NCBI RefSeq assembly: GCF_040675875.1
Contig: NZ_JBEGII010000001.1
Coordinates: forward strand, 1,178,001 to 1,242,000
From: Microbacterium sp. LWO12-1.2
GTDB lineage: Bacteria; Actinomycetota; Actinomycetes; Actinomycetales; Microbacteriaceae
DNA length: 64,000 nucleotides
Reading direction: 5' to 3'
In this document: piece by piece, positions 1 through 64,000 of the stretch
How the letters are laid out: every line of letters begins with the position of its first letter
Position numbering within the stretch: position 1 is the first letter of the stretch
Translations under genes and position numbers: made by a program
The notes under the pieces: model-generated
What the model was told of the DNA's origin: nothing
Seen by the model: the letters and a program-made list of their open reading frames with translations, nothing else
Databases searched by the model: none

Positions 1-887
1 GCGAGGGCGGTATCTGAGCCGATCGCGGTGACCTCGACGCGGAGACCCGAGTCGGTTGCGACGGTGCCGGCAATCACTCGATCACCGGAATCACGGCGAA
101 CGGGCGCGGACTCTCCCGTGATCATCGATTCATCGATGCTCGCACTTCCCTCGATCACGATGCCGTCTGCGGGGAGGCGTCCTCCCGGACGTACGACCAC
201 GACGTCTCCGACGCCCAGGTCGGACGGCGACACCGTGACGATCAGCTCGCCCTCGACGCGTTCGGCCTGGTCGGGGAGCAACGCCGCGAGAGAGTCCAGA
301 GCGGACGTGGTCTGGGCGAGCGAACGCATCTCGATCCAGTGTCCGAGAAGCATGATCACGATCAGCAGAGCGAGCTCCCACCAGAACTCGAGTTCGTGAT
401 GCAGCAGTCCGAGGCTCGCGCCCCAGGAGGCCAGGAAAGCCACGGTGATCGCGAGTGCGATGAGCAGCATCATGCCGGGCTTGCGGGAACGGATCTCGCT
501 CGCAGCGCCGGTCAGGAACGGCGTGCCACCCCACACATACATCACGGTTCCGAGCGCCGGGGCGACCCACTGCGCCCATCCCGGGACGTCGTATCCCAGG
601 ATCATCGCGAACATAGGCGAAGCCGCGACGACCGGCACCGCGATCACGAGCATGATCCAGAACAGCCTGCGGAAGCGATCGGTGTGGCCGGAGTGGTCCC
701 CGTGGCCGGCGTGGTCAGCATGGTCGCCGTGCGCTGCATGCTCACCATGCACATGAGTGGCGTCATGTTCCGCGTGGACGTCGCGAAGTTCGTGCCTGTG
801 TTGCGGATGGTCCCCGGCGTGGGCGTCGTGTGTGTGCTGCGCGGAATGTGGTGCGGGTTCCGAGTGCTTCTTGTGCTGCGCCATCAT
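1..887 (-). CDS. heavy-metal (copper-type) P-type ATPase, N-terminal part
   Basis: Partial gene: it starts at 887 and runs off the left edge after 295 codons. The first ~68 residues hold 20 histidines, a His-rich metal-binding tail typical of CopB-type P1B ATPases, and there is no CxxC heavy-metal domain. Transmembrane segments follow from about residue 75, then the actuator domain with [12 protein letters not shown] near residues 265-280. The phosphorylation site and ATP-binding domain lie outside the window. The start ATG (887; a second ATG follows at once) has AAGGGA upstream. The protein probably exports copper or silver across the cytoplasmic membrane. Metal identity is inferred from the His tail and from the CsoR-like palindrome just upstream. 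Confidence 0.85.
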
Positions 888-923
888 GACGTTCCCTTCG
901 TGGCTACTCCGAGAACAACAGGG

Positions 924-938
924 TACCCCTAGGGGGTA
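924..938. promoter_or_regulatory. CsoR-like operator
   Basis: Palindrome TACCCCTAGGGGGTA, lying 37 bp upstream of the P-type ATPase start. Read on the minus strand it is a C-run/TA/G-run palindrome flanked by AT, the layout of boxes bound by copper-sensing CsoR repressors. The regulator itself is not in the window. The assignment rests on motif shape and on the gene it faces. Confidence 0.55.
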
Positions 939-974
939 TTCCGAATTGAGTGATGAAATTTCGGATCGGATACG

Positions 975-1010
975 CGAAAAGGCCCGAACCTTACGATTCG
1001 GACCTTTTCG
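975..1010 (-). terminator. terminator after tRNA-His
   Basis: A 14-bp stem (one G-U pair) with an 8-nt loop, arms 975-988 and 997-1010, starts 4 nt past the tRNA-His CCA end. The arm ends in TTTT on the minus strand, so it is a plausible intrinsic terminator for the tRNA transcript. Confidence 0.7.
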
Positions 1011-1013
1011 TGA

Positions 1014-1089
1014 TGGGGTGAGTAACGGGACTCGAACCCGCGACATCCGGCACCACAAGCCAGCGCTCTACCAGCTGAGCTATACCCAC
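1014..1089 (-). tRNA. tRNA-His (GTG)
   Basis: A complete cloverleaf on the minus strand. The acceptor GTGGGTA pairs with TACTCAC, with one G-U pair. The anticodon loop TTGTGGT gives anticodon GTG. The histidine identity marks are present: a G at position -1 (base 1090) and discriminator C73. The CCA end is encoded (1016-1014), unlike the other three tRNA genes here. Confidence 0.96.
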
Positions 1090-1125
1090 CATGTGCCCAC
1101 CGGAGCGGGCGACCACACGAGTCTA

Positions 1126-1752
1126 TTACATGTTCGGAGTGAACTCTGACACGGTGCGGGTCGCGATGTCGCGTGCGTCGTCGCTCGATGGTCCCGGCTC
1201 ATCGACGAACACCGCTTCGCGGTAGTAGCGGAGCTCCCGGATCGACTCGAGGATGTCGGCGAGGGCGCGGTGACCGCCGTCCTTGCTGGGCGCCTGGAAG
1301 AAGACTCGCGGATACCAACGGCGCGAGAGCTCCTTGATGCTCGACACGTCCACATTCCGGTAGTGCAGCCACTGATCTACCTCGGTCATGTACTTCGCGA
1401 GGAACATTCGATCGGTGCCGATCGTGTTGCCTGCCAACGGAGCCTTGCGCTCGAGCGGAACGAACCGCTTGATGTAGGCCAGCGTCTGCGCTTCGGCCTC
1501 TGCCAGGGAAACCCCGAGCGGGATCTCGGTGATGAGGCCGGACTTCTCGTGCATCTTGGTGACGAAATCGTTCATGTTCGCCAGCGCCGCATCGCTGGGA
1601 CGGATCACGATCTGGAAGCCGGGATCGACAGGCCGCAGCTCGAAGTCGGTGACGACCACAGCAATCTCGACGAGCTCATCGATCGCAAGATCGAGCCCTG
1701 TCATCTCGCAGTCGATCCAAACGAGTCGATCATTATCCGACGCAGATACCAT
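1126..1752 (-). CDS. orn: oligoribonuclease
   Basis: A 208-residue DEDDh 3'-5' exoribonuclease that degrades 2-5-nt RNA fragments, including pGpG from c-di-GMP turnover, to mononucleotides in the cytosol. Catalytic residues visible: D14 and E16 in WIDCEMTGLD, D114 in IGTDRMFL, and H161/D166 in GGHRALADIL. Length is near the usual ~180-215. It lies just upstream of tRNA-His on the same strand and is the last protein gene before it. Confidence 0.95.
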   Translation of the reverse strand: MVSASDNDRLVWIDCEMTGLDLAIDELVEIAVVVTDFELRPVDPGFQIVIRPSDAALANMNDFVTKMHEKSGLITEIPLGVSLAEAEAQTLAYIKRFVPLERKAPLAGNTIGTDRMFLAKYMTEVDQWLHYRNVDVSSIKELSRRWYPRVFFQAPSKDGGHRALADILESIRELRYYREAVFVDEPGPSSDDARDIATRTVSEFTPNM

Positions 1753-1831
1753 GTCGTCATCCTATCGACGGACCAGACATCGGTTTCCTGACGCGGAACG
1801 TGGTGCGTGAGGCGGTACGGTAGAAGCAATC

Positions 1832-1903
1832 GCCTCCGTAGCTCAGAGGAAGAGCAGCGGCCTTCTAATCCGCCGGTCGCAGGTTCGAATCCTGCCGGGG
1901 GCA
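1832..1903 (+). tRNA. tRNA-Arg (TCT)
   Basis: A 72-nt cloverleaf. The acceptor GCCTCCG pairs with CGGGGGC, with one T-G pair. The anticodon loop CTTCTAA gives TCT. The T arm is GCAGG-TTCGAAT-CCTGC. Discriminator is A at 1903 and CCA is not encoded (CCC follows). The D loop is short. The bottom anticodon-stem pair C-T is mismatched, which lowers the structural score slightly. Confidence 0.94.
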
Positions 1904-1920
1904 CCCTTCACTCCTATCGC

Positions 1921-2190
1921 TCAGGAGTATCGCAACGCCGAGATCGCGTCGTCCACGCGCCAGAACTCCCCGATGATGCGGAAAGCTCCCGTCGCCAGGT
2001 GCAGTCGCTCGGCGCGGTAGCGGAGTCCGAGGGGATCGGCGACGATGCGGAGGTGCCCCAACACCTTGTCTGCCGTGTCCTGCACGCGCCACAGATGATC
2101 GGCGGCGCGAACCAGATGCTCGCGGGACGAGGACAATTGCGGTGTCGCGTAGGGCACCTCGGGCAATGACGTGATCAGGCTGTCGGACAT
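1921..2190 (-). CDS. small conserved-looking protein, function unknown
   Basis: 89 residues starting MSDSLITSLPEV. The ATG at 2190 is chosen because GGAAGGAG lies 6-7 nt upstream; the frame stays open further upstream but without a comparable ribosome site. The sequence is soluble and mostly helical, with no signal peptide, membrane segment or cysteines, and I do not recognise the family. Its start is 19 bp from a near-match to the actinobacterial SOS box (2209-2224), so DNA-damage control is possible. It diverges from the ssb paralogue. Confidence 0.7.
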   Translation of the reverse strand: MSDSLITSLPEVPYATPQLSSSREHLVRAADHLWRVQDTADKVLGHLRIVADPLGLRYRAERLHLATGAFRIIGEFWRVDDAISALRYS

Positions 2191-2208
2191 GGGATTCTCC
2201 TTCCGCTT

Positions 2209-2224
2209 TCGAACATATGACCGA
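2209..2224. promoter_or_regulatory. candidate LexA (SOS) box
   Basis: TCGAACATATGACCGA matches the actinobacterial LexA palindrome (TCGAAC-N4-GTTCGA) at 10 of 12 specified bases; the left half is perfect. It lies between the small minus-strand gene starting at 2190 and the ssb paralogue at 2394, closer to the former. LexA binding is an inference. Confidence 0.4.
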
Positions 2225-2393
2225 CCTCCGACATTCGGTCGCAGACCGGGCTCCGTGCCATCACGGCTCTCACTGCACGTTCCCGTGAGTTGACGGGTTC
2301 TCCACCTATCGCGCAATCAGCCGGTCCGGCGCGGCTCTCGAGCGCGCACTCTGGGTGCAAGCCGGGCGACGTCCCGGGATCGAAGGAGAGATG

Positions 2394-2900
2394 ATGACCG
2401 AACTACTCACCGTCGTAGGCAGAGTCGCGACCGATCCGGTGCGCGGCCAGACCCGCGGCGGGATCGCCGTGACGAACTTCCGCCTGGCGAGCACGCACCG
2501 CCGACTCGATCCGGTGACGCAGACCTGGGTCGACGGCGAGACGAACTGGTTCTCGATCGCCGCCTTCCGGCAGCTCGGAGAACATGCCAAGGCATCTCTC
2601 CGCTGCGGTGACAGCGTGATCGTGACCGGGCGCCTCAAGATCCGCAACTGGGAGAGCAACGGGAAGAACGGCACGAGCGTCGACATCGAGGCCGATGCGA
2701 TCGGACACGACCTGCGGTGGGGGACGACGGCGTATCTGCGCACGCCGCGCGCGTCGACCGGTGAGAGTCCGCACCGCGTGACCCCGGAACCAGATCCCGA
2801 CTCTCACGAACAGCTGGAGGAGGCGGGCATCCCGATGCCGCTCTCGACATCGTGGGACGAGTTGCCCGGTGCCAGCGAATCCGTGAGTTTGTCGCACTGA
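2394..2900 (+). CDS. ssb: single-stranded DNA-binding protein (paralogue lacking acidic tail)
   Basis: 168 residues. The N-terminal ~110 form an SSB OB-fold: VVGRVATDPVRGQTRGGIAV, then WFSIAAFRQLGEHA and GDSVIVTGRLKIRNWE. The C-terminal region is short and ends ESVSLSH, without the acidic DDDIPF-type tip that recruits partner proteins. It is probably an accessory SSB (SsbB-like, perhaps for recombination or transformation) rather than the replicative one, which is usually beside rpsF/rpsR. Two ATGs are adjacent (2391, 2394); 2394 is chosen because GGAG then sits 5 nt away. A strong hairpin follows at 2911. Confidence 0.88.
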   Translation: MTELLTVVGRVATDPVRGQTRGGIAVTNFRLASTHRRLDPVTQTWVDGETNWFSIAAFRQLGEHAKASLRCGDSVIVTGRLKIRNWESNGKNGTSVDIEADAIGHDLRWGTTAYLRTPRASTGESPHRVTPEPDPDSHEQLEEAGIPMPLSTSWDELPGASESVSLSH

Positions 2901-2910
2901 GCAGGATTGT

Positions 2911-2946
2911 CGCTGCGCCCCGCCCGGGAGCAAGCGGGGCGCAGCG
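2911..2946 (+). terminator. hairpin after ssb
   Basis: A 13-bp perfect GC-rich stem (arms 2911-2923 and 2934-2946, 10-nt loop) placed 10 nt after the ssb stop. It has no T-tract, so it is a likely but not classical terminator. Confidence 0.6.
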
Positions 2947-2966
2947 GGGGAACCCCGGCAGACACG

Positions 2967-2972
2967 TAGACT
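2967..2972 (+). promoter_or_regulatory. -10 box of leaderless lipoprotein gene
   Basis: TAGACT ends 6 nt before the GTG at 2979, so transcription probably begins at the start codon. The same spacing recurs at many genes in the window. Confidence 0.55.
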
Positions 2973-2978
2973 CAGGTC

Positions 2979-3470
2979 GTGTTTCGACGATCGGGATCTT
3001 CTGCACGACGCGCTGCGGGCGTGGCGGGTGCGGCGGCAGCGCTGCTCTTCAGTCTTGCGGCCTGCGCCCCGAGCGCGGTGGAGCCGCCGAACAGCGCCTC
3101 GCCGGAGCCCACCGTGGACCCGACGGCTTCAGCTCCGACGTTGCAGCCCGACGGAAGCGCAGACGACAACCTCCCACTGTTCACCGCCGTGGCGGATGCC
3201 GTCTGGGCGAGCGAGCAGCGTGGAGCAGGACGTGCCTACATCGATGCACTGATCGCCGCGGGATTCGATCGGGAAGCCATGCAGGTGACGCAGGACACCT
3301 CCACGGTGGGCAACCCCGCGGAGAGCCTCCAGTTCTCGGTGCGATGGGGCGAGAAGGAGTGTCTGGTCGGACAGGTCGGCCCGTCGACCGGACAGGTCGT
3401 CACTGTCGTGATGCCCCAGTTGGCAGAAGGCCGTTGCCTGATCGGAACCACCCGTTCGATCGACTGGTGA
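2979..3470 (+). CDS. secreted lipoprotein, function unknown
   Basis: 163 residues. An Arg-rich start and a hydrophobic stretch (about residues 11-28) end in a lipobox LAAC with the lipid-anchored Cys near residue 29. A Ser/Pro/Thr-rich linker to about residue 65 precedes a compact ~95-residue domain (LFTAVADAVWASEQRGAGRAYIDALIAAGFD...). The protein is expected on the outer face of the membrane. The domain looks like a small actinobacterial family of unknown function. There is no Shine-Dalgarno; the GTG start is supported by the -10 box at 2967 (leaderless). Confidence 0.8.
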   Translation: MFRRSGSSARRAAGVAGAAAALLFSLAACAPSAVEPPNSASPEPTVDPTASAPTLQPDGSADDNLPLFTAVADAVWASEQRGAGRAYIDALIAAGFDREAMQVTQDTSTVGNPAESLQFSVRWGEKECLVGQVGPSTGQVVTVVMPQLAEGRCLIGTTRSIDW

Positions 3471-3533
3471 CCACGGCGATGGCCGGTAGGCTGGAGTGTC
3501 GATCTTCGACGCCAATAGAAGGAGCGGTTTTCG

Positions 3534-5213
3534 GTGGCTGAGTACATCTACTCGATGGTTCGTGCGCGCAAGGCGGTGGGCGAGAAGCTCATCCTCGACG
3601 ACGTCACGATGGCGTTCCTCCCCGGAGCGAAGATCGGCATGGTCGGTCCGAACGGTGCCGGTAAGTCGACGATCCTCAAGATCATGGCAGGGCTCGACAC
3701 GCCGTCGAACGGCGAGGCCAAGCTGTCGCCGGGATTCAGCGTAGGCATCCTCATGCAGGAGCCGGAGCTCGATGAGTCGAAGACCGTGCTGGAGAACATT
3801 CAGGACGGCATCGCGATCAAGGCGAAGGTCGACCGTTTCAACGAGATCTCCGCGCTGATGGCGGATCCCGATGCCGACTTCGATGCGCTTCTCGCCGAGA
3901 TGGGCGGTCTTCAGGAAGAGATCGACGCCGCGGACGGCTGGGATCTCGATTCTCAGCTGGACCAGGCGATGGACGCTCTTCGCACCCCGCCGGGCGACGC
4001 CGCGATCGCTCCGCTCTCGGGCGGTGAGAAGCGACGCGTCGCGCTCGCAAAGCTCCTGCTGCAGAAGCCCGACCTCCTGCTCCTCGATGAGCCCACCAAC
4101 CACCTCGACGCCGAGAGTGTGCTCTGGCTCGAGCAGCATCTGCAGGCCTATAAGGGTGCGGTGATCGCGATCACCCACGACCGGTACTTCCTCGATCACG
4201 TCGCGGAGTGGATCGCAGAGGTCGACCGTGGTCGTCTCATCGGCTACGAGGGCAACTACTCGACCTACCTGGAGAAGAAGGGCGAACGCCTCGAGATCCA
4301 GGGTAAGAAGGACGCGAAGCTCGCGAAGCGCCTCAAGGAGGAGCTCGACTGGGTGCGCTCCAGCGCGAAGGGCCGTCAGACGAAGTCGAAGGCGCGACTC
4401 GCCCGCTACGAGGAGATGGCATCGGAGGCGGAGCGGACTCGGAAGCTCGACTTCGAGGAGATCCAGATTCCCGCCGGCCCTCGTCTCGGAAGCGTCGTGA
4501 TCGAGGCCAAGAAGCTGCAGAAGGGCTTCGACGACCGGGTGCTGATCGACGGACTGAGCTTCAGCCTTCCGCCGAACGGCATCGTCGGCGTGATCGGTCC
4601 GAACGGTGTCGGAAAGACGACACTGTTCAAGACGATCGTCGGACTGGAGCCTCTCGACGGTGGCGACCTGAAGATCGGCGAGACGGTCAAGATCAGCTAC
4701 GTCGACCAGTCGCGCTCCAACATCGATCCGAACAAGACGCTGTGGGAAGTCGTGTCTGACGGGCTCGACTACATCACCGTCGGCAAGACCGAGATCCCGT
4801 CGCGTGCGTACGTGTCGAAGTTCGGCTTCAAGGGACCCGACCAGCAGAAGAAGGCCGGCGTGCTCTCCGGTGGTGAGCGCAACCGCCTGAACCTGGCCCT
4901 CACCCTGAAGGAGGGTGGCAACCTGCTGCTGCTCGACGAGCCGACGAACGACCTGGACGTCGAGACGCTCAGCTCCCTCGAGAACGCTCTGCTCGAGTTC
5001 CCCGGCTGCGCAGTGGTCATCACTCACGACCGGTGGTTCCTCGACCGCATCGCCACGCACATCCTCGCGTACGAGGGCACAGACGACGCTCCCGCGAAGT
5101 GGTACTGGTTCGAGGGCAACTTCGAGTCGTACGAGGAGAACAAGATCGAGCGCCTCGGGCCGGATGCGGCGAAGCCGCACCGCTCCACCCACCGCAAGCT
5201 CACGCGCGACTGA
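3534..5213 (+). CDS. ettA: energy-dependent translational throttle protein EttA (ABC-F)
   Basis: 559 residues, against 555 in E. coli. A soluble ABC-F ATPase that binds the ribosomal E site and gates the first peptide bond according to ATP/ADP ratio. Two ABC domains are visible: Walker A GPNGAGKS (residues 38-45), signature LSGGEKRR and Walker B LLLLDEPTNHLD; then GPNGVGKT, LSGGERNR and LLLLDEPTNDLD. The arm insertion in the first domain (GWDLDSQLDQAMDAL) and the charged P-site tether linker rich in KKDAKLAKRLKEELDWVR are EttA-type. The GTG start has GAAGGAG upstream. A thioesterase follows after 7 bp. Confidence 0.95.
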   Translation: MAEYIYSMVRARKAVGEKLILDDVTMAFLPGAKIGMVGPNGAGKSTILKIMAGLDTPSNGEAKLSPGFSVGILMQEPELDESKTVLENIQDGIAIKAKVDRFNEISALMADPDADFDALLAEMGGLQEEIDAADGWDLDSQLDQAMDALRTPPGDAAIAPLSGGEKRRVALAKLLLQKPDLLLLDEPTNHLDAESVLWLEQHLQAYKGAVIAITHDRYFLDHVAEWIAEVDRGRLIGYEGNYSTYLEKKGERLEIQGKKDAKLAKRLKEELDWVRSSAKGRQTKSKARLARYEEMASEAERTRKLDFEEIQIPAGPRLGSVVIEAKKLQKGFDDRVLIDGLSFSLPPNGIVGVIGPNGVGKTTLFKTIVGLEPLDGGDLKIGETVKISYVDQSRSNIDPNKTLWEVVSDGLDYITVGKTEIPSRAYVSKFGFKGPDQQKKAGVLSGGERNRLNLALTLKEGGNLLLLDEPTNDLDVETLSSLENALLEFPGCAVVITHDRWFLDRIATHILAYEGTDDAPAKWYWFEGNFESYEENKIERLGPDAAKPHRSTHRKLTRD

Positions 5214-5220
5214 GCTGACG

Positions 5221-5715
5221 ATGAGCGAGTCGACCTCGACGCCGGGACCGCGCCTCCACATTCCGATCCAGCTCCGCTGGGGGGATCTGGACGCGTTCAA
5301 TCACGTCAACAACACCTCGATGCTCAAGCTTCTCGAAGAAGCTCGGGTCAGGGCGTTCTGGCGTGCAGGTCCCGGCGAAGAGGCTCCTTCGACCGCGGTG
5401 CTCGATTCGGGGATCGACGAGGGCATCCTCACTCTGATCGCGCGGCAGGAGATCGAGTATCTCGCCCCGGTGCCGTATCAGCGGCGCCCGCTTGAGGTGC
5501 AGATGTGGTTCGGCAAGCTCGGCGGGTCCAGCGTCGAGGTCTGCTACGAGGTGCACAACGACCCGAGCGCGACTCCCCGGGAGCTCTACGCCCGTTCGAC
5601 CGCAGTGATCGTGCTCGTGGACGCCACGACCGGGCGGCCGACCCGCCTCACGCAGGAGATGCGCGATGTCTGGGAGCCGTTCATCGGCCCCTCGATCGTC
5701 TACACCCACCGCTGA
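5221..5715 (+). CDS. acyl-CoA thioesterase, 4HBT/hot-dog family
   Basis: 164 residues. RWGDLDAFNHVNNTSMLKLLEEAR (about residues 19-42) carries the conserved Asp of 4-hydroxybenzoyl-CoA-thioesterase-type hot-dog enzymes. The rest is one hot-dog fold ending near QEMRDVWEPFIG. It is expected to hydrolyse acyl-CoAs in the cytosol; substrate not predictable. The ATG is 7 bp after ettA, with only a weak ribosome site, so translation is probably coupled. It faces another thioesterase (tesB) convergently. Confidence 0.85.
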   Translation: MSESTSTPGPRLHIPIQLRWGDLDAFNHVNNTSMLKLLEEARVRAFWRAGPGEEAPSTAVLDSGIDEGILTLIARQEIEYLAPVPYQRRPLEVQMWFGKLGGSSVEVCYEVHNDPSATPRELYARSTAVIVLVDATTGRPTRLTQEMRDVWEPFIGPSIVYTHR

Positions 5716-5802
5716 GCGGCTCGGCCGCTGAGGTGATCCGCGTCCCGGCCGCGCGCGAGCAGGGGCCCGACGTCAGGCCTTCGAAGTCAGGATCGCTCGA
5801 GG

Positions 5803-6693
5803 CTACTCGGTGCCTTCAGGAACGCGGATCATGATCTCTTGCGCGACGCTCGCGACGAGCACGCCGTCCTGCGTGTAGATCCGTCCCGTCGCCAGCCCGC
5901 GACCGCCACGCGCATTGGGCGACTCCTGCACGTACAGCAGCCACTCGTCCACACGCGCCGCACGGTGCCACCACATCGCATGGTCGAGACTCGCGACCTT
6001 GAGCCCGGGGAACGACCAGAAGAGCCCATGTGCTCGCAGGATCGATTCCTGGATCGACATGTCGCTCAGGTACGCCAGGGCGGCGCGGTGCAGTCGTGGA
6101 TCATCCGGCAGCGGCGAGCGCAGGCGCATCCACACACCCTGGCGGGGAGTGCGATCGGCGTCACCCGGGAGATACAGCGGTTGTTCGATGTGACGGATGT
6201 CAGCTGCGCGCTCGCTCAGCATGCGCCTGGCGCCTCCTGCGAGACCGTTCACACGCTCCTCGTCGGGCAGCAGAGTGTCCGGCGCCGGGACATCCGAAGG
6301 CATGGGCTCCGCGTGCTCGACTCCGGGGCCTTCATCCTGGAACGACGCGATCATGGAGAAGATCGGCACCCCGTTCTGGTACGCCTGAGAGCGTCGAGTC
6401 GAGAAGGAGCGGCCGTCGTGGATGCGGTCGACTGCGATCGTGATGCCCTGGCTGGCGTCACCGGGCCGGAGAAAGTAGCCGTGCATCGAGTGCACGGCGC
6501 GATCCTCCGGGAGCGTGCGCTCGGCCGCGATGAGGCTCTGCGCGAGCACCTGCCCACCGTAGATCCGCCCTGTCGGCATCGGATGCGAGTCGCCGACGAA
6601 GATGTCCTCGGTGGTGCGGGCTTGCGTGAAATCAAGATCGAGCACCTCGAGGAGGCGCTCGACGCTGCGGACCGCAGGGTTCTCCGTGCTCAT
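5803..6693 (-). CDS. tesB: acyl-CoA thioesterase II
   Basis: 296 residues, a double hot-dog thioesterase of the TesB type. Typical blocks: GRIYGGQVLAQSLIAAERTLPEDRAVHSMHGYFL in the first half and SIQESILRAHGLFWSFPGLKVASLDHAMWWH in the second. It hydrolyses a broad range of acyl-CoAs. ATG 6693 is preferred because GAGAGG lies 7 nt upstream; ATG 6699 is an alternative adding two residues. It is divergent from the gene at 6745 across a 51-bp promoter gap. Confidence 0.9.
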   Translation of the reverse strand: MSTENPAVRSVERLLEVLDLDFTQARTTEDIFVGDSHPMPTGRIYGGQVLAQSLIAAERTLPEDRAVHSMHGYFLRPGDASQGITIAVDRIHDGRSFSTRRSQAYQNGVPIFSMIASFQDEGPGVEHAEPMPSDVPAPDTLLPDEERVNGLAGGARRMLSERAADIRHIEQPLYLPGDADRTPRQGVWMRLRSPLPDDPRLHRAALAYLSDMSIQESILRAHGLFWSFPGLKVASLDHAMWWHRAARVDEWLLYVQESPNARGGRGLATGRIYTQDGVLVASVAQEIMIRVPEGTE

Positions 6694-6731
6694 GAACATC
6701 CTCTCCGCGGCCGCACATGCGGCACCGTTGG

Positions 6732-6737
6732 TAGTTT
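6732..6737 (+). promoter_or_regulatory. -10 box, leaderless start at 6745
   Basis: TAGTTT ends 7 nt before GTG 6745, in the gap shared with the divergent tesB gene. Confidence 0.45.
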
Positions 6738-6744
6738 AGAACGC

Positions 6745-7410
6745 GTGCCTCACCAGCTTCTCCTCTCCGACGCCGAGACCTCCAGGGACGTTCTCACGTT
6801 CGTAGGCAGGGCGGCGCGGATCACCGACGACGGCGTGCGACTCCAAGCGGCACGCGGAGTGCTGGCCCTGACCACCGCGGCGCTCGCGCCCCACGGCCTG
6901 TTCGACCAGACGCCGACCGTTCTGGCGATGCGGATCGTGCATGCCGACCCCGAACTGCAGTGCGACATCGTGGTGAGTGAGCTCACGGCAGGTGAGGACG
7001 AGCGCAGCCTCACGCTCCCGGAGACCGGCCTGTCGCCCGCCTGGGCCGGCGTCGCGCCGCCACGCTCCGACTGGCAGCCGCTGACCACCCTGGACGCCTC
7101 GGTGATCGCTCGACGTGCACAGTGGGGCATCTCAGCGGTCGCCAGGGGAGCGACTCCCGGGGCAGGCGAGGAAGCCGTCCGCGCGCTGCGTGCGGCGATC
7201 TGGGGGGAACCCGATGAGGACCTCGCCGATCTGCCCCGCGGCATCGCCTTCGCCGCCGATGCGCTCGGGTTCATCTCGGGCGAGGAGCAGGTGCCGGTGA
7301 CACGCTCCGGTCGATGGACACGGCTGGCCTTCCGGCGCGGGCACGTTCTTGCGCGCGGACCTGTCGCTTCCGGTCTCACCGCTGTGCGCGGCACCGGCAC
7401 GTCCGAGTAG
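6745..7410 (+). CDS. soluble protein of unknown function
   Basis: 221 residues, starting GTG with no Shine-Dalgarno but a -10 box ending 7 nt before it. It has no signal peptide or membrane helix. The N-terminal ~80 residues look like a beta-rich domain (VLALTTAALAPHGLFDQTPTVLAMRIVHA), the middle is helical and Ala/Arg-rich (AVRALRAAIW), and the C-terminus is basic. I recognise no family. It is convergent with the FAD dehydrogenase, 9 bp away. Codon use matches its neighbours, so it looks like a native gene. Confidence 0.65.
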   Translation: MPHQLLLSDAETSRDVLTFVGRAARITDDGVRLQAARGVLALTTAALAPHGLFDQTPTVLAMRIVHADPELQCDIVVSELTAGEDERSLTLPETGLSPAWAGVAPPRSDWQPLTTLDASVIARRAQWGISAVARGATPGAGEEAVRALRAAIWGEPDEDLADLPRGIAFAADALGFISGEEQVPVTRSGRWTRLAFRRGHVLARGPVASGLTAVRGTGTSE

Positions 7411-7419
7411 CCGGAGCGA

Positions 7420-9078
7420 TCAGCGCGCGGCTGCGCGACCCGCCTGGCGTCCGGAGAACAGACAGCCCCCCAGGAAGGTTCCTTCGAGCGCGCGGTATCC
7501 GTGCACACCACCGCCACCGAAGCCGCTGGCCTCTCCTGCCGCGAACAGTCCGGGGATCACCTGGCCGTCCGCGCTCAGTGCACGCCCGTCGAGATCGGTG
7601 TTGATGCCTCCCAGCGACTTGCGTGTGAGGACATGGAGCTTGACGGCCACCAGGGGGCCCGCAGAGGGGTCCTGCAGACGGTGCGGCGCTGCCGTGCGGA
7701 TGAGCTTGTCGCCGCGGTATCCGCGCATCGAGCGCAGCATTCCGATCTGCGCATCCTTCGTGAAGTCGTTGTCGATCTCACGGTCGCGTGCGATCACTTC
7801 GCGGCGCACATTGTCGATGTCCAGAGCCTCGCCGCCAGGATGCTGACGCATCTGCTCCAGCAACGACTCGAGGTCGTTCTCGACGATGAAGTCCGCGCCC
7901 TCGTCGAGAAAGGCTTGGACAGGGCCGGTCGGTCCCTTGGCCAGACGGGACTTCAGTAACAGGCTGACATCCTTGCCGGTCAGGTCAGGGTTCTGCTCGC
8001 TGCCGGAGAGCGCGAACTCCTTCTCGACGATCTGTCGCGATGTGACGAACCAGGAGTGGTCGTATCCGGTGGTGCGCAGATGGGCGAGCGTGCCCAGCGT
8101 GTCGAAGCCGGGGAAGAGCGGTACAGGAAGACGGGTGCCGGTGGCGTCGAGCCACAGTGAGGACGGGCCTGGCAGGATGCGGATGCCGTGCGAGGGCCAC
8201 ACCGGGTCCCAGTTCGTGATGCCCTCGACGTAGTGCCACATCCGGTCACCGTTGATCAACCGGGCACCGGCTGCGGCACTGACAGCGTGCATGGAGCCGT
8301 CGACGTAGGCGGGCACGCCGGTGAGCATGTGCGCCGGGGGAGTGCCGAGTCGTCCCGGCCATGCCGCCCGGACGAGGTCGTGGTTCCCGCCGATCCCTCC
8401 CGACGCAACGATCGTGGCGCCGGCGGTGATCTCGAACTCGCCGATCTCATCGCGAGACGTCGGGACTCCCCGTCCGGCTCCGCTGGAGGCGAGCACCGCT
8501 CCGCGAGCGCCGACGACGGTGCCGTCGGCGGTGATGAGCTCGGCGACGCGGTGACGCGGAAGGATCGTGATGCGCCCTTCGCGCTCGCCCTGCTCGACAG
8601 CAGCGGCGAACGGAGCGACGACACCCGGACCGGTGCCCCAGGTGATGTGGAAGCGTGGCACGGAGTTTCCGGGGCCGATGGCACCGTACCCGCCGCGTTC
8701 CGCCCATCCGACGACCGGGAAGAAGCCCACGCCACGTCCGCGTAGCCAGGCGCGCTTCTCACCGGCCGCGAACTGCAGGTAGGCCTCTGCCCACTGACGC
8801 GGCCACTCGTCCTCCGGGCGGTCGAAGGCCGCGTTCCCGAACCAGTCCTGCGTCGCGAGCTCCACTGAATCGCGGATGCCCATGCGGCGCTGCTCGGGGG
8901 AGTCGATGAAGAAGAGCCCCCCGAATGACCACCAAGCCTGACCGCCCAGGTTCGTGCGGGGCTCCTGGTCGATGAGGATGACACGGCGTCCGGCATCGAG
9001 CGCCTCAGCGGCGGCGACGAGCCCCGCCAACCCCCATCCGATCACCAGGACGTCTGTGGACAGGGGTGTTTTCGTCAT
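7420..9078 (-). CDS. FAD-binding dehydrogenase (3-ketosteroid dehydrogenase/fumarate-reductase fold)
   Basis: 552 residues. VLVIGWGLAGLVAA (Rossmann GxGxxG at residues 14-19) and a C-terminal FAD segment, GLFAAGEASGFGGGGVHGYRALEGTFLGGCLFSGRQAG, place it in the FAD-dependent oxidoreductase 2 group. The substrate is unknown; close family members are annotated only as FAD-binding dehydrogenases. The ATG at 9078 has GGAGAGCTG upstream and overlaps the stop codon of the globin gene, so the two are probably translated together. Confidence 0.88.
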   Translation of the reverse strand: MTKTPLSTDVLVIGWGLAGLVAAAEALDAGRRVILIDQEPRTNLGGQAWWSFGGLFFIDSPEQRRMGIRDSVELATQDWFGNAAFDRPEDEWPRQWAEAYLQFAAGEKRAWLRGRGVGFFPVVGWAERGGYGAIGPGNSVPRFHITWGTGPGVVAPFAAAVEQGEREGRITILPRHRVAELITADGTVVGARGAVLASSGAGRGVPTSRDEIGEFEITAGATIVASGGIGGNHDLVRAAWPGRLGTPPAHMLTGVPAYVDGSMHAVSAAAGARLINGDRMWHYVEGITNWDPVWPSHGIRILPGPSSLWLDATGTRLPVPLFPGFDTLGTLAHLRTTGYDHSWFVTSRQIVEKEFALSGSEQNPDLTGKDVSLLLKSRLAKGPTGPVQAFLDEGADFIVENDLESLLEQMRQHPGGEALDIDNVRREVIARDREIDNDFTKDAQIGMLRSMRGYRGDKLIRTAAPHRLQDPSAGPLVAVKLHVLTRKSLGGINTDLDGRALSADGQVIPGLFAAGEASGFGGGGVHGYRALEGTFLGGCLFSGRQAGRAAAR

Positions 9079-9524
9079 CAGCTCTCCGTTGATTCCTGAC
9101 GTGACCGGGTCTCGAGGGTCGGGCGCCCGTCGGCGGCGGCGCCGATGCCCGAGGGCTCGAATGTGTTCACCATGGCATAGGCCGCGCGCTCCAGGTAGTC
9201 CCAGAGCGTGGTTTCGTGCAAAGGCGACAACTTCGCCTCGTCGAGAGCGGTGCGCATGTGTCGCAGCCAACGATCTCGCGCGTCCGGATCGACGCGGAAG
9301 GGCATGTGGCGCATCCGCAGACGCGGGTGTCCTCGGGTCTCGCCGTAGGTGGTGGGACCGCCCCAATACTGCTCCAGGAAGAGCAGAAGGCGCTCTTCAG
9401 CGGGACCCAGGTCCTCTTCGGGGTACATCGGCTTGAGGACCGGATCCAGAGCGACCTCGCGATAGAAGACCGAGACGATCTTGGCGAACGTCTCGCGACC
9501 GCCGACCTCGTCGTAGAACGTCAC
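9078..9524 (-). CDS. glbO: truncated hemoglobin, group II (trHbO)
   Basis: 148 residues with a 2-on-2 globin fold. [12 protein letters not shown] contains the proximal haem-binding His73, and W108 in TTLWDYL matches the distal-pocket Trp of group II globins. Such proteins bind O2 and may detoxify peroxide or NO at the membrane. The GTG start overlaps the mscS stop as GTGA. A ~20-residue polar tail (about 129-148) follows the globin fold. The run mscS-glbO-FAD dehydrogenase appears to be one operon. Confidence 0.93.
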
Positions 9525-10594
9525 TTCTGGGTGCTCCCGTCATCGGTGGGCTTCTTGCGGCGCCAGATCCCGCGGTCCGGGATGACCGGGACGCCGGTGA
9601 CGGCGTTGGGACGTGTCTTTGGCGGATTGGCTCCCCGCACGCGGCGCGCACCCTCGAGGCCCGTCGGGGTCACAGCTTCCATGCTCGGAATGCCGATCTC
9701 CTTCTCGGTGAGTGCGGTGCGCAGACGCTTGCGGAGCTCCTGGGCGACGTCGTCCTTGGCGTTCGCGCGTGCTTTGATCACGATGCGGATCACGAGGGCC
9801 TCGCCGGTGATCGCTTCGAGCCCCCACAACTCGGGCTTCTCGACGATACGCGTGCGCCACTTCGGGTCCTTCGCGAGTGCCTGGGCTGTCTCCAGCATCG
9901 TCTGCTCGACGACCTCGAGGTCGGAATCAGTGGGGACCCCGATGTCGATGATCGCCCTGGCCCAGCCCTGCGACATGTTCCCGATGCGGGTGACCTCGCC
10001 GTTGCGCACGTACCAGAGGGTGCCGTTCACATCACGGACCTGGGTGATGCGCACGCTGACGTACTCCACGACACCGCTGGCGAGTCCCAGATCGACCACA
10101 TCGCCGATGCCGATCTGGTCCTCCGCGACCAGGAACATGCCGTTCAGCACGTCCTTGACGATGTTCTGCGCGCCGAAACCGAGACCGGCGCCGACGGCCG
10201 CAGTGAGAAGGGTGAGGGAGCCGAGCAACGTGTTGTCGAGGGCGTTGACGATCAGCACGACCGCGATGACCACGAGCATCACGTTGACGATGTTCTGCAG
10301 GATCGTGCCGAGCGTGCGGGTGCGCTGCACCAGGCGCATATCGGCGAGGGGAGAGCGCTCCAGGGCTTGGGTGTCGTCGACGGAGGCCTTGTTCTTCGCG
10401 CTGTCGACGATGCGGTGGACGACCCGCCTGATCACGACCCGGAGGACGAGCCCGACGACCACGCAGCTCGCGATGATCGCGGCCACGGCGAAGGCCTTCC
10501 AACCGACCTTCACGAGCACGTCGAGAATGGGCTGCAGCCAGTCGGGTACGGCTGTCGGCACGGTCGGAGCGTTCACGTCGAAGGGGATCATCAT
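9521..10594 (-). CDS. mechanosensitive ion channel, MscS family
   Basis: 357 residues with three predicted membrane helices: about residues 30-60, 105-130 and a Gly/Ala-rich pore helix [19 protein letters not shown]. These are followed by the cytoplasmic beta domain ([26 protein letters not shown]) and a basic tail. It acts as a membrane tension valve during hypo-osmotic shock. Tandem ATGs occur at 10594 and 10591. TAGGAT (10609-10604) ends 9 nt before ATG 10594, so the leader would be only a few nucleotides. Confidence 0.92.
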
Positions 10595-10610
10595 CAGTAC
10601 CAGATCCTAG

Positions 10611-10658
10611 CGATCGGGCCTCTGCGCGGGCTGGATGCACCGCGCAGAGGCCCGATCG
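10611..10658 (-). terminator. 19-bp perfect hairpin after pepN
   Basis: Perfect 19-bp stem (arms 10611-10629 and 10640-10658, 10-nt loop) beginning 16 nt after the pepN stop and ending just upstream of the mscS -10 box. It lacks a long T-run but is an obvious transcript-ending or RNA-stabilising hairpin separating the two same-strand genes. Confidence 0.75.
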
Positions 10659-10673
10659 ACGAGGCGCGGCGTG

Positions 10674-13226
10674 TCAGTCGTCCGCGTCGCGGGACTGTGC
10701 AGCGAGGGAGCGCTCGACGTCGGCCAGGTTCTCGAGCACCAGACGGCGCAGCGCGGGCGCGGCGTCCTGATTCGTCGACAGCCAGGTACGGGTCGCATCG
10801 CGCAGTGCGACGTTCGCCAGCGCCGTCGGGAAGAGGCCGACCACGAGGTACTGCGCGATCTGGTAGCTTCGCGACTCCCAGATCGGGAGCAGCATGTCGA
10901 AGTACGCCGGAACGAACTCGGCGAGCACGTCGACGCCTGCCGGGTGCACGAAGCCGAGCGCGGCGGAACGGACGATCGTGTTGGGCGCATCATCGCGTTC
11001 GATCAGTGACGTCCACGCGGCCTTCTTCGACGCGGAGTCGGGCAGGGCTGCGCGCGCCTGTGCGGCGAACTCGCCACCCTTGGCCGTGTTGTCGGCGGCC
11101 AGGGCGGAGTCGATCGTCGCAGCGTCAGTGGCGCCGATCGTGGCAAGACCGACGAGCAGTTGCCAACTGAGGTCTGCATCGATCTCGAGTCCGGCGAGCG
11201 TCTCCTCACCCGAGCGCAGGCGACCGATGATGCCGGCGTGCTCCGGGGTGACGAGAGAGTTCGCGAACGCGGTCACGAACTGCAGCTGGCTGTCGCTGCC
11301 GGAAGCAGCAGACTCGGCGAGTGCCCAGAGGCCATCCGCTACCTTGAGACGCGCCTCGGCGCGCTGCTCCGGGGCGACGTAGAGGTTCACGGCGGTGCGC
11401 AGCTGCGCGAGCGTCGTGCGCACGGTCGTCGACTCGGTCTCACGGCCGATGTTGCCGAGCACCAGATCGATGTAGTCCGATGCCGCGCTCTCGGCATCGC
11501 GGGTCTGGTCCCAGGCTGCACCCCAGACGAGCGAGCGGGCGAGCGGATCGTTGATGTCGGCCAGGTGCGCGATCGCGGTCGCGAGCGACTTCTCGTCGAG
11601 ACGGATCTTCGCGTAGGCGAGGTCGTTGTCGTTGAGCAGCACGAGGTCGGGGCGAGCGATGCCCTGCAACTCCGGCACCTCGGTGCGGTCGCCGTCGACA
11701 TCGACCTCGACGTAGTACGTGCGCGTCAGTGAGCCGTCGGCGAGCGTGTAGAAGCCGATCCCCAGGCGGTGCGGGCGGATCGTCGGATAGTCCGCAGGCG
11801 CGGTCTGGGTCACGGCGAAGCGTGAGATGACACCGTTCGCGTCATCGGCGATGACCGGCTCGAGCGTGTTCACGCCCGCGGTCTCCAGCCACTTCTTCGA
11901 CCAGGTGCTGAGGTCGCGGCCGCTGGTGGCCTCCAGCTCGACGAGCAGGTCGCTGAGCTCGGTGTTGCCCCACGAGTGCTTCTGGAAGTACTGCGAGACC
12001 CCGGCGAAGAACGCCTCGATGCCGACCCAGGCTGCCAGCTGCTTGAGTACCGATCCGCCCTTGGCGTAGGTGATGCCGTCGAAGTTGACCTGCACGTCCT
12101 CCAGGTCGTTGATCTCGGCGACGATCGGGTGCGTGGACGGGAGCTGGTCCTGGCGGTACGCCCAGGTCTTCTCCATGGCGTTGAACGTGGTCCATGCCTC
12201 GGTCCACTCGGTTGCCTCGGCCGTGGCGATCGTGGATGCCCACTCGGCGAACGACTCGTTGAGCCAGAGGTCGTTCCACCACTTCATGGTGACGAGGTCA
12301 CCGAACCACATGTGCGCGAGTTCATGGAGGATCGTGACGACCCGGCGCTCCTTGACGGCGTCTGTCACCTTGCTGCGGAACACGTAGGTCTCGGTGAAGG
12401 TGACGGCTCCGGCGTTCTCCATCGCGCCCGCGTTGAACTCGGGGACGAAGAGCTGGTCGTACTTGGCGAAGGGGTACGGGACACCGAACTTCGACTCGTA
12501 GTAGGCGAAGCCCTCGCGTGTCTTGTCGAAGATGTAGTCCGCGTCGAGGTGCTGCCACAGGCTCTTGCGTCCGTAGACGCCGAGCGGGATGACGCGGCCG
12601 GAGGCGCTGGTCAGCTCGGAGAACGTCGACTCGTAGGGACCGGCGACGAGCGCGGTGATGTACGAGGAGATGCGCGGCGTGGGCTCGAAGCCCCAGGTGG
12701 CGATCGAGTCGTCGTCGTGCACGATCGGCTCAGGCGTGGGGGAGTTGGAGACGACCTTCCACGCCGCAGGAGCGGTGATCGTGAACTGGAACGTCGCCTT
12801 CAGGTCAGGCTGCTCGAAGACCGCGAACACTCGTCGAGAGTCGGGAACCTCGAACTGGGAGTAGAGGTAGACCTCGTCGTCGACAGGGTCGACGAATCGG
12901 TGCAGCCCCTCGCCGGTGTTGGTGTAGAGGCAATCCGCGTCGACCACGAGCACGTTCTCGGCCTGCAGGCCGCTGAGTGCGATGCGCGAGTCGGCGAAGA
13001 CCTCGTTCGGGTCCAGCTGCTCGCCGTTCAGCGAGATCTCGCGGACCTCGCGGGCGATGAGGTCGATGAACGTGAAGCTCTCCGGCGTCGCGGTGAAGCG
13101 GACGACGCTGCGGGAGCCGAAGACTTCGGAACCCTTGGTCAGATCGAGTGCGACTTCATACGACTGAGTGTCGATGACGTCGCGGCGCTCCTGCGCTTCG
13201 ACACGTGTGAGGTTCTCTCCAGGCAC
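10674..13226 (-). CDS. pepN: aminopeptidase N
   Basis: 850 residues, M1-family zinc metallopeptidase removing N-terminal amino acids from peptides in the cytosol. GAMEN at residues 267-271 and HELAH at 301-305, with the third zinc ligand E324 in NESFAEW, are all intact. The C-terminal ERAP1-like helical domain covers the second half. Length fits actinobacterial PepN (~850-870). The GTG start has GGGAG 7 nt upstream. It is divergent from the ferrochelatase gene. Confidence 0.95.
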   Translation of the reverse strand: MPGENLTRVEAQERRDVIDTQSYEVALDLTKGSEVFGSRSVVRFTATPESFTFIDLIAREVREISLNGEQLDPNEVFADSRIALSGLQAENVLVVDADCLYTNTGEGLHRFVDPVDDEVYLYSQFEVPDSRRVFAVFEQPDLKATFQFTITAPAAWKVVSNSPTPEPIVHDDDSIATWGFEPTPRISSYITALVAGPYESTFSELTSASGRVIPLGVYGRKSLWQHLDADYIFDKTREGFAYYESKFGVPYPFAKYDQLFVPEFNAGAMENAGAVTFTETYVFRSKVTDAVKERRVVTILHELAHMWFGDLVTMKWWNDLWLNESFAEWASTIATAEATEWTEAWTTFNAMEKTWAYRQDQLPSTHPIVAEINDLEDVQVNFDGITYAKGGSVLKQLAAWVGIEAFFAGVSQYFQKHSWGNTELSDLLVELEATSGRDLSTWSKKWLETAGVNTLEPVIADDANGVISRFAVTQTAPADYPTIRPHRLGIGFYTLADGSLTRTYYVEVDVDGDRTEVPELQGIARPDLVLLNDNDLAYAKIRLDEKSLATAIAHLADINDPLARSLVWGAAWDQTRDAESAASDYIDLVLGNIGRETESTTVRTTLAQLRTAVNLYVAPEQRAEARLKVADGLWALAESAASGSDSQLQFVTAFANSLVTPEHAGIIGRLRSGEETLAGLEIDADLSWQLLVGLATIGATDAATIDSALAADNTAKGGEFAAQARAALPDSASKKAAWTSLIERDDAPNTIVRSAALGFVHPAGVDVLAEFVPAYFDMLLPIWESRSYQIAQYLVVGLFPTALANVALRDATRTWLSTNQDAAPALRRLVLENLADVERSLAAQSRDADD

Positions 13227-13350
13227 AGCTGTACTCCCAGGGGTGAGGGGACGTCACCGGGGATTGGCGCAGTTGGCGCCTACGGCAACCATGACAGCCT
13301 ACGCCAGGCAGACGCGCGCCTTCACTCCGCGGAGGTGAAAGGATGGGGGA

Positions 13351-14535
13351 GTGACTGCGATCGAGCCGAACTTCGTTCCCTTTGCCTCTGCTGCCGCCGC
13401 GAGCGGTGAGCCGTTCGTGACGACGCCCGTCGCATACGACGGCATCCTGCTCGCCGGATTCGGCGGACCGGAGGGTCAGGACGACGTCATCCCGTTCCTG
13501 CGGAACGTCACGCGCGGCCGCGGGATCCCCGACGAGCGGCTGGAAGAGGTGTCGCACCACTATCGTCACTTCGGCGGCGTCAGTCCGATCAACGGGCAGA
13601 ACCGCGTGCTCAAGGAAGCCCTCGAAGGCGAGCTCGCGAAGCGCGGGATCGACCTTCCGGTGTACTGGGGCAACCGCAACTGGACTCCGTATCTGGAAGA
13701 GGTCGTGGTCGAGGCGTCCGAGCGCGGGCACAACACTCTCCTCGCTTTCGCCACCAGCGCCTACAGCTCCTTCTCGAGCTGCCGCCAGTATCGCGAGGAC
13801 TTCGCACGCGTGCTCGAGGAGACGGGGCTCGGGGACACGGTCACCATCGACAAGATCCGTCCCTTCTACGACCACCCCGGATTCGTCGACGCGTTCGAGA
13901 CCGGCGTGCGTGAAGCGATCGAGGGCTTCCTCGCTGAGGGCGTCGCCGCTGCCGACATCCAGATCCTGTTCTCCACCCACAGCATCCCGACCGCCGACGC
14001 TGAGCGCTCAGGAGCACGCGACATCGACTGGGGCGAGGGCGGTGCGTACGCGGCTCAGCACCTCGCCGTCGCGGAATGGGTCATGGGCCAGGTGCGGCAG
14101 TCCATTCCCGCCGCGGCCGATGTGTCATGGGAGCTCGTCTACCAGTCCCGTTCCGGCCCTGCGTCGCAGCCGTGGCTCGAGCCCGATGTGTGCGATGTCA
14201 TCGGCGAGCTCGGAGGCCGCGGACGCAAGGCCGTCGCCGTCGTTCCTGTCGGATTCATGAGCGACCACATGGAGGTGCTCTGGGACCTCGACACCGAAGC
14301 AGCTGAGGCGGCGGAGGAGGCGGGACTCCGTTTCACCCGCACTCCCACTCCTGGCGTCTCTCCGACCTTCGTCGCCGGCATCGTCGACCTCATCCAGGAG
14401 CGTCTGCAGGGTGTTCCGAATGCAGAGCGGCCGCACGTCACCGCACTTCCCGGTGGCTTCGATGTCTGCCGACCGGGGTGCTGCGAGAACATCCGCGCCG
14501 GTTTCAAGCCCGCCGCTGCCGGCGTCGCGCCCTGA
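13351..14535 (+). CDS. hemH: ferrochelatase (coproporphyrin-type)
   Basis: 394 residues. It inserts Fe2+ into the porphyrin ring; Gram-positive and actinobacterial enzymes use coproporphyrin III (name cpfC). Family blocks: ILLAGFGGPEGQDDVIPFL, YWGNRNWTPYLEE, LFSTHSIP with the catalytic His, and PVGFMSDHMEVLWDLD with the acidic metal-path residues. C144 plus C373, C377 and C378 near the C-terminus suggest the [2Fe-2S] cluster known in actinobacterial ferrochelatases; the spacing is my reading. An N-terminal ~25-residue extension is present. GTG start, with AAGGAT ending 6 nt before it. No other haem gene is adjacent. Confidence 0.94.
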   Translation: MTAIEPNFVPFASAAAASGEPFVTTPVAYDGILLAGFGGPEGQDDVIPFLRNVTRGRGIPDERLEEVSHHYRHFGGVSPINGQNRVLKEALEGELAKRGIDLPVYWGNRNWTPYLEEVVVEASERGHNTLLAFATSAYSSFSSCRQYREDFARVLEETGLGDTVTIDKIRPFYDHPGFVDAFETGVREAIEGFLAEGVAAADIQILFSTHSIPTADAERSGARDIDWGEGGAYAAQHLAVAEWVMGQVRQSIPAAADVSWELVYQSRSGPASQPWLEPDVCDVIGELGGRGRKAVAVVPVGFMSDHMEVLWDLDTEAAEAAEEAGLRFTRTPTPGVSPTFVAGIVDLIQERLQGVPNAERPHVTALPGGFDVCRPGCCENIRAGFKPAAAGVAP

Positions 14536-14562
14536 GGCGCGATCCGTGGCGCGCACCGATCC

Positions 14563-14568
14563 TAGGAT
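14563..14568 (+). promoter_or_regulatory. -10 box of rpiB (leaderless)
   Basis: TAGGAT ends 7 nt before ATG 14576 and no Shine-Dalgarno is present. rpiB, the glycosylase and probably the amidohydrolase are read from it. Confidence 0.5.
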
Positions 14569-14575
14569 GGTAGCC

Positions 14576-15061
14576 ATGCGCATCCATATCGCCACCGATC
14601 ACGCCGGTCTCGACTTCTCCACGCAGCTGCAGGACCATCTGCGCGCCACCGGGCATGACGTGGTCGATCACGGCCCGATCGTCTACGACGCGGTCGACGA
14701 CTATCCCGCGTTCTGCATTCGCGCGGCACAGGCCGTGGTGCGCGACCAGGCGGCCGGCGTCGAGGCGCTCGGCATCGTCTTCGGAGGTTCGGGGAACGGC
14801 GAGCAGATCGCGGCGAACAAGGTCGAGGGTATCCGTGCTGCCCTCGTCTGGAACCTGTCGACCGCAGAACTCGCCCGTGAGCACAACGATGCCAATGTGA
14901 TCGCGATCGGCGCTCGTCAACACACCTTCGACGAGGTCATCGCGCTGATCGACCGCTTCATCGCCACGCCGTTCTCGGGTGACGAGCGTCACGTGCGCCG
15001 CATCGGTCAGATCGCCGACTTCGAACGCGACGGCTCGCTGCTCCCGGATCCGCGGGCCTGA
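14576..15061 (+). CDS. rpiB: ribose-5-phosphate isomerase B
   Basis: 161 residues; interconverts ribose-5-phosphate and ribulose-5-phosphate in the pentose phosphate pathway. It opens with the RpiB block MRIHIATDHAGLDF and contains GIVFGGSGNGEQIAANKVEGIRAAL and NDANVIAIGARQHT. In actinobacterial RpiB the catalytic base is a Glu rather than the Cys of E. coli; the segment FGGSGNGEQ supplies Glu at that point. The start is leaderless. The glycosylase gene begins 1 bp after the stop. Confidence 0.94.
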   Translation: MRIHIATDHAGLDFSTQLQDHLRATGHDVVDHGPIVYDAVDDYPAFCIRAAQAVVRDQAAGVEALGIVFGGSGNGEQIAANKVEGIRAALVWNLSTAELAREHNDANVIAIGARQHTFDEVIALIDRFIATPFSGDERHVRRIGQIADFERDGSLLPDPRA

Positions 15062-15062
15062 C

Positions 15063-16061
15063 ATGCCTGAGGGCCATTCCGTCCATCGGATCGCGCGGCA
15101 GTTCGATCGCAACTTCATCGGAAAGACGCTGTCGGCGTCGAGCCCTCAAGGACGTTTCGCGGAGGGTGCCGCCGTCCTCGACGGCCGCGCCGCGGTCAGC
15201 GTGCAGGCCGTCGGAAAGCAGATGTTCCTCGAGACCGAGGGCGATCTGTGGCTGCGGGTGCACCTCGGGCTCTACGGCGCGTGGGACTTCGCGGGGGAGA
15301 TCCTCGTCGACCCCACCATCGCCTCGGCCAACGGACGCATGGGGCAGACGAACCAGCGCGGCACCGATCTCGATGATCCGATCCTTGATGATGCCGGCGA
15401 GAACTCGCTCGCCTCCATCGGTGCTCCCCGGCGCACGCGCGTGCACGTGCGCATGTCGGAGCAGACCAGAGGTCTGGTGGATGAGGGGATGGAGTGGCCA
15501 CCGCCGGTGGTGGGGCAGGTGCGTCTGCGACTGCTGACCGACATCACGGCAGCAGATCTGCGCGGTCCGACCGCCTGCGTGCTCCAGACGCCGGAAGAGA
15601 TGCTCGCGACCGTCGCCAAGCTCGGCCCGGACCCGCTGGTGGGCGATCCTGCCGAGAACGAGGAACGCTTCGTCCGCGCGGTCGCGAAGAAGCAGACCGT
15701 CATCGCACTCCTGCTGATGGACCAGTCGGTCGTCAGCGGGATCGGCAACGTCTATCGCGCGGAGATGCTCTTCCGGCAACGCCTGAATCCGCACACACCA
15801 GGGCGTGATGTGCGCGAAGAGACCGTGCGCGCGCTGTGGCGCGACTGGGTACGGCTGCTCGCGATCGGTGTGGAGACCGGGCAGATGATGACGATGGATG
15901 ACCTGTCTCCGGACGAGTACCGTGCCGCGATGGCGAGCCGCGATGACCGGCACTGGGTGTACCACCGCGCCGGACTCCCGTGCCGCGTGTGCGGCACCGA
16001 GATCGCGCTCGAGGAGATCGGCGCCCGCAAGCTCTACTGGTGCCCGCGCTGCCAGGCGTGA
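15063..16061 (+). CDS. Fpg/Nei-family DNA glycosylase (endonuclease VIII-like)
   Basis: 332 residues. It removes oxidised bases and cleaves the abasic site during base excision repair. Catalytic Pro2-Glu3 in MPEGHSVHR has the H5 of Nei rather than the L of MutM. The H2TH helix region is VVSGIGNVYRAEMLFRQRLNPHTP. The C-terminal zinc finger has C307, C310, C327 and C330. Length exceeds E. coli Nei (263) because of a ~50-residue insertion around residues 80-145, common in the actinobacterial Nei2 group. It starts 1 bp after rpiB, so translation is coupled. Confidence 0.93.
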   Translation: MPEGHSVHRIARQFDRNFIGKTLSASSPQGRFAEGAAVLDGRAAVSVQAVGKQMFLETEGDLWLRVHLGLYGAWDFAGEILVDPTIASANGRMGQTNQRGTDLDDPILDDAGENSLASIGAPRRTRVHVRMSEQTRGLVDEGMEWPPPVVGQVRLRLLTDITAADLRGPTACVLQTPEEMLATVAKLGPDPLVGDPAENEERFVRAVAKKQTVIALLLMDQSVVSGIGNVYRAEMLFRQRLNPHTPGRDVREETVRALWRDWVRLLAIGVETGQMMTMDDLSPDEYRAAMASRDDRHWVYHRAGLPCRVCGTEIALEEIGARKLYWCPRCQA

Positions 16062-16099
16062 CCGCACCCGTTCCGAATCGTCGACCCGAGGCTGAGAAC

Positions 16100-17605
16100 A
16101 TGCGTGAGAACTCCCCGTCCAGCGAGCCGATCGCGATGATCCGTGCCGTGCGCATCGGCGGCCCCGGCCGCGAGTTCCTCCTCGACGATGAACCTGTCGA
16201 CATCCAGATCGCGGAGGGGCACATCGTCGACATCGCGCCGACTGGCACTCTCCGACCGCAGGGGGAGGTGCTCGACGCGGACGGCACGTGGGCGGTGCCT
16301 GGGTTGTGGGACAACCACGTCCACACCGTGCAATGGGCACTGGCGGCAGAGCGCGAGCCGCTCGGCCTGGTCGTATCTGCCGCGGAGGCCGCACGCCGGA
16401 TGACGCATGTCGCGCCGCTGGCGGACGGTCGTCGGGTGGGCAGCGGCTACCGTGACGCCCTGTGGAGCGACGCACCCGATCTGTTTACCCTGGACGCCGC
16501 GACCGGTGACGTGCCGACGTACCTGATCAATGCCGACGTGCACAGCGTGTGGCTGAACTCTGCCGCGCTTCGACGCGAGGGATTCCACAGCGTCGACGGG
16601 ATTCTTCGCGAGGAAGACGCCTTCGAGATCTCGCGGCGTCTGAACGCCGTGGATCCCGCTCACAGCGATCGTGCGGTGCAGCAGGCGGGAGAGCAGGCAG
16701 CTTCCCGCGGTGTCACCGGACTCGTCGACTTCGACATGGCCTGGAACGCGGAGGCGTGGCCGCGCCGCATCGCAGCCGGCTTCGCCGCACATCGCGTGGA
16801 GTTCGCGGTGTACCCGTTCGATCTGGACAGGGCGATTGCCGCGGGCCTGCGCACCGGAGAACTGCTCGAACCGGAGGGCGACCCGTCCGCGAGGGGCGGA
16901 CTCGTGCGGGTCGGGCCCCTCAAGATCATCTCCGACGGATCGCTCGGGACGCGCACCGCGGCCTGCTCGCACGCCTACCCGGGAGACCCGGCGAACTTCG
17001 GCGTGCTGAACGTCCCGCGCGATGCCCTGATCGAGGCACTTGTCACGGCGACCGGCGCGGGACTGAGCGTGGCCGTGCATGCGATCGGCGACAGAGCGAC
17101 CACCTCTGCTCTCGACGCTTTCACCGTGAGCGGCGCAACCGGCACGATCGAACATGCTCAGCTCGTGCGTCACGCCGATCTCGCCCGATTCGCGCGGCTC
17201 GGCGTGAGCGCCAGTGTGCAGCCGCAGCATGCGCTCGACGACCGCGACCTCGTCGAGCGGCACTGGGCCGAGCAGACAGCGATCGGGTACCCGCTCGCCT
17301 CACTCCTCGCTGCCGGAGCCGAGGTGCGGTTCGGATCGGATGCGCCGGTCGCAGAGCTCGATCCCTGGCGTGCGATTGCGGCAGCGGTGTCTCGGACGGA
17401 CGATGAGCGCGAGCCATGGCATCCGGAGGAGCGCGTGAGCGTCGACCAGGCGCTGCAGGCAAGTGTGCGGTCATCTATCCGGCCGGGTGAGCCTGCAGAC
17501 ATCGTGCTGTGCGGCCTGAACCCGCAGACATCGACGGGGTCGGAGCTGCGCGGGATGCCGGTCATGGCGACTGTTCTGGCAGGCCGAGTCACCCACACCG
17601 CCTGA
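16100..17605 (+). CDS. amidohydrolase, YtcJ-like
   Basis: 501 residues from ATG 16100. A metal-dependent amidohydrolase: a short beta-sandwich (VRIGGPGREFLLDDEPVDIQI) leads to VPGLWDNHVHT (metal-binding HxH), with KIISDGSLGTRTAAC, AVHAIGDRAT, EHAQ and RFGSDAPVAELDPW supplying further metal and catalytic residues. Substrate is unknown. Start is uncertain: GTG 16058 overlaps the glycosylase stop (GTGA), and ATG 16136 is also possible. ATG 16100 is chosen for the upstream GAGG. It ends before a hairpin at 17618. Confidence 0.88.
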   Translation: MRENSPSSEPIAMIRAVRIGGPGREFLLDDEPVDIQIAEGHIVDIAPTGTLRPQGEVLDADGTWAVPGLWDNHVHTVQWALAAEREPLGLVVSAAEAARRMTHVAPLADGRRVGSGYRDALWSDAPDLFTLDAATGDVPTYLINADVHSVWLNSAALRREGFHSVDGILREEDAFEISRRLNAVDPAHSDRAVQQAGEQAASRGVTGLVDFDMAWNAEAWPRRIAAGFAAHRVEFAVYPFDLDRAIAAGLRTGELLEPEGDPSARGGLVRVGPLKIISDGSLGTRTAACSHAYPGDPANFGVLNVPRDALIEALVTATGAGLSVAVHAIGDRATTSALDAFTVSGATGTIEHAQLVRHADLARFARLGVSASVQPQHALDDRDLVERHWAEQTAIGYPLASLLAAGAEVRFGSDAPVAELDPWRAIAAAVSRTDDEREPWHPEERVSVDQALQASVRSSIRPGEPADIVLCGLNPQTSTGSELRGMPVMATVLAGRVTHTA

Positions 17606-17617
17606 GGAGACGCGGAA

Positions 17618-17647
17618 GGGGGCATCAGGACGTATCCCGATGCCCCC
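17618..17647. terminator. bidirectional hairpin between amidohydrolase and dps
   Basis: A 9-bp GC-rich stem (17618-17626 with 17639-17647) that can extend inward by three pairs, placed between two convergent genes. There is no clear T-run in either direction. Confidence 0.55.
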
Positions 17648-17668
17648 CCCCTTCGATGCCGCGAGGTC

Positions 17669-18154
17669 TTACGCAGCGATGTGCGAAACGAGGAACCAGC
17701 GGTCCTTCTCGAGGCCGCGCATGATCTCGATCGCGACGTCCTGGCTCGTGAGGTCGACCTCGTCCAGACCGTCGATCGCGGCCTTGACGTCGACCAGGAT
17801 CGCGTCGATGTCGGCGATGACGGCGCGCACGAGCTCGTCCGACTGCGTGAAGCCTGCGGGCACTGCGCTGGTGCCGGCCTTCTCGGCGACGGTGCTCAGT
17901 CGCGCGTCGATCGGGAGGCCGAGAGCGACGATGCGCTCCGCAGCCGTGTCGGCGAAGTCACCAGCATGGGCGACGATCGTGTCGAGCAGCTCGTGGACGC
18001 CGATGAAGTTCGCGCCGCGGACGTGCCAGTGGGCCTGCTTGCCGTTGACGGTGAGTGCTTCGAGACCCAGAACGACCGGAGAGAGGAACTGCGCTGCGGC
18101 AGCCGCCACGGTCGGGTCGCTGGCGGTGGTGGAAACGGTCTGTGCCTTGCTCAT
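17669..18154 (-). CDS. dps: DNA-protection/ferritin-like protein Dps
   Basis: 161 residues. A Dps dodecamer subunit that oxidises and stores iron using H2O2 and shields DNA in stress or stationary phase. The ferroxidase region KQAHWHVRGANFIGVHELLDTIVAHAGDFADTAAERI has the expected His, Asp and Glu ligands. The N-terminus is short, MSKAQTVSTTASD, with a single Lys, and the C-terminus lacks a basic tail, so direct DNA binding may be weak. GGAGGAG lies 7 nt before the ATG. The gene is monocistronic and divergent from the gene at 18295. Confidence 0.94.
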   Translation of the reverse strand: MSKAQTVSTTASDPTVAAAAAQFLSPVVLGLEALTVNGKQAHWHVRGANFIGVHELLDTIVAHAGDFADTAAERIVALGLPIDARLSTVAEKAGTSAVPAGFTQSDELVRAVIADIDAILVDVKAAIDGLDEVDLTSQDVAIEIMRGLEKDRWFLVSHIAA

Positions 18155-18282
18155 CTTGTGCTCCTCCGTGGTGCCTTCTCTTACCTGATGAAGACAACGC
18201 TACTCAGGCTCAGACATTCCGCAAGCAAGCTGAGGCTCCACTTACACGCGCGGAATCCCGCGGTTTTCCGGCGATGTGAGGA

Positions 18283-18288
18283 TAGTCT
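18283..18288 (+). promoter_or_regulatory. -10 box, leaderless start at 18295
   Basis: TAGTCT ends 6 nt before ATG 18295. Confidence 0.5.
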
Positions 18289-18294
18289 CGCCTC

Positions 18295-18831
18295 ATGACC
18301 ATCGCAGCAGGCGCGTCCGTCCTCGCCCTCCCCGATCGCACCCCGTCCATCGCCGATGACGCCTTCGTCGCCGAGGGCGCGCGTGTCGTCGGCGACGTGA
18401 CCCTGTCTCCGGGGGTCAGCGTCTGGTACAACGCCGTGCTGCGCGCGGATTCGGCGCCGATCGTGATCGGTCGTGACAGCAACGTGCAGGACAACGTCTC
18501 GCTGCACGTCGATGATGGCCACCCGGTCGTGGTCGGTGCGAAGGTGTCGATCGGTCACAACGCGGTGGTTCACGGGTGCACGATCGGCGACGGCTCATTG
18601 GTCGGTATGGGCGCCGTCATCCTCAGCGGCGCCGTGATCGGAGACGGGTGCCTCATCGCCGGGGGAGCAGTCGTCCTCGGCGGCACTGAGGTACCCGACG
18701 GTTCGTTGGTCGCCGGCGTGCCCGCAAAGGTTCGCCGTGCGCTCAGCGACGAGGAGCGGGCGGGCCTCGTCGCCAATGCCGACATCTACCTGACGCACCT
18801 GCAGACGCACAGCGCTGCGACGCCAGCCTGA
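18295..18831 (+). CDS. gamma-carbonic-anhydrase-like hexapeptide-repeat protein
   Basis: 178 residues forming a left-handed parallel beta-helix, visible as repeated hexapeptides such as SVWYNAVLRAD, VSIGHNAVVHGCTIG and VGMGAVILSGAVIGDG. The three zinc-ligand histidines of gamma-class anhydrases are present (H71, H88, H93). It is expected to be a trimer. Whether it hydrates CO2 or is an inactive YrdA/PaaY-type relative cannot be settled here. The start is leaderless. The gene ends 30 bp before tRNA-Met. Confidence 0.9.
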   Translation: MTIAAGASVLALPDRTPSIADDAFVAEGARVVGDVTLSPGVSVWYNAVLRADSAPIVIGRDSNVQDNVSLHVDDGHPVVVGAKVSIGHNAVVHGCTIGDGSLVGMGAVILSGAVIGDGCLIAGGAVVLGGTEVPDGSLVAGVPAKVRRALSDEERAGLVANADIYLTHLQTHSAATPA

Positions 18832-18861
18832 TGCGCGTCCACCGATAAGCTGGGTGCACAC

Positions 18862-18935
18862 GGGGCGGTGGCCAAGCTGGTCAAGGCAGCGGGCTCATAA
18901 CCCGACGATCGTGGGTTCAAGTCCCACCCGCCCCA
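18862..18935 (+). tRNA. tRNA-Met (CAT)
   Basis: A 74-nt cloverleaf with acceptor GGGGCGG/CCGCCCC, anticodon loop CTCATAA (anticodon CAT), T arm GTGGG-TTCAAGT-CCCAC, discriminator A, no encoded CCA. The G1-C72 pair argues against an initiator tRNA, although the anticodon stem does have three stacked G-C pairs. A tRNA-Ile with a lysidine-modified CAT anticodon cannot be fully excluded by eye. Confidence 0.88.
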
Positions 18936-19178
18936 CTCATCCTCCCTCTGTAGCCGCGTGAGCATGCGGACTGTCGGAGATTCCTCAAGAGGCCTGTGTG
19001 GCTCATGGTCGCAGCAGCGGCGACTCGCCGATCATGCATTCGCCCCGTCGCCCCGTGCAGGCGGAACCAACGGATGGCGTGGCTGCGGGGCGCTCATGGT
19101 GGAATGGAGGGGTGTCCGCCGCGATATCGGCATCAGCATCCAACGCGGGCGGAGGCCGGCCGGGCGACGAGGAAGACG

Positions 19179-19607
19179 ATGACTGAACATAGCAAGGCGC
19201 ACCCACCGGGGCTCTTCGGCCACATCGCGGGTGTCGAGGTCGCACTCCTGACCATCGCGCGCGCCGGCACCTTCGGCGCCCCCGACGACTATGTCACTGC
19301 TCGCCGAGCGGATGTGCCCGCCGGGACCACCGAGCTGTCGGTCGACCGTCCGGACGTGGTCGACGTGATCCGTGTGCCGATGTCGGAGGTGGAGCAGCTT
19401 TCCCGATGGACGTGGACAGTGCGGCTCGATGGCGGTGAGTACGAGGCGCGTCAGATGCGCGATGGTCAGGTGCTCATCGGAACGTTTGACAGCCGGTTCG
19501 TCTGGGGTGACGGGTGGGACGGGAATGTCCGTGACGGCTGGCAGCGCTGGATCGATGCGGAGGGGCTCGACGTGACCCCGACGCGCCATGGGGTCGTCGC
19601 GACATGA
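19179..19607 (+). CDS. small protein of unknown function
   Basis: 142 residues from ATG 19179, with GAGG 6-7 nt upstream. The sequence has no membrane helix or signal peptide. Trp- and Asp-rich strands (RFVWGDGWDGNVRDGWQRWIDAEGL) suggest a small globular domain. I do not recognise the family. The stop overlaps the start of the YihY-family gene (ATGA), so the two form an operon. The 243 bp between tRNA-Met and this gene hold no other open frame that looks coding; TGGAAT near 19108 could be its -10. Confidence 0.65.
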   Translation: MTEHSKAHPPGLFGHIAGVEVALLTIARAGTFGAPDDYVTARRADVPAGTTELSVDRPDVVDVIRVPMSEVEQLSRWTWTVRLDGGEYEARQMRDGQVLIGTFDSRFVWGDGWDGNVRDGWQRWIDAEGLDVTPTRHGVVAT

Positions 19608-20623
19608 GTGAAGCCACCACCGAGGACGAGCCGTCACCGAACGACCTCGACGCTCGATCATGGAGGTTCGTCGCGCGTAGCGTGCTCCGCAAGTTCGGTG
19701 CAGACGGCACGGGCGACATCGCCGCCGGTCTCACCTTCCACGCCTTGCTCGCCTTGATCCCCGCAATCATGGTCATCGTGTCGGTCGTGAGTCTCCTCGG
19801 GAAGGAGTCTGAAACCGTGGGGCTCGTGCTCGAGGTCGCCCGAACGGTGGCCTCGCCGGAGGTCGCGGAAGGCCTGGCATCGCTCGTGGATGCGCTGGCC
19901 GACTCCTCGATCGCCGGGCTGGCACTGGCGACAGGTCTCGCGCTCATGATCTGGGCGGGTGCTCGCTACATCGCCGTGCTGGGACGCGGTATGAACCGGA
20001 TCTACGGTGTGGACGAGGGGCGGCCCGGCTGGGCGTTGAAGCTGATGCAGCTCGGTGTCAGCGTCGTCCTGTTCGCGACGATCTGGGCGGCTGTGGCTGT
20101 GCTGACGCTCACTGAGCCGGTGGCATCGGCGATCGGGGATGCGCTCTCGCTGGGGGATTCGGTTCTCATCGGATGGCAGATCATCCGCTGGCCTCTCCTT
20201 GCGGCACTCGTCGTCGCGGCGGTCGCCTTCGTCTACGACCGGGCGCCGAACGTGAAGCATCCGAAGTTCCGGTGGGTCAGTCTCGGCGCGGGTACGGCGA
20301 TCCTCGTGCTCCTCATCGCCACGGCGCTCTTCAGCTTCTATGTCTCGACCATCGTGGACTACGACCGCGTCTACGGTCCGCTCGCCGGCGCGATCATCTT
20401 CCTGCTCTGGCTGTGGATCGCGAACCTGGCGCTGGTGCTGGGGGTCGAGTTCGATGCCGGAGTGGAGCGAGCGCGCGAGCTGCGCGCGGGAGAGCCCGCC
20501 GAGTACCGTGTGCAGTTGCCGTTGCGTGACACGACCCAGGTGGAGGCGAAGCAGCAGCGGGCAACGGACGAGGTCCGCGAGGCCAGGGAGATCCGTCGTC
20601 ACTCGGACGACACCTCCAGCTGA
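19604..20623 (+). CDS. YihY/BrkB-family inner membrane protein
   Basis: 339 residues with about six membrane helices, starting at LTFHALLALIPAIMVIVSVVSLLG (about residues 44-68). Diagnostic blocks: LALATGLALMIWAGARYIAVLGRGMNRIYGV, and VDYDRVYGPLAGAIIFLLWLWIANLALVLGVEFDAGVE. The N- and C-termini are charged and cytoplasmic. The family was once called ribonuclease BN or virulence factor BrkB, but its function is unsettled. Translationally coupled to the gene at 19179. Confidence 0.9.
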   Translation: MSEATTEDEPSPNDLDARSWRFVARSVLRKFGADGTGDIAAGLTFHALLALIPAIMVIVSVVSLLGKESETVGLVLEVARTVASPEVAEGLASLVDALADSSIAGLALATGLALMIWAGARYIAVLGRGMNRIYGVDEGRPGWALKLMQLGVSVVLFATIWAAVAVLTLTEPVASAIGDALSLGDSVLIGWQIIRWPLLAALVVAAVAFVYDRAPNVKHPKFRWVSLGAGTAILVLLIATALFSFYVSTIVDYDRVYGPLAGAIIFLLWLWIANLALVLGVEFDAGVERARELRAGEPAEYRVQLPLRDTTQVEAKQQRATDEVREAREIRRHSDDTSS

Positions 20624-20863
20624 CGGACAGGAACAGTCCCTCCGTTCATCCCCAAGTACGGCGCGACAGAACTGCTTGTCGGCGAAGCATCGCCGTCATC
20701 CCTGTCACCGCAAGGATTTCGACGGCGCAACGAAGGCGTAGCGTCCGCGCTCTTCCAGCGGTGGGTGCACGCTCGGTAGCGTCTATCCGACATATCGAGT
20801 CATTCTGACGAGCGCGTAACCCGGCGCGTGAGTTGCTGAAGGCTCCGGAGGGGGTCGTCCGAC

Positions 20864-22150
20864 ATGATCGAGCGCATCGAGACTGCTGAGGTAAGTCGCC
20901 GCAGTATGATCCGAGCAGCCGCCTGGTCGCTCCCGGTGATTGCTCTCGCGGTCGCCACTCCCGCGGCGGCGGCATCCATTCCTGGCGACCTCGAGCTGGC
21001 GTTCGGTGCGACGTCCTACACGGGCGCGGGCTGCGCGACCCTGGCATCCGTCGCGATCACCGTCACCCGCGGGGGACTGTCGGCGGCAGGGGTTCCTGTG
21101 ACGGTCACGCTGCCCGACGGACTCACCTGGACGGATGGCACCGCGAGCGCGCGCGTCCTCACCAGCAGTGGAACCGGCGAAGTCGTTCTCACGGCGCTGC
21201 AGGCACCCGCCAACACGGGGATCTACACGGTGAGCGCCAGCGCCGAGTCGATCATCACCACGGCCAGGGTCACGATCACCGGGGCAGTGGGCACCCCCAC
21301 CGCCTGGCAGAACTATCGACTGACGAGCCTCGATCGCAACACGACGTTCGCGAATGTACCGTCCTCGGCGACGCCGTTGGGGAACAACTACTTCTTCGCC
21401 GACAACACGTTGTACTGGGGGAACGATCGCAACGTCGGAGGGCTCGTGGTCGCCACCGGTGTCGCAGAGGCCATCGCGTTCCACGGGAACGACGGTGACT
21501 ACGCCTCCGCCTACGTGGGCGGTCGATGGGTCAGCTACGCGGGCAACTCGGTGAGCGCGACTTACGCGTCAGTACCCTCATCCGCGACGGCGCTCGAGAA
21601 CAACTACTTCCTCGACGGAACCACCCTCTGGTTCAAGAACACCGTCGTGTCGACGTCCGTGGTGAACGCGCGCGGCTGGCACGGCGGGAACACCGACTAT
21701 GCCGACGTCCTCATCGGCAGCACCTGGGCGACGTACGCAGGGACCGGCGTCTACGAGACGTACTCCGCGGTTCCTGCCGCGGCGACCCCGATCGGCAACA
21801 AATACTTCCTGAACGGCACCACGCTGTGGTTCAAGAACAGCATCGTGACGACGAACGCCCAATCAGCGATCGGCTTCCGAAGCCCCAACAACGACTACGC
21901 CGACGTGCTGCTCGGAAGCACCTGGGTGACCTACCGGGAGGGTGGAGGCGTCGCGGAGACCTATGCCTCCGTGCCCGCCACGGCGAAGCCCCTGCGCAAC
22001 CACTACTTCCTGAACGGGATGACGCTCTACTACAAGAACACCGTCGTCTCCTCGAATGTCGGCTCGGCGGCCGGCTACTACGGCGGAGACACGCCGCAGA
22101 GCCATGCGGACTTCGTGAACTTCCGGGATTCGGGGCTATGCACTGTCTGA
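20864..22150 (+). CDS. Tat-exported protein with four ~66-residue repeats
   Basis: 428 residues. VSRRSMIRAAAWSL (residues 10-23) is a twin-arginine signal, followed by a hydrophobic stretch and an AxA cleavage site near residue 36-38. Residues ~40-142 look like one Ig-like beta domain. Four tandem repeats follow (about 161-232, 233-298, 299-365, 366-428), each with VPxxAxxLxNxYFxxxxTLWFKNxxV then a DYADVxxGSTWxTY turn. The protein ends GLCTV with no cell-wall sorting signal or C-terminal anchor, so it is probably secreted. The role is unknown; the repeats resemble short beta-rich surface modules. The ATG has GGAGGGGG about 11 nt upstream. The 240-bp gap before it shows no other gene. Confidence 0.78.
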   Translation: MIERIETAEVSRRSMIRAAAWSLPVIALAVATPAAAASIPGDLELAFGATSYTGAGCATLASVAITVTRGGLSAAGVPVTVTLPDGLTWTDGTASARVLTSSGTGEVVLTALQAPANTGIYTVSASAESIITTARVTITGAVGTPTAWQNYRLTSLDRNTTFANVPSSATPLGNNYFFADNTLYWGNDRNVGGLVVATGVAEAIAFHGNDGDYASAYVGGRWVSYAGNSVSATYASVPSSATALENNYFLDGTTLWFKNTVVSTSVVNARGWHGGNTDYADVLIGSTWATYAGTGVYETYSAVPAAATPIGNKYFLNGTTLWFKNSIVTTNAQSAIGFRSPNNDYADVLLGSTWVTYREGGGVAETYASVPATAKPLRNHYFLNGMTLYYKNTVVSSNVGSAAGYYGGDTPQSHADFVNFRDSGLCTV

Positions 22151-22166
22151 CGGGTTTGAAGGGCCG

Positions 22167-22886
22167 TCACTGAAGAGCGTGCGGTCGTACGGGCCACGTG
22201 CCGTCGAGTGTCTCCTCCGGCTCGAGGCGTCCGACGCTGATGAAGTACTCGGTGAGACTCTCCGCCTGGGATCGAGCCCAGCCGACCTGGCGGGTGTGCA
22301 GTTCTGTGAGCGACTGCGGAAGCACGAACTGCCGAGCGAGCGCCTGAGCCACGCGTCCGGCTGCGATCGCATCGGCGGAGGCCTCGTGTGCGCCTTCGAG
22401 CGGCACCGCATAGTGCGCCGCGACGACCTCGAGTGTGCGCTTGCCCTTGCGGTAGCGGTCGTAGGCCTTGTCGATCACGAGCGGATCGATGATCGGCGAG
22501 GGGTCGGTCAGAGGTTCGATTCCGTGACGCACCGCCTCGTGGGCGAGCAAGGAGAAATCATAGGACGCGTTGTATGCCACGACCGGTACTCCTTGGGCGA
22601 GGAGGGAGCGGAGTGCACCGGTCACCTCGGCGACGACCTCCGCGGCCGGCCGGCCGTGCGCGCGGGCGTGGGTGGTCGTGATGCCGTGGACTGCGGTCGC
22701 ACCTTCTGGGATGGCGATGCCGGGATCGGCGAGCCAGGAGCGAGCCGCCACCTGTCGTCCGTTCGCATCGAGAACCCCGACGTGCGCGGTGACGATCCGA
22801 TCCGCGGTGACGTCGACACCGGTGGTCTCGAGGTCGAACACGCCGACGCGGGTGAGCCAGGCGGGGAGGTCTGGTGCAGGCGCCAT
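22167..22886 (-). CDS. DEDDh 3'-5' exonuclease (DnaQ-like)
   Basis: 239 residues from ATG 22886. VFDLETTGVD supplies D18 and E20; VAYNASYDFSLL and the C-terminal GAHEASADAIAAG (His and Asp) complete the DEDDh site. It is a stand-alone proofreading-type exonuclease, as in DNA polymerase III epsilon, with a ~50-residue C-terminal helix pair. A longer frame from 22955 exists but runs across the divergent gene's promoter, and the shorter start fits the fold. TACCGT lies a few nt before the ATG. Confidence 0.88.
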   Translation of the reverse strand: MAPAPDLPAWLTRVGVFDLETTGVDVTADRIVTAHVGVLDANGRQVAARSWLADPGIAIPEGATAVHGITTTHARAHGRPAAEVVAEVTGALRSLLAQGVPVVAYNASYDFSLLAHEAVRHGIEPLTDPSPIIDPLVIDKAYDRYRKGKRTLEVVAAHYAVPLEGAHEASADAIAAGRVAQALARQFVLPQSLTELHTRQVGWARSQAESLTEYFISVGRLEPEETLDGTWPVRPHALQ

Positions 22887-22941
22887 GCCTTCACGGTAGG
22901 ACGAGCCGCCGACATCCAGCGGAAGGCACACGGCGACTCCG

Positions 22942-22947
22942 TAGACT
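22942..22947 (+). promoter_or_regulatory. -10 box, leaderless start at 22954
   Basis: TAGACT ends 6 nt before ATG 22954. Confidence 0.55.
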
Positions 22948-22953
22948 CGATGC

Positions 22954-23853
22954 ATGACCGTGCCTTCCCCCTACGCTGACCGCCTGAGCCGTCTGCCCGT
23001 TCAGCGGCACGAGGTCGAGGTGTCAGGGGGTGTGACTGCCTACTGGGTCTATGGTCCGCAGGACGCGGAGACCACCGTGATCGCGGTGCACGGCTTCCGA
23101 GGTGAGCATCATGGGCTCGAACCGGTGCTCGCTTTCCTCCCCGAAGCACGCGTGATCGCGCCAGACCTGCCCGGATTCGGTGAAACCTCACCTCTGCCCG
23201 GCCAGTCGCATGATCTCGATGCCTATGCCGAGTGGCTGACGGAGTTCGCAGGGACGGTCGCCCCCGGGGCGGTCATCCTGGGTCACTCCTTCGGCTCCAT
23301 CGTCACGGCTGCGGCCGTCGCCGGGGGGCTGGAAACGCCACGACTGATCCTGATGAACCCGATCGGCGCCCCGGCGCTGGAAGGCCCCAAGGGGCTGATG
23401 ACGCGGCTCGCCGTGCTCTACTACGCGCTCGGTGCGCGTCTCCCCGAACGACTCGGCACCGCGCTGCTGCGCAATCGGGTGATCGTGCGCGTCATGAGCA
23501 TCACCATGGCGAAGACCAAGGATCCGGCGCTGCGCCGCTTCATCCACGACCAGCACGACACCTACTTCTCGCGGTTCTCCGACCGTGACGTCCTGCGCGA
23601 CGCGTTCGTGGCGAGCGTGTCGCACGATGTGAGGGAGTTCGCCTCGGAGATCGACGTCCCCACGCTGCTCGTCGCCGCGGAGCGGGACGACATCACCCCG
23701 ATCGAGGCGGAGCGCACCCTCGCGAAGCGGTTCTCCGATGCATCGCTCGTCGAGATCGCTCACGTGGGTCACCTGATCCACTACGAGACCCCCGCGGAGG
23801 CCGCCGGGGCGATCCGTCGATTCCTCAGGATTCCCGTCGCGCGAGGCCGATGA
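22954..23853 (+). CDS. alpha/beta hydrolase
   Basis: 299 residues. VIAVHGFRGEHHGLEPVL is the oxyanion-hole loop, GHSFGS carries nucleophile S112, ERDDITP the acidic residue and HVGHLIHYETP the catalytic His. The cap is helical (about residues 140-215). The start is leaderless (TAGACT box). It is probably an esterase or lipase; the substrate is unknown. Its 3' end overlaps the convergent Lrp regulator by 29 bp. Confidence 0.88.
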   Translation: MTVPSPYADRLSRLPVQRHEVEVSGGVTAYWVYGPQDAETTVIAVHGFRGEHHGLEPVLAFLPEARVIAPDLPGFGETSPLPGQSHDLDAYAEWLTEFAGTVAPGAVILGHSFGSIVTAAAVAGGLETPRLILMNPIGAPALEGPKGLMTRLAVLYYALGARLPERLGTALLRNRVIVRVMSITMAKTKDPALRRFIHDQHDTYFSRFSDRDVLRDAFVASVSHDVREFASEIDVPTLLVAAERDDITPIEAERTLAKRFSDASLVEIAHVGHLIHYETPAEAAGAIRRFLRIPVARGR

Positions 23854-24298
23854 GTCCGGCGACCCGGAACGGGATGACCTCGCCCATCGCGAGCGAGGTC
23901 TCTGTACGCTCGACGCCCTCGATCGAGAGGATCCGCGCGTCCGTGTCGAACAGATGACGGGCGTCGCGGCAGGCCACACGAGCGAGGAGATCGATGGATC
24001 CGCTCAGACCGTGCGCTTGCACGACCTCGGGGATGCGTGCGAGCTCGTTGATGATGCGGGGGAGCTCGGTCTGGCGGACTCCGATGCTGACGAAGGCCTG
24101 CAGCGGGAAGCCGAGAACCTCGGGCGCGAAGGAGCGCTCGTACGAGAGGAAGATACCTGTCTGCTCCAGCCGGGCCATCCGCGCCTGGATCGTGTTGCGC
24201 GAGAGACCGAGATTCTCCGCGAGAGCGACGATCGTGATGCGGGGATCGTCGGCGAGTGCGGCGAGAAGCTCGAGATCGATGCGGTCCAGTCCAGGCAT
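23825..24298 (-). CDS. Lrp/AsnC-family transcriptional regulator (likely of the bkd operon)
   Basis: 157 residues from ATG 24298. The N-terminal winged helix-turn-helix is LDRIDLELLAALADDPRITIVALAENLGLSRNTIQARMARLEQTG; the C-terminal ligand-binding (RAM) domain covers residues ~65-150. The gene diverges from the branched-chain oxoacid dehydrogenase operon across a gap with a 17-bp palindrome. This is the arrangement of BkdR-type regulators that respond to branched-chain amino acids; ligand and target are inferred. Confidence 0.9.
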   Translation of the reverse strand: MPGLDRIDLELLAALADDPRITIVALAENLGLSRNTIQARMARLEQTGIFLSYERSFAPEVLGFPLQAFVSIGVRQTELPRIINELARIPEVVQAHGLSGSIDLLARVACRDARHLFDTDARILSIEGVERTETSLAMGEVIPFRVAGLIGLARRES

Positions 24299-24333
24299 AG
24301 TGCCAAACCTTAGCAGGGGCTGATGTCTCAAAA

Positions 24334-24350
24334 TTGAGCAACATGCTCAA
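24334..24350. promoter_or_regulatory. candidate Lrp/BkdR operator
   Basis: TTGAGCAACATGCTCAA, a perfect inverted repeat of 7-nt arms around ACA, sits 36 bp from the regulator start. Half-site-like TTGAG elements recur at about 24364-24370 and 24391-24396 towards the E1alpha gene, as expected for cooperative Lrp binding. Confidence 0.6.
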
Positions 24351-24467
24351 GCCCACTTCAATTGCTTGAGCGAGGTGTTCAGCAGACGTACGCTCAGACC
24401 ACGCCGGTGATGATGCCGGGTGCAGCGCGCACAGCCCTTCGGGGCCGCTGAGACTTGGAGGACGATG

Positions 24468-25583
24468 ATGTCACCGCAGATCACGCCCATCGCCGATTCG
24501 ACCCAGGACCTGGAGCTCACCGAGCGCCTCCTGGCTCCGGATGGAACCCGCGTCGCGCACCCCGACCTCGACCCCTACGTCGCCGACATCGACGCCGCGC
24601 AGTTGCGCGCTCTTCTGCGCGACATGGTGATCCTTCGCCGCATCGACGCCGAGGGCGTGGCGCTGCAGCGTCAGGGGCAGCTCGGCCTCTGGGCCCCGTG
24701 TCAGGGGCAGGAGGCGACGCAGATCGGGACGGCCCGCGCGCTGGCCCCCCAGGACTACGTCTTCCCGAGCTACCGCGAGACCGGTGTCATCTACGCCCGC
24801 GGCGCTCAGCCGGGAGACTTCGTACGGATGTGGCGCGGGGAGGAGGGAGCGGGGCACGATCCTGCCGCCCTGCGCGTCGCGCCGCTGCAGATCATCATCG
24901 GCGCCCAGACCCTGCACGCCGTCGGCTACGCGCTCGGCATCCGTCATGACGGCGCCGACGAGGTCGCAGTGACCTACTTCGGCGACGGTGCGACCAGCCA
25001 GGGTGATGTCAACGAGGCCATGATCTTCGCCGCCTCGTACCAGGCGCCGGTGGTCTTCGTCTGCCAGAACAACCATTGGGCGATCTCCGAGCCGGTCGCA
25101 CTGCAGTCCCAGTACCCGATCGCCGGGCGCGCGCCGGGCTTCGGCATTCCGAGTCTTCGTGTCGACGGCAACGACGTCCTGGCCTGCATGGCGGCGATGC
25201 GATGGGCGCTCGATCATGCCAGGGCGGGCAAGGGGCCCGCATACATCGAGGCCGTCACGTACCGGATGGGGCCCCACACCACGGCTGATGACCCGACGCG
25301 CTACCGCGACGAGGCGGAGCTCGAGGAGTGGCGTCGCCGCGACCCGATCGCGCGTCTCGACGCTCACCTCCGCAGCATCGGTGAACTCGACGAGTCGCAG
25401 CTGGCGGAGATCCAGTCGGCTGCCGACGTCGTCGCCAAGGACATGCGTGCGGCCTGCCTCTCCATGGTCACGCGAGCGCCCCTCGCGGTGTTCGACGGCG
25501 TCTACGCCGAGCCGCACGCCGGATTGGACCGCCAGCGCGACGAGTACGCCGCGTACCTGGCCGGCTTCGAAGGTGAGGCATGA
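24468..25583 (+). CDS. bkdA: branched-chain 2-oxoacid dehydrogenase E1 alpha
   Basis: 371 residues. Thiamine-diphosphate-dependent decarboxylase half-subunit: the ThDP/Mg motif is GDGATSQGDVNEAMIFAASYQAPVVFVCQNN, and MGPHTTADDPTRYR is the phosphorylation-loop region. It acts on 2-oxo-isovalerate, -isocaproate or -methylvalerate (pyruvate is less likely given the neighbours). Two ATGs occur (24465, 24468); 24468 is 6 nt from GGAGG. It overlaps the E1beta gene by ATGA. Confidence 0.92.
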   Translation: MSPQITPIADSTQDLELTERLLAPDGTRVAHPDLDPYVADIDAAQLRALLRDMVILRRIDAEGVALQRQGQLGLWAPCQGQEATQIGTARALAPQDYVFPSYRETGVIYARGAQPGDFVRMWRGEEGAGHDPAALRVAPLQIIIGAQTLHAVGYALGIRHDGADEVAVTYFGDGATSQGDVNEAMIFAASYQAPVVFVCQNNHWAISEPVALQSQYPIAGRAPGFGIPSLRVDGNDVLACMAAMRWALDHARAGKGPAYIEAVTYRMGPHTTADDPTRYRDEAELEEWRRRDPIARLDAHLRSIGELDESQLAEIQSAADVVAKDMRAACLSMVTRAPLAVFDGVYAEPHAGLDRQRDEYAAYLAGFEGEA

Positions 25584-26596
25584 GCATGGGGGAGATGACT
25601 CTGGGCAAGGCACTCGGCGCCGGCCTGCGACGGGCGATGCGGGATGACGAGAAGGTCGTTCTGCTCGGCGAGGACATCGGGAAGCTCGGTGGCGTGTTCC
25701 GCATCACCGATGGACTGCTCGACGAGTTCGGTGCCCAGCGCGTGATCGACACACCGCTCGCGGAGTCCGGAATCGTCGGCACTGCGGTCGGATTGGCCTT
25801 CCGCGGCTACCGGCCGGTCGTCGAGATCCAGTTCGACGGATTCGTCTACCCGGCGTTCGATCAGATCGTCGCCCAGGTCGCCAAGCTCCACTACCGCACC
25901 CAGGGGCGGGTGAAGATGCCGATCACGATCCGTATTCCGTGGGCCGGAGGGATCGGCGCGGCCGAGCATCACTCGGAGTCGCCAGAGGCCTACTTCGTGC
26001 ACACCGCCGGTCTCCGTGTCGTCGCGGTGTCGAACCCGGCCGATGCGTATCGGAGTCTTCGCCAGGCGATCGCCTGCGACGATCCGGTGATCTTCTTCGA
26101 ACCGAAGCGTCTCTACCATCACAAGGGCGAGGTCGACCTTGATGCCTCGCTGGCGGATGCTCCGCCGATGGGGCTGGCCAGTGTCGTACGAACCGGTCAC
26201 GACGTCTCACTCATCACGTACGGCGCGATGGTCGGCACCGCGCTGCAAGCAGCGGAAGCTGCGGACGACGAGGGCATCTCGATCGAGGTGATCGATCTGC
26301 GCTCACTCTCGCCCGTCGACTACGACTCGGTCGCGGCCTCCGTTCGCAAGACCGGTCGAGTCGTGGTCGCTCACGAAGCGTCGCGGGAAGCCGGCGTCGC
26401 CGCCGAAGTGATCGCCAGCATCACGGAGCGCTGCTTCGAGTACCTCGAATCCGCACCGCTGCGGGTGACCGGTCATGACATCCCTTACCCGCCCGCGAAG
26501 TTGGAGAAGTTCCACCTGCCTGACCTCGATCGTCTTCTCGACGCGGTGGATCGCGTGCTCGACCGGCCGAACAGCCTCACGGAGGTGGACGCATGA
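25580..26596 (+). CDS. bkdB: branched-chain 2-oxoacid dehydrogenase E1 beta
   Basis: 338 residues. Typical E1beta blocks: VVLLGEDIGKLGGVFRITDGL, DTPLAESGIVGTAVGLAFRGYRPVVEIQF, GGIGAAEHHSESPEAYFVHTAGLRVVAVS and VIDLRSLSPVDYDSV. It pairs with E1alpha to form the heterotetrameric decarboxylase. The ATG overlaps the preceding stop, and the E2 gene begins within its own stop. Confidence 0.93.
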   Translation: MSMGEMTLGKALGAGLRRAMRDDEKVVLLGEDIGKLGGVFRITDGLLDEFGAQRVIDTPLAESGIVGTAVGLAFRGYRPVVEIQFDGFVYPAFDQIVAQVAKLHYRTQGRVKMPITIRIPWAGGIGAAEHHSESPEAYFVHTAGLRVVAVSNPADAYRSLRQAIACDDPVIFFEPKRLYHHKGEVDLDASLADAPPMGLASVVRTGHDVSLITYGAMVGTALQAAEAADDEGISIEVIDLRSLSPVDYDSVAASVRKTGRVVVAHEASREAGVAAEVIASITERCFEYLESAPLRVTGHDIPYPPAKLEKFHLPDLDRLLDAVDRVLDRPNSLTEVDA

Positions 26597-27948
26597 TCGC
26601 CGAGTTCCGACTGCCCGACCTCGGAGAAGGTCTCACGGAAGCGGAGGTCGTGCAGTGGCTGGTCGCGCCGGGCGACGCAGTGACGCTGAATCAGACGCTC
26701 GCCGAGGTCGAGACCGCCAAAGCGGTCGTGGAGCTGCCGTCGCCGTATGCGGGCACCGTGTCGACACTGCACGCGGACGCGGGCGAGACCGTCGCGGTCG
26801 GCGCACCGCTCATCGCCTTCGATGTGGAGGGGGAGACTGACGAGGTTCCTTCGCCGGACGCCGAGGAGAAGGCGCAGCCGAACCTCGTCGGCTACGGTGC
26901 AGCACCGACTGCCACCGGTCGTCCCGCCCGCCGCGCACGTCGCAGCACGGGGGCGAGGTCCGCAGCGGACACCGCGGTGCTCGAAGCGGCGCCGCACGAC
27001 GCGGTGCCGTCCGCGAGCGTCGAGCAGGTGATCGAGAGGCCCAGATCGACGCCTCCCGTGCGCGCCCATGCCAAGCGCCTCGGAATCGATCTCGTGCTGG
27101 TCGCTGCTGCCGTCGGCGATCGCCTGATCACCCGCAACGACGTGGATGCCTACGCCGAGCGCACCGGTTCCAGCCACGGTGAAGCGCCGGCGGCGGCGCC
27201 CTCGGCACCTGGCATCCCCGCGACCGCTGCCGCGCTGACGCCGGGCGAACGCGAGACGAGGATCCCGATCCGCGGCGTGCGCAAGCACACTGCTGCGGCG
27301 ATGGTGGCCAGCGCGTTCACGGCTCCCCATGTCACGGTGTTCCACACGGTCGATGTCACGGAGACAATGGATCTCCTCGCCGGGCTCCGAGAAGATCGGG
27401 CGCTCGCTGCACACCGGATCGGTCCGCTCGCCGTGATCGCGAAGGTCGTCTGTCTCGCGCTGTCCCGCACTCCCGGCCTCAATGCGCACTGGGACGAGGC
27501 CGCAGGCGAGATCGTGCAGTTCCACTACGTCGACCTCGGCATCGCAGCCGCGACCGAGCGCGGTCTCATCGTGCCGAACATCCGGGATGCGGATCGTCTC
27601 TCGCTCGTCGAGTTGAGTGAGGCGCTCAAGTCCCTCGCGGAGACGGCGCGTGCGGGCAAGACGTCTCCGGCTGAGCTGGTCGGGGGGACATTCTCGATCT
27701 CGAACATCGGTGTCTTCGGTGTCGATGCGGGAACACCGATCCTGCCACCAGGTCAATCCGGCATTCTCGCGGTGGGTGCGGTGCGTCGTCAGCCGTGGGA
27801 GCACCGCGGCGAGATCGCGCTGCGTCAGGTGATGACGCTGAGCCTTTCGTTCGACCACCGTCTCGTCGACGGTGCCGAGGGCGCGCGATTCCTCAAGGAC
27901 GTCGCCGACGTGCTCGAGCAGCCCGGTCGCGCGATGCTGCTCAGGTAG
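26593..27948 (+). CDS. bkdC: branched-chain 2-oxoacid dehydrogenase E2 (dihydrolipoyl acyltransferase)
   Basis: 451 residues. One N-terminal lipoyl domain with K43 in ETAKAVVEL, a linker rich in Ala/Arg, a peripheral-subunit-binding domain (residues ~155-190, VRAHAKRLGIDLVLV), another Ala/Pro linker, and the catalytic domain with FDHRLVDGAEG (H422, D426). It transfers the acyl group to CoA. The E3 lipoamide dehydrogenase is not in this operon. The 3' end overlaps the convergent TetR gene by 8 bp. Confidence 0.94.
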   Translation: MIAEFRLPDLGEGLTEAEVVQWLVAPGDAVTLNQTLAEVETAKAVVELPSPYAGTVSTLHADAGETVAVGAPLIAFDVEGETDEVPSPDAEEKAQPNLVGYGAAPTATGRPARRARRSTGARSAADTAVLEAAPHDAVPSASVEQVIERPRSTPPVRAHAKRLGIDLVLVAAAVGDRLITRNDVDAYAERTGSSHGEAPAAAPSAPGIPATAAALTPGERETRIPIRGVRKHTAAAMVASAFTAPHVTVFHTVDVTETMDLLAGLREDRALAAHRIGPLAVIAKVVCLALSRTPGLNAHWDEAAGEIVQFHYVDLGIAAATERGLIVPNIRDADRLSLVELSEALKSLAETARAGKTSPAELVGGTFSISNIGVFGVDAGTPILPPGQSGILAVGAVRRQPWEHRGEIALRQVMTLSLSFDHRLVDGAEGARFLKDVADVLEQPGRAMLLR

Positions 27949-28534
27949 CGGCGCGCAACGCGGCATCCGCCATCGCGGCCAGCACGGTCGCGGTGGCGGT
28001 GTGCGCTCTGGTGGTCGCCCGCGTGCTGTGCGGGGTCGAGTTGATCAGGCCGAAGCACGCCTGCACCCGCAGCCGCAGCTCTTCGGGCGTAGCCGTCAGA
28101 AGGGGCGCGAGGGCCTCGATCCACACCTCGATGTAGGTGCGCTGCAACCGACGCACCTCGGCGCGATCCTCATCGGACAGATGGGCGACATCCCGGTCCT
28201 GCACCTGGATGACCTCCGCATTTCCGAGGGCGAAGTCCACATGGAAGCGAATCAGCGACCGCATCCGCTCTTCGGGTTCTGCAGACGCTGCGGCGACGAC
28301 TGTCCCACCGGTGACGAGGTCGTTGCTCACCTTCACCAGCACGGCGCCGAGGAGAGCTTGCTTTCCGGCGAAGTGCCGGTAGACGGCAGGTCCGGAGACG
28401 CCGACCGCTGCGCCGATGTCCTCGAGGCTGACGCCGTTGTATCCGCGCGCGGCGAAGAGACGCGCGGCCTCATGGAGGATCGCATCGGAGCGCTCGGCTT
28501 TGGCGCGGTCCCTGGCAGTCGTCGGGGTTGTCAT
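27941..28534 (-). CDS. TetR-family regulator of the leucine-catabolic operon
   Basis: 197 residues. The N-terminal helix-turn-helix is AILHEAARLFAARGYNGVSLEDIGAAVGVSGPAVYRHFAGKQALL; the ligand-binding domain follows and ends Ala-rich. It diverges from the acyl-CoA carboxylase operon across 111 bp holding two related palindromes, one 4 bp before its own start. Autorepression and control of the divergent operon by an acyl-CoA ligand are inferred. Confidence 0.9.
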   Translation of the reverse strand: MTTPTTARDRAKAERSDAILHEAARLFAARGYNGVSLEDIGAAVGVSGPAVYRHFAGKQALLGAVLVKVSNDLVTGGTVVAAASAEPEERMRSLIRFHVDFALGNAEVIQVQDRDVAHLSDEDRAEVRRLQRTYIEVWIEALAPLLTATPEELRLRVQACFGLINSTPHSTRATTRAHTATATVLAAMADAALRAAT

Positions 28535-28538
28535 TCCA

Positions 28539-28554
28539 GTTAATCCTCGCTAAC
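28539..28554. promoter_or_regulatory. TetR half-conserved operator O1
   Basis: GTTAATCCTCGCTAAC, a degenerate version of the O2 palindrome, ends 4 bp from the TetR start codon and so could mediate autorepression. Confidence 0.5.
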
Positions 28555-28565
28555 CTGAATGTACG

Positions 28566-28583
28566 GGTTAGTGAACACTAACC
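28566..28583. promoter_or_regulatory. TetR operator O2, perfect palindrome
   Basis: GGTTAGTGAACACTAACC is an 18-bp perfect inverted repeat 62 bp upstream of the carboxylase beta-subunit ATG. It is the best candidate binding site of the adjacent TetR protein. Confidence 0.7.
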
Positions 28584-28645
28584 GAATCAGCACACGCAGC
28601 GCCACCGTGAGACGCCGCGTGACGTGGGTCGAGGAGGACTTCACG

Positions 28646-30199
28646 ATGCCTGCTACCCAGGAGTCATTGGCGCAAGCGCTGCGCGACCGCCTCGCGGCAG
28701 CGGCGCTCGGAGGACCGGCCACCTCCCGAGAACGTCACATCGCCCGTGGAAAGCTGCTGCCGCGCGAGCGCGTGGCCCGGCTGCTCGACGAGGGCAGCCC
28801 GTTCCTCGAAGTCGCGCCGCTCGCGGCGGAGGGCCTGTACGGGGGAGAGGCGCCAGGAGCGGGCGTGATCGCCGGCATCGGCCTTGTCCACGGCCGTCAT
28901 GTCATGGTCGTCTGCAACGACGCCACCGTCAAAGGCGGCACCTACTACCCGATGACGGTCAAGAAGCATCTGCGTGCTCAGGAGATCGCCCTCGAGAACC
29001 GCCTTCCCTGCCTCTATCTGGTGGACTCGGGCGGAGCGTTCCTCCCAAGGCAAGACGAGGTGTTTCCGGACCGGGATCACTTCGGACGCATCTTCTTCAA
29101 TCAGGCGAACATGTCGGCCGCCGGGATACCCCAGCTCGCAGCCGTACTCGGATCCTGCACGGCCGGAGGAGCATACGTACCGGCAATGAGCGACGAGACC
29201 GTCATCGTGCGTGGGCAGGGCACGATCTTCCTGGGTGGTCCTCCGCTGGTGAAAGCGGCGATCGGGGAGATCGTGACGGCCGAGGAGCTCGGCGGCGGCG
29301 AACTGCATGCACGCCGCAGCGGCGTGGTCGACCATCTCGCAGAGGACGACGAGCACGCGCTCGAGATCCTCCGCGACATCGTCGCCACCTTGCCTCCGCC
29401 CGCAGAGCCGGCGTGGGAGGTCATCGCCAGTCGAGAACCGGAAGATCTCTCGTCGCTGTACGACGCCGTCCCCGTCGACGTGAACGCCGCGTACGACGTC
29501 CATGAGGTCATACGCCGCTTGGTGGACGCCGACAGCTTCCGCGAGTTCAAAGCCGAGTACGGCACCACCCTGGTCACCGGGTTCGCCCGACTGCACGGGC
29601 ATCCCCTCGGCATCATCGCCAACAACGGTGTGCTGTTCAGCGAATCGGCGCAGAAGGGTGCTCACTTCATCGAGCTGAGCGACCAGCGCGGGATCCCTCT
29701 GCTGTTCCTGCAGAACATCACCGGATTCATGGTCGGTTCCGAGGCCGAGGCCGGCGGGATCGCGAAGGACGGGGCCAAGATGGTCACCGCCGTCGCGAGC
29801 ACCAGAGTGCCGAAACTGACCGTGATCATCGGCGGCTCGTTCGGCGCCGGGAACTATTCCATGTGCGGCCGCGCGTATTCGCCGCGCTTCCTGTGGACGT
29901 GGCCCGCGAGTCGCATCTCCGTCATGGGCGGACCTCAGGCGGCGTCCGTGCTTGCCACGGTGAAGGAGGATCAGCTCACCGCTCGGGGCGCGGAGTGGTC
30001 TGCGCAGGAACGCAGCGACTTCGAGGCACCGATCAGGGAGCAGTACGAGGAGCAGGGGGAGCCCTACTACGCCACCGCCCGACTCTGGGACGACGGGATC
30101 GTCGACCCCGCGCAGACGCGCGACCTGCTGGGGCTCGCGCTCGACGTGGTCGCCCGCACCCCGCTGCCCGAACCTCGCTTCGGCGTCTTCCGGATGTGA
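28646..30199 (+). CDS. accD1: acyl-CoA carboxylase beta subunit (methylcrotonoyl-CoA type)
   Basis: 517 residues. A carboxyltransferase subunit with both crotonase-fold halves: GARHEVLA is absent, but [40 protein letters not shown] and [19 protein letters not shown] with the [19 protein letters not shown] block are typical of 3-methylcrotonyl-CoA carboxylase beta. It carboxylates 3-methylcrotonyl-CoA to 3-methylglutaconyl-CoA with the alpha subunit encoded next. ATG 28646 is preceded by GAGGAGG; an upstream ATG at 28559 lies before the operator and is rejected. First gene of the operon. Confidence 0.92.
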
Positions 30200-30204
30200 G
30201 AGAC

Positions 30205-32118
30205 ATGACTGACCAACTGTTCCACACCGTTCTCGTCGCGAATCGCGGAGAGATCGCGCGACGGGTGATCCGTACGCTGCGCAACCTCGGGATCCGCAGC
30301 GTCGCGGTCTACAGCGATGCGGATGCCGCGGCGCCGCATGTCCGCGAGGCGGATGTCGCCGTGCGCATCGGTCCGGCCCCGGCTTCGGAGTCCTACCTCG
30401 ACATCGCCGCCGTCATCGCCGCGGCGAAGAGCACCGGCGCGCAGGCCATCCACCCTGGCTACGGATTCCTGTCGGAGAGCGTCGGATTGGCGCAGGCCTG
30501 CGCGGCTGCGGGGATCGTATTCATCGGCCCCGACGTCACGGCTCTCGAGGTGATGGGCGACAAGGCGAGGGCCCGCGCGCACGTCGTTCAGCACGGCGTC
30601 CCTGTTGTGCCCGGTTTCGACGCCTCCGGCCTGTCGGATGCACAGATCGCGGTCGAGGCCGACCGCGTCGGCTACCCCCTGCTCGTCAAGCCCAGTGCGG
30701 GTGGCGGCGGTAAGGGTATGGAGGTCGTCACGGGTGCCGAAGGGCTCGCGTCGGCACTCGCGTCGGCCCGTCGTGTCGCTTCGGCATCGTTCGGCGATGA
30801 CGCACTGATCCTCGAACGGCTGATCCGACGTCCGCGCCACATCGAGGTGCAGGTGTTCGGCGATCGACTGGGCACCGTCCTCGCCCTCGGCGAGCGGGAG
30901 TGCACGCTGCAGCGCCGGCACCAGAAAGTCATCGAGGAGGCACCCTCCGCGGGGCTGGCGGACGGGACGAGGGAGCGTCTGCTCGCCACGGCGGTGCGTG
31001 CCGCCGAGAGCGTCGCATACGTCGGAGCGGGCACCGTGGAGTTCCTGGTCGACGCGGACGCGCCGGACGAGGTGTTCTTCATCGAGATGAACACGCGCCT
31101 GCAGGTGGAGCATCCGGTCACCGAGCAGGTGACCGGTCTCGACCTCGTCGCACTTCAGGTCAGGGTGGCCGCCGGCCTACCGCTCGACATCGTCCCGTCC
31201 GTGCAAGGACATGCCGTCGAGGCGCGCATCTATGCGGAGTCTCCGGAGCGTGGCTTCCTTCCCTCCACGGGGACGATCCTGCGCTTCGACCCGCCGGCCG
31301 GTGTCCGTGTGGATGCCGCGATCGAGAGCGGGAGTGAGGTCACCGGATTCTACGATCCGATGATCGCGAAGGTCATCGCCACCGCCGAAGACAGGGCGAC
31401 GGCGCTGGCGCTCCTCGACTCCGCACTGGCACACACAGTAGTGCTCGGCGTCGACACCAACATCGCCTTCCTGCGCCGGCTCTGCCGCAACGAACGAGTC
31501 GTCGCCGGAGATCTGGACACCGGGCTGATCGAGACACTGCTGCCGGTCGCTCCGACACCGCCCACTGCGGCGATGCTCAGCGCCGCTGCCGGTGCGGTCC
31601 AGTGGGCATCCGAACCACTGCGGACGAGCCCGCTCTGGCGTGAGCTGCCGGGTTGGCGGTCGGGGGCCGCGTCTGTCGAACCTCCGCGGCCGCAGTTCGT
31701 CACCGACGATGACCAGCTGCTCGCCGTCGAGATCGGCCGTGAGCACACTGACGGGAGAGTCCAGACCGCGGTCGACGCTGAGGGGGCGGTGTGGGTCGCT
31801 CAGGACGGGATCACCGCACGCCTGCGTCCGCTGGATCGGCGCGCCGTGATGCGACGCCGGCTGTCCGCCTCGCAGGCCGACAGCGGAGTGCGAAGTCCGG
31901 AAGGCCGCGCGCCCATGCCGGGGAGCGTCGTCGCGGTGCATGTCGACGAGGGATCAACGGTCGTGGCGGGCACTCCGCTCGTCTCGATCGAGGCGATGAA
32001 GATGGAGCACCAGGTGCTCGCACCGCAGGACGGCACGGTGCACCTTCTGGTGTCGGTGGGAGAGCAGGTCCGGCGCGACCAAGCGGTCGCCCGCGTGATG
32101 ACGGAGGAGAGTCGATGA
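30205..32118 (+). CDS. accA1: acyl-CoA carboxylase alpha subunit (biotin carboxylase + BCCP)
   Basis: 637 residues. The biotin carboxylase domain opens TVLVANRGEIARRVIRTLR and includes the ATP-grasp Gly-rich loop KPSAGGGGKGMEVV and FFIEMNTRLQVEHPVTE. The C-terminal biotin carrier domain has the biotinyl Lys in EAMKMEHQV (about K599). The middle region is shorter than in M. tuberculosis AccA1 (654). It starts 5 bp after accD1 and its stop overlaps the next start. Confidence 0.94.
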   Translation: MTDQLFHTVLVANRGEIARRVIRTLRNLGIRSVAVYSDADAAAPHVREADVAVRIGPAPASESYLDIAAVIAAAKSTGAQAIHPGYGFLSESVGLAQACAAAGIVFIGPDVTALEVMGDKARARAHVVQHGVPVVPGFDASGLSDAQIAVEADRVGYPLLVKPSAGGGGKGMEVVTGAEGLASALASARRVASASFGDDALILERLIRRPRHIEVQVFGDRLGTVLALGERECTLQRRHQKVIEEAPSAGLADGTRERLLATAVRAAESVAYVGAGTVEFLVDADAPDEVFFIEMNTRLQVEHPVTEQVTGLDLVALQVRVAAGLPLDIVPSVQGHAVEARIYAESPERGFLPSTGTILRFDPPAGVRVDAAIESGSEVTGFYDPMIAKVIATAEDRATALALLDSALAHTVVLGVDTNIAFLRRLCRNERVVAGDLDTGLIETLLPVAPTPPTAAMLSAAAGAVQWASEPLRTSPLWRELPGWRSGAASVEPPRPQFVTDDDQLLAVEIGREHTDGRVQTAVDAEGAVWVAQDGITARLRPLDRRAVMRRRLSASQADSGVRSPEGRAPMPGSVVAVHVDEGSTVVAGTPLVSIEAMKMEHQVLAPQDGTVHLLVSVGEQVRRDQAVARVMTEESR

Positions 32119-33266
32119 TGGAAGAGCTGACCGAGGAGGAGCGCGAGCTCGCCGGGATGGTGCGCGAGTTCGCCGAGACGGTCGTCGCACCGCAGTCCTA
32201 CGAGGCCGATCGCACCCATACGCTCTCGATGGACGTCGTGGGCCAGATGGGCGACCTCGGGCTGTTCGGTCTGCCGTTCTCGGAGGAGTACGGCGGGCAG
32301 GGCGGCGACTATATGGCGCTCGGCATCGCGATCGAGGCGCTCGGCCGCGTGGACCAGTCCATCGCGATCACGCTCGAGGCAGGGGTGAGCCTGGGGGCGA
32401 TGCCGGTGTACCGGTTCGGCACCGAGGAGCAGAAGCGATCGCTGCTCCCTGATCTGCTCGCGGGGCGTGCTCTTGCCGGGTTCGGCCTCACGGAGCCGGA
32501 GGCCGGGAGCGACGCCGGAGCGACCCGCACGACAGCCCGTCTGGATGGCGACGAGTGGGTGATCGACGGATCGAAGCAGTTCATCACGAACTCCGGCACC
32601 CCGATCACGAGGTTCGTGACGGTGACGGCCGTGACGGGCAATGTGGACGGCCGCAAGGAGATCTCCACGATCATCGTTCCCAACGGGACCCCGGGGTTCA
32701 CGGTCGAAGCGCCGTACGACAAGGTCGGTTGGAACGCCTCCGACACACATCCGCTCACCTTCGACGGGGCACGAGTCCCGGCAGCGAACCTTCTGGGAGC
32801 GCGCGGGACCGGGTTCCGGAACTTCCTCAGCATTCTCGACGAGGGCCGCATCGCGATCGCGGCGCTGGCCACCGGAGCAGCAGAGGGCTGCCTCGAGGCC
32901 TCTGTCGAGTATGCGAAGAGCCGGACGATCTTCGGCAGCGCGTTGAGCACGCGCCAGAACGCACAGTTCACGCTCGCCCGGATGCGCGCCAGAGTACACA
33001 CGGCACGACTCGCCTGGCACCATGCGGCGCGGCTCCGCGACGCCGGGCGTCCCTTCGCCGAGCAGGCGGCGATCGCCAAGCTGGTCGCAGGCGAAGCGGC
33101 GATGGACAACGCCCGCGATGCCACCCAGATCTTCGGTGGCAACGGCTTCATGAACGAGTTCCCGGTGGCCCGTCACTACCGCGACTCGAAGATCCTGGAG
33201 ATCGGCGAGGGGACCACGGAGGTCCAGCTGCTCATCATCGCGCGCGGTCTCGGGCTCGCCGGGTAG
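32115..33266 (+). CDS. fadE19: acyl-CoA dehydrogenase (isovaleryl-CoA type)
   Basis: 383 residues. An FAD flavoprotein dehydrogenating a short branched acyl-CoA, here most likely isovaleryl-CoA to 3-methylcrotonyl-CoA. Motifs: GFGLTEPEAGSDAGATRTTA, DGSKQFITNSG, and the C-terminal QIFGGNGFMNEFPVARHYRDSKILEIGEGTTEVQ. The start is ATG 32115 (overlapping the accA1 stop) or the next codon 32118; GGAGGAG fits either. Its place between the carboxylase and the hydratase supports the leucine role. Confidence 0.92.
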   Translation: MMEELTEEERELAGMVREFAETVVAPQSYEADRTHTLSMDVVGQMGDLGLFGLPFSEEYGGQGGDYMALGIAIEALGRVDQSIAITLEAGVSLGAMPVYRFGTEEQKRSLLPDLLAGRALAGFGLTEPEAGSDAGATRTTARLDGDEWVIDGSKQFITNSGTPITRFVTVTAVTGNVDGRKEISTIIVPNGTPGFTVEAPYDKVGWNASDTHPLTFDGARVPAANLLGARGTGFRNFLSILDEGRIAIAALATGAAEGCLEASVEYAKSRTIFGSALSTRQNAQFTLARMRARVHTARLAWHHAARLRDAGRPFAEQAAIAKLVAGEAAMDNARDATQIFGGNGFMNEFPVARHYRDSKILEIGEGTTEVQLLIIARGLGLAG

Positions 33267-33275
33267 CGTGGCAGC

Positions 33276-33764
33276 ATGACGCAGGACATCATCCAGCGGG
33301 GGCTCTACTACGAGGAGTTCGTGGTCGACGCTCGCTACCTCCACCGGCCGGGACGCACGGCCACAGAGGCCGACAACGTGCTGTTCACCACCTTGACGAT
33401 GAACACGCAGGCTCTCCATCTCGACGCGGCGTTCGCCGACGCCCAGGAGCCGTTCCACGCGCGCCTGATGAACTCGATGTGGACGCTCTCCACGATGGTC
33501 GGCGCATCGGTCGGGCAGCTCACGCAGGGGACCCTCGTCGCTCAGCTCGGCTTCGGTGAGATCGCGTTCCCGAAGCCGTTGTTCGCCGGTGACACCCTCT
33601 ACACCGAGAGCATCGTGCTCGATAAGCGACTCTCCTCCTCCCGTCCGGGACAGGGGATCGTCCGTATCGCGCACACCGGCCGCAACCAGCATGACACGGT
33701 GGTGGCCACCGCGACCCGGTCCGTCCTCGTTCATACTCTCCCCGAAGGGACCCCTGCACCATGA
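33276..33764 (+). CDS. MaoC-fold enoyl-CoA hydratase (likely 3-methylglutaconyl/itaconyl-CoA hydratase)
   Basis: 162 residues with a single hot-dog hydratase fold; YLHRPGRTATEADNVLFTTLTMNTQALHLDAAFA is the MaoC-type start and FPKPLFAGDTLYTESIVLDKR the second conserved block. The gene order matches Rv2499c of M. tuberculosis, described as an (R)-specific hydratase in leucine/itaconate breakdown. By position it should hydrate 3-methylglutaconyl-CoA to HMG-CoA. ATG 33276 lies 9 bp after the dehydrogenase; the stop overlaps the citE-like start. Confidence 0.88.
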   Translation: MTQDIIQRGLYYEEFVVDARYLHRPGRTATEADNVLFTTLTMNTQALHLDAAFADAQEPFHARLMNSMWTLSTMVGASVGQLTQGTLVAQLGFGEIAFPKPLFAGDTLYTESIVLDKRLSSSRPGQGIVRIAHTGRNQHDTVVATATRSVLVHTLPEGTPAP

Positions 33765-34567
33765 CGTTCGCGCTCGGACCCGCGATCCTGTTCTGCCCCG
33801 CCGATCGCCCTGAAAGATTCCGTACCGCTCTCGACCGCGCGGATGCGGTGATCCTCGATCTGGAGGACGCGGTACTGCCGGCGGCGAAAGCGACTGCCCG
33901 CGGCAACCTGATCGATGCGGACATCGATCCCGATCGCGTGATCGTGCGAGTGAATGCGCCGGGCACCGAGGCGTTCGTGTCGGATCTCGCGACGTTGAGC
34001 CAGACCGATTTCCGCACCGTGATGGTCGCGAAGACCGAGGCCCCGGAGAGCCTTGCATCGTTCGACCCGCGCTTCTCGCTGATCGCGCTCTGCGAGACCG
34101 CGCGCGGTGTCCACGCTGCGGACCGCATCGCCGCGCATCCGCAGGTGGTCGCCCTGATGTGGGGAGCGGAGGATCTCGTCGCCTCGATCGGAGGCACATC
34201 GAGTCGTCGGGCTGACGGGGCGTATCGCGATGTGGCCCGCTACGCGCGGGCACGCGTTCTGATCGAAGCCGGCGCACACGGGAAGCGCGCCATCGACGCC
34301 GTGCACATCGACATCGACGACGTGAACGGTCTGGCGCTGGAGGCGACGGATGCCGCGGCCTCCGGTTTCACCGCGACGGCCTGCATCCATCCGAGCCAGG
34401 TTCCGGTGATCCGAGCGGCCTACCGGCCTGACGAGAAGACTCTCGCCTGGGCACGTGCAGTGCTCGTGGCGGCAGAGCAGGAGCGGGGGGTGTTCCGCTT
34501 CCAGGGCCGGATGGTCGACGAACCCGTTCTCCGGCATGCCCGCTCCGTCGTGTCGCGCGAGGCCTGA
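33761..34567 (+). CDS. CitE-like beta-hydroxyacyl-CoA lyase (likely HMG-CoA lyase)
   Basis: 268 residues with a HpcH/HpaI/CitE TIM barrel. PAILFCPADRPERFRTALDRADAVILDLEDAV holds the Mg-binding acidic residues, and WGAEDLVASIGG and GFTATACIHPSQVPVI the later conserved blocks. True citrate-lyase partners (citD, citF) are absent. The M. tuberculosis counterpart Rv2498c has been described as an (R)-HMG-CoA/citramalyl-CoA lyase, which fits the last step of this operon (acetyl-CoA plus acetoacetate). It overlaps the MaoC gene by 4 bp. Confidence 0.9.
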   Translation: MTFALGPAILFCPADRPERFRTALDRADAVILDLEDAVLPAAKATARGNLIDADIDPDRVIVRVNAPGTEAFVSDLATLSQTDFRTVMVAKTEAPESLASFDPRFSLIALCETARGVHAADRIAAHPQVVALMWGAEDLVASIGGTSSRRADGAYRDVARYARARVLIEAGAHGKRAIDAVHIDIDDVNGLALEATDAAASGFTATACIHPSQVPVIRAAYRPDEKTLAWARAVLVAAEQERGVFRFQGRMVDEPVLRHARSVVSREA

Positions 34568-34619
34568 CTCCGGTCCGCACAAGTGACCCGGCTGGTCGAT
34601 CCAGCGGGCCAGTCCTCGA

Positions 34620-35207
34620 TCAGAGGACCGGCGACTCCTCGAGCAGCCGCAGGTATCCGGGGGCCGCGACGAAACGATGTGCCGAGCCGTTCTGCAGGAC
34701 TTGCCCGTCACGGGGGAGTGTTCCGCCGGAGACATGATCGATCACGGCGCGGATCACTCCGCCGTGGGCGACGACGATGACCGACTCTGCGCGCGGTGCG
34801 GAGCGGCGGCGTGCCTCGCGGGCGATGGCGTGCAGGGCATCGATCGCCCGTTCGCCGACGTCGTGCAGGGACTCGGCGCCGGGCACCTCGGCATGCCAGT
34901 CCCCGTAGGCCTTGATGTAGTCGGGAACGAGCATGCCCTCGCCCTCGCCGAACTCACGCTCACGGATGTCGGGGACGACACCGGTGACTTCGAGCCCCAG
35001 TCGCTCCGCGATGATCTCCGCGGTCTCCTTCGCCCGCAGCAGCGGGCTGGTGTAGACGGCATGATGCGTGTCGCCAGCGAGCTTCTCCGCCGCCGACCTG
35101 GCGTCGGCACGTCCGGTCTCGTTGAGCGGGATGTCGGTGGAGCCCTGAATGCGCTTCGCGAGGTTCCAGTCGGTCTGGCCGTGCCGGACGAGAGTGAGCA
35201 GAGTCAT
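34620..35207 (-). CDS. histidine phosphatase / phosphoglycerate-mutase-like protein
   Basis: 195 residues. LVRHGQTDWN (catalytic H9), SPLLRAKETAEI, REREFGEGEGM and VVAHGGVIRAVIDH are the branch-1 histidine phosphatase motifs. Probably a broad phosphatase (GpgP or CobC-like) rather than a glycolytic mutase. The ATG overlaps the sirtuin stop as ATGA, with AGGAG about 9 nt upstream. Convergent with the citE-like gene across 52 bp that holds only weak inverted repeats. Confidence 0.88.
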   Translation of the reverse strand: MTLLTLVRHGQTDWNLAKRIQGSTDIPLNETGRADARSAAEKLAGDTHHAVYTSPLLRAKETAEIIAERLGLEVTGVVPDIREREFGEGEGMLVPDYIKAYGDWHAEVPGAESLHDVGERAIDALHAIAREARRRSAPRAESVIVVAHGGVIRAVIDHVSGGTLPRDGQVLQNGSAHRFVAAPGYLRLLEESPVL

Positions 35208-36043
35208 CGAAGAAGCTCCTGAAGTGCGGGGAGCACGTCGCTGGTGCCGGCGGCGATGGTGACATCGGCCCAGACATCCGCGCGCGTCGGCTCGCGATTG
35301 ACGATGATCAGGGGGATGCTGCGTCGGCGCGCACGCTCCACCAGCCGCACGCCCGAGTTCACGACGAGCGAGGACCCGGCGACGATCAGCGCGGAGCTGG
35401 CGCGCAGCAACGATTCGGCTGCGCGGAAGCGGTCCTGCGGAACGTACTCGCCGAAGAAGACGACGTCCGGCTTCAGCATGCCTTCGCACACGGTGCACAC
35501 CGGGATGACGAACCCCTCGGTCGACTCCGGGAGGACATCGCCGTCCGGTGCCAGTGCGACATTCTCGGGGACCGTGATCCAGGGGTTGAGCTCCTCGATC
35601 TGCACGGCCACGTCGCGGCGATCGAACACCTGACCGCAGTGCAGGCAGAGCACACGACGCATGGTGCCGTGCACCTCGATGACGTGGGAGCTGCCGGCCC
35701 GCAGATGCAGGCCGTCGACGTTCTGCGTGATCACTCCGGAGACGAGGCCCGAGGCCTCCATCTCGGCGAGGGCCGTGTGACCGGCATTCGGTCCGGCCTG
35801 CGCGAACGCCTTCCAACCGAGATGGCCGCCGACCCAATACCGTCGTCGAGCGGCTTCATCACCCAGGTAGGTCTGGATCGTCATCGGGTCGCTGCGCGTC
35901 CTGGCGCCTTCACCGCGATACGCGGGGATACCGGAATCGGTGGAGATGCCGGCACCTGTCAGGAGGGCGATGCGCTTTCCGCGCAGCAGCTCTGCAGCGT
36001 GGGCGATGGTGGCCGACATCTCGGCAGAATTCGACACGCTCAC
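35204..36043 (-). CDS. Sir2-family NAD-dependent protein deacylase
   Basis: 279 residues. GAGISTDSGIPAYRG binds NAD, TQNVDGLHLRAGS continues the pocket, EVHGTMRRVLCLHC contains the catalytic His, and the zinc is held by CLHC and CTVC pairs. The sequence style is of SIRT4-like class II sirtuins. It removes acyl groups from protein lysines; in this setting it may link acyl-CoA metabolism to enzyme control, which is speculation. It is first in a two-gene operon with the phosphatase. Confidence 0.92.
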   Translation of the reverse strand: MSVSNSAEMSATIAHAAELLRGKRIALLTGAGISTDSGIPAYRGEGARTRSDPMTIQTYLGDEAARRRYWVGGHLGWKAFAQAGPNAGHTALAEMEASGLVSGVITQNVDGLHLRAGSSHVIEVHGTMRRVLCLHCGQVFDRRDVAVQIEELNPWITVPENVALAPDGDVLPESTEGFVIPVCTVCEGMLKPDVVFFGEYVPQDRFRAAESLLRASSALIVAGSSLVVNSGVRLVERARRRSIPLIIVNREPTRADVWADVTIAAGTSDVLPALQELLR

Positions 36044-36143
36044 AGGACCTCCTCGAGCGAGTCTACGGTGCGGAGGGAGGTCGGGCCCACGACCTCGACG
36101 CCGTCTCCGGAAGAAGCGGTGCGGGGTGGCACGCTCGCGATGG

Positions 36144-36149
36144 CAGAGT
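36144..36149 (+). promoter_or_regulatory. -10-like box, leaderless start at 36157
   Basis: CAGAGT ends 7 nt before GTG 36157. The match is weaker than the TAGACT boxes elsewhere, but the spacing favours this start over GTG 36148. Confidence 0.35.
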
Positions 36150-36156
36150 GGACCCC

Positions 36157-36957
36157 GTGGAACTGCAGCGTGTGACCGACCCCGATGACCGACGCCTCGA
36201 TGACTACCGCGGCCTCACCGACACGGCTCTGCGTGCACTGTCGGAGCCATCGGGTGGGCTGTACATCGCGGAGTCGACGAAGGTGATCGCCCGCGCTGTC
36301 GCGTCCGGTCATCGCCCACGCTCCGTGCTGGTGCAGGAGCGTCGGGTGGACGACATCCGCCAGATCGTCGGCGATTTCGACGTGCCGGTCTACGTCGTCC
36401 CCGACGAGGTCGCCGAGGCGGTGACGGGTTTCGCCGTGCACCGGGGGACCATCGCGTCCATGCACCGCCCGGCGCTGCCGCCCGTGCGCGACGTCCTCGA
36501 AGGCGCGTCCCTCGTGCTGATCCTGGAGAACATCGGCGATCACACGAACGTGGGTGCCGCCTTCCGCGCAGCTGCGGGGCTCGGCGCGGATGCAGTGCTC
36601 GTGTCGCCCGGTGGGGCGGACCCGCTCTACCGCCGCAGCGTCCGGGTGAGCATGGGCACCGTGTTCCAGGTGCCGTGGACGCGCATCACGGACTGGGAGA
36701 CCGCCATCGCCGATCTCCACGCCGCAGGCTTCGACATCGCGGCGCTGGCACTGCGCGATGATGCGGTGACGCTCGACGTCTACGCCGCCGATCGCCCCGA
36801 ACGCGTGGCCCTGGTCATGGGGTCTGAGGGCGACGGCCTCTCGCGAGAGGCGATGGCGGGCGCGGACACGATCGTCACGATCCCGATGTCCGGTGGGGTC
36901 GACTCGCTCAACGTGGCATCCGCGGCAGCGGTCGCACTCTGGTCGATGAAGAGCTGA
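36157..36957 (+). CDS. TrmH/SpoU-family RNA 2'-O-methyltransferase
   Basis: 266 residues. An N-terminal substrate-binding domain (~1-100) precedes the knotted SPOUT domain with motif 1 ENIGDHTNVGAAFRAAAGLGADAVL, motif 2 VMGSEGDGLS and motif 3 IPMSGGVDSLNVASAAAVALW. It methylates a ribose in rRNA or tRNA using S-adenosylmethionine; the exact site is not predictable. Start chosen from the -10 spacing (GTG 36157; GTG 36148 adds three residues). Convergent with the SGNH gene. Confidence 0.9.
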   Translation: MELQRVTDPDDRRLDDYRGLTDTALRALSEPSGGLYIAESTKVIARAVASGHRPRSVLVQERRVDDIRQIVGDFDVPVYVVPDEVAEAVTGFAVHRGTIASMHRPALPPVRDVLEGASLVLILENIGDHTNVGAAFRAAAGLGADAVLVSPGGADPLYRRSVRVSMGTVFQVPWTRITDWETAIADLHAAGFDIAALALRDDAVTLDVYAADRPERVALVMGSEGDGLSREAMAGADTIVTIPMSGGVDSLNVASAAAVALWSMKS

Positions 36958-36961
36958 CCGC

Positions 36962-37789
36962 TCAGTCCTGCTCTGGCAGGAACACCGGCGACGGCTCAGG
37001 GCGCTTGGCGGCGAGGTTGTCGCCCGAAGACTGGTGCCGGAGGCGGCGCAGCACCCACGGGACCAGGTGCTCCCGCGCCCAGCCGAGGTCGCCGGCGCGC
37101 GCCTCCCGCCACGTGCGCACCGGTATCGGCTCCGGCTGCATGGCTTCGAGGTCGTTCGGAACGTTCAACGCGCGCAGCGCCATGCGGGCGACCTCGTGGT
37201 GGCCCAATGCGTTGTAGTGCAGCCGGTCGTCATCGAAGAAGCGGGGATCCTGCACGACCTTGAGCGCCCATTGGTCGGCGACGATGCAGTCGTGACGCTC
37301 CGCGATGGCCCGCACGTTCTCGTTGTAGATCGCTACCTTGCCGCGGAACGCGCGGAAGACCGGGGTGAAGGCCGTGTCGATGCCCGTGAAGAGAAGGATC
37401 GCAGCGCCCGTCGATGACAGGCGCGTGACGGCGTCTTCCAGTTGCTCGGCGATCGCGTCCGGGTCGGTTCCCGGGCGGATCACGTCGTTGCCTCCGGCGC
37501 AGATCGAGACGAGATCAGGGTGCAGGGCGACGGCCGGTTCGATCTGGTCGGCGACGATCTGGGCGATGAGCTTTCCACGCACCGCGAGGTTCGCATAGGC
37601 GAAGTCGTCCACCTGCTGTCCGAGGACCTCGGCGACGCGGTCTGCCCAGCCCCGGTGTCCTCCGGGACTGCGCGGGTCGGGGTCGCCGATCCCTTCGGTG
37701 AACGAGTCCCCGATCGCCACGAAACGGCGCCAGGGGTGGGGTGCATCGTTGTCGACGTACGGGGTCCGAGTCGAATCCTGGTCGGTCAT
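36962..37789 (-). CDS. SGNH/GDSL-family hydrolase
   Basis: 275 residues. The four blocks are FVAIGDSFTEGIG (Ser nucleophile), ANLAVRGKLIAQI, ICAGGNDVIRPG and DRLHYNALGHHEVA (Asp, His). There is no signal peptide, so it is probably cytosolic, with a ~60-residue C-terminal extension. Substrate is unknown (acyl ester or acetyl group). The ATG has AAGGAG 7 nt upstream. Confidence 0.9.
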   Translation of the reverse strand: MTDQDSTRTPYVDNDAPHPWRRFVAIGDSFTEGIGDPDPRSPGGHRGWADRVAEVLGQQVDDFAYANLAVRGKLIAQIVADQIEPAVALHPDLVSICAGGNDVIRPGTDPDAIAEQLEDAVTRLSSTGAAILLFTGIDTAFTPVFRAFRGKVAIYNENVRAIAERHDCIVADQWALKVVQDPRFFDDDRLHYNALGHHEVARMALRALNVPNDLEAMQPEPIPVRTWREARAGDLGWAREHLVPWVLRRLRHQSSGDNLAAKRPEPSPVFLPEQD

Positions 37790-37937
37790 CCAGCTCTCCT
37801 TCGCGAACGTTCTGCGGCGCGGTGGTGACCGCGGCGCAGTGTCAGAGCCTACCTGCAGGCGCACGTCCGGGGGAGGGGCACGCGCGGGAACCGCGGCGAG
37901 TGATCCAGTGTCCTCGGCAGCGATTATCGTGGAGTCG

Positions 37938-39680
37938 ATGCTCTCACCGTCCTTTCCTCAGCGCGCCCCTTGGGGAACCGCGAACAAGCTGCGCGCCTGG
38001 CAGCAGGAGGCCCTCGAACAGTACTTCGCGGCGGATCAACGCGACTTCCTCGTCGCCGCCACGCCCGGTGCAGGCAAGACCACGTTCGCACTCACCCTCG
38101 CTGTCGAGCTCATGCGCATGGGCGAGGTCAACCGCATCATCGTGGTGGCCCCCACCGAGCATCTCAAGACGCAATGGGCCGACGCGGCAGCGCGTGTGCA
38201 CATCCGCCTCGACCCCCGCTTCCGCAACAGCGACTGGGCGCCCGCCCGCCACTATCACGGGGCGGTCGTGACGTACGCGCAGGTGGCCGCGAAGTCGTCG
38301 GTGCACCGGCACCTGACAGAAGACGCCCAGACACTCGTGATCCTCGACGAGGTCCACCACGGCGGTGACGCGCTCAGCTGGGGCGACGCCATCCGAGACG
38401 CCTACGGTCCCGCGAAGCGGCGTCTGCTCCTTTCCGGCACACCGTTCCGCAGCGATACCGCACCGATCCCGTTCGTCGAGTACCACCCCGACGATTCCGG
38501 CGCACGCATCTCCCGCACGGACTACAACTACGGCTACGGTCGGGCCCTCGCCGACGGCGTCGTCCGCCCTGTGCTGTTCCACATGTACGCGGGCAAGATG
38601 CGCTGGCGCACGACGACGGGAGACGAGCTCGAGACGCACCTCGGCCAGGACAACACCAAGGATGTGACGTCGCAGGCCTGGCGGACGGCACTCGACCCGG
38701 AGGGGGACTGGATGCCGGCGGTGCTGTCCGCCGCCGACCGCCGTCTCACCGAGATCCGCCACCACGTTCCGGATGCCGGAGGGCTCGTGCTGGCGACCGA
38801 TCAGACGGTCGCGCGCGCCTATGCCAAGATCCTGCACAGCATCACAGGCCAACAGCCGACGATCGTGCTCTCCGACGATGCGACCGCGTCGGAGCGGATC
38901 GAGAAGTTCAGCGCGAACGATGCCCGATGGATGGTCGCCGTGCGGATGGTCTCGGAGGGCGTCGACGTCCCGCGTCTCGCCGTCGGAGTGTATGCGACGT
39001 CCTCTTCGACTCCGCTGTTCTTCGCGCAGGCCATCGGCCGGTTCGTGCGCGCCCGGCGCCGTGGCGAGGCCGCCAGCGTCTTCCTCCCGCAGGTTCCCGT
39101 GCTCATGGGGCTCGCGAACGAGATGGACAAGCAGCGCGACCACGCGCTCGACCGTCAGTCGAGCGAAGAAGACGGCCTCGATGACTCGCTGCTCGAGAGC
39201 GCGAACCGCGAGGAGGAGACGTCGGATGCGCTGACCCAGGAGTTCAGCTATCAGGCACTCTCGTCGGTCGCCCACTTCGACAGGGTGGTTTTCGAAGGGC
39301 AGGAGTTCGGTCAGCTGGCCGAGCCGGGCACGCCTGAGGAAGAGGAGTTCATCGGCTTCCCTGGGCTTCTCGAGCCGGAGCACGTGCACGAGCTGCTCAT
39401 GCAGCGGCAGTCTCGTCAGTCCCGCTTGAGAGAGGCGCGAGAGGCATCGGCCGGACCGACGGAGACGACGACGCTGCCGGCGCCGTTGCACCGAACCCTC
39501 AAGGAGCAACGCCAGCTTCTCAACAGCCTGGTCGGGCTGTACGCCCGCCAGAAGGGTGAGCCGCACGGTGCCGTGCATGCGGAGCTCCGCCGTATCTGCG
39601 GCGGACCGGCCGTCGCGCAGGCGACGGTGACACAGCTCCAGTCACGTATCGAGGTTCTCCGCAAGCGCGTGCGCGCCTGA
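37938..39680 (+). CDS. DEAD/DEAH-box superfamily 2 helicase
   Basis: 580 residues. LRAWQQEALEQYF (Q-like motif), AATPGAGKTTFAL (Walker A), VVAPTEHLKTQW (Ia), VILDEVHHGGD (Walker B, DEVH), LLSGTPFRSDT (III), then a second RecA domain with MVSEGVDVPRLAVGVYAT and the arginine-finger block QAIGRFVRARRRGE. The C-terminal ~150 residues are charged and helical with no domain I recognise. ATG 37938 is 7 nt after TATCGT, and GGAG also lies close by. It stands alone, not in an operon. Confidence 0.88.
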   Translation: MLSPSFPQRAPWGTANKLRAWQQEALEQYFAADQRDFLVAATPGAGKTTFALTLAVELMRMGEVNRIIVVAPTEHLKTQWADAAARVHIRLDPRFRNSDWAPARHYHGAVVTYAQVAAKSSVHRHLTEDAQTLVILDEVHHGGDALSWGDAIRDAYGPAKRRLLLSGTPFRSDTAPIPFVEYHPDDSGARISRTDYNYGYGRALADGVVRPVLFHMYAGKMRWRTTTGDELETHLGQDNTKDVTSQAWRTALDPEGDWMPAVLSAADRRLTEIRHHVPDAGGLVLATDQTVARAYAKILHSITGQQPTIVLSDDATASERIEKFSANDARWMVAVRMVSEGVDVPRLAVGVYATSSSTPLFFAQAIGRFVRARRRGEAASVFLPQVPVLMGLANEMDKQRDHALDRQSSEEDGLDDSLLESANREEETSDALTQEFSYQALSSVAHFDRVVFEGQEFGQLAEPGTPEEEEFIGFPGLLEPEHVHELLMQRQSRQSRLREAREASAGPTETTTLPAPLHRTLKEQRQLLNSLVGLYARQKGEPHGAVHAELRRICGGPAVAQATVTQLQSRIEVLRKRVRA

Positions 39681-39834
39681 CGGCGCCGTCGGGAACGCTT
39701 CTGCACCGCTTGCGGGCGGCGCTTCGGATCCCCGAAATGCTGGCAATCCGCGTCTCAGCGGAGTGTGCGTGAGGCTTCCCGGCTAGCGTTGAACGGTTGC
39801 CCGCGCACCGGGCACGGTCACATCTGGAGGACCC

Positions 39835-40932
39835 ATGACAGCCCCCGCTGCCGTTGAGCCGACCGCCGCCGATCGCCGGCGCTGGGCCCGCTATCTCGTC
39901 GAGGAACGTGCCGAAGGTTCCGTCTACCAGAAGCTCGCCGCGCGCAGGCAGGGCGAAGAACGGGACATTCTGCTGAACCTTGCGGATGCGGAACGCCGCC
40001 ACGAGCAGCACTGGCTCGATCTGCTCGGCGGCGAGCCGAAGCGGCTGCCTCGTGCCGGTGTGCGTTCCCGCCTGCTCGGCTGGATGGCCGGACGGTTCGG
40101 GTCCATCTTCGTGCTCGCGCTCGCGCAGAGTGCGGAGGCGCGTTCGCCGTACGACGCGGAGCAGTACGCGACACCTGCGATGCGCGCCGACGAGAAGGTG
40201 CACTACGAGGTGGTCCGTGGTCTCGCCGCACGCGGGCGCCGACGCCTGTCCGGTTCCTTCCGGGCCGCGGTGTTCGGGGCGAACGACGGCCTCGTCAGCA
40301 ACCTCGCTCTGGTGCTCGGCATCGGCGCGACGGGGGTGAGCTCCGGATTCGTGCTCTTCAGCGGGATCGCCGGGCTCCTGGCCGGAGCGCTGTCGATGGG
40401 AGCCGGCGAGTTCGTGTCGGTGCGTTCACAGCGAGAGCTGCTGGCAGCCACCGAGGCGAACGACGACGCGGCCGCCGCCGCGGGTGATCTCGACATCGAC
40501 GAGAACGAGCTGGCTTTGGTCTACCGTGCCAGAGGGATGGATCAGGACGAGGCGTTGGAACGTGCCCGCGTCATCGTCGCCGCAGCGCAGGCGGGTGTGC
40601 GTCGCGCCGCCACCGGCCCTGTCCGCACACACGGGGGACACGACCACGACATCGTCGGCAGCGACTGGACGGCCGCGATCTCCAGCTTCCTCCTGTTCGC
40701 GTCCGGCGCGATCATTCCGGTGCTGCCGTGGATCTTCGGGCTGCAGGGAACGGCAGCCGTGGTCGTCGCGCTGATCCTGGTCGGAATCGCGCTGCTGACC
40801 ACCGGTGCGATGGTCGGCATCCTGTCCGGGGGGCCGCCACTGCGTCGAGCGTTGCGCCAACTGGCGATCGGCTTCGGTGCGGCGGCCGTCACCTATCTCC
40901 TGGGACTGCTGTTCGGAGTCGGCGCGGTCTGA
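39835..40932 (+). CDS. ferritin-like/VIT1 fusion iron (manganese) transporter, MbfA-like
   Basis: 365 residues. Residues ~15-125 form a ferritin-like helical domain with paired Glu/His ligands (EERAEGSVYQKLA, DAERRHEQHWLDLL, QSAEARSPYDAE, RADEKVHYE). Residues ~135-365 are the VIT1/CCC1 domain with about five membrane helices, starting FRAAVFGANDGLVSNLALVLG and including GALSMGAGEFVSVRSQREL. Proteins of this layout export iron when it is in excess. A good ribosome site (GGAGG) precedes the ATG. The 154-bp gap upstream has TAGCGT near 39783 as a possible -10. Confidence 0.92.
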   Translation: MTAPAAVEPTAADRRRWARYLVEERAEGSVYQKLAARRQGEERDILLNLADAERRHEQHWLDLLGGEPKRLPRAGVRSRLLGWMAGRFGSIFVLALAQSAEARSPYDAEQYATPAMRADEKVHYEVVRGLAARGRRRLSGSFRAAVFGANDGLVSNLALVLGIGATGVSSGFVLFSGIAGLLAGALSMGAGEFVSVRSQRELLAATEANDDAAAAAGDLDIDENELALVYRARGMDQDEALERARVIVAAAQAGVRRAATGPVRTHGGHDHDIVGSDWTAAISSFLLFASGAIIPVLPWIFGLQGTAAVVVALILVGIALLTTGAMVGILSGGPPLRRALRQLAIGFGAAAVTYLLGLLFGVGAV

Positions 40933-40964
40933 ACAGCGGTGCGGCGAGGACCGTCCGTCGTCTG

Positions 40965-40984
40965 CGCTGCCAGGGCAGCGTTTT
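40965..40984 (+). terminator. terminator after ferritin/VIT1 gene
   Basis: A 7-bp stem CGCTGCC/GGCAGCG with a 2-nt loop followed directly by TTTT, 32 nt after the stop. Confidence 0.6.
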
Positions 40985-41046
40985 GCTCAGTGTTCTGCGA
41001 ACCCCGCTGTCCGTGTCGCTGGAGGCCGATCCCGCTGCCGACATCA

Positions 41047-41078
41047 CCGTGTACGCCTGCGATCGTGGGCGTACACGG
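41047..41078. repeat. 11-bp inverted repeat in the gap before the IS
   Basis: CCGTGTACGCC and GGCGTACACGG face each other across 10 nt, at 41047-41057 and 41068-41078. No T-run follows, so it is either a hairpin or a protein site; no gene starts beside it. The rest of 40985-41106 shows nothing recognisable. Confidence 0.6.
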
Positions 41079-41106
41079 ATGCGGCGGCGTCAGCCGGCTG
41101 TTAACC

Positions 41107-41138
41107 AGAAGAAGGCCCCCTCTCGGGAGCCTTCTTCT
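41107..41138 (-). terminator. original tRNA-Leu terminator, now detached
   Basis: On the minus strand AGAAGAAGGC pairs with GCCTTCTTCT, extended inward by a G-T pair and CCC/GGG around a GAGA loop, with a T-rich 3' side. It directly abuts the left copy of the 16-bp repeat that matches the tRNA-Leu 3' end, so it was the tRNA terminator before the IS landed. Confidence 0.75.
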
Positions 41139-41154
41139 TCTGTGCGCGGAGGGG
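41139..41154. repeat. left 16-bp direct repeat flanking the IS
   Basis: TCTGTGCGCGGAGGGG. It equals the last 12 nt of tRNA-Leu(GAG) plus 4 flanking bases and abuts the left IS end. It is the target duplication made on insertion. Confidence 0.88.
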
Positions 41155-41245
41155 TGTCTGGTTTCAGGACATCGTGAACGGGTGTCTCGGGACATCGTGA
41201 ACAGTGCAGCTGGTGGCGCGGGCATGTCTCAGGACATCGTGAACG

Positions 41246-42411
41246 GTGGCCAAGTACGAGATCCTCATCACAGCCGTGACCGTTCAACACCTCTCCTACG
41301 GTGAGGTCGCCGCCCGGTACGGGGTCTCGAAAACGCTGGTCCATAAGCTTCATCACCGGTGGCTCGTCGAGGGAGATGCGGCGTTCGAGCCCCTCTCACG
41401 CCGGCCGCGGACGACGCCGAATCGGACTGCGGTCCCGACCCGTGAACGCGTGATCGCTCTGCGGGATGAGCTCATCGGCAACGGAGTGGATGCCGGGGCA
41501 GACACGATCGCAGAGCACCTCGCCCGCGAGGGCACTCTTCTCTCACGGACCACGATCTGGCGCATCCTGACCGCAGGAGGAAAGGTCACCCCACAACCCC
41601 AGAAGCGTCCCCGATCGTCCTGGCACCGGTTCACCGCGGACCGACCGAACGAACTCTGGCAATCCGACTTCACCCACATCACCCTCGCCGACGGCACCGA
41701 TAGTGAAGTCATCGGCTGGATCGATGACCACTCTCGCTACGTGCTCCATCTCAGCGCTCACCGCCGCGTCACCGGCCGCACCGTGACCGACACCTTCAGC
41801 GAAACAGCAGCCCAGCACGGGTATCCCACCGCGACTCTCACGGACAACGGCATGGTCTACACCACCCGCCTCGCCCGCGGAGGACGCGGCAGAGGCGACG
41901 GCGCCGGCAACGGATTCGAGACTCTCCTCGCCACCCTCGGCATCACCCAGAAGAACGGCAAACCCTTCAAACCCACCACCCAAGGCAAGATCGAACGCTT
42001 CTGGCAGACCCTGAAGAAATACACCGACACGCACCCCGCAGCCACCCTGACCGAGCTGCAGGCCGCCCTCGACACGTTCCGCGACTACTACAACAACATC
42101 CGCCCGCACCGCGGCATCAACCGAAAGACCCCCACATTCGCCTACCAACTGATCCCGAAAGCCAGCCCACACCACCCGAAGACCCGAACACCTGGCGCGT
42201 CCGCTACGACACCATCGACAACGACGGCAAGATCACCCTCCGCCACCACGGAAGACTCCTCCACCTCGGCATCGGACGCGCTCACACCCGCACCGAGATC
42301 ATCTGCCTCGTCCACAACGACGACGCCACGATCATCACCCTCAGCACCGGCGAACTCCTCGCCGAATTCACCCTCGACCCCACCAAGAACTACCAACGCA
42401 AAAACGGCTGA
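41246..42411 (+). pseudogene. IS481-family transposase, frameshifted
   Basis: GTG start inside the left end. N-terminal helix-turn-helix (LSYGEVAARYGVSKTLVHKLHHR); integrase core with DDE residues in LWQSDFTHITL, TLTDNGMVY and GKIERFWQTLKKY. Up to about 42170 the frame is intact. Beyond that the family C-terminus (EDPNTWRVRYDTIDNDGKITL ... TLDPTKNYQRKNG, stop 42409-42411) continues in the -1 frame, so one base has been lost near 42165-42175. Without that shift the frame reads on as Ser/Thr/Pro-rich nonsense to 42484, past the IS end. There is no A-rich slippery site. Confidence 0.85.
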
Positions 42412-42439
42412 ACCCCCGGAAACCGGGGGTTCAGCCGTT
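42403..42439 (+). terminator. hairpin at transposase end
   Basis: A perfect 17-bp stem with AAA loop (42403-42419 with 42423-42439) spanning the transposase stop and running into the right inverted repeat. It would stop transcripts entering or leaving the IS. Confidence 0.7.
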
Positions 42440-42461
42440 CACGATGTCCAGAGACATCACA

Positions 42462-42477
42462 TCTGTGCGCGGAGGGG
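42462..42477. repeat. right 16-bp direct repeat flanking the IS
   Basis: Identical to 41139-41154. Bases 42466-42477 are the 3' end of the intact tRNA-Leu. Confidence 0.88.
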
Positions 42478-42548
42478 GACTTGAACCCCCACGCCCTTAC
42501 GGGCACTACGACCTCAACGTAGCGCGTCTACCATTCCGCCACCCGCGC
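42466..42548 (-). tRNA. tRNA-Leu (GAG)
   Basis: An 83-nt class II cloverleaf on the minus strand: acceptor GCGCGGG/TCCGCGC, anticodon stem CTACG/CGTAG with loop TTGAGGT (anticodon GAG), long variable arm TGCCCGTAAGGGCGT, T arm GGGGG-TTCAAGT-CCCCC, discriminator A. CCA is not encoded. The IS begins 4 bp past its 3' end. Confidence 0.95.
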
Positions 42549-42647
42549 AGGTTTTGGATGATCGTTGCCGACCGAAGAATGACATTACCACGTCCTCCGC
42601 GGCCTCTCGAACCGAGGCGCACGCCCGGGCGTGGCGCGCGGCTTCGA

Positions 42648-42653
42648 TAGCCT
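42648..42653 (+). promoter_or_regulatory. -10 box, leaderless start at 42660
   Basis: TAGCCT ends 6 nt before ATG 42660. Confidence 0.5.
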
Positions 42654-42659
42654 GGAGCC

Positions 42660-43955
42660 ATGATTGATCCGTCCCTTCCGGAGGTCGTCCGCATCGCGAG
42701 CGACCTGATCCGCTTCGACACGTCCAACTTCGGCGGAGGCAATGCCAAGGGCGAGCGCGAGGCCGCGGAGTACGTCGGCACCTACCTCGAAGCGCTGGGG
42801 CTCGATGTCGAGTACTACGAGCCGATCCCTCGTCGGACCAACGTCATGGCTCGGATAGCGGGCCGTGATCGCTCGAAGCCCGCGCTGGTCGTGCACGGTC
42901 ATCTCGACGTGGTCCCGGCGATGGCCGAGGAGTGGAGCGTCGACCCGTTCGCCGGTCTCGTGCGCGATGGGATGCTCTGGGGACGCGGAGCCGTCGACAT
43001 GAAGAACATGAACGCGATGATCCTCACCGCGGTCGCCGAGATCCTTCGTGCCGGAGAACAGCCGGAGCGCGATCTGATCCTCGCCTTCTTCGCGGATGAG
43101 GAGAACGGCGGGGTGGAGGGGTCGGCGCTCGTCGTCAAGGACCGCCCCCAGTGGTTCGAGGGCGCCTGTTCGGCGATCAGCGAGGTCGGCGGCTACTCGA
43201 TCACGGTCGACGATCGCCGCGCGTACCTGCTGCAGGTGGGTGAGAAGGCGTTGATCTGGATCCGCCTGGTCGCCAAGGGGCGTGCGGGCCACGGCAGCCG
43301 CCTGCACGAGGAGAACGCCGTGACGCGGCTGGCTGAGGCCGTGGCGGCGATCGGACGCACCCGGTGGCCCATCCGTCTCACCGCGACCACCACCGCGCTC
43401 CTGGAAGGCCTCAGCGCCCTCACCGGACGGGGCGTCGAGGACCCGGATGTTCTGGCCGCCGCGGCGGGACCCGCTGAGGCGTTCCTGCGCTCCTCGTTCC
43501 GCACGACGGCGAACCCGACGGCACTCACCGCAGGCTACAAGCACAACGTGATCCCCGAGCGAGCCGAGGCCCTGATCGATGTGCGCGTGATCCCCGGCAC
43601 CGAGGATGACGTGCTGGCGGAACTGCAGCGCATCGTCGGTGACGACATCGTGATCGAGACCGTGGTTCGCGACATCGGCATGGAGACCCCGTTCGAGGGT
43701 GATCTCGTCGATGCGATGGTCGCGAGCATCGGCCGTCACGACCCGGGCGTTCCCGTGATCCCGTACCTGCTGGGGGCGGGCACCGACAACAAGGCGCTCG
43801 CAGCGCTCGGCATCACCGGTTACGGATTCGCGCCGCTCAAGCTCCCCGCCGACCTCGACTTCACGGGCATGTTCCACGGTGTCGACGAGCGCGTACCCGT
43901 AGAATCGCTTGTCTTCGGCCAGCGGGTGCTGACCGATCTGCTGCGCTCGTTCTGA
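42660..43955 (+). CDS. M20-family metallopeptidase/deacylase
   Basis: 431 residues. [11 protein letters not shown] and [12 protein letters not shown] carry the first zinc His and bridging Asp, FADEENGG the catalytic/metal Glu pair, and [19 protein letters not shown] the C-terminal site. The dimerisation domain lies between ([15 protein letters not shown]). It hydrolyses a dipeptide or N-acyl amino acid; the substrate is not predictable (family includes DapE, ArgE, CPG2). The start is leaderless. Confidence 0.92.
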
Positions 43956-44008
43956 GCGACGCAGGACCTCTCCCGCGCCGTCCTCGATCCAGAAGGCACC
44001 ATCTCTCC

Positions 44009-44833
44009 ATGCACCTGTTTGAAGCGCTCATCCTCGGCATCGTCCAGGGACTCACCGAGTTCCTGCCGATCTCGTCCAGCGCGCACCTGCGCATCCTCGG
44101 CACGTTCCTCCCCTCCGGCGAGGACCCGGGAGCGGCGTTCACCGCCATCACGCAGATCGGCACGGAAGCCGCGGTCGTCGTGTTCTTCTGGCGCGACATC
44201 GTGCGCATCATCGGACAGTGGTTCCGCTCGTTGGTCGGACGCGTGCCTCGTTCAGACCCGGATGCCCGTATGGGCTGGTTGATCATCATCGGCAGCATCC
44301 CGATCGTGCTGCTCGGGCTGCTGTTCCAGGACCAGATCGAGAGCGTGCTGCGGTCGCTGTGGATCGTCGCGATCATGCTCATCGTCTTCGGCATCCTGCT
44401 CGGAATCGCTGATCATGTCGGGGCCAAGCGCCGCAGCCTCAAGGACCTCACATACCCGGATGGCATCGCCTACGGTTTCGCCCAGGCGCTCGCGCTGATC
44501 CCCGGGGTCTCGCGCTCCGGCGGCACGATCACCATGGGACTTTTCCTCGGCTACGAACGCGCCGCCGCCGCCCGCTACGCGTTCCTGCTCGCGATCCCCG
44601 CCGTATTCGGCAGCGGCTTCTACCAGGTCTACAAGAGCTGGGGAGAGCCGTCGTTCTTCTCGTTCGGCGACACCCTGGCGGCCACCGGAATCGCATTCGT
44701 CGTGGCCCTCGGCGTGATCGCGTTCTTCATGAACTGGATCTCGAAGCGCAGCTTCCTGCCGTTCGTGATCTACCGGATCCTGCTCGGCACGACCCTGCTG
44801 ATCCTGCTCGGCACCGGAGTCATCGCGGCCTGA
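44009..44833 (+). CDS. uppP: undecaprenyl-diphosphate phosphatase
   Basis: 274 residues with about eight membrane helices. It regenerates the C55 lipid carrier for cell-wall synthesis; overexpression gives bacitracin resistance (older name bacA). The active site block is [21 protein letters not shown] near the N-terminus, and [17 protein letters not shown] is the second. The stop lies in the first copy of a 68-bp tandem duplication. Confidence 0.96.
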
Positions 44834-44843
44834 GCGCGAGCCG

Positions 44844-44879
44844 GAGCATCCCCGCCTCATGAACGGCGGGGTGATGCTC
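44844..44879. terminator. bidirectional terminator hairpin, copy 1
   Basis: GAGCATC and CCCGCC pair with GGCGGG and GATGCTC around an 8-nt loop with a 2-nt bulge. It lies just after the uppP stop. Confidence 0.7.
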
Positions 44880-44911
44880 AGCGCTTGCGGTCGCGGCCTG
44901 AGCGCGAGCCG

Positions 44912-44947
44912 GAGCATCCCCGCCTCATGAACGGCGGGGTGATGCTC
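44912..44947. terminator. bidirectional terminator hairpin, copy 2
   Basis: Identical to the hairpin 68 bp to the left. It ends inside the stop codon region of the PAC2-family gene. Confidence 0.7.
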
Positions 44948-45794
44948 AGCGCTTGCGGTCGCCGGGGCCGTCGTCGCGGCGGCGGAGGTAGCGCTCGAAC
45001 GCCTGGGCGATGGCGTCGCCGGATGCTTCGGGGGAGTCCCACGTGTCGCGCGTGCGCTCGAGCTGGCGGATGTACTCGGCCATGTCCTCGTCGTCGGCCG
45101 CAGCGGCATCGATCGATGCCTCCCACGCGGCCGCCTCGGTACGCAGACCGTCGCGGGGAACGTCGACGCCCGTCAACTCCTCGAGCCGATCGAGGAGGGC
45201 GAGGGTGACCTTGGGAGACGGCGTCGCGGTGGCGACGTAGTGCGGAACGCTGGCCCACAGGCTTGCCGTCGGTATCCCGGCACTCTCGGCGAAATGCTCG
45301 AACACGCTGAGTATCCCGACGGGGCCTTCATAGAGAGACCGTTCGAGACCGTGAGCTTCGCGCACCTGCTCGTTCTGACTGGACGCGAAGATCGAGATCG
45401 GTCGGGTGTGCGGCACGTCCGAGAGCATGGCGCCGAGCGTCACGACTCCCGTGATGTCGTCGCGCAGGGCGACGTCGATGAACTCCGAGGCGAAGGCCTG
45501 CCAGGTTCTTGCCGGCTCGACACCGGTCAGAACCCAGAACTCCGGGCCCGGTGCCGGATCGCGCGGACGCCAGAGGCCCGCCTCGGGCCACTTGAGCTGA
45601 CGTCGTCCCTCAGCATCCATCTGGCTCGAGGGACGTGTGTACTGGTAGTCGAAGTAGAGCTCGGGGTCGACAGAATGCACGAGCTCGTAGTCGTTCGCGG
45701 TGCGGAGAGCCTCGACGGCACCGCTCGCCCCTTCGCCGGCATCGTTCCAGCCGTCGAAGGCGACGATGACGATGCGCGAACCGAGAACATCCAT
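44946..45794 (-). CDS. PAC2-family (proteasome-assembly-chaperone-like) protein
   Basis: 282 residues. RIVIVAFDGWNDAGEGASGAVEAL and GVVTLGAMLSDVPHTRPISIFASS are typical of bacterial PAC2-domain proteins; the C-terminal ~60 residues are acidic and helical. In eukaryotes and archaea the fold helps assemble proteasomes, but bacterial members are also common in species with no proteasome and their role is unknown. GGAGG lies ~10 nt before the ATG. No proteasome genes occur in the window. Confidence 0.87.
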   Translation of the reverse strand: MDVLGSRIVIVAFDGWNDAGEGASGAVEALRTANDYELVHSVDPELYFDYQYTRPSSQMDAEGRRQLKWPEAGLWRPRDPAPGPEFWVLTGVEPARTWQAFASEFIDVALRDDITGVVTLGAMLSDVPHTRPISIFASSQNEQVREAHGLERSLYEGPVGILSVFEHFAESAGIPTASLWASVPHYVATATPSPKVTLALLDRLEELTGVDVPRDGLRTEAAAWEASIDAAAADDEDMAEYIRQLERTRDTWDSPEASGDAIAQAFERYLRRRDDGPGDRKR

Positions 45795-45871
45795 CCGGGG
45801 CTCCCTCCGAGGTCGGGGACGTATCCCTCCAGGCTAGTCCGCGTGGGCCGGAAGTGGGCGGCGGCCCGGGC

Positions 45872-45877
45872 TACCAT
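45872..45877 (+). promoter_or_regulatory. -10 box, leaderless start at 45885
   Basis: TACCAT ends 7 nt before GTG 45885 and contains the first bases of an alternative ATG at 45876. Confidence 0.5.
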
Positions 45878-45884
45878 GGGTTCA

Positions 45885-46568
45885 GTGAGCAGACAGCCCC
45901 GCGCGGTCCTTTGGGACATGGATGGAACACTCGTCGACACCGAACCGTACTGGATGGCGGCGGAGACCACACTCGTCGAGTCGTTCGGAGGCACCTGGAC
46001 TCACGAGGACGCACTCCAGCTGGTGGGCAACGGGCTCATCGACAGCGCGATCATCCTGCAGAAAGCCGGAGTCGACATGGAGGCCGAGGCGATCGTCTCC
46101 CTGCTCACAGACTCCGTGCAGGAGGCGCTGCGCACCCAGGGCGTGCCCTTCCGTCCCGGAGCGAGGGAGCTGCTCACCGACCTCAAGGCGGCAGGTATCC
46201 CCACCGCGCTGGTGACGATGTCTCTCCGCCGCATGGCTCTCGGCGTCGTCGAACTGATCGATTTCGACGCCTTCGAGCTCGTGGTCGCCGGCGATGACGT
46301 CGAGAACCCGAAGCCGCACCCGGAGCCGTATCTGCAGGCCGCCGCACTGCTGGACGTCGACATCACCGACGCGATCGTCATCGAGGACTCGCCGACCGGT
46401 CTGCGTGCCGGAATCGCCTCCGGGGCCGTCACGCTGGGCGTGCCCCACATCGTCTCGCTCGACGACGTGGGTGCTCACGAGCTCTGGCCGACGCTCGAGG
46501 GACGCAGCGCCGCCGACCTCATCGACCTCTTCGACCGACAGAACGCCACGCAGGGAGCCACCCGATGA
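45885..46568 (+). CDS. HAD-family phosphatase (beta-phosphoglucomutase-like)
   Basis: 227 residues. LWDMDGTLVDTEPYW gives the nucleophile D11 and D13; the helical cap follows, then TALVTMSLRR (motif II Thr/Ser region), NPKPHPEPYLQAA (motif III Lys) and VIEDSPTGLRAG (motif IV). Substrate unknown. The GTG start rests on the -10 box; ATG 45876 would add three residues. Its stop overlaps the trmI start. Confidence 0.88.
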   Translation: MSRQPRAVLWDMDGTLVDTEPYWMAAETTLVESFGGTWTHEDALQLVGNGLIDSAIILQKAGVDMEAEAIVSLLTDSVQEALRTQGVPFRPGARELLTDLKAAGIPTALVTMSLRRMALGVVELIDFDAFELVVAGDDVENPKPHPEPYLQAAALLDVDITDAIVIEDSPTGLRAGIASGAVTLGVPHIVSLDDVGAHELWPTLEGRSAADLIDLFDRQNATQGATR

Positions 46569-47584
46569 CCGATACCCGTGCGCAGCGACCGAGCGGTCCA
46601 TTCCGCGAAGGCGATCGTGTGCAGCTGACCGGCCCGAAGGGCCGTCTGCACACCGTCACGCTTCGTGAGGACGGAGAACTGCACACGCATCAGGGCGTGC
46701 TGCGCCATCGTGATCTGATCGGTCTTCCCGACGGTTCGGTGCTGGCCAACAGCTCCGGTCACGAGTACCTCGCGCTGCGGCCCCTGCTCCGCGACTTCGC
46801 GATGTCGATGCCCCGTGGTGCAGCGATCATCTACCCGAAGGACGCCGCGCAGATCGTCATGCAGGCCGATATCTTCCCCGGAGCCACCGTGGTGGAGGCC
46901 GGGGTGGGCTCCGGGGCGCTGTCGCTCTCGCTGCTGCGCGCGATCGGTTCGGACGGGAAGCTGATCTCCTTCGAGCGACGCGAAGACTTCGCCGACGTCG
47001 CCCGTGGCAACGTCGAGACCTTCTTCGGCGGAACGCCCGAAACTTGGAGCGTGGTCGTCGGAGATCTGCTCGAAGCTCTTCCGATCCAGGCAGAGCCCGG
47101 CAGCGTCGACCGCGTCGTGCTCGACATGCTTGCGCCCTGGGAGTGCATCGACGTCGTCGCCGACGCCCTCACCCCCGGCGGGGTCGTGCTCTGCTACGTC
47201 GCGACGGCCACACAGTTGTCCCGTGTCGCGGAGTACATCAGGGCGACCGGCCTGTTCACCGAGCCGGATGCATCGGAGACCATGGTGCGCGGCTGGCACG
47301 TCGAGGGGCTCGCGGTACGCCCGGATCACCGGATGGTCGCCCACACGGGCTTCCTGATCACGGCACGCCGACTCGCTCCGGGGGCGATCGCCCCGTCCGT
47401 GAAGCGACGTGCGTCGAAGAGCAGCTACGGCGATGACGATGTCGAGCAGTGGACCCCCGGCGCCGTCGGCGATCGTGAGATCAACGACAAGAACCTGCGC
47501 AAGCGCGCACGGGAGGCGGCCCGAGCTGCCGAGGGGGCGCGCCTGGCGGCCACATCGCGCGAATCGGACCAGCCGACGGAATAG
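46565..47584 (+). CDS. trmI: tRNA (adenine-58-N1)-methyltransferase TrmI
   Basis: 339 residues. It methylates A58 in the T loop of tRNA. The N-terminal ~75 residues form the small beta domain (GDRVQLTGPKGRLHTVTL); the Rossmann AdoMet site is VVEAGVGSGALSLSLLRAIG, and VDRVVLDMLAPWE is motif IV. A Lys/Arg-rich ~50-residue tail follows residue 290. ATG overlaps the preceding stop (ATGA). Confidence 0.93.
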   Translation: MTDTRAQRPSGPFREGDRVQLTGPKGRLHTVTLREDGELHTHQGVLRHRDLIGLPDGSVLANSSGHEYLALRPLLRDFAMSMPRGAAIIYPKDAAQIVMQADIFPGATVVEAGVGSGALSLSLLRAIGSDGKLISFERREDFADVARGNVETFFGGTPETWSVVVGDLLEALPIQAEPGSVDRVVLDMLAPWECIDVVADALTPGGVVLCYVATATQLSRVAEYIRATGLFTEPDASETMVRGWHVEGLAVRPDHRMVAHTGFLITARRLAPGAIAPSVKRRASKSSYGDDDVEQWTPGAVGDREINDKNLRKRAREAARAAEGARLAATSRESDQPTE

Positions 47585-47587
47585 ACT
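47582..47587 (+). promoter_or_regulatory. -10 box of FKBP-like lipoprotein gene
   Basis: TAGACT overlaps the end of trmI and ends 7 nt before GTG 47595. Translation looks leaderless. Confidence 0.55.
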
Positions 47588-47594
47588 GGAGCGC

Positions 47595-48509
47595 GTGCGT
47601 AAAACGTCCGCCGTTCTGGCCACTCTCAGCCTCGCCGTCCTCGCCCTGACCGGGTGCACCGCCGCGCCGTCCTTCGATGGTGCCGCTTGCGATCGTGCCG
47701 CCGACGGCGACAGCGTCCTGAACGCCGCTACGGTCACCGGCGACATCGGATCCGAGCCCGACGTAGAGGTGTTCAGCCCGGTCAAGGTCAAGGAGACCTC
47801 GTTCGCCGATGTCACCGTCGGCGATGGTCTCGCGCTGACGTCGGACTTCCAGCCCCTCGTGATGGACATCGCCTTCTACGGGGGCAAGAGCGGCGACAAG
47901 CTCTACGCCTCGGAATTCAACGGCGACCTCAGCCGTGTCAACAACATCGATTTCTGGGCGCAGAAGTCAGCAGGCCTGGCAGACGTGCTGCAGTGCGCGA
48001 CCGGTGGCAGCCGTGTGCTCGCGGTGCTCACGCCCGAGGACTTCGGCGCTCAGAACGTCGAGGGTTTCGGACTCGCCAAGGACGAGAACGTCGTGGCAGT
48101 GATCGATGTGCTCGATGTGTACCCCACGCGGGCATCCGGTGCGCTGCAGTTCAACGACGCCGGAGGACTGCCCACCGTGGTCCGTGCCGTCGACGGCACG
48201 CCGGGGATCATCATCCCGGACAGCGCTGCTCCGACGAAGCCCGTCACCCAGACGCTGATCAAGGGTGACGGTGCGGCCGTCAAGCAGGGTGACATGCTCG
48301 TCACGAACGTCATGGCTGTCAACTGGGACGACAAGACCGTCGCCACGAACACGTGGGGTGCCACCGCGAGCATGGGTGCCGCCGCGAAGGAACTCGTCGG
48401 TGCCACGGTCGGTTCCCAGCTCCTCGTCGTGATCCCCGCCGCTGAGGGCAACGTCGCGACCGCTGTGGTCGTCGACATCCTCGGCATCGTGCCGGCCGCC
48501 ACGCAGTGA
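47595..48509 (+). CDS. lipoprotein with FKBP-like repeats (possible peptidyl-prolyl isomerase)
   Basis: 304 residues. A signal sequence ends in lipobox LTGC (Cys near residue 21), so it is anchored outside the membrane. Two similar halves follow; KGDGAAVKQGDMLVTNVMAVNWDDKTVATNTWG in the second resembles the FKBP start (GDG-V-GD-V-V-Y-G-W). Key active-site aromatics look poorly kept, so isomerase activity is doubtful. It sits where the Pup-proteasome genes lie in mycobacteria and leads into pafBC, whose start overlaps its stop. Confidence 0.82.
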   Translation: MRKTSAVLATLSLAVLALTGCTAAPSFDGAACDRAADGDSVLNAATVTGDIGSEPDVEVFSPVKVKETSFADVTVGDGLALTSDFQPLVMDIAFYGGKSGDKLYASEFNGDLSRVNNIDFWAQKSAGLADVLQCATGGSRVLAVLTPEDFGAQNVEGFGLAKDENVVAVIDVLDVYPTRASGALQFNDAGGLPTVVRAVDGTPGIIIPDSAAPTKPVTQTLIKGDGAAVKQGDMLVTNVMAVNWDDKTVATNTWGATASMGAAAKELVGATVGSQLLVVIPAAEGNVATAVVVDILGIVPAATQ

Positions 48510-49498
48510 TGGCTGCCCGGATACCCGCGGAGGAGCGCCTGACGAATCTCGTCGTGGCGCTGATGGCCACGGAGATCGGGCTCACCAAGCAGCAGATCCT
48601 CGACAACGTCTCCGGGTACCGCCAGCGTGCGAACGCCGGGACGCGGTCGGATGCGCTGGAGAAGATGTTCGAGCGCGACAAGGAAGAACTGCGTTCCCTC
48701 GGCGTCCCGATCGAGACGATCGGCGACGCCGCGGATCCCAACGATCTCCGTGAGGCGCGCTACCGCATTCCCCAGGCCGAGTACGACCTCCCCAGCGACA
48801 TCGAGTTCACCCCGGCTGAGCTCGCGGTGCTCCGTCTGGCCGGCAGCGTCTGGAGCGCCGAGTCGGCATCCGGCGATGCGCAGTCGGGAGTGCGCAAGAT
48901 CCGGGCACTGGGCATCGACGGGGATGAGCCGATCATCGGATTCGCGCCGCGCATCACCGCTCAGGACCCTGCTTTCGCGCCCCTGCAGGCTGCGATCGAG
49001 AAGAGCCGCGTGGTGTCGTTCGACTATCTGAAGCCGGGGGAGGAGGCGCCGCGGCGTCGCACGATCAGGCCTCTTGCGCTGGTCGACTACGAAGCCCGCT
49101 GGCATGTCTTCGGCATCGACGTCGCCGTCGATGAGGACCGTACCTTCCTGCTCGGGCGGATCGTCGGTGATGTCACGACGGCATCGACAACCTTCGACGC
49201 GGCTCTCCGCGACGGTGCGGGGGAGCGGGCTCTCACCGGGCTCGCCCGGGTGGCGGCCGAGAACTCGGCGCTGCTCGAGATCACCCCGGGAACAGAGGCC
49301 GCACTGCGACTCGGGCGGCGTGCACGCCCCGCGGCCCAGGGAATCCTCGTACCGTTCGTGGATCTGCACATCCTGGCCGACGAACTCGCGTCGTACGGTC
49401 CCGAGGTGCGCGTCGTCGAACCGGCATCGCTACGCGACGAGGTCGTCGCGCGCCTGCTGGCCGTGGTCGACGCGCACGATGAGAGAGGCGCTCGATGA
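48509..49498 (+). CDS. pafB: WYL-domain transcriptional activator PafB
   Basis: 329 residues: an N-terminal winged helix (RLTNLVVALMATEIGLTKQQILDNVSGY), a helical linker, a WYL domain (VSFDYLKPGEEAPRRRTIRPLALVDYEARWHVFGID) and a C-terminal WCX region. PafB works with PafC as the activator of the LexA-independent DNA-damage response of mycobacteria. ATG 48509 overlaps the lipoprotein stop; GTG 48506 is one codon earlier. Confidence 0.9.
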   Translation: MAARIPAEERLTNLVVALMATEIGLTKQQILDNVSGYRQRANAGTRSDALEKMFERDKEELRSLGVPIETIGDAADPNDLREARYRIPQAEYDLPSDIEFTPAELAVLRLAGSVWSAESASGDAQSGVRKIRALGIDGDEPIIGFAPRITAQDPAFAPLQAAIEKSRVVSFDYLKPGEEAPRRRTIRPLALVDYEARWHVFGIDVAVDEDRTFLLGRIVGDVTTASTTFDAALRDGAGERALTGLARVAAENSALLEITPGTEAALRLGRRARPAAQGILVPFVDLHILADELASYGPEVRVVEPASLRDEVVARLLAVVDAHDERGAR

Positions 49499-50478
49499 TG
49501 GCCCAGCCGAAGCCTCTGCTCGCAGCCGATCGCGTCCGCCTCTACCTCACGCTCGTTCCCTACCTGCTCGAGCATGGCCAGGTCTCCCTCGCGGAGGCCG
49601 CTGCGGAGTTCGGCGTCTCGCCACGCGAGATGCGTGCCATGGTCGAGAAGCTCACCGTGATCGGCCTTCCGGGAGAGTCCGGGTTCTGGCAGCAGCCGCA
49701 GGAGATGTTCGACATCAACTGGGACCTGTTGGACCAGGAGGATGTCATCGAGATCACCAATGACGTCGCGCTGCGTCGAGTGCCACGGTTCACCGCCCGC
49801 GAGGCCGCGGCGTTGCTGGCCGGACTGCAGATGGTGGCCGCTGTGCCCGCGGTGTCGGACTCTGGACTGGTCGCCGGTCTGATCTCCAAGCTCTCCCGCG
49901 GTGCGGCCGATGCGCCGGCCGATGTCGTGGTCGCCCCCGGCGCTGTCGACGTGGTCCGCGAGGCCGTGTCGCGCGGGGTGCAGGAGGGACGAGCCGTCTC
50001 GTTCACCTACCAGGCGCCGGATGCCGAGCCCACCACCCGGACCGTCGATCCCGTGCAGATCCTCATCACCAATGCGCAGTGGTATCTGCAGGGCTGGTGC
50101 CATCTGCGTCAGGCGATGCGCACGTTCCATCTCGACCGGGTGAGCGATCCGCACCTCACGGACATCCCGATAACGCATGCGGGAGAGCACGTGCCAGAAG
50201 CATTCGCGAGCCTCGATGACGAGCGCGAGGTCACCGTTCGACTGCCCGAACGGCTCGCGCCGCTGCTCGGGGACTTCCTCACCGCAGCGAACCATGAGAC
50301 CCAGGCCGGTGCCCTGACCGCCCGACTGCACCTCGCGGATCCCCGCGGGATCAAGCGTCTCGCGGCGCGATTCGGCGGACGCATGGAAGTGCTGGATCCG
50401 CCGATCGCACGCAACGCTGCGCGGGAGTGGGCGGCATCCGGACTCGCGCTCTATCGCCAGCCCGATACGAACGATTGA
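49495..50478 (+). CDS. pafC: WYL-domain transcriptional activator PafC
   Basis: 327 residues with the same order as PafB: winged helix (GQVSLAEAAAEFGVSPREMRAMVEKL), WYL domain (AVSFTYQAPDAEPTTRTVDPVQILITNAQWYLQGW) and WCX region. It forms the heterodimer partner of PafB. Start ATG 49495, or ATG 49498 one codon later; the PafB stop overlaps both. Lies directly before tatA, as in mycobacteria. Confidence 0.9.
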   Translation: MMAQPKPLLAADRVRLYLTLVPYLLEHGQVSLAEAAAEFGVSPREMRAMVEKLTVIGLPGESGFWQQPQEMFDINWDLLDQEDVIEITNDVALRRVPRFTAREAAALLAGLQMVAAVPAVSDSGLVAGLISKLSRGAADAPADVVVAPGAVDVVREAVSRGVQEGRAVSFTYQAPDAEPTTRTVDPVQILITNAQWYLQGWCHLRQAMRTFHLDRVSDPHLTDIPITHAGEHVPEAFASLDDEREVTVRLPERLAPLLGDFLTAANHETQAGALTARLHLADPRGIKRLAARFGGRMEVLDPPIARNAAREWAASGLALYRQPDTND

Positions 50479-50523
50479 TCTGTAGACTGATACGAATCGC
50501 CCACCGACGACGGGATAATTCAC

Positions 50524-50760
50524 ATGTTCGCTGGAATGCAAGGCTGGCACCTGCTGATCGTGCTCGCTGTCATCCTTCTCCTGTTCGGGGCAGCGAAGCT
50601 CCCGGCGCTCGCGAAGAGCATGGGCCAGTCGGCTCGCGTCTTCAAGGGCGAGATGAAGGCCATGAAGGAAGAAGACGCTGACCGCACGGACAGTGTCGCT
50701 GTCGAGCCCACCACGGTGAAGGACTCGGGAACCACCCCTGAGACCCCGCCCCGGGCCTGA
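50524..50760 (+). CDS. tatA: twin-arginine translocase subunit TatA
   Basis: 78 residues: one N-terminal membrane helix (WHLLIVLAVILLLFGAAKLPAL) with the conserved FG hinge, an amphipathic helix (AKSMGQSARVFKGEMKAMKEE) and a polar tail. It forms the pore with TatC for export of folded proteins such as the SRRSMI protein at 20864. TAGACT at about 50492 and GATAAT at 50514 are promoter candidates. Confidence 0.95.
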   Translation: MFAGMQGWHLLIVLAVILLLFGAAKLPALAKSMGQSARVFKGEMKAMKEEDADRTDSVAVEPTTVKDSGTTPETPPRA

Positions 50761-50766
50761 CCGCCC

Positions 50767-51576
50767 GTGGTAGCCATCGAGCCGACCCGGGAGACGAAGG
50801 CGGGTCGGGATCGGCGGATGTCGCTGGGCGCGCATCTCGTCGAGCTTCGCAAGCGCTTGATGTTCGCTGCATTGGCGCTACTGGTCGGAATGGTCGTCGC
50901 GTTCATCATCGCCGATCCGGTCATCCACCTCATCACGGAACCCATCCGCATCATCACGGAGAAGCGCGGTGATCAGTTCAGCGCGCTGAACTTCGGCACG
51001 ATCACCTCTGCGTTCGACATGCGGATGCGCATCGCGTTCTCCATCGGACTCTTCCTCTCGGCCCCGGTGTGGCTCTGGCAGGTCTGGGCGTTCATCATGC
51101 CCGGTCTCACCCGCAAGGAGATCAGGTACACGATCGGCTTCGTCGCCGCCGCTGTGCCCCTCTTCTTCGCCGGCTGCTACCTCGGCATCATGATCATGCC
51201 GCACGTCATCGAACTCATGTGGAGCTTCACTCCTGAAGGAGGCACGAACTTCTATCAGGCACAGGAGTACTACGACTTCATCTTCAAGCTGATGATCGTG
51301 ATCGGTATCTCGTTCGTGCTCCCCGTCTTCCTCGTGGCGCTCAATCTGGCCGGCATCATGTCCGGGCGGGCCATCCTCAAGGGCTGGCGGGTCGCCATCG
51401 TGATCGCGACGGTTTTCGCCGCACTCGCGACGCCCGCGGCCGACGTCGTCAGCATGCTGATGCTCGCGGGCATCCTGATCGTGCTCTTCTTCGCGGCGGC
51501 AGGACTCTCCCTCATCTTCGACCGGCGTAAGCGCAAGCGGGATGCCGCCAGCGGGATTCTGCCTGACCCCGTATGA
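50767..51576 (+). CDS. tatC: twin-arginine translocase subunit TatC
   Basis: 269 residues with six membrane helices. MSLGAHLVELRKRLMFA is the signal-recognising N-terminal block; FSIGLFLSAPVWLWQVWAFIMPGLTRKE is typical. GTG 50767 is 6 bp after tatA; ATG 50818 would start at the MSLGAHL block and is possible. It is the receptor for Tat signal peptides. The stop overlaps the helY start. Confidence 0.95.
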   Translation: MVAIEPTRETKAGRDRRMSLGAHLVELRKRLMFAALALLVGMVVAFIIADPVIHLITEPIRIITEKRGDQFSALNFGTITSAFDMRMRIAFSIGLFLSAPVWLWQVWAFIMPGLTRKEIRYTIGFVAAAVPLFFAGCYLGIMIMPHVIELMWSFTPEGGTNFYQAQEYYDFIFKLMIVIGISFVLPVFLVALNLAGIMSGRAILKGWRVAIVIATVFAALATPAADVVSMLMLAGILIVLFFAAAGLSLIFDRRKRKRDAASGILPDPV

Positions 51577-54047
51577 GCTCACCCTCGGAACGGTACGCCG
51601 CAGCGCGCGAAGCGGCGGACAATCCTGAGACGGTGGCGTTCGCGGCGCGACAGAAGTTCGAGCTCGACCCCTTCCAGGTGGCTGGTTGCCATGCGTTGGA
51701 GCGCGGACGCAGCGTTCTGGTCGCCGCGCCGACCGGGGCAGGCAAGACGATCGTCGGCGAGTTCGCGATCCATCTCGCCATGCAGACGCCGAATCAGAAG
51801 GCGTTCTACACGACGCCGATGAAGGCACTCTCGAATCAGAAGTTCCGTGAACTCGTCGAGGTCTACGGTGCCGAGAACGTCGGGCTGCTCACGGGTGACA
51901 CCAACATCAACGGCAACGCACGCATCGTGGTGATGACCACCGAGGTGCTGCGCAACATGATCTACGCCGATTCCGCGGCACTTCGGGACCTGCGCTATGT
52001 CGTGATGGACGAGGTGCATTACCTCGCCGATCGCTTCCGCGGTGCCGTGTGGGAAGAAGTCATCATCCACCTGCCACAGCACGTGCGGCTGGTCTCGCTG
52101 AGCGCCACGGTCTCGAATGCCGAGGAGTTCGGCGACTGGCTCGACACAGTGCGAGGCGACACCGAGGTGATCGTCTCCGAGATCCGCCCGGTGCCTCTGG
52201 AGCAGCATGTGCTCGTGCGCGATGACCTGCTTCCCCTCTTCGACGACAGGGCAGGCATCGCGACCGCTCAGGTGAACCAGGAGCTGATGCGCATCAGGTC
52301 CTTCACCGGCTCGCACTACGAGAACAACCGGCGAGCACAGTCGTATGTAAGCGATCGTCATGCCGGTCGGCAGGCCAAACGTCCGGAGCGCGGAGGGCGA
52401 CGGCCCGTGCGTTCCGCGAACGTGCGGCGGATCGAGCGCATGGACCGCCCGGACGTCGTGCGCCTGCTCGAGCGCGCCAACCTGCTCCCGGCGATCTTCT
52501 TCATCTTCAGCCGGGTCGGGTGCGATGCCGCCGTGCAGCAGGTGCGACGCTCCGGCATCCGGCTCACGACCACGGAGGAGCGTGCGGAGATCCGTGCCCT
52601 CGTGGAGGAGCGCACGCGCACCCTGCAGGAGGAGGATCTGGGCGTCCTCGGTTACTGGGACTGGCTCGACAACCTCGAGCGTGGTGTCGCCGCGCACCAT
52701 GCCGGACTGCTTCCAGCCTTCAAGGAGGTCGTCGAGGAACTCTTCCGACGCAAACTCGTGAAGGCGGTCTTCGCGACGGAGACACTCGCTCTCGGCATCA
52801 ACATGCCGGCGCGGACCGTCGTGCTCGAGAAGATGGAGAAGTTCAACGGCGAGGCACGCGTCGCGATCACCTCGGGCGAGTACACGCAGCTGACCGGCCG
52901 CGCCGGACGCCGCGGGATCGACGTCGAGGGACACGCGGTCGTGCAGTGGACCGAGGGGATGGATCCGCAGGCCGTCGCCGCGCTCGCGTCTCGACGGACC
53001 TATCCGCTGAACTCCAGCTTCCGGCCGACGTACAACATGGCCGTCAACCTGATCGATCTGTTCGGGAAGCCTCGCGCGCGACAGGTTCTCGAATCCTCAT
53101 TCGCGCAGTTCCAGGCCGACCGCTCCGTCGTGGGCCTCGCGAGGCAGGTTCGCGAAGCAGAGGGCTCGCTGGCCGGCTATGAGAAGTCCATGGCCTGCGA
53201 GCACGGAGATTTCCCCGAGTACGCAGCCATCAGACGCGAGCTGAGTGATCTGGAGAAGAAGAACAGACAAGACTCCCAGGCTCCTCGGGCCTCCCGGGAG
53301 AAGCGGATGAAACGGATCCAGTCGCTGCGCACGAGCATGCAGCGCCACCCCTGCCACCGGTGCCCCGATCGCGAGTCGCATGCTCGGTGGGCGGAGCGGT
53401 ACTGGAAGCTCAAGCGGCAGACCGACCGCATCCGTCGGCAGATCGAGACCCGCACCGGCACCGTTGCACGCGTCTTCGACCGGGTTGTGGAGGTGCTCGA
53501 GACTCTCGACTATCTCGGTGAGGAAGACGGCAGGACCGTTCTCACGGAAGACGGCCGCACGATGCGTCGCATCTATGGCGACCGCGACCTTCTCGTGGCC
53601 GAGTCACTGCGCCAGAACCTGTGGAAGGGTCTCGACGCGCCCTCGCTCGCGGCGATGGCCTGCTGCCTGGTCTATGAGCCGCGCAGAGACGAGGCCAACT
53701 CGGGGGAGCGAGGGTTGCCCCGAGGTTCGTTCCGGGCCGCCTACGAGAAGACGACCACGTTGTGGGCGGAGCTGGACGACCTGGAGAAGGACCACCATCT
53801 GCCGGGGACGGAGCCGCTCGCAGCCGGTCTGGCAGGTCCCATGCACGCCTGGGCGCGCGGAGGAATGCTCGACCAGGTGCTGGTCGATGCGGACATGTCC
53901 GCGGGTGATTTCGTGAGGTGGGCGAAGCAGACCATCGATCTGCTCGATCAGCTGTCGATCGTGGCCGAGGACGGTGCCCTCGCCCGCACGGCACGCCTGG
54001 CGCTCGACGGTGTCCGTCGTGGCATCGTCGCCTATTCCTCGATGTGA
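51573..54047 (+). CDS. helY: Ski2/Mtr4-like helicase HelY
   Basis: 824 residues. Superfamily 2 RNA/DNA helicase: VLVAAPTGAGKTIVGEFAIHLAM (Walker A), YTTPMKALSNQKF, VVMDEVHYLADRFRG (DEVH), SLSATVSN, then AVFATETLALGINMPARTVVLE and QLTGRAGRRGID, with a C-terminal DSHCT-type helical domain. A basic/Cys segment (RHPCHRCPDRESHARW, about residue 590) is present. tatC-helY adjacency is shared with mycobacteria. ATG overlaps the tatC stop. Confidence 0.93.
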   Translation: MSSPSERYAAAREAADNPETVAFAARQKFELDPFQVAGCHALERGRSVLVAAPTGAGKTIVGEFAIHLAMQTPNQKAFYTTPMKALSNQKFRELVEVYGAENVGLLTGDTNINGNARIVVMTTEVLRNMIYADSAALRDLRYVVMDEVHYLADRFRGAVWEEVIIHLPQHVRLVSLSATVSNAEEFGDWLDTVRGDTEVIVSEIRPVPLEQHVLVRDDLLPLFDDRAGIATAQVNQELMRIRSFTGSHYENNRRAQSYVSDRHAGRQAKRPERGGRRPVRSANVRRIERMDRPDVVRLLERANLLPAIFFIFSRVGCDAAVQQVRRSGIRLTTTEERAEIRALVEERTRTLQEEDLGVLGYWDWLDNLERGVAAHHAGLLPAFKEVVEELFRRKLVKAVFATETLALGINMPARTVVLEKMEKFNGEARVAITSGEYTQLTGRAGRRGIDVEGHAVVQWTEGMDPQAVAALASRRTYPLNSSFRPTYNMAVNLIDLFGKPRARQVLESSFAQFQADRSVVGLARQVREAEGSLAGYEKSMACEHGDFPEYAAIRRELSDLEKKNRQDSQAPRASREKRMKRIQSLRTSMQRHPCHRCPDRESHARWAERYWKLKRQTDRIRRQIETRTGTVARVFDRVVEVLETLDYLGEEDGRTVLTEDGRTMRRIYGDRDLLVAESLRQNLWKGLDAPSLAAMACCLVYEPRRDEANSGERGLPRGSFRAAYEKTTTLWAELDDLEKDHHLPGTEPLAAGLAGPMHAWARGGMLDQVLVDADMSAGDFVRWAKQTIDLLDQLSIVAEDGALARTARLALDGVRRGIVAYSSM

Positions 54048-54058
54048 GAATAGGAGGG

Positions 54059-55582
54059 ATGTCCGAGTCCCGCGCGCTCCCGCGCCCCCTTCTGCCGCTG
54101 TGGGCAGCCGTGATCGCCGCCGCGCTCTCCGGCTTGCTGATGTACCTTGCGTACCCGGGGGCGGCGGTGTGGATCTTCGCCTTCCCGGCGACCGCGCTGT
54201 TGTTGCTCGCGCTGATCGGCCGACGGTTCGGGGGAGCGCTCCTGGTCGGGCTGGTGTATGGCATCCTCTTCTTCGCGCTGCTGGTGTCCTGGACCTCGCG
54301 CTACCTGGGCCCGGTGCCATGGGCAGCGCTCAGCGTCCTGGAAGGCGCCCTCACCGCATTCGCGCTCGTGCCGATCGCCTTGGCCTACCGCTGGCTGCCT
54401 CGCGCGTTCCCCGGCACCGCAGGGCGCCTCCTGCTGCTGCCGACCGTCGTGGCGGCGCTGTGGGTCGGTCGAGAGCTGTTCGTCGGCTCCTGGCCCTACG
54501 GAGGCTTCCCCTGGGCGCGCATCGGCATGAGCCAGGCGCAGAGCCCGCTGGCGCCGGTGTCGTCATGGCTCGGTGTCAGCGGGCTCGGCTTCCTGATGGT
54601 GCTCCTGGTCGCGATCGCGATCGAGGTCGCACGGCTGCGCCTCTGGCGGCGCCCGCTCCCGCTGCTCGTCCCCGCCGCTCTGGTCGCCGTCCTGGTGCTG
54701 ACTCCTGCGTTCCCGACCGCGGTCTCCGGCTCGATGCGTATCGCGGCCGTGCAGGGCAACGGACCCACCGGCTACTTCGATGAGCGGCCCCCCTTCTCGG
54801 TGATCGACGCACAGACGGATGCCACCGAGCCGCTGTACGGGGAAGATGTGGATCTGCTCGTGTGGCCGGAGGGATCACTCGACACCGATCCGTTCCAGAA
54901 CGAGACGTTGGCCAGACGCATGACGCTCATCACCACGCGGATCGATGCCCCACTGCTGGCGAACGCCGCCACGGGACGGGGCGGCCGCTACTACAACACC
55001 TCGATGCTGTGGACAGATGCCGGGGGAGCCACTCAGCTCCACGACAAGCGGCATCCCGTGCCGTTCGGGGAGTACGTGCCGGACCGGCCGTTCTTCAACG
55101 CGCTCGCGCCCGATCTGATCGGGCTCATCCAACGCGAGTACACGCCCGGTGAGAACCCACCGGTCATCGACATCGAGGGTGTCGGGGTCGGGCTCGCGAT
55201 CTGCTTCGACGTGATCTACGACGACGTCATCACCGAGAGCATGAACGCGGGCGCGCAGGTGCTTGTCTTCCAGACGAACAATGCCGACTTCCGCGGCACC
55301 GACGAGAACCTGCAACAGCTGGCCTTCGCGCGCATGAGGGCGATCGAGACGGGACGCAGCGTGGTCAACGTGTCGACGGTCGGCACGAGCCAGATCATCC
55401 GGCCGGACGGCACGACTGTCACGAGCCTGGATGCAGGAGAGGCCGGGGCGATGCTCGAGGATGTCGAGCTCCGCTCCGGCCTCACGGCTGGTGTCGTGCT
55501 GGGCCCCTGGGTGCAGCAGCTGCTGCTCTGGGGCGGGCTGGGCGCCCTCCTCATCGGATGGTGGCGCGCCCGGACGCGTTAG
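54059..55582 (+). CDS. lnt: apolipoprotein N-acyltransferase
   Basis: 507 residues. About seven membrane helices in the N-terminal ~220 residues, then a nitrilase-like periplasm-side domain with the Glu-Lys-Cys triad in LLVWPEGSLD, LHDKRHPVPFGEYVP and GLAICFDVIYDD, and a last helix near the C-terminus. It adds the third acyl chain to lipoproteins, several of which are in this window. AGGAGGG sits only 1-2 nt before the ATG, too close for normal use; GAGAAT ending 7 nt upstream suggests a leaderless start. It overlaps rbpA by 4 bp at the 3' end. Confidence 0.93.
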   Translation: MSESRALPRPLLPLWAAVIAAALSGLLMYLAYPGAAVWIFAFPATALLLLALIGRRFGGALLVGLVYGILFFALLVSWTSRYLGPVPWAALSVLEGALTAFALVPIALAYRWLPRAFPGTAGRLLLLPTVVAALWVGRELFVGSWPYGGFPWARIGMSQAQSPLAPVSSWLGVSGLGFLMVLLVAIAIEVARLRLWRRPLPLLVPAALVAVLVLTPAFPTAVSGSMRIAAVQGNGPTGYFDERPPFSVIDAQTDATEPLYGEDVDLLVWPEGSLDTDPFQNETLARRMTLITTRIDAPLLANAATGRGGRYYNTSMLWTDAGGATQLHDKRHPVPFGEYVPDRPFFNALAPDLIGLIQREYTPGENPPVIDIEGVGVGLAICFDVIYDDVITESMNAGAQVLVFQTNNADFRGTDENLQQLAFARMRAIETGRSVVNVSTVGTSQIIRPDGTTVTSLDAGEAGAMLEDVELRSGLTAGVVLGPWVQQLLLWGGLGALLIGWWRARTR

Positions 55583-55962
55583 GCGCCGATCTTCTCCCTG
55601 GTCGGGTCCTCGCCGGCGCCGCGGCGGGCTCGGATAAACGCGAGGCGCTCTTCCAGGAGCTCTTCGAGCTCGGCACGGGTGCGACGCTCCAGGAGCATGT
55701 CCCAGTGCGTACGTGCGGCTTTCTCATCCGTGACCTCGAGGGTCACGGCATGGCCGTCGATGTTCAGTCGGGCGTCGGCTCCGCAGGACCGGCATTCCCA
55801 GGTCTGGGGCGGCTCCGCGTCTGCCGAGAACATCAGGTTGGTCACGTGACCGCATGTGTCACAGGTGTAAGTGGTCTCGCGGCGCTCCATGAAAACGACG
55901 CCCTCTTCGCTCTGTAGGCTCTGGGCGCCGAGTCGGATGCCGCGCAGGCTGCGATCTGCCAT
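55579..55962 (-). CDS. rbpA: RNA polymerase-binding protein RbpA
   Basis: 127 residues, actinobacteria-specific activator of RNA polymerase with the housekeeping sigma factor. N-terminal tail, then a zinc core with C34, C37, C57 and C60 (YTCDTCGH...WECRSCGA), a basic linker and the sigma-interacting helix RRTRAELEELLEERLAFIRARRG. The Shine-Dalgarno GAGAGGA precedes the ATG. Convergent with lnt; the two stops overlap. Confidence 0.96.
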   Translation of the reverse strand: MADRSLRGIRLGAQSLQSEEGVVFMERRETTYTCDTCGHVTNLMFSADAEPPQTWECRSCGADARLNIDGHAVTLEVTDEKAARTHWDMLLERRTRAELEELLEERLAFIRARRGAGEDPTREKIGA

Positions 55963-55991
55963 TTTGTGGTCCTCTCGTCGCTGTCAGGTAT

Positions 55992-56017
55992 AACGCTCCA
56001 GCCTGTGCGCTTCATCC
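55992..56017 (-). promoter_or_regulatory. possible rbpA promoter (TATACC; weak sigma-R-like match)
   Basis: On the minus strand GTTATACC lies about 26-33 bp before the rbpA ATG and may serve as a -10. GGATG, then 18 nt, then GTT partly matches the redox-sigma layout GGAAT-N18-GTT reported for rbpA in Streptomyces, but two of five -35 bases differ. Confidence 0.3.
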
Positions 56018-56067
56018 ACGTCCCCGCAATCTCGGCGGGATTCACAGCGGAATCCCAGCGCGGGGAG

Positions 56068-56862
56068 TTATGAGCGGCGTGGCGGATCCTGACGGGAGAG
56101 TGTGCTGATCGCGACGTCGGAGCGGTCCGAGACGATCCCGTCCACGCCCGCATCGACGAGTCTCTGCATCGTGGCTTCGTCGTTAATCGTCCAGACATGA
56201 ACCTCCACGCCCTGCCGGTGTGCGGCACGCACGAGCGAGGGAGTGAGGATGCGCAGGGCGCCGTGCCTCTCCGGGATCTGCAGCGCGTCGACGTCACGCA
56301 GCGCGGTGGCGGGGGAGAGGCGCACGGCGGAGAGTCCGCGCACGGAGGCGATCGTCCTGCTGCCTGCGGACGTCGCCGGGCGGAGGGACGCTCCCGCGCG
56401 CAGCACTGACGCGATCGTGGCGCGGCGCCGGACGTCGGAGAAGCTGGTGACGAGCACCCGATGCGTGTGGTCGACGAGGACGGGTCCGAGCGGGGCGACC
56501 GCCGCATCTGTCTTCACGTCGATGTTGAAGCGGGCCTCCGGAAACAGCTGCAGCGCCTCCGCGACCGTCAGTAGCCCTCCGTGGTAAGCGAACAGCTTCT
56601 CGAGTTCCCGCGTGCGCACCTCGCGGACGGGGCGCGGGTCGCCAGTCAGGCGTTCGAGAGTCGCGTCATGGAAGAGCACCACGTCGCCGTCGGCGCTGAC
56701 CTGACAGTCGGTCTCGATGAAGTCCGCTCCGGCGGCATGGGCAGCGGCGAAGGCAGCGGCGGAGTTCTCCCAGACGCCGGAGTCCTCGCCCGCCGCGGTC
56801 ACGAGGCCGCGGTGAGCGAGGACTCGGGGGTACCGTGCCTTCTCGAAGTACGGGTGGGTCAC
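56068..56862 (-). CDS. glycerophosphodiester phosphodiesterase
   Basis: 264 residues. LAHRGLVTAAGEDSGVWENS holds the catalytic His and Glu, FIETDCQVSADGDVVLFHDATLERLTG the metal-binding Glu/Asp and second His. No signal peptide, so it is cytosolic. It cleaves glycerophosphodiesters to glycerol-3-phosphate plus alcohol. GTG 56862 overlaps the SPFH gene stop (GTGA). A 7-bp inverted repeat at 56037-56056 follows its stop and may be a weak terminator. Confidence 0.9.
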   Translation of the reverse strand: MTHPYFEKARYPRVLAHRGLVTAAGEDSGVWENSAAAFAAAHAAGADFIETDCQVSADGDVVLFHDATLERLTGDPRPVREVRTRELEKLFAYHGGLLTVAEALQLFPEARFNIDVKTDAAVAPLGPVLVDHTHRVLVTSFSDVRRRATIASVLRAGASLRPATSAGSRTIASVRGLSAVRLSPATALRDVDALQIPERHGALRILTPSLVRAAHRQGVEVHVWTINDEATMQRLVDAGVDGIVSDRSDVAISTLSRQDPPRRS

Positions 56863-57788
56863 ACGCCGGGAGGGGTGTTCGTCGGACCCTGCCCTGGCTT
56901 CGGGGTGAAGGCGCTCCCGATTCCCTTCAGCGCCTCGGTCAGCTCGCTCGGGATGATCCAGAGCTTGTTCGACTGGCCTTCGCTGATCTTCGGCAGCATC
57001 TGCAGGTACTGGTAGGCGAGCAGCTTGTCATCGGGTGCACCCTGGTGGATCGCGCTGAAGACGTTCTGGATCGCCTCGGCCTCACCCTGCGCACGCAGCA
57101 CCGCCGCCTGCTTGTCTCCTTCGGCACGCAGGATCTCGGCCTGGCGGGACCCCTCGGCCTCGAGGATCGCGGACTGCTTCGTGCCCTCGGCGGTCAGGAT
57201 CGCCGCACGACGGTCACGCTCAGCGCGCATCTGCTTCTCCATCGAGTCCTGGATGGAGATGGGCGGGTCGATGGCCTTCAGCTCGACACGTCCGACGCGG
57301 ATTCCCCACTTGCCGGTGGCCTCATCGAGCACCACGCGGAGCTGGCCGTTGATGTTGTCACGGCTCGTCAGAGCCTCCTCGAGATTCAGACCACCGACGA
57401 CGTTACGCAGAGTGGTGGTCGTGAGCTGCTCGACGGCACCCAGGTAGTTGGCGATCTCGTAGGTGGCGGCGCGCGCATCGGTCACCTGGAAGTAGACGAC
57501 CGTGTCGATCGAGACCACGAGGTTGTCCTCGGTGATCACCGGCTGCGGGGGGAAGGACACGACCTGCTCGCGCATGTCGATCAGCGGCCGGAGGCGGTCG
57601 ATGAACGGCACCAGGATGTTCAGTCCCGGCATGAGGGTCTTGTGATATCGGCCGAGACGCTCCACCACACCGGCCGTGGCCTGCGGGATGATGCGGATGG
57701 CGCGCGCGAGGGTGACCACCACGAAGATGAGTACCGCGATCGCGAGGATCCAGCCGATGGCGGTGGGGATGAACGAAGAGTCGTTCAC
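56859..57788 (-). CDS. SPFH/band-7 membrane protein (stomatin-like)
   Basis: 309 residues: one N-terminal membrane helix (about residues 10-30), a band-7 domain starting IRIIPQATAGVVERLGRYHKTLMPGLNILVPFID, and a long Ala/Glu-rich coiled coil with repeats of (A)EG-x-(K/R)QA. The C-terminus is Pro/Gly-rich. It forms membrane-microdomain scaffolds (QmcA/stomatin type). GTG start with AGGAG 6 nt upstream. It forms an operon with the NfeD-like gene 9 bp before it, the usual pairing. Confidence 0.93.
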   Translation of the reverse strand: MNDSSFIPTAIGWILAIAVLIFVVVTLARAIRIIPQATAGVVERLGRYHKTLMPGLNILVPFIDRLRPLIDMREQVVSFPPQPVITEDNLVVSIDTVVYFQVTDARAATYEIANYLGAVEQLTTTTLRNVVGGLNLEEALTSRDNINGQLRVVLDEATGKWGIRVGRVELKAIDPPISIQDSMEKQMRAERDRRAAILTAEGTKQSAILEAEGSRQAEILRAEGDKQAAVLRAQGEAEAIQNVFSAIHQGAPDDKLLAYQYLQMLPKISEGQSNKLWIIPSELTEALKGIGSAFTPKPGQGPTNTPPGV

Positions 57789-57797
57789 GGAGTTCTC

Positions 57798-58271
57798 CTA
57801 GTCGTTGACGGGTCGGACGATGGCGGTCGCGCCGTTGATCGCGGTGATGGCGATCGGAGATCCCTGCGGGATCGGAACGGCGGTGGCGGTTCGAGCGGTC
57901 CAGGTGTCGCCGTTGCTCAGCTTCACCTGGCCGGAGATCTGGGTGATGTTATGCAGCGCGATTCCACGCAGATCGATCAGTGCGTCGACGTTCGATTTCG
58001 TCGGGTCCTCGCCGCGGCGGAGCCGCTTGAGCAGCGGTGGGCGCAGGAACAGGATGAAGATGGCGGCTGCGGCGGCGGCGATGATCACCTGGGCCCAGAC
58101 AGGAATGCCGACCAGGTCGGTCACCAGGCCGATGGCGCTGCCGAAGCTCAGCATCAGGAAGGTGAAATCCAACGTCAGCATCTCGATCACGAGGAAGACG
58201 GCGATCAGGATCAGCCAGCCGATCCATGCCCATTGGTCGATGAACTGTACGAATGTCGCGAAGTTGTCCAT
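57798..58271 (-). CDS. NfeD-family membrane protein
   Basis: 157 residues. Three membrane helices (about residues 15-35, 38-60, 62-80) followed by an OB-fold NfeD domain (ALIDLRGIALHNITQISGQVKLSNGDTWTART). NfeD proteins are companions of SPFH proteins and are thought to stabilise or regulate their assemblies. AAGGAGG is 5-6 nt before the ATG. First gene of the NfeD-SPFH-GDPD operon. Confidence 0.93.
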   Translation of the reverse strand: MDNFATFVQFIDQWAWIGWLILIAVFLVIEMLTLDFTFLMLSFGSAIGLVTDLVGIPVWAQVIIAAAAAAIFILFLRPPLLKRLRRGEDPTKSNVDALIDLRGIALHNITQISGQVKLSNGDTWTARTATAVPIPQGSPIAITAINGATAIVRPVND

Positions 58272-58392
58272 GCGGCCTCCTTTGCGGTCAACCTATCACG
58301 TGCCCTTGGGCCGACCCGGGCCTCGGAGGACGGTCTTGGTAGTCTGAGAACGCCGCGTGATCGCGGCGTTTCACGCATCAAGAGGAGTCACC

Positions 58393-59157
58393 GTGACCGA
58401 CGTTCTTCCCGCAGGTTCTCTCGACGGCAAGGTCGCTCTTGTCACCGGTTCGTCGCGGGGGATCGGCGCCGACACGGTGCGCTACCTCGCGGAGGCCGGC
58501 GCCGATGTCGTCATCAACTTCCGCAACAAGGCACCGCGTGCGGAGAAGCTCGCCGAGCAGCTTCGCGAGCTCGGTCGTCGCGCACTCGTGGTCGGCGCGG
58601 ACCTGACCGACCCTGACTCCGTCGCGCAGATGTTCGACGCCATCCGCGCCGAGTACGGGCGCCTCGACGTGCTCGTCCTCAACGCATCCGGCGGTATGGA
58701 GTCCGGCATGGCGGAGGACTACGCCCTGACCCTGAACCGCGACGCACAGCTCAACGTCCTGAACGCCGCGACGCCTCTGCTCGGAGAGGGGGCCCGCGTC
58801 GTGTTCGTCACCAGCCACCAGGCGCACTTCATCCGCACCACTCCGACCATGCCCGAGTACGAGCCCGTTGCGTTGTCCAAGCGCGCCGGCGAGGACGCGC
58901 TTCGCGAACTGATCCCGGCTCTGGCCGAGAAGGGCATCGGCTTCACCGTCGTGTCCGGTGACATGATCGAGGGCACCATCACCGCCACGCTGCTGGAGCG
59001 GGCGAACCCGGGTGCTATCGCCGAGCGACGCGAGTCAGCCGGCAAGCTCTACAACGTCTCGGAGTTCGCCGCGGAGGTCGCTCAGGCCGCGGTCGACCCC
59101 GTTCCCGCCGACAACACGCGCCTCGTCGGAGACGTCAGCGCCTTCGCTGCCGAGTAG
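58393..59157 (+). CDS. SDR-family protein lacking the standard catalytic Tyr position
   Basis: 254 residues. The NAD(P)-binding TGSSRGIG motif (residues 18-25) and LVLNASGG are clear, and S141 fits the catalytic Ser. The YxxxK element, however, reads VALSK (V159, K163), with the only nearby Tyr at 156, seven residues before the Lys. It may be a conserved SDR subgroup using Tyr156 or a non-catalytic one. GTG 58393 is preceded by AGGAG 6 nt upstream; the upstream ATG at 58357 is rejected. Confidence 0.87.
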   Translation: MTDVLPAGSLDGKVALVTGSSRGIGADTVRYLAEAGADVVINFRNKAPRAEKLAEQLRELGRRALVVGADLTDPDSVAQMFDAIRAEYGRLDVLVLNASGGMESGMAEDYALTLNRDAQLNVLNAATPLLGEGARVVFVTSHQAHFIRTTPTMPEYEPVALSKRAGEDALRELIPALAEKGIGFTVVSGDMIEGTITATLLERANPGAIAERRESAGKLYNVSEFAAEVAQAAVDPVPADNTRLVGDVSAFAAE

Positions 59158-59161
59158 CTCT

Positions 59162-59219
59162 CCGCACAATGAATCGGCCCCGTCCTGCAACTGCAGGACG
59201 GGGCCGATTCATTGTGCGG
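59162..59219. terminator. 28-bp perfect bidirectional hairpin
   Basis: Arms 59162-59189 and 59192-59219 are perfectly complementary with 2 nt between them; the outer part AATGAATC/GATTCATT is AU-rich and the core GGCCCCGTCCTGCA is GC-rich. It lies between two convergent genes, 5 nt after the SDR stop and 8 nt before the DUF308 stop, and gives U-containing 3' sides both ways. Confidence 0.85.
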
Positions 59220-59226
59220 TGGCGGG

Positions 59227-59823
59227 TCAGCCGGCGACGCCGTCCTGGACGGAGGCGACAAAGCCCTTCGCCTCCTTGCCGATCGTGATCGCGCGGACGA
59301 TCTGCACGATGCCGAGTGCGATGAGCGAGATGCCCAGGAAGAGCCAGAAGGCCAGCCCTGCGATCAGCGGCGAGAACAGCACGATGATTCCGGCGATGAT
59401 GCTGAGGAGCGCGTACAGCAGCGTCCAGACGCGCGACCCGTCCTGACCGAGGAGCGTCAGCGCGACGACTCCATCGACGATCCAGCTGATGCCGATGAAG
59501 ATCACGACGACGAGTGCCAGCGTGGCGGCCGCGGCACCGAGGTTGGCGAAGGCGATCACGCCGGCGACGATGTAGAGCAGGCCGAGCACGATGTGTCCGA
59601 CGCGCGCCCACCCGCCCTTGGCCTTCGAGAAGATGCCGAGTCCGATGTACACGACACCGGCGACGACGAGGTAGGACGCGAAGATCGCGGTCACGATGAC
59701 GGCGGACTTGACCGGCCACACGAGGAGGACGATACCGGCGATCAGTGCGATGACACCGGAGACTGCGAGTGTGATCCGGATGGACTTGAACAGCGACTTC
59801 GCTTCGTTGACTGCGTGGGACAT
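59227..59823 (-). CDS. DUF308/HdeD-like membrane protein
   Basis: 198 residues with six membrane helices in three pairs (e.g. GVIALIAGIVLLVWPVKSAVIVTAIFASYLVVAGVVYIGLGI), the pattern of DUF308/HdeD acid-resistance-type proteins. Function is unknown in actinobacteria. ATG 59823 has AAAGGGG 6 nt upstream. Divergent from the AraC-type regulator. Confidence 0.9.
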   Translation of the reverse strand: MSHAVNEAKSLFKSIRITLAVSGVIALIAGIVLLVWPVKSAVIVTAIFASYLVVAGVVYIGLGIFSKAKGGWARVGHIVLGLLYIVAGVIAFANLGAAAATLALVVVIFIGISWIVDGVVALTLLGQDGSRVWTLLYALLSIIAGIIVLFSPLIAGLAFWLFLGISLIALGIVQIVRAITIGKEAKGFVASVQDGVAG

Positions 59824-59959
59824 GGGGACCCCTTTCTGAGAAGATCCTGTGAGGGATGCCCTCAGAGTAGCGCTCGGGCGGAGCGAGGTGGGGGAGGAGT
59901 GCGGCAGCGCGTCGTCGGAGGTCATGGAGCGAGACGCGCCGTCATGGCAGGATCATCTC

Positions 59960-60400
59960 GTGGCACCGGACGAAGACGCTCACCTGCGCGAGCTCGCAGT
60001 GATGAGGAGAGTGCGGGATCGCATCGACAGGGAGTACGCGAGACCTCTCGATGTGGAGGCCCTCGCGAAGGGCGTGCACATGTCGGCCGGGCATCTGAGT
60101 CGCCGGTTCCGCGACGCGTATGGCGAGTCTCCGTACTCCTATCTGATGACCAGGCGCATCGAGCGGGCGATGGCGCTCCTACGGCGAGGCGACCTCAGCG
60201 TGACGGAGGTGTGCTTCGAGGTCGGATGCTCATCACTCGGCACATTCAGCACCCGATTCACCGAGCTCGTCGGTGTCCCACCCAGCGTGTACCGTGAACG
60301 AGCCGCGAACGTGGAAGGGATCCCCGTGTTCCAGGCGAAGCACGTCACCAGGCCGATCAGGAATCAAGAAGCACCGCGCACCGACGCGCACCTAACGTGA
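59960..60400 (+). CDS. short AraC-family regulator
   Basis: 146 residues, essentially only the two helix-turn-helix units: ARPLDVEALAKGVHMSAGHLSRRFRDAYGESPYSYLMTRRIERAMALLRRGDLSVTEVCFEVGCSSLGTFSTRFTELVGVPPSVYR. There is no N-terminal ligand domain, so signal input is unclear. GTG 59960 follows CAGGAT by 6 nt (leaderless). Its stop lies just before the VOC gene, and it probably controls the VOC/UvrA-like genes. Confidence 0.87.
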   Translation: MAPDEDAHLRELAVMRRVRDRIDREYARPLDVEALAKGVHMSAGHLSRRFRDAYGESPYSYLMTRRIERAMALLRRGDLSVTEVCFEVGCSSLGTFSTRFTELVGVPPSVYRERAANVEGIPVFQAKHVTRPIRNQEAPRTDAHLT

Positions 60401-60405
60401 GCATC

Positions 60406-60816
60406 ATGAAGATCAACATCCACTACGCCTTTCTCCCGCACACCGACGCCGACGCGGCTCTCGGCTTCTACAGAGACGCTCTCGGATTCGAAGTGCGCAA
60501 CGACGTCGGCTACGACGGTCTCCGTTGGTTGACGGTGGGACCCGCCGGGCAGCCGGAGACGTCGATCGTGCTGCACCCGCCGGCAACGGATCCGGGTATC
60601 ACCGAAGATGAGCGACGTACGATCCTCGAGCTGATAGCCAAGGGCAGCTATGGTGCGCTGACCCTGTCCAGCGATGATCTCGATCAGCTGTTCGAGCACC
60701 TCGTCGCCCAGGGCGCCGATGTCGTTCAGGAGCCGATGGTCCAGCCCTACGGTGTGCGCGACTGCGCGTTCCGAGACCCGGCAGGCAACCTGCTCCGTAT
60801 CAACCAGGCCGGCTGA
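60406..60816 (+). CDS. VOC-family (glyoxalase/bleomycin-resistance fold) protein
   Basis: 136 residues from ATG 60406. A VOC beta-alpha-beta-beta-beta pair: INIHYAFLPHTDADAALGFYRDALGFEVRNDVGYDGLRWLTVG, then DDLDQLFEHLVAQGADVVQEPMVQPYGVRDCAFRDPAGNLLRI with the usual metal-site region. It could bind or modify a small molecule or drug. TAACGT ends 7 nt before the ATG; GTG 60397 (three codons earlier, overlapping the AraC stop) is the alternative. The AraC-VOC pairing is common in actinobacteria. Confidence 0.87.
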   Translation: MKINIHYAFLPHTDADAALGFYRDALGFEVRNDVGYDGLRWLTVGPAGQPETSIVLHPPATDPGITEDERRTILELIAKGSYGALTLSSDDLDQLFEHLVAQGADVVQEPMVQPYGVRDCAFRDPAGNLLRINQAG

Positions 60817-60845
60817 ACTCTCAGCCCTCACCACGAAGGATGGCG

Positions 60846-63203
60846 ATGTCCTCTTCCTCACATGCCGCCGACAGCCATGACCTGATCCGCGTTCAGGGTG
60901 CACGCGAGAACAATCTCAAGGAGATCAGCGTCGACATCCCTAAACGCCGCTTGACGGTGTTCACCGGCGTCTCCGGCTCGGGAAAGAGCTCGCTGGTCTT
61001 CGACACCATCGCTGCGGAGTCCCGGCGCATGATCGACGAGACCTACAGCGCGTTCGTGCAGGGATTCATGCCGTCCGTCCCACGGCCGGACGTCGATGTG
61101 CTCGAGGGATTGACCACCGCGATCATCGTCAACCAGGAACGCCTGGGCGCCAACCCGCGCTCCACAGTCGGCACTGTCACCGACGCGAACGCGATGCTGC
61201 GCATCCTGTTCAGCAAGCTCGGCACACCCTATATCGGGGGGCCGACGGCGTTCTCCTTCAACATCCCCACGCAGCGCGCCAGCGGTGTCATGACCGGCCC
61301 GGGCGGCGAGAAGAAGATCGTCAAGGACGCGATCTATCTCGGTGGTATGTGCCCACGCTGCGAGGGCAGGGGAGCGGTGTCCGACATCGATCTCACGCAG
61401 GTCGTCGATGAGTCCAAGTCCCTCGACGAAGGCGCGATCATGGTGCCCGGCTACACTGCTGACGGATGGATGGTGAAGGGGTTCTCGCAGTCCGGCTTCT
61501 ACCCGGGTGACAAGCCGATCTCGGAGTTCAGCGAGAAGCAGCGTCATCTCTTCCTGTACGGCGAAGTCACGAAGGTCAAGATCTCCGGCATCAACATGAC
61601 CTACGAGGGGTTGATCCCGAAGATCACGAAGTCGATGCTCTCGAAGGACCTCGACGCGCTGCAGCCGCACATCCGTGCCTTCGTCGAGCGGGTCGCGACC
61701 TTCGCGGTGTGCCCCGAATGCGACGGCACTCGTCTGACCGAAGGCGCACGGTCGTCGAAGATCGACGGCATCAGCATCGCCGATGCGTGTCGGATGCAGG
61801 TGACGGATCTCGCCGCCTGGGTGCGCGGTCTCGATCTGCCGGGTGCGGGACCTCTGCTGGAGGCGCTGAGCGCGAACCTCGACGCCTTCGTGAGCCTCGG
61901 GCTCGGATACCTGAGCCTGGAACGTCCGTCGGGGACTCTGTCCGGGGGAGAGGCGCAGCGGATCAAGATGCTGCGGCACCTCGGATCCTCGCTCACCGAC
62001 ATCACCTACGTGTTCGACGAGCCCACGATCGGCCTGCACCCGCATGACATCCAGCGTATGAACGGGTTGCTCGTGAAGCTGCGTGACAAGGGCAATACGG
62101 TGCTCGTGGTGGAGCACAAACCCGAGACGATCGTGATCGCCGACCACGTGGTCGACCTCGGTCCCGGAGCCGGAAGTGCGGGCGGCGAGATCTGCTTCGA
62201 AGGCTCGGTTGACGGCCTCAAGGCGAGCGGTACTCTCACCGGCGACCACCTGGAGGATCGCGCCGCGTTGAAGGATTCCGTACGGAGCGGCGACGGAGCG
62301 ATCGAGGTCCGCGGCGCGACGGAGAACAACCTCCAGAACGTCGACGTCGATATCCCCACCGGTGTCCTCACGGTGATCACGGGCGTCGCCGGATCGGGGA
62401 AGAGCTCACTGATCCACGGCTCGGTGACACGCAGGGAAGGCGTCGTGGCGATCGACCAGGGAGCGATCAAGGGCTCGCGGCGCAGCAACCCGGCGACCTA
62501 TACCGGGCTTCTGGAGCCGATCCGCAAGGCCTTCGCGAAAGTGAACGGTGTGAAGCCGGCACTCTTCAGCGCAAACTCCGAGGGCGCATGTCCCACGTGT
62601 AAGGGCGCAGGCGTCATCATCACCGAGCTCGGATTCATGGACTCCATCGAGACGCCGTGCGAGGACTGCGGCGGTAAGCGCTTCCAGGCCAGCGTGCTGG
62701 AGTACAAGCTGGCGGGCAAGGACATCACCGAAGTGCTCGATCTGCCCGTGTCGGAGGCACGGGTCTTCTTCTCCGAAGGTGAGGCGAAGATCCCGGCAGC
62801 GACAGCGATCCTCGGACGGCTGGATGACGTCGGCCTGGGTTACCTGTCACTCGGTCAGCCGTTGTCGACGTTGTCGGGCGGCGAGCGTCAGCGCGTGAAG
62901 CTGGCGATCCAGATGGGTGAGAAGGGCGACATCTACGTGCTGGACGAGCCGACCACCGGCTTGCACCTTGCAGACGTCGACAAGATCCTCGGCCTGCTCG
63001 ATCGTCTTGTGGAATCCGGTAAGACCGTCATCGTGATCGAGCACCACCAGGCGGTCATGGCCCACGCCGACTGGATCATCGACATCGGGCCTGGTGCCGG
63101 ACACGACGGCGGCCGAGTCGTCTTCGAAGGAACGCCTGCCGATCTGGTCGCCGACAAGTCCACGCTGACGGGTGAGCACCTCGCCGCGTACGTCGGTGTG
63201 TGA
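60846..63203 (+). CDS. UvrA-like ABC ATPase (UvrA2/drug-resistance type)
   Basis: 785 residues, shorter than repair UvrA (~950). Two ABC modules: GVSGSGKSSLVFDT ... LSGGEAQRIKML ... FDEPTIGLHPHD, and GVAGSGKSSLIHGS ... LSGGERQRVKLA ... LDEPTTGLHLAD. Zinc-type pairs CPRCEGRG, CPECDGTR, CPTCKGAG and CEDCGGKR are present. The UvrB-binding domain appears reduced. Such class II UvrA relatives give self-resistance to DNA-intercalating drugs or act in alternative repair. ATG 60846 is 6 nt from GAAGG; ATG 60840 is too close. Downstream of AraC and VOC. Confidence 0.9.
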   Translation: MSSSSHAADSHDLIRVQGARENNLKEISVDIPKRRLTVFTGVSGSGKSSLVFDTIAAESRRMIDETYSAFVQGFMPSVPRPDVDVLEGLTTAIIVNQERLGANPRSTVGTVTDANAMLRILFSKLGTPYIGGPTAFSFNIPTQRASGVMTGPGGEKKIVKDAIYLGGMCPRCEGRGAVSDIDLTQVVDESKSLDEGAIMVPGYTADGWMVKGFSQSGFYPGDKPISEFSEKQRHLFLYGEVTKVKISGINMTYEGLIPKITKSMLSKDLDALQPHIRAFVERVATFAVCPECDGTRLTEGARSSKIDGISIADACRMQVTDLAAWVRGLDLPGAGPLLEALSANLDAFVSLGLGYLSLERPSGTLSGGEAQRIKMLRHLGSSLTDITYVFDEPTIGLHPHDIQRMNGLLVKLRDKGNTVLVVEHKPETIVIADHVVDLGPGAGSAGGEICFEGSVDGLKASGTLTGDHLEDRAALKDSVRSGDGAIEVRGATENNLQNVDVDIPTGVLTVITGVAGSGKSSLIHGSVTRREGVVAIDQGAIKGSRRSNPATYTGLLEPIRKAFAKVNGVKPALFSANSEGACPTCKGAGVIITELGFMDSIETPCEDCGGKRFQASVLEYKLAGKDITEVLDLPVSEARVFFSEGEAKIPAATAILGRLDDVGLGYLSLGQPLSTLSGGERQRVKLAIQMGEKGDIYVLDEPTTGLHLADVDKILGLLDRLVESGKTVIVIEHHQAVMAHADWIIDIGPGAGHDGGRVVFEGTPADLVADKSTLTGEHLAAYVGV

Positions 63204-63324
63204 GCCGGTGAGCGACCTTCGGATGTCGGCGGACGCTGCGCTCTGACGCAGATCGTCGCCGGTGGCGTGTAGGTGTCGGCCACTCTCGAGTTGTAGCCGA
63301 TAATGCACATTATGTCAGTTTAAA

Positions 63325-63621
63325 TCAAACAGACTGCACTTCTCGCAATCGCGACGAAGCGGGCAACGCTTCCCCGCTATCCGTAAACGTTCCCTGATCG
63401 TTTACGGATAGCGGGATGCCAGCAACCATTCGACCGCTTTCCTCCACCGACATCTCAGTTCGCGCACCGTCGGGGCCCCACCGGGAGCCGAACAACTCCC
63501 GGTGGTCATTGCGGCTGCAGTTCTTGCGTCGAAGTTCGTAGTAGTCGTCATCGAGATAGACCTCGAACTCATCGGCGAAGGAACCTGAGCGCGGCAGCCG
63601 GGTCATCTTGAGCCAGTGCAC
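63325..63621 (-). CDS. hypothetical protein, start uncertain
   Basis: 98 residues from GTG 63621 (HWLKMTRLPRSGSFADEFEVYLDDDYYELRRKNCSRND...). The same frame stays protein-like upstream (LPDPPTVTLRRDDIRAVV) to a CTG at 63678 preceded by GAGG, giving 117 residues, but no ATG/GTG/TTG lies there, so the true start or a frame error is unresolved. Polar and acidic, no membrane helix; family not recognised. The 3' third contains a 17-bp perfect inverted repeat, odd for a coding region. Confidence 0.45.
   Translation of the reverse strand: MHWLKMTRLPRSGSFADEFEVYLDDDYYELRRKNCSRNDHRELFGSRWGPDGARTEMSVEESGRMVAGIPLSVNDQGTFTDSGEALPASSRLREVQSV
63373..63415. repeat. 17-bp perfect inverted repeat
   Basis: CCCGCTATCCGTAAACG (63373-63389) faces CGTTTACGGATAGCGGG (63399-63415) across 9 nt, inside the hypothetical gene, in the lower-GC stretch that starts near 63290. 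Could be a recombination or protein-binding site, or a terminator without a T-run. Confidence 0.85.
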
Positions 63622-63744
63622 GACGGCGCGGATATCGTCGCGTCTGAGCGTGACGGTGGGTGGGTCGGGAAGCGACAGCCGTCCTCGGGTTGTGGTGCGA
63701 CTCCCCCGGTGGCTGCACTGACCGCATCGTTCGCCGTGGGCATT

Positions 63745-64000
63745 TCAGGGCCGCAGCCACGGCGCGACCACCGGGGTGCGCGTGGCGGTGAACTGCAGCT
63801 GGGGATCGTCCAGAGTGAAGAACTTCATCCACTGGTCCCGGTCGAAGTTCTCGAAGCCGAGCGCGCGCGAACTCGGATCCTTCGCGACGACCATCAGGGT
63901 GTCAGCCTGGGGATACACCTGGACGTCCACACCTCTATACGTGCCGTCATATGACAGCCTATACGTGTCGATCCGTTCGTCAGCGGTGATCTCATGCGCG
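63745..64000 (-). CDS. C-terminal part of a hypothetical protein (runs off the window)
   Basis: About 84 C-terminal codons, open to the right edge: ...DERIDTYRLSYDGTYRGVDVQVYPQADTLMVVAKDPSSRALGFENFDRDQWMKFFTLDDPQLQFTATRTPVVAPWLRP, stop 63747-63745. Mixed beta-rich, soluble sequence; not recognised. Same strand as the hypothetical gene at 63325, 124 bp upstream of its GTG, so the two may be an operon. The start is outside the window. Confidence 0.6.
   Translation of the reverse strand, partial: AHEITADERIDTYRLSYDGTYRGVDVQVYPQADTLMVVAKDPSSRALGFENFDRDQWMKFFTLDDPQLQFTATRTPVVAPWLRP

Follow-up and report, generated by a model that had tools for sequence, protein, structure and literature searches.

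The window analysed here, a 64,000-nucleotide stretch of the genome of Microbacterium sp. LWO12-1.2, contains an IS481-like insertion sequence at the 3' end of a tRNA-Leu(GAG) gene, which raises the question of whether the element arrived at this position by accident or belongs to a lineage that inserts at such sites. The element spans positions 41155..42461 (1,307 bp, + strand, identified by its sequence, domain matches and repeats), starts with TGT and ends with ACA. Its outer 28 nt on each side are imperfect inverted repeats (left, 41155..41182, + strand, ends compared by eye; right, 42434..42461, − strand, from inverted-repeat comparison). The 13-letter motif GGACATCGTGAAC begins 12 nt inside either end, with one copy on the right and three direct copies on the left (outermost, 41167..41179; second, 41190..41202; third, 41232..41244; all on the + strand), and close relatives are arranged likewise. 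Repeat comparison identified TCTGTGCGCGGAGGGG on both sides of the element, at 41139-41154 and 42462-42477 (16/16 identical, 1323 nt from start to start), where the right copy takes in tRNA nt 62-73 together with the next 4 nt downstream; by our arithmetic, about 0.0003 perfect 16-base repeats are expected by chance in a 1.55-kb region. The tRNA gene (42465..42548, − strand, locus L001) was predicted by ARAGORN and confirmed by Rfam, and its discriminator A73 is at 42466 by our reading. Its T-loop sequence (42478..42486, − strand; GACTTGAAC on the + strand), which is common to insertion sites, lies directly beside the duplication. The left copy abuts a terminator-like hairpin (41107..41138, − strand), and deletion of the element with one 16-bp copy leaves the tRNA, 4 nt and the hairpin in succession. 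An IS481-type element with TGT/ACA ends and a 16-bp duplication at the 3' end of tRNA-Leu(GAG), as described in the initial annotation, is thereby confirmed base by base. In its own genome the element has a single copy, and none of the 7 other IS481-like elements of that genome (29-36% identity) has a tRNA within the stretches examined around them.

The open reading frame and domain matches indicate one transposase gene (41246..42411, + strand) whose HTH and DDE (rve) domains share a frame and which matches PF00665 and PF13683. The conserved C-terminal part (42121-42411, with the stop ending at 42411) is in another frame than the rest; the window copy looks frameshifted near the C-terminus and, because of this shift, is probably inactive now. 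Residues D141, D200 and E250, which we take to be the DDE catalytic triad of the family, are invariant in a 44-row alignment. NF033577 (NCBIfam IS481) was the top-scoring model for both P0036 and P0001, with 219.6 and 220.3 bits, respectively, just short of the curated cutoff of 224. An AlphaFold2 model of P0036, an intact 388-aa relative from Microbacterium mangrovi, built from the 44-row alignment, was poor (mean pLDDT 65, pTM 0.37) and suggests no more than N-terminal helical parts, a core resembling RNase H and a beta domain at the C-terminus. Sequence comparison with solved structures gave weak matches only, mostly to retroviral-type integrases and also to Ty3 and the IS5376 transposase.

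To see the site without the element, we looked for the tRNA together with its neighbour in 38 genomes and obtained 29 loci from 29 genomes with an ARAGORN tRNA-Leu(GAG), of which one is the window copy, one (L234) is occupied by a relative and 27 are unoccupied. A hairpin starts 0-20 nt past the tRNA in 25 of the 27 unoccupied sites; the same test found no hairpin in this interval at L237 and L251. Given that a tRNA followed by a hairpin is the usual arrangement of empty sites, the element came between the two. The genomes with unoccupied sites are other species, not a sister strain, and at that distance they bear out the earlier proposals that an IS-free site should read tRNA and then hairpin, and that the two are rejoined when the element and one repeat are removed from the sequence. 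Folding of the native hairpin (41107-41138, minus strand), which the unoccupied sites also mark as the original one of this tRNA, gave a stem of 14 pairs, with −29.1 kcal/mol over the stretch and z = −3.15; it has no T run after the stem and was absent from a simple terminator scan. The element has a terminator-like hairpin of its own just inside its right end (42403..42439, − strand), whose 17-bp perfect stem precedes a T run when read the way the tRNA is transcribed (z = −6.78, with −50.4 kcal/mol over the stretch); it starts 25-27 nt after the tRNA end and was not picked up by the simple scan either. This element-borne hairpin is a feature absent from the initial annotation, according to which the insertion had parted the tRNA from its terminator: the native hairpin is indeed displaced, but a terminator-like signal still follows the tRNA, since the element carries its own. 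Both hairpins of the window may act as terminators, judging from their stems, the T run after the second and the comparison with relatives.

Relatives were drawn from 18 loci on genome contigs, one plasmid and four overlapping taxonomic draws, namely the genus (22 of 295 genomes, E up to 1e-60), family (42 of 349), order (45 of 347) and phylum (22 of 396; E up to 1e-40 for the last three). Entry into the clade required at least 39.5% identity. The script returned 162 entries (111 classed as tRNA, 17 as T-arm, 10 as array, 9 as contig end and 15 as other), and 157 distinct elements remained after removal of 5 double entries: L083, L099 and a second L207 entry, all further views of elements already counted; a repeated entry of L198; and the front piece of L173, which forms one interrupted element with the piece on the tRNA side. 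L135 and L097 were moved from the T-arm to the tRNA-gene class, these being longer elements whose tRNA lies beyond the 520-nt limit. The exclusion of L180 and of four elements of genome G1337 and the classes of L191, L130, L145 and the array members were chosen by hand. Uncounted rows are three of G615, G421:C1, G634:C1, G400:C22, G466, G374:1259855, G590, G837:C72, G730, G776, two of the three of G939, the second of G935 and G681:1243338.

In 112 of the 157 distinct elements of the clade, the right end directly adjoins a tRNA gene (within 520 nt for 110, with L135 and L097 in addition), and in 112 of these 112 sites the tRNA strand is opposite to that of the transposase. Another 15 are located at T-arm sequence in which neither ARAGORN nor Rfam predicts a tRNA gene (as a control, 5 of 5 loci with an ARAGORN tRNA gave one in Rfam as well), 9 are outer members of arrays with another element of the family to their right, and 7 are cut by a contig end; two of these 7, L012 and L014, may belong as left halves to the copies that L011 and L013 represent in the count. 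The remaining 14 are exceptions with no tRNA, T-arm, array neighbour or contig end at the right. By our reading, 7 of the 14 have lost their right end (L069, L071, L073, L119, L143, L160 and L201), and the right end of the other 7 lies beside other DNA (L009, L023, L120, L158, L161, L162 and L178). At L178 a tRNA-Ser-like duplicated end is still visible; at L009 the left repeat is tRNA-Ser-like and the right flank is unrelated DNA, the tRNA side having probably been lost after insertion. The comparison of further copies for tRNA-end targets and repeat length, put forward in the initial annotation, is thus strongly positive among relatives.

The targets comprise 27 anticodons (26, and Arg(CCG) at L097), most commonly Ala(GGC), Ala(CGC), Ser(GGA), Pro(GGG) and Ser(CGA). 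At L098, ARAGORN called a tRNA-Phe(AAA) whose end letters resemble tRNA-Tyr ends elsewhere, possibly a miscalled or altered tRNA. Near-identical copies often occupy several tRNAs of one genome (e.g., Tyr/Ser/Ala/Arg in G604, Ser/Tyr/Ala/Ala in G222 and Ala/Ser/Ser/Leu/Glu in G004), and the duplicated letters differ with the target; since the repeats differ with the tRNA within one genome, they are taken over from the target rather than carried by the element.

The precision of insertion was assessed with duplication finders that were set without any T-loop requirement. These reported a duplication for 100 entries (59 entries had none, and 3 double views were left out of the recount), and T-loop letters stand directly beside 88 of the 100, corresponding to 87 elements because L198 was entered twice; examples are GATTCGAAC, GATTTGAAC, GACTCGAAC and GACTTGAAC. 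The 87 T-loop-flanked duplications are of 15 bp (46), 16 bp (34), 14 bp (3), 17 bp (3) and 13 bp (1), 4 of them with 1-2 mismatches, and the cut position in tRNA numbering is nt 61/62. The 12 duplications without T-loop letters include 6 array members with the next element adjoining, 3 matches inside repeats or a gene (second L056, L117 and L038), and L145 (with the T-loop-like GAACTGAAC), L161 and L178. Base counts at 124 junctions were obtained via a search pattern in which positions 2 and 3 were free and positions 5 and 8 half free, and of the free positions, position 2 is A in 122 of 124 and position 3 is mixed; the unconstrained evidence for the T-loop is accordingly that of the duplication finders and not these counts. 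Three sites are informative about the signal. L141, on Arthrobacter sp. ERGS1:01 plasmid NZ_CP012477.1, is inserted inside a 3' fragment that is tRNA-like but not predicted as a tRNA, and has duplicated 15 bp of it; L130 and L145 have little in common with a tRNA beyond TCGAACCC or TGAACCC at the right distance. These three sites point, though not conclusively, to the T-loop letters as the signal in the DNA.

The duplication of 16 bp in the window, and of 13-17 bp in relatives with 15 commonest, lies at or just past the top of the range of 2-15 bp quoted for IS481 in the available text of PMC10045372. The view in the initial annotation that 16 bp is long for the family needs correcting, as about 15 bp is a known length class of IS481/IS1202 elements in the same text, and the 12 outgroup elements with a resolved duplication in our own data show 14-16 bp.

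We further compared the hairpins at the right ends of clade elements. A loose test found inward hairpins at 105 of 120 ends (L198 entered twice) and outward hairpins at 47, with 44.8 expected from simple shuffles; this test was too permissive, and a stricter one, whose result went in the same direction, was applied to 81 non-redundant ends. By the strict test, 56 of 81 clade right ends have a tRNA-facing terminator-like hairpin and 12 of 81 have an opposite-facing one, with 0.4 expected from shuffles (our segment-swap approximation of a dinucleotide shuffle); 25 of 81 have no inward hairpin, and none of 12 outgroup ends has a terminator-like hairpin. The inward hairpins of 56 of 81 ends suggest that many elements of the clade seem to replace the terminator that they displace.

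In 13 elements, the right end of another element of the family touches the left repeat or lies a few nt away. Two-element arrays were seen at L056, L103, L107, L115, L117, L020 and L207, mostly behind one tRNA and with a duplicated tRNA end between the elements, and the order element, repeat, element, tRNA at L107, L103, L056, L115 and L117 is that expected if arrays grow at the tRNA. On the other side, 101 tRNA-site elements had a left flank of 400 nt or more, and in none of these does a second tRNA occur within the up to 1.5 kb of that flank; splitting of tRNA operons may be avoided or lost.

The more distant hits, 28 in number and below 39.5% identity, all lack a tRNA on their right side; at least two, L072 and L117, are fragments of copies from the clade. 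For 12 of the 28 a duplication was resolved, 14-16 bp long and located at other sites. One distant hit, L124, has a tRNA about 330 bp to its left, a relation seen nowhere else. In a FastTree phylogeny, the run for which gave long-branch warnings, one group of 102 rows (local support 100) takes in all but one of the 76 rows with the label tRNA, along with 15 rows without a tRNA, 7 contig-end rows and 5 array rows. The remaining tRNA-labelled row is L197, of a sister lineage, whose duplication is at another target, short of the tRNA. The label tRNA requires 25 changes on the tree compared to a mean of 40.4 after shuffling, and 15 changes if array members are counted as tRNA and contig-end rows are omitted.

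We consider it highly probable, from these sequence comparisons, that the elements form a clade of IS481-like insertion sequences that transpose into tRNA 3' ends in a site- and orientation-specific manner. As the compared sites show, the target is cut between nt 61 and 62 and a second time at a distance of 13-17 nt (mostly 15-16), shortly beyond the discriminator; the transposase gene points at the tRNA, and many kinds of tRNA serve as targets. The duplicated 3' T-stem strand, acceptor strand and discriminator restore the tRNA end on the tRNA side. The signal would be the universal T-loop DNA GTTCRA (TYGAAC on the other strand), presumably read by the transposase itself, as the element is without any other gene. 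The T-loop lies outside the duplication, so that the tRNA-side copy alone would stay a target and arrays would therefore grow at the tRNA end, with older copies pushed outward. The element's hairpin could substitute for the native terminator, which would make the insertion harmless to the host. What speaks against this account are the 14 exceptions among the 157 elements, the 59 entries in which no duplication turned up, the sister lineage with its different repeat, the 25 label changes on the tree and the 25 of 81 right ends that lack an inward hairpin. With moderate confidence, we favour this reading in full, that is, one-gene DDE insertion sequences that form a widespread clade in Actinomycetota, have a transposase able to read universal T-loop DNA by itself, and combine base-exact, one-orientation insertion at tRNA 3' ends with restoration by 15-16 bp, often a replacement terminator, and harmless arrays.

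Several alternatives were weighed against this reading. That a single insertion happened to fall on a tRNA agrees with the one copy in the window's own genome, and this reading, refuted by the relatives at tRNA ends, has next to no probability. Integrase-type recombination, with the 16-bp repeats as attL/attR cores carried by the element, would fit tRNA 3' ends, which are classic integrase attachment sites, and the islands and phages of tyrosine integrases resemble our element in that the tRNA 3' end is rebuilt; unlike it, they enter by recombination and bring along an att copy of the tRNA end. The element contains no tyrosine or serine recombinase gene, its sole gene being a DDE (rve) transposase, which contradicts the integrase reading; its termini are TGT/ACA inverted repeats, and copies of one element at different tRNAs of a genome carry different flanking repeats, so we regard it as extremely improbable. 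Random insertion followed by survivorship, in which only copies at harmless tRNA ends persist, draws on the frequent loss of insertions in genes, and the 0 of 101 elements with a left-hand tRNA may reflect selection against split tRNA operons. Survivorship is nevertheless very unlikely given the base-exact junction, the single orientation in 112 of 112 sites and the near-identical copies at several tRNAs per genome; moreover, the 28 hits below 39.5% identity are under the same selection and none has a right-hand tRNA, and intergenic DNA should provide more harmless sites than tRNA ends.

A different question is whether the transposase finds the tRNA by itself. A host factor or RNA might select the target, for instance if a tRNA-processing enzyme, RNA polymerase or the tRNA recruits the transposase, as could be imagined for an element that has one gene only and that sits mostly at the end of tRNA genes; contact with bound XerC has been proposed for the dif-targeting ISAjo2 elements (in the available part of PMC10132070). 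Against such recruitment stand the 15 elements at T-arm sequences where ARAGORN and Rfam find no tRNA gene, and L130 and L145, which are tRNA-like in little but the T-loop letters. The T-arm fragments might, however, be remnants of once-whole tRNA genes, and these sites are therefore not decisive against a host factor, a possibility that we judge unlikely on balance.

Comparison to known systems, for which the cited papers were available in part, shows features shared with several groups. The clade resembles the IS481 family in its transposase with HTH and rve DDE domains, TGT/ACA ends, length of about 1.3 kb and single gene, and differs in its precise tRNA 3'-end target, fixed orientation and often built-in tRNA-facing hairpin. 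TGT/ACA ends are described as an IS481 feature shared with Tn7-like transposons (PMC11406308). The ISAjo2 group of the IS1202 family likewise has a single DDE gene, TGT ends and insertion at an exact distance from, and in one orientation to, a conserved sequence, but its target lies 5 bp from the XerC site, its duplication is 5 bp and its transposase has 441-457 aa (PMC10132070); in place of that group's dif-like target and 5-bp duplication, our clade has a T-arm target and duplications of mostly 15-16 bp. For IS1202 members with longer duplications or none, the authors found no conserved target, according to the part of the paper available (PMC10132070). Tn7-like transposons and the CAST types I-B2, I-D and V-K share a DDE enzyme, TGT/ACA ends and a tRNA attachment site with our element, whereas they choose the tRNA via TnsD/TniQ or a guide RNA and possess more genes, and CyCAST inserts 30-33 nt downstream of the tRNA and the window element inside it (PMC11406308, PMC10293859). 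Instead of the separate target-selector and regulator genes that mark Tn7-like elements, the window element has one gene in 1,307 bp. A Leifsonia IS481 element has a repeat given as NCTAGN (PMC2516522, available text), and the accessible parts of PMC9569102 and PMC11708052 describe no tRNA targeting. In titles and the starts of abstracts of the PMC literature, a body of text that does not extend to subscription papers or ISfinder, we found no description of IS481 elements aimed at tRNA ends.

What appeared to be a one-off insertion thus very probably represents a clade aimed at tRNA 3' ends with exact base and orientation. Simple insertion sequences are usually regarded as loose in target choice; in this clade, a single protein seems to pick an identical position in numerous tRNA genes with a fixed orientation, while the duplication mends the damage and the displaced terminator often seems to be replaced. 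The clade connects the site-specific IS481/IS1202 elements with Tn7-like transposons, in which special targeting proteins give access to tRNA genes. Should T-loop reading need nothing but the transposase, the enzyme would amount to a compact integrase that works without a guide on a site found dozens of times per bacterial genome, which would explain how elements build up without death of the host; it would also be a minimal, protein-only answer to the safe-harbour problem, for which Tn7-like elements employ additional subunits. As regards mobile carriers, no relative was found in viral contigs; a phage collection gave 2 records with 27-29% identity, and a plasmid collection gave 7 records, one of them (L141) above 50% identity.

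The specificity itself can change, as is indicated by the sister lineage (40-48% identity), which uses a different repeat. Its four copies in genome G1337 (L197, L208, L212 and L213) have an unchanged architecture, and each is inserted at the same position of the interspersed repeat CGCTSAGCGATCNNNNGCGCACCGAAAT, for which 13 matches with up to 2 mismatches were found, some of them at the four copies, compared to 0 for the reversed control. On this comparison of sequences, the sister lineage is a case of changed target and kept precision, and it provides a natural experiment on how target choice changes. Another change of target is possible for L158, L161 and L162 (family code f4), which form a subgroup of the tree without tRNA targets, and for L023 of Bifidobacterium pseudolongum, a clade member whose right end is not at a tRNA gene.
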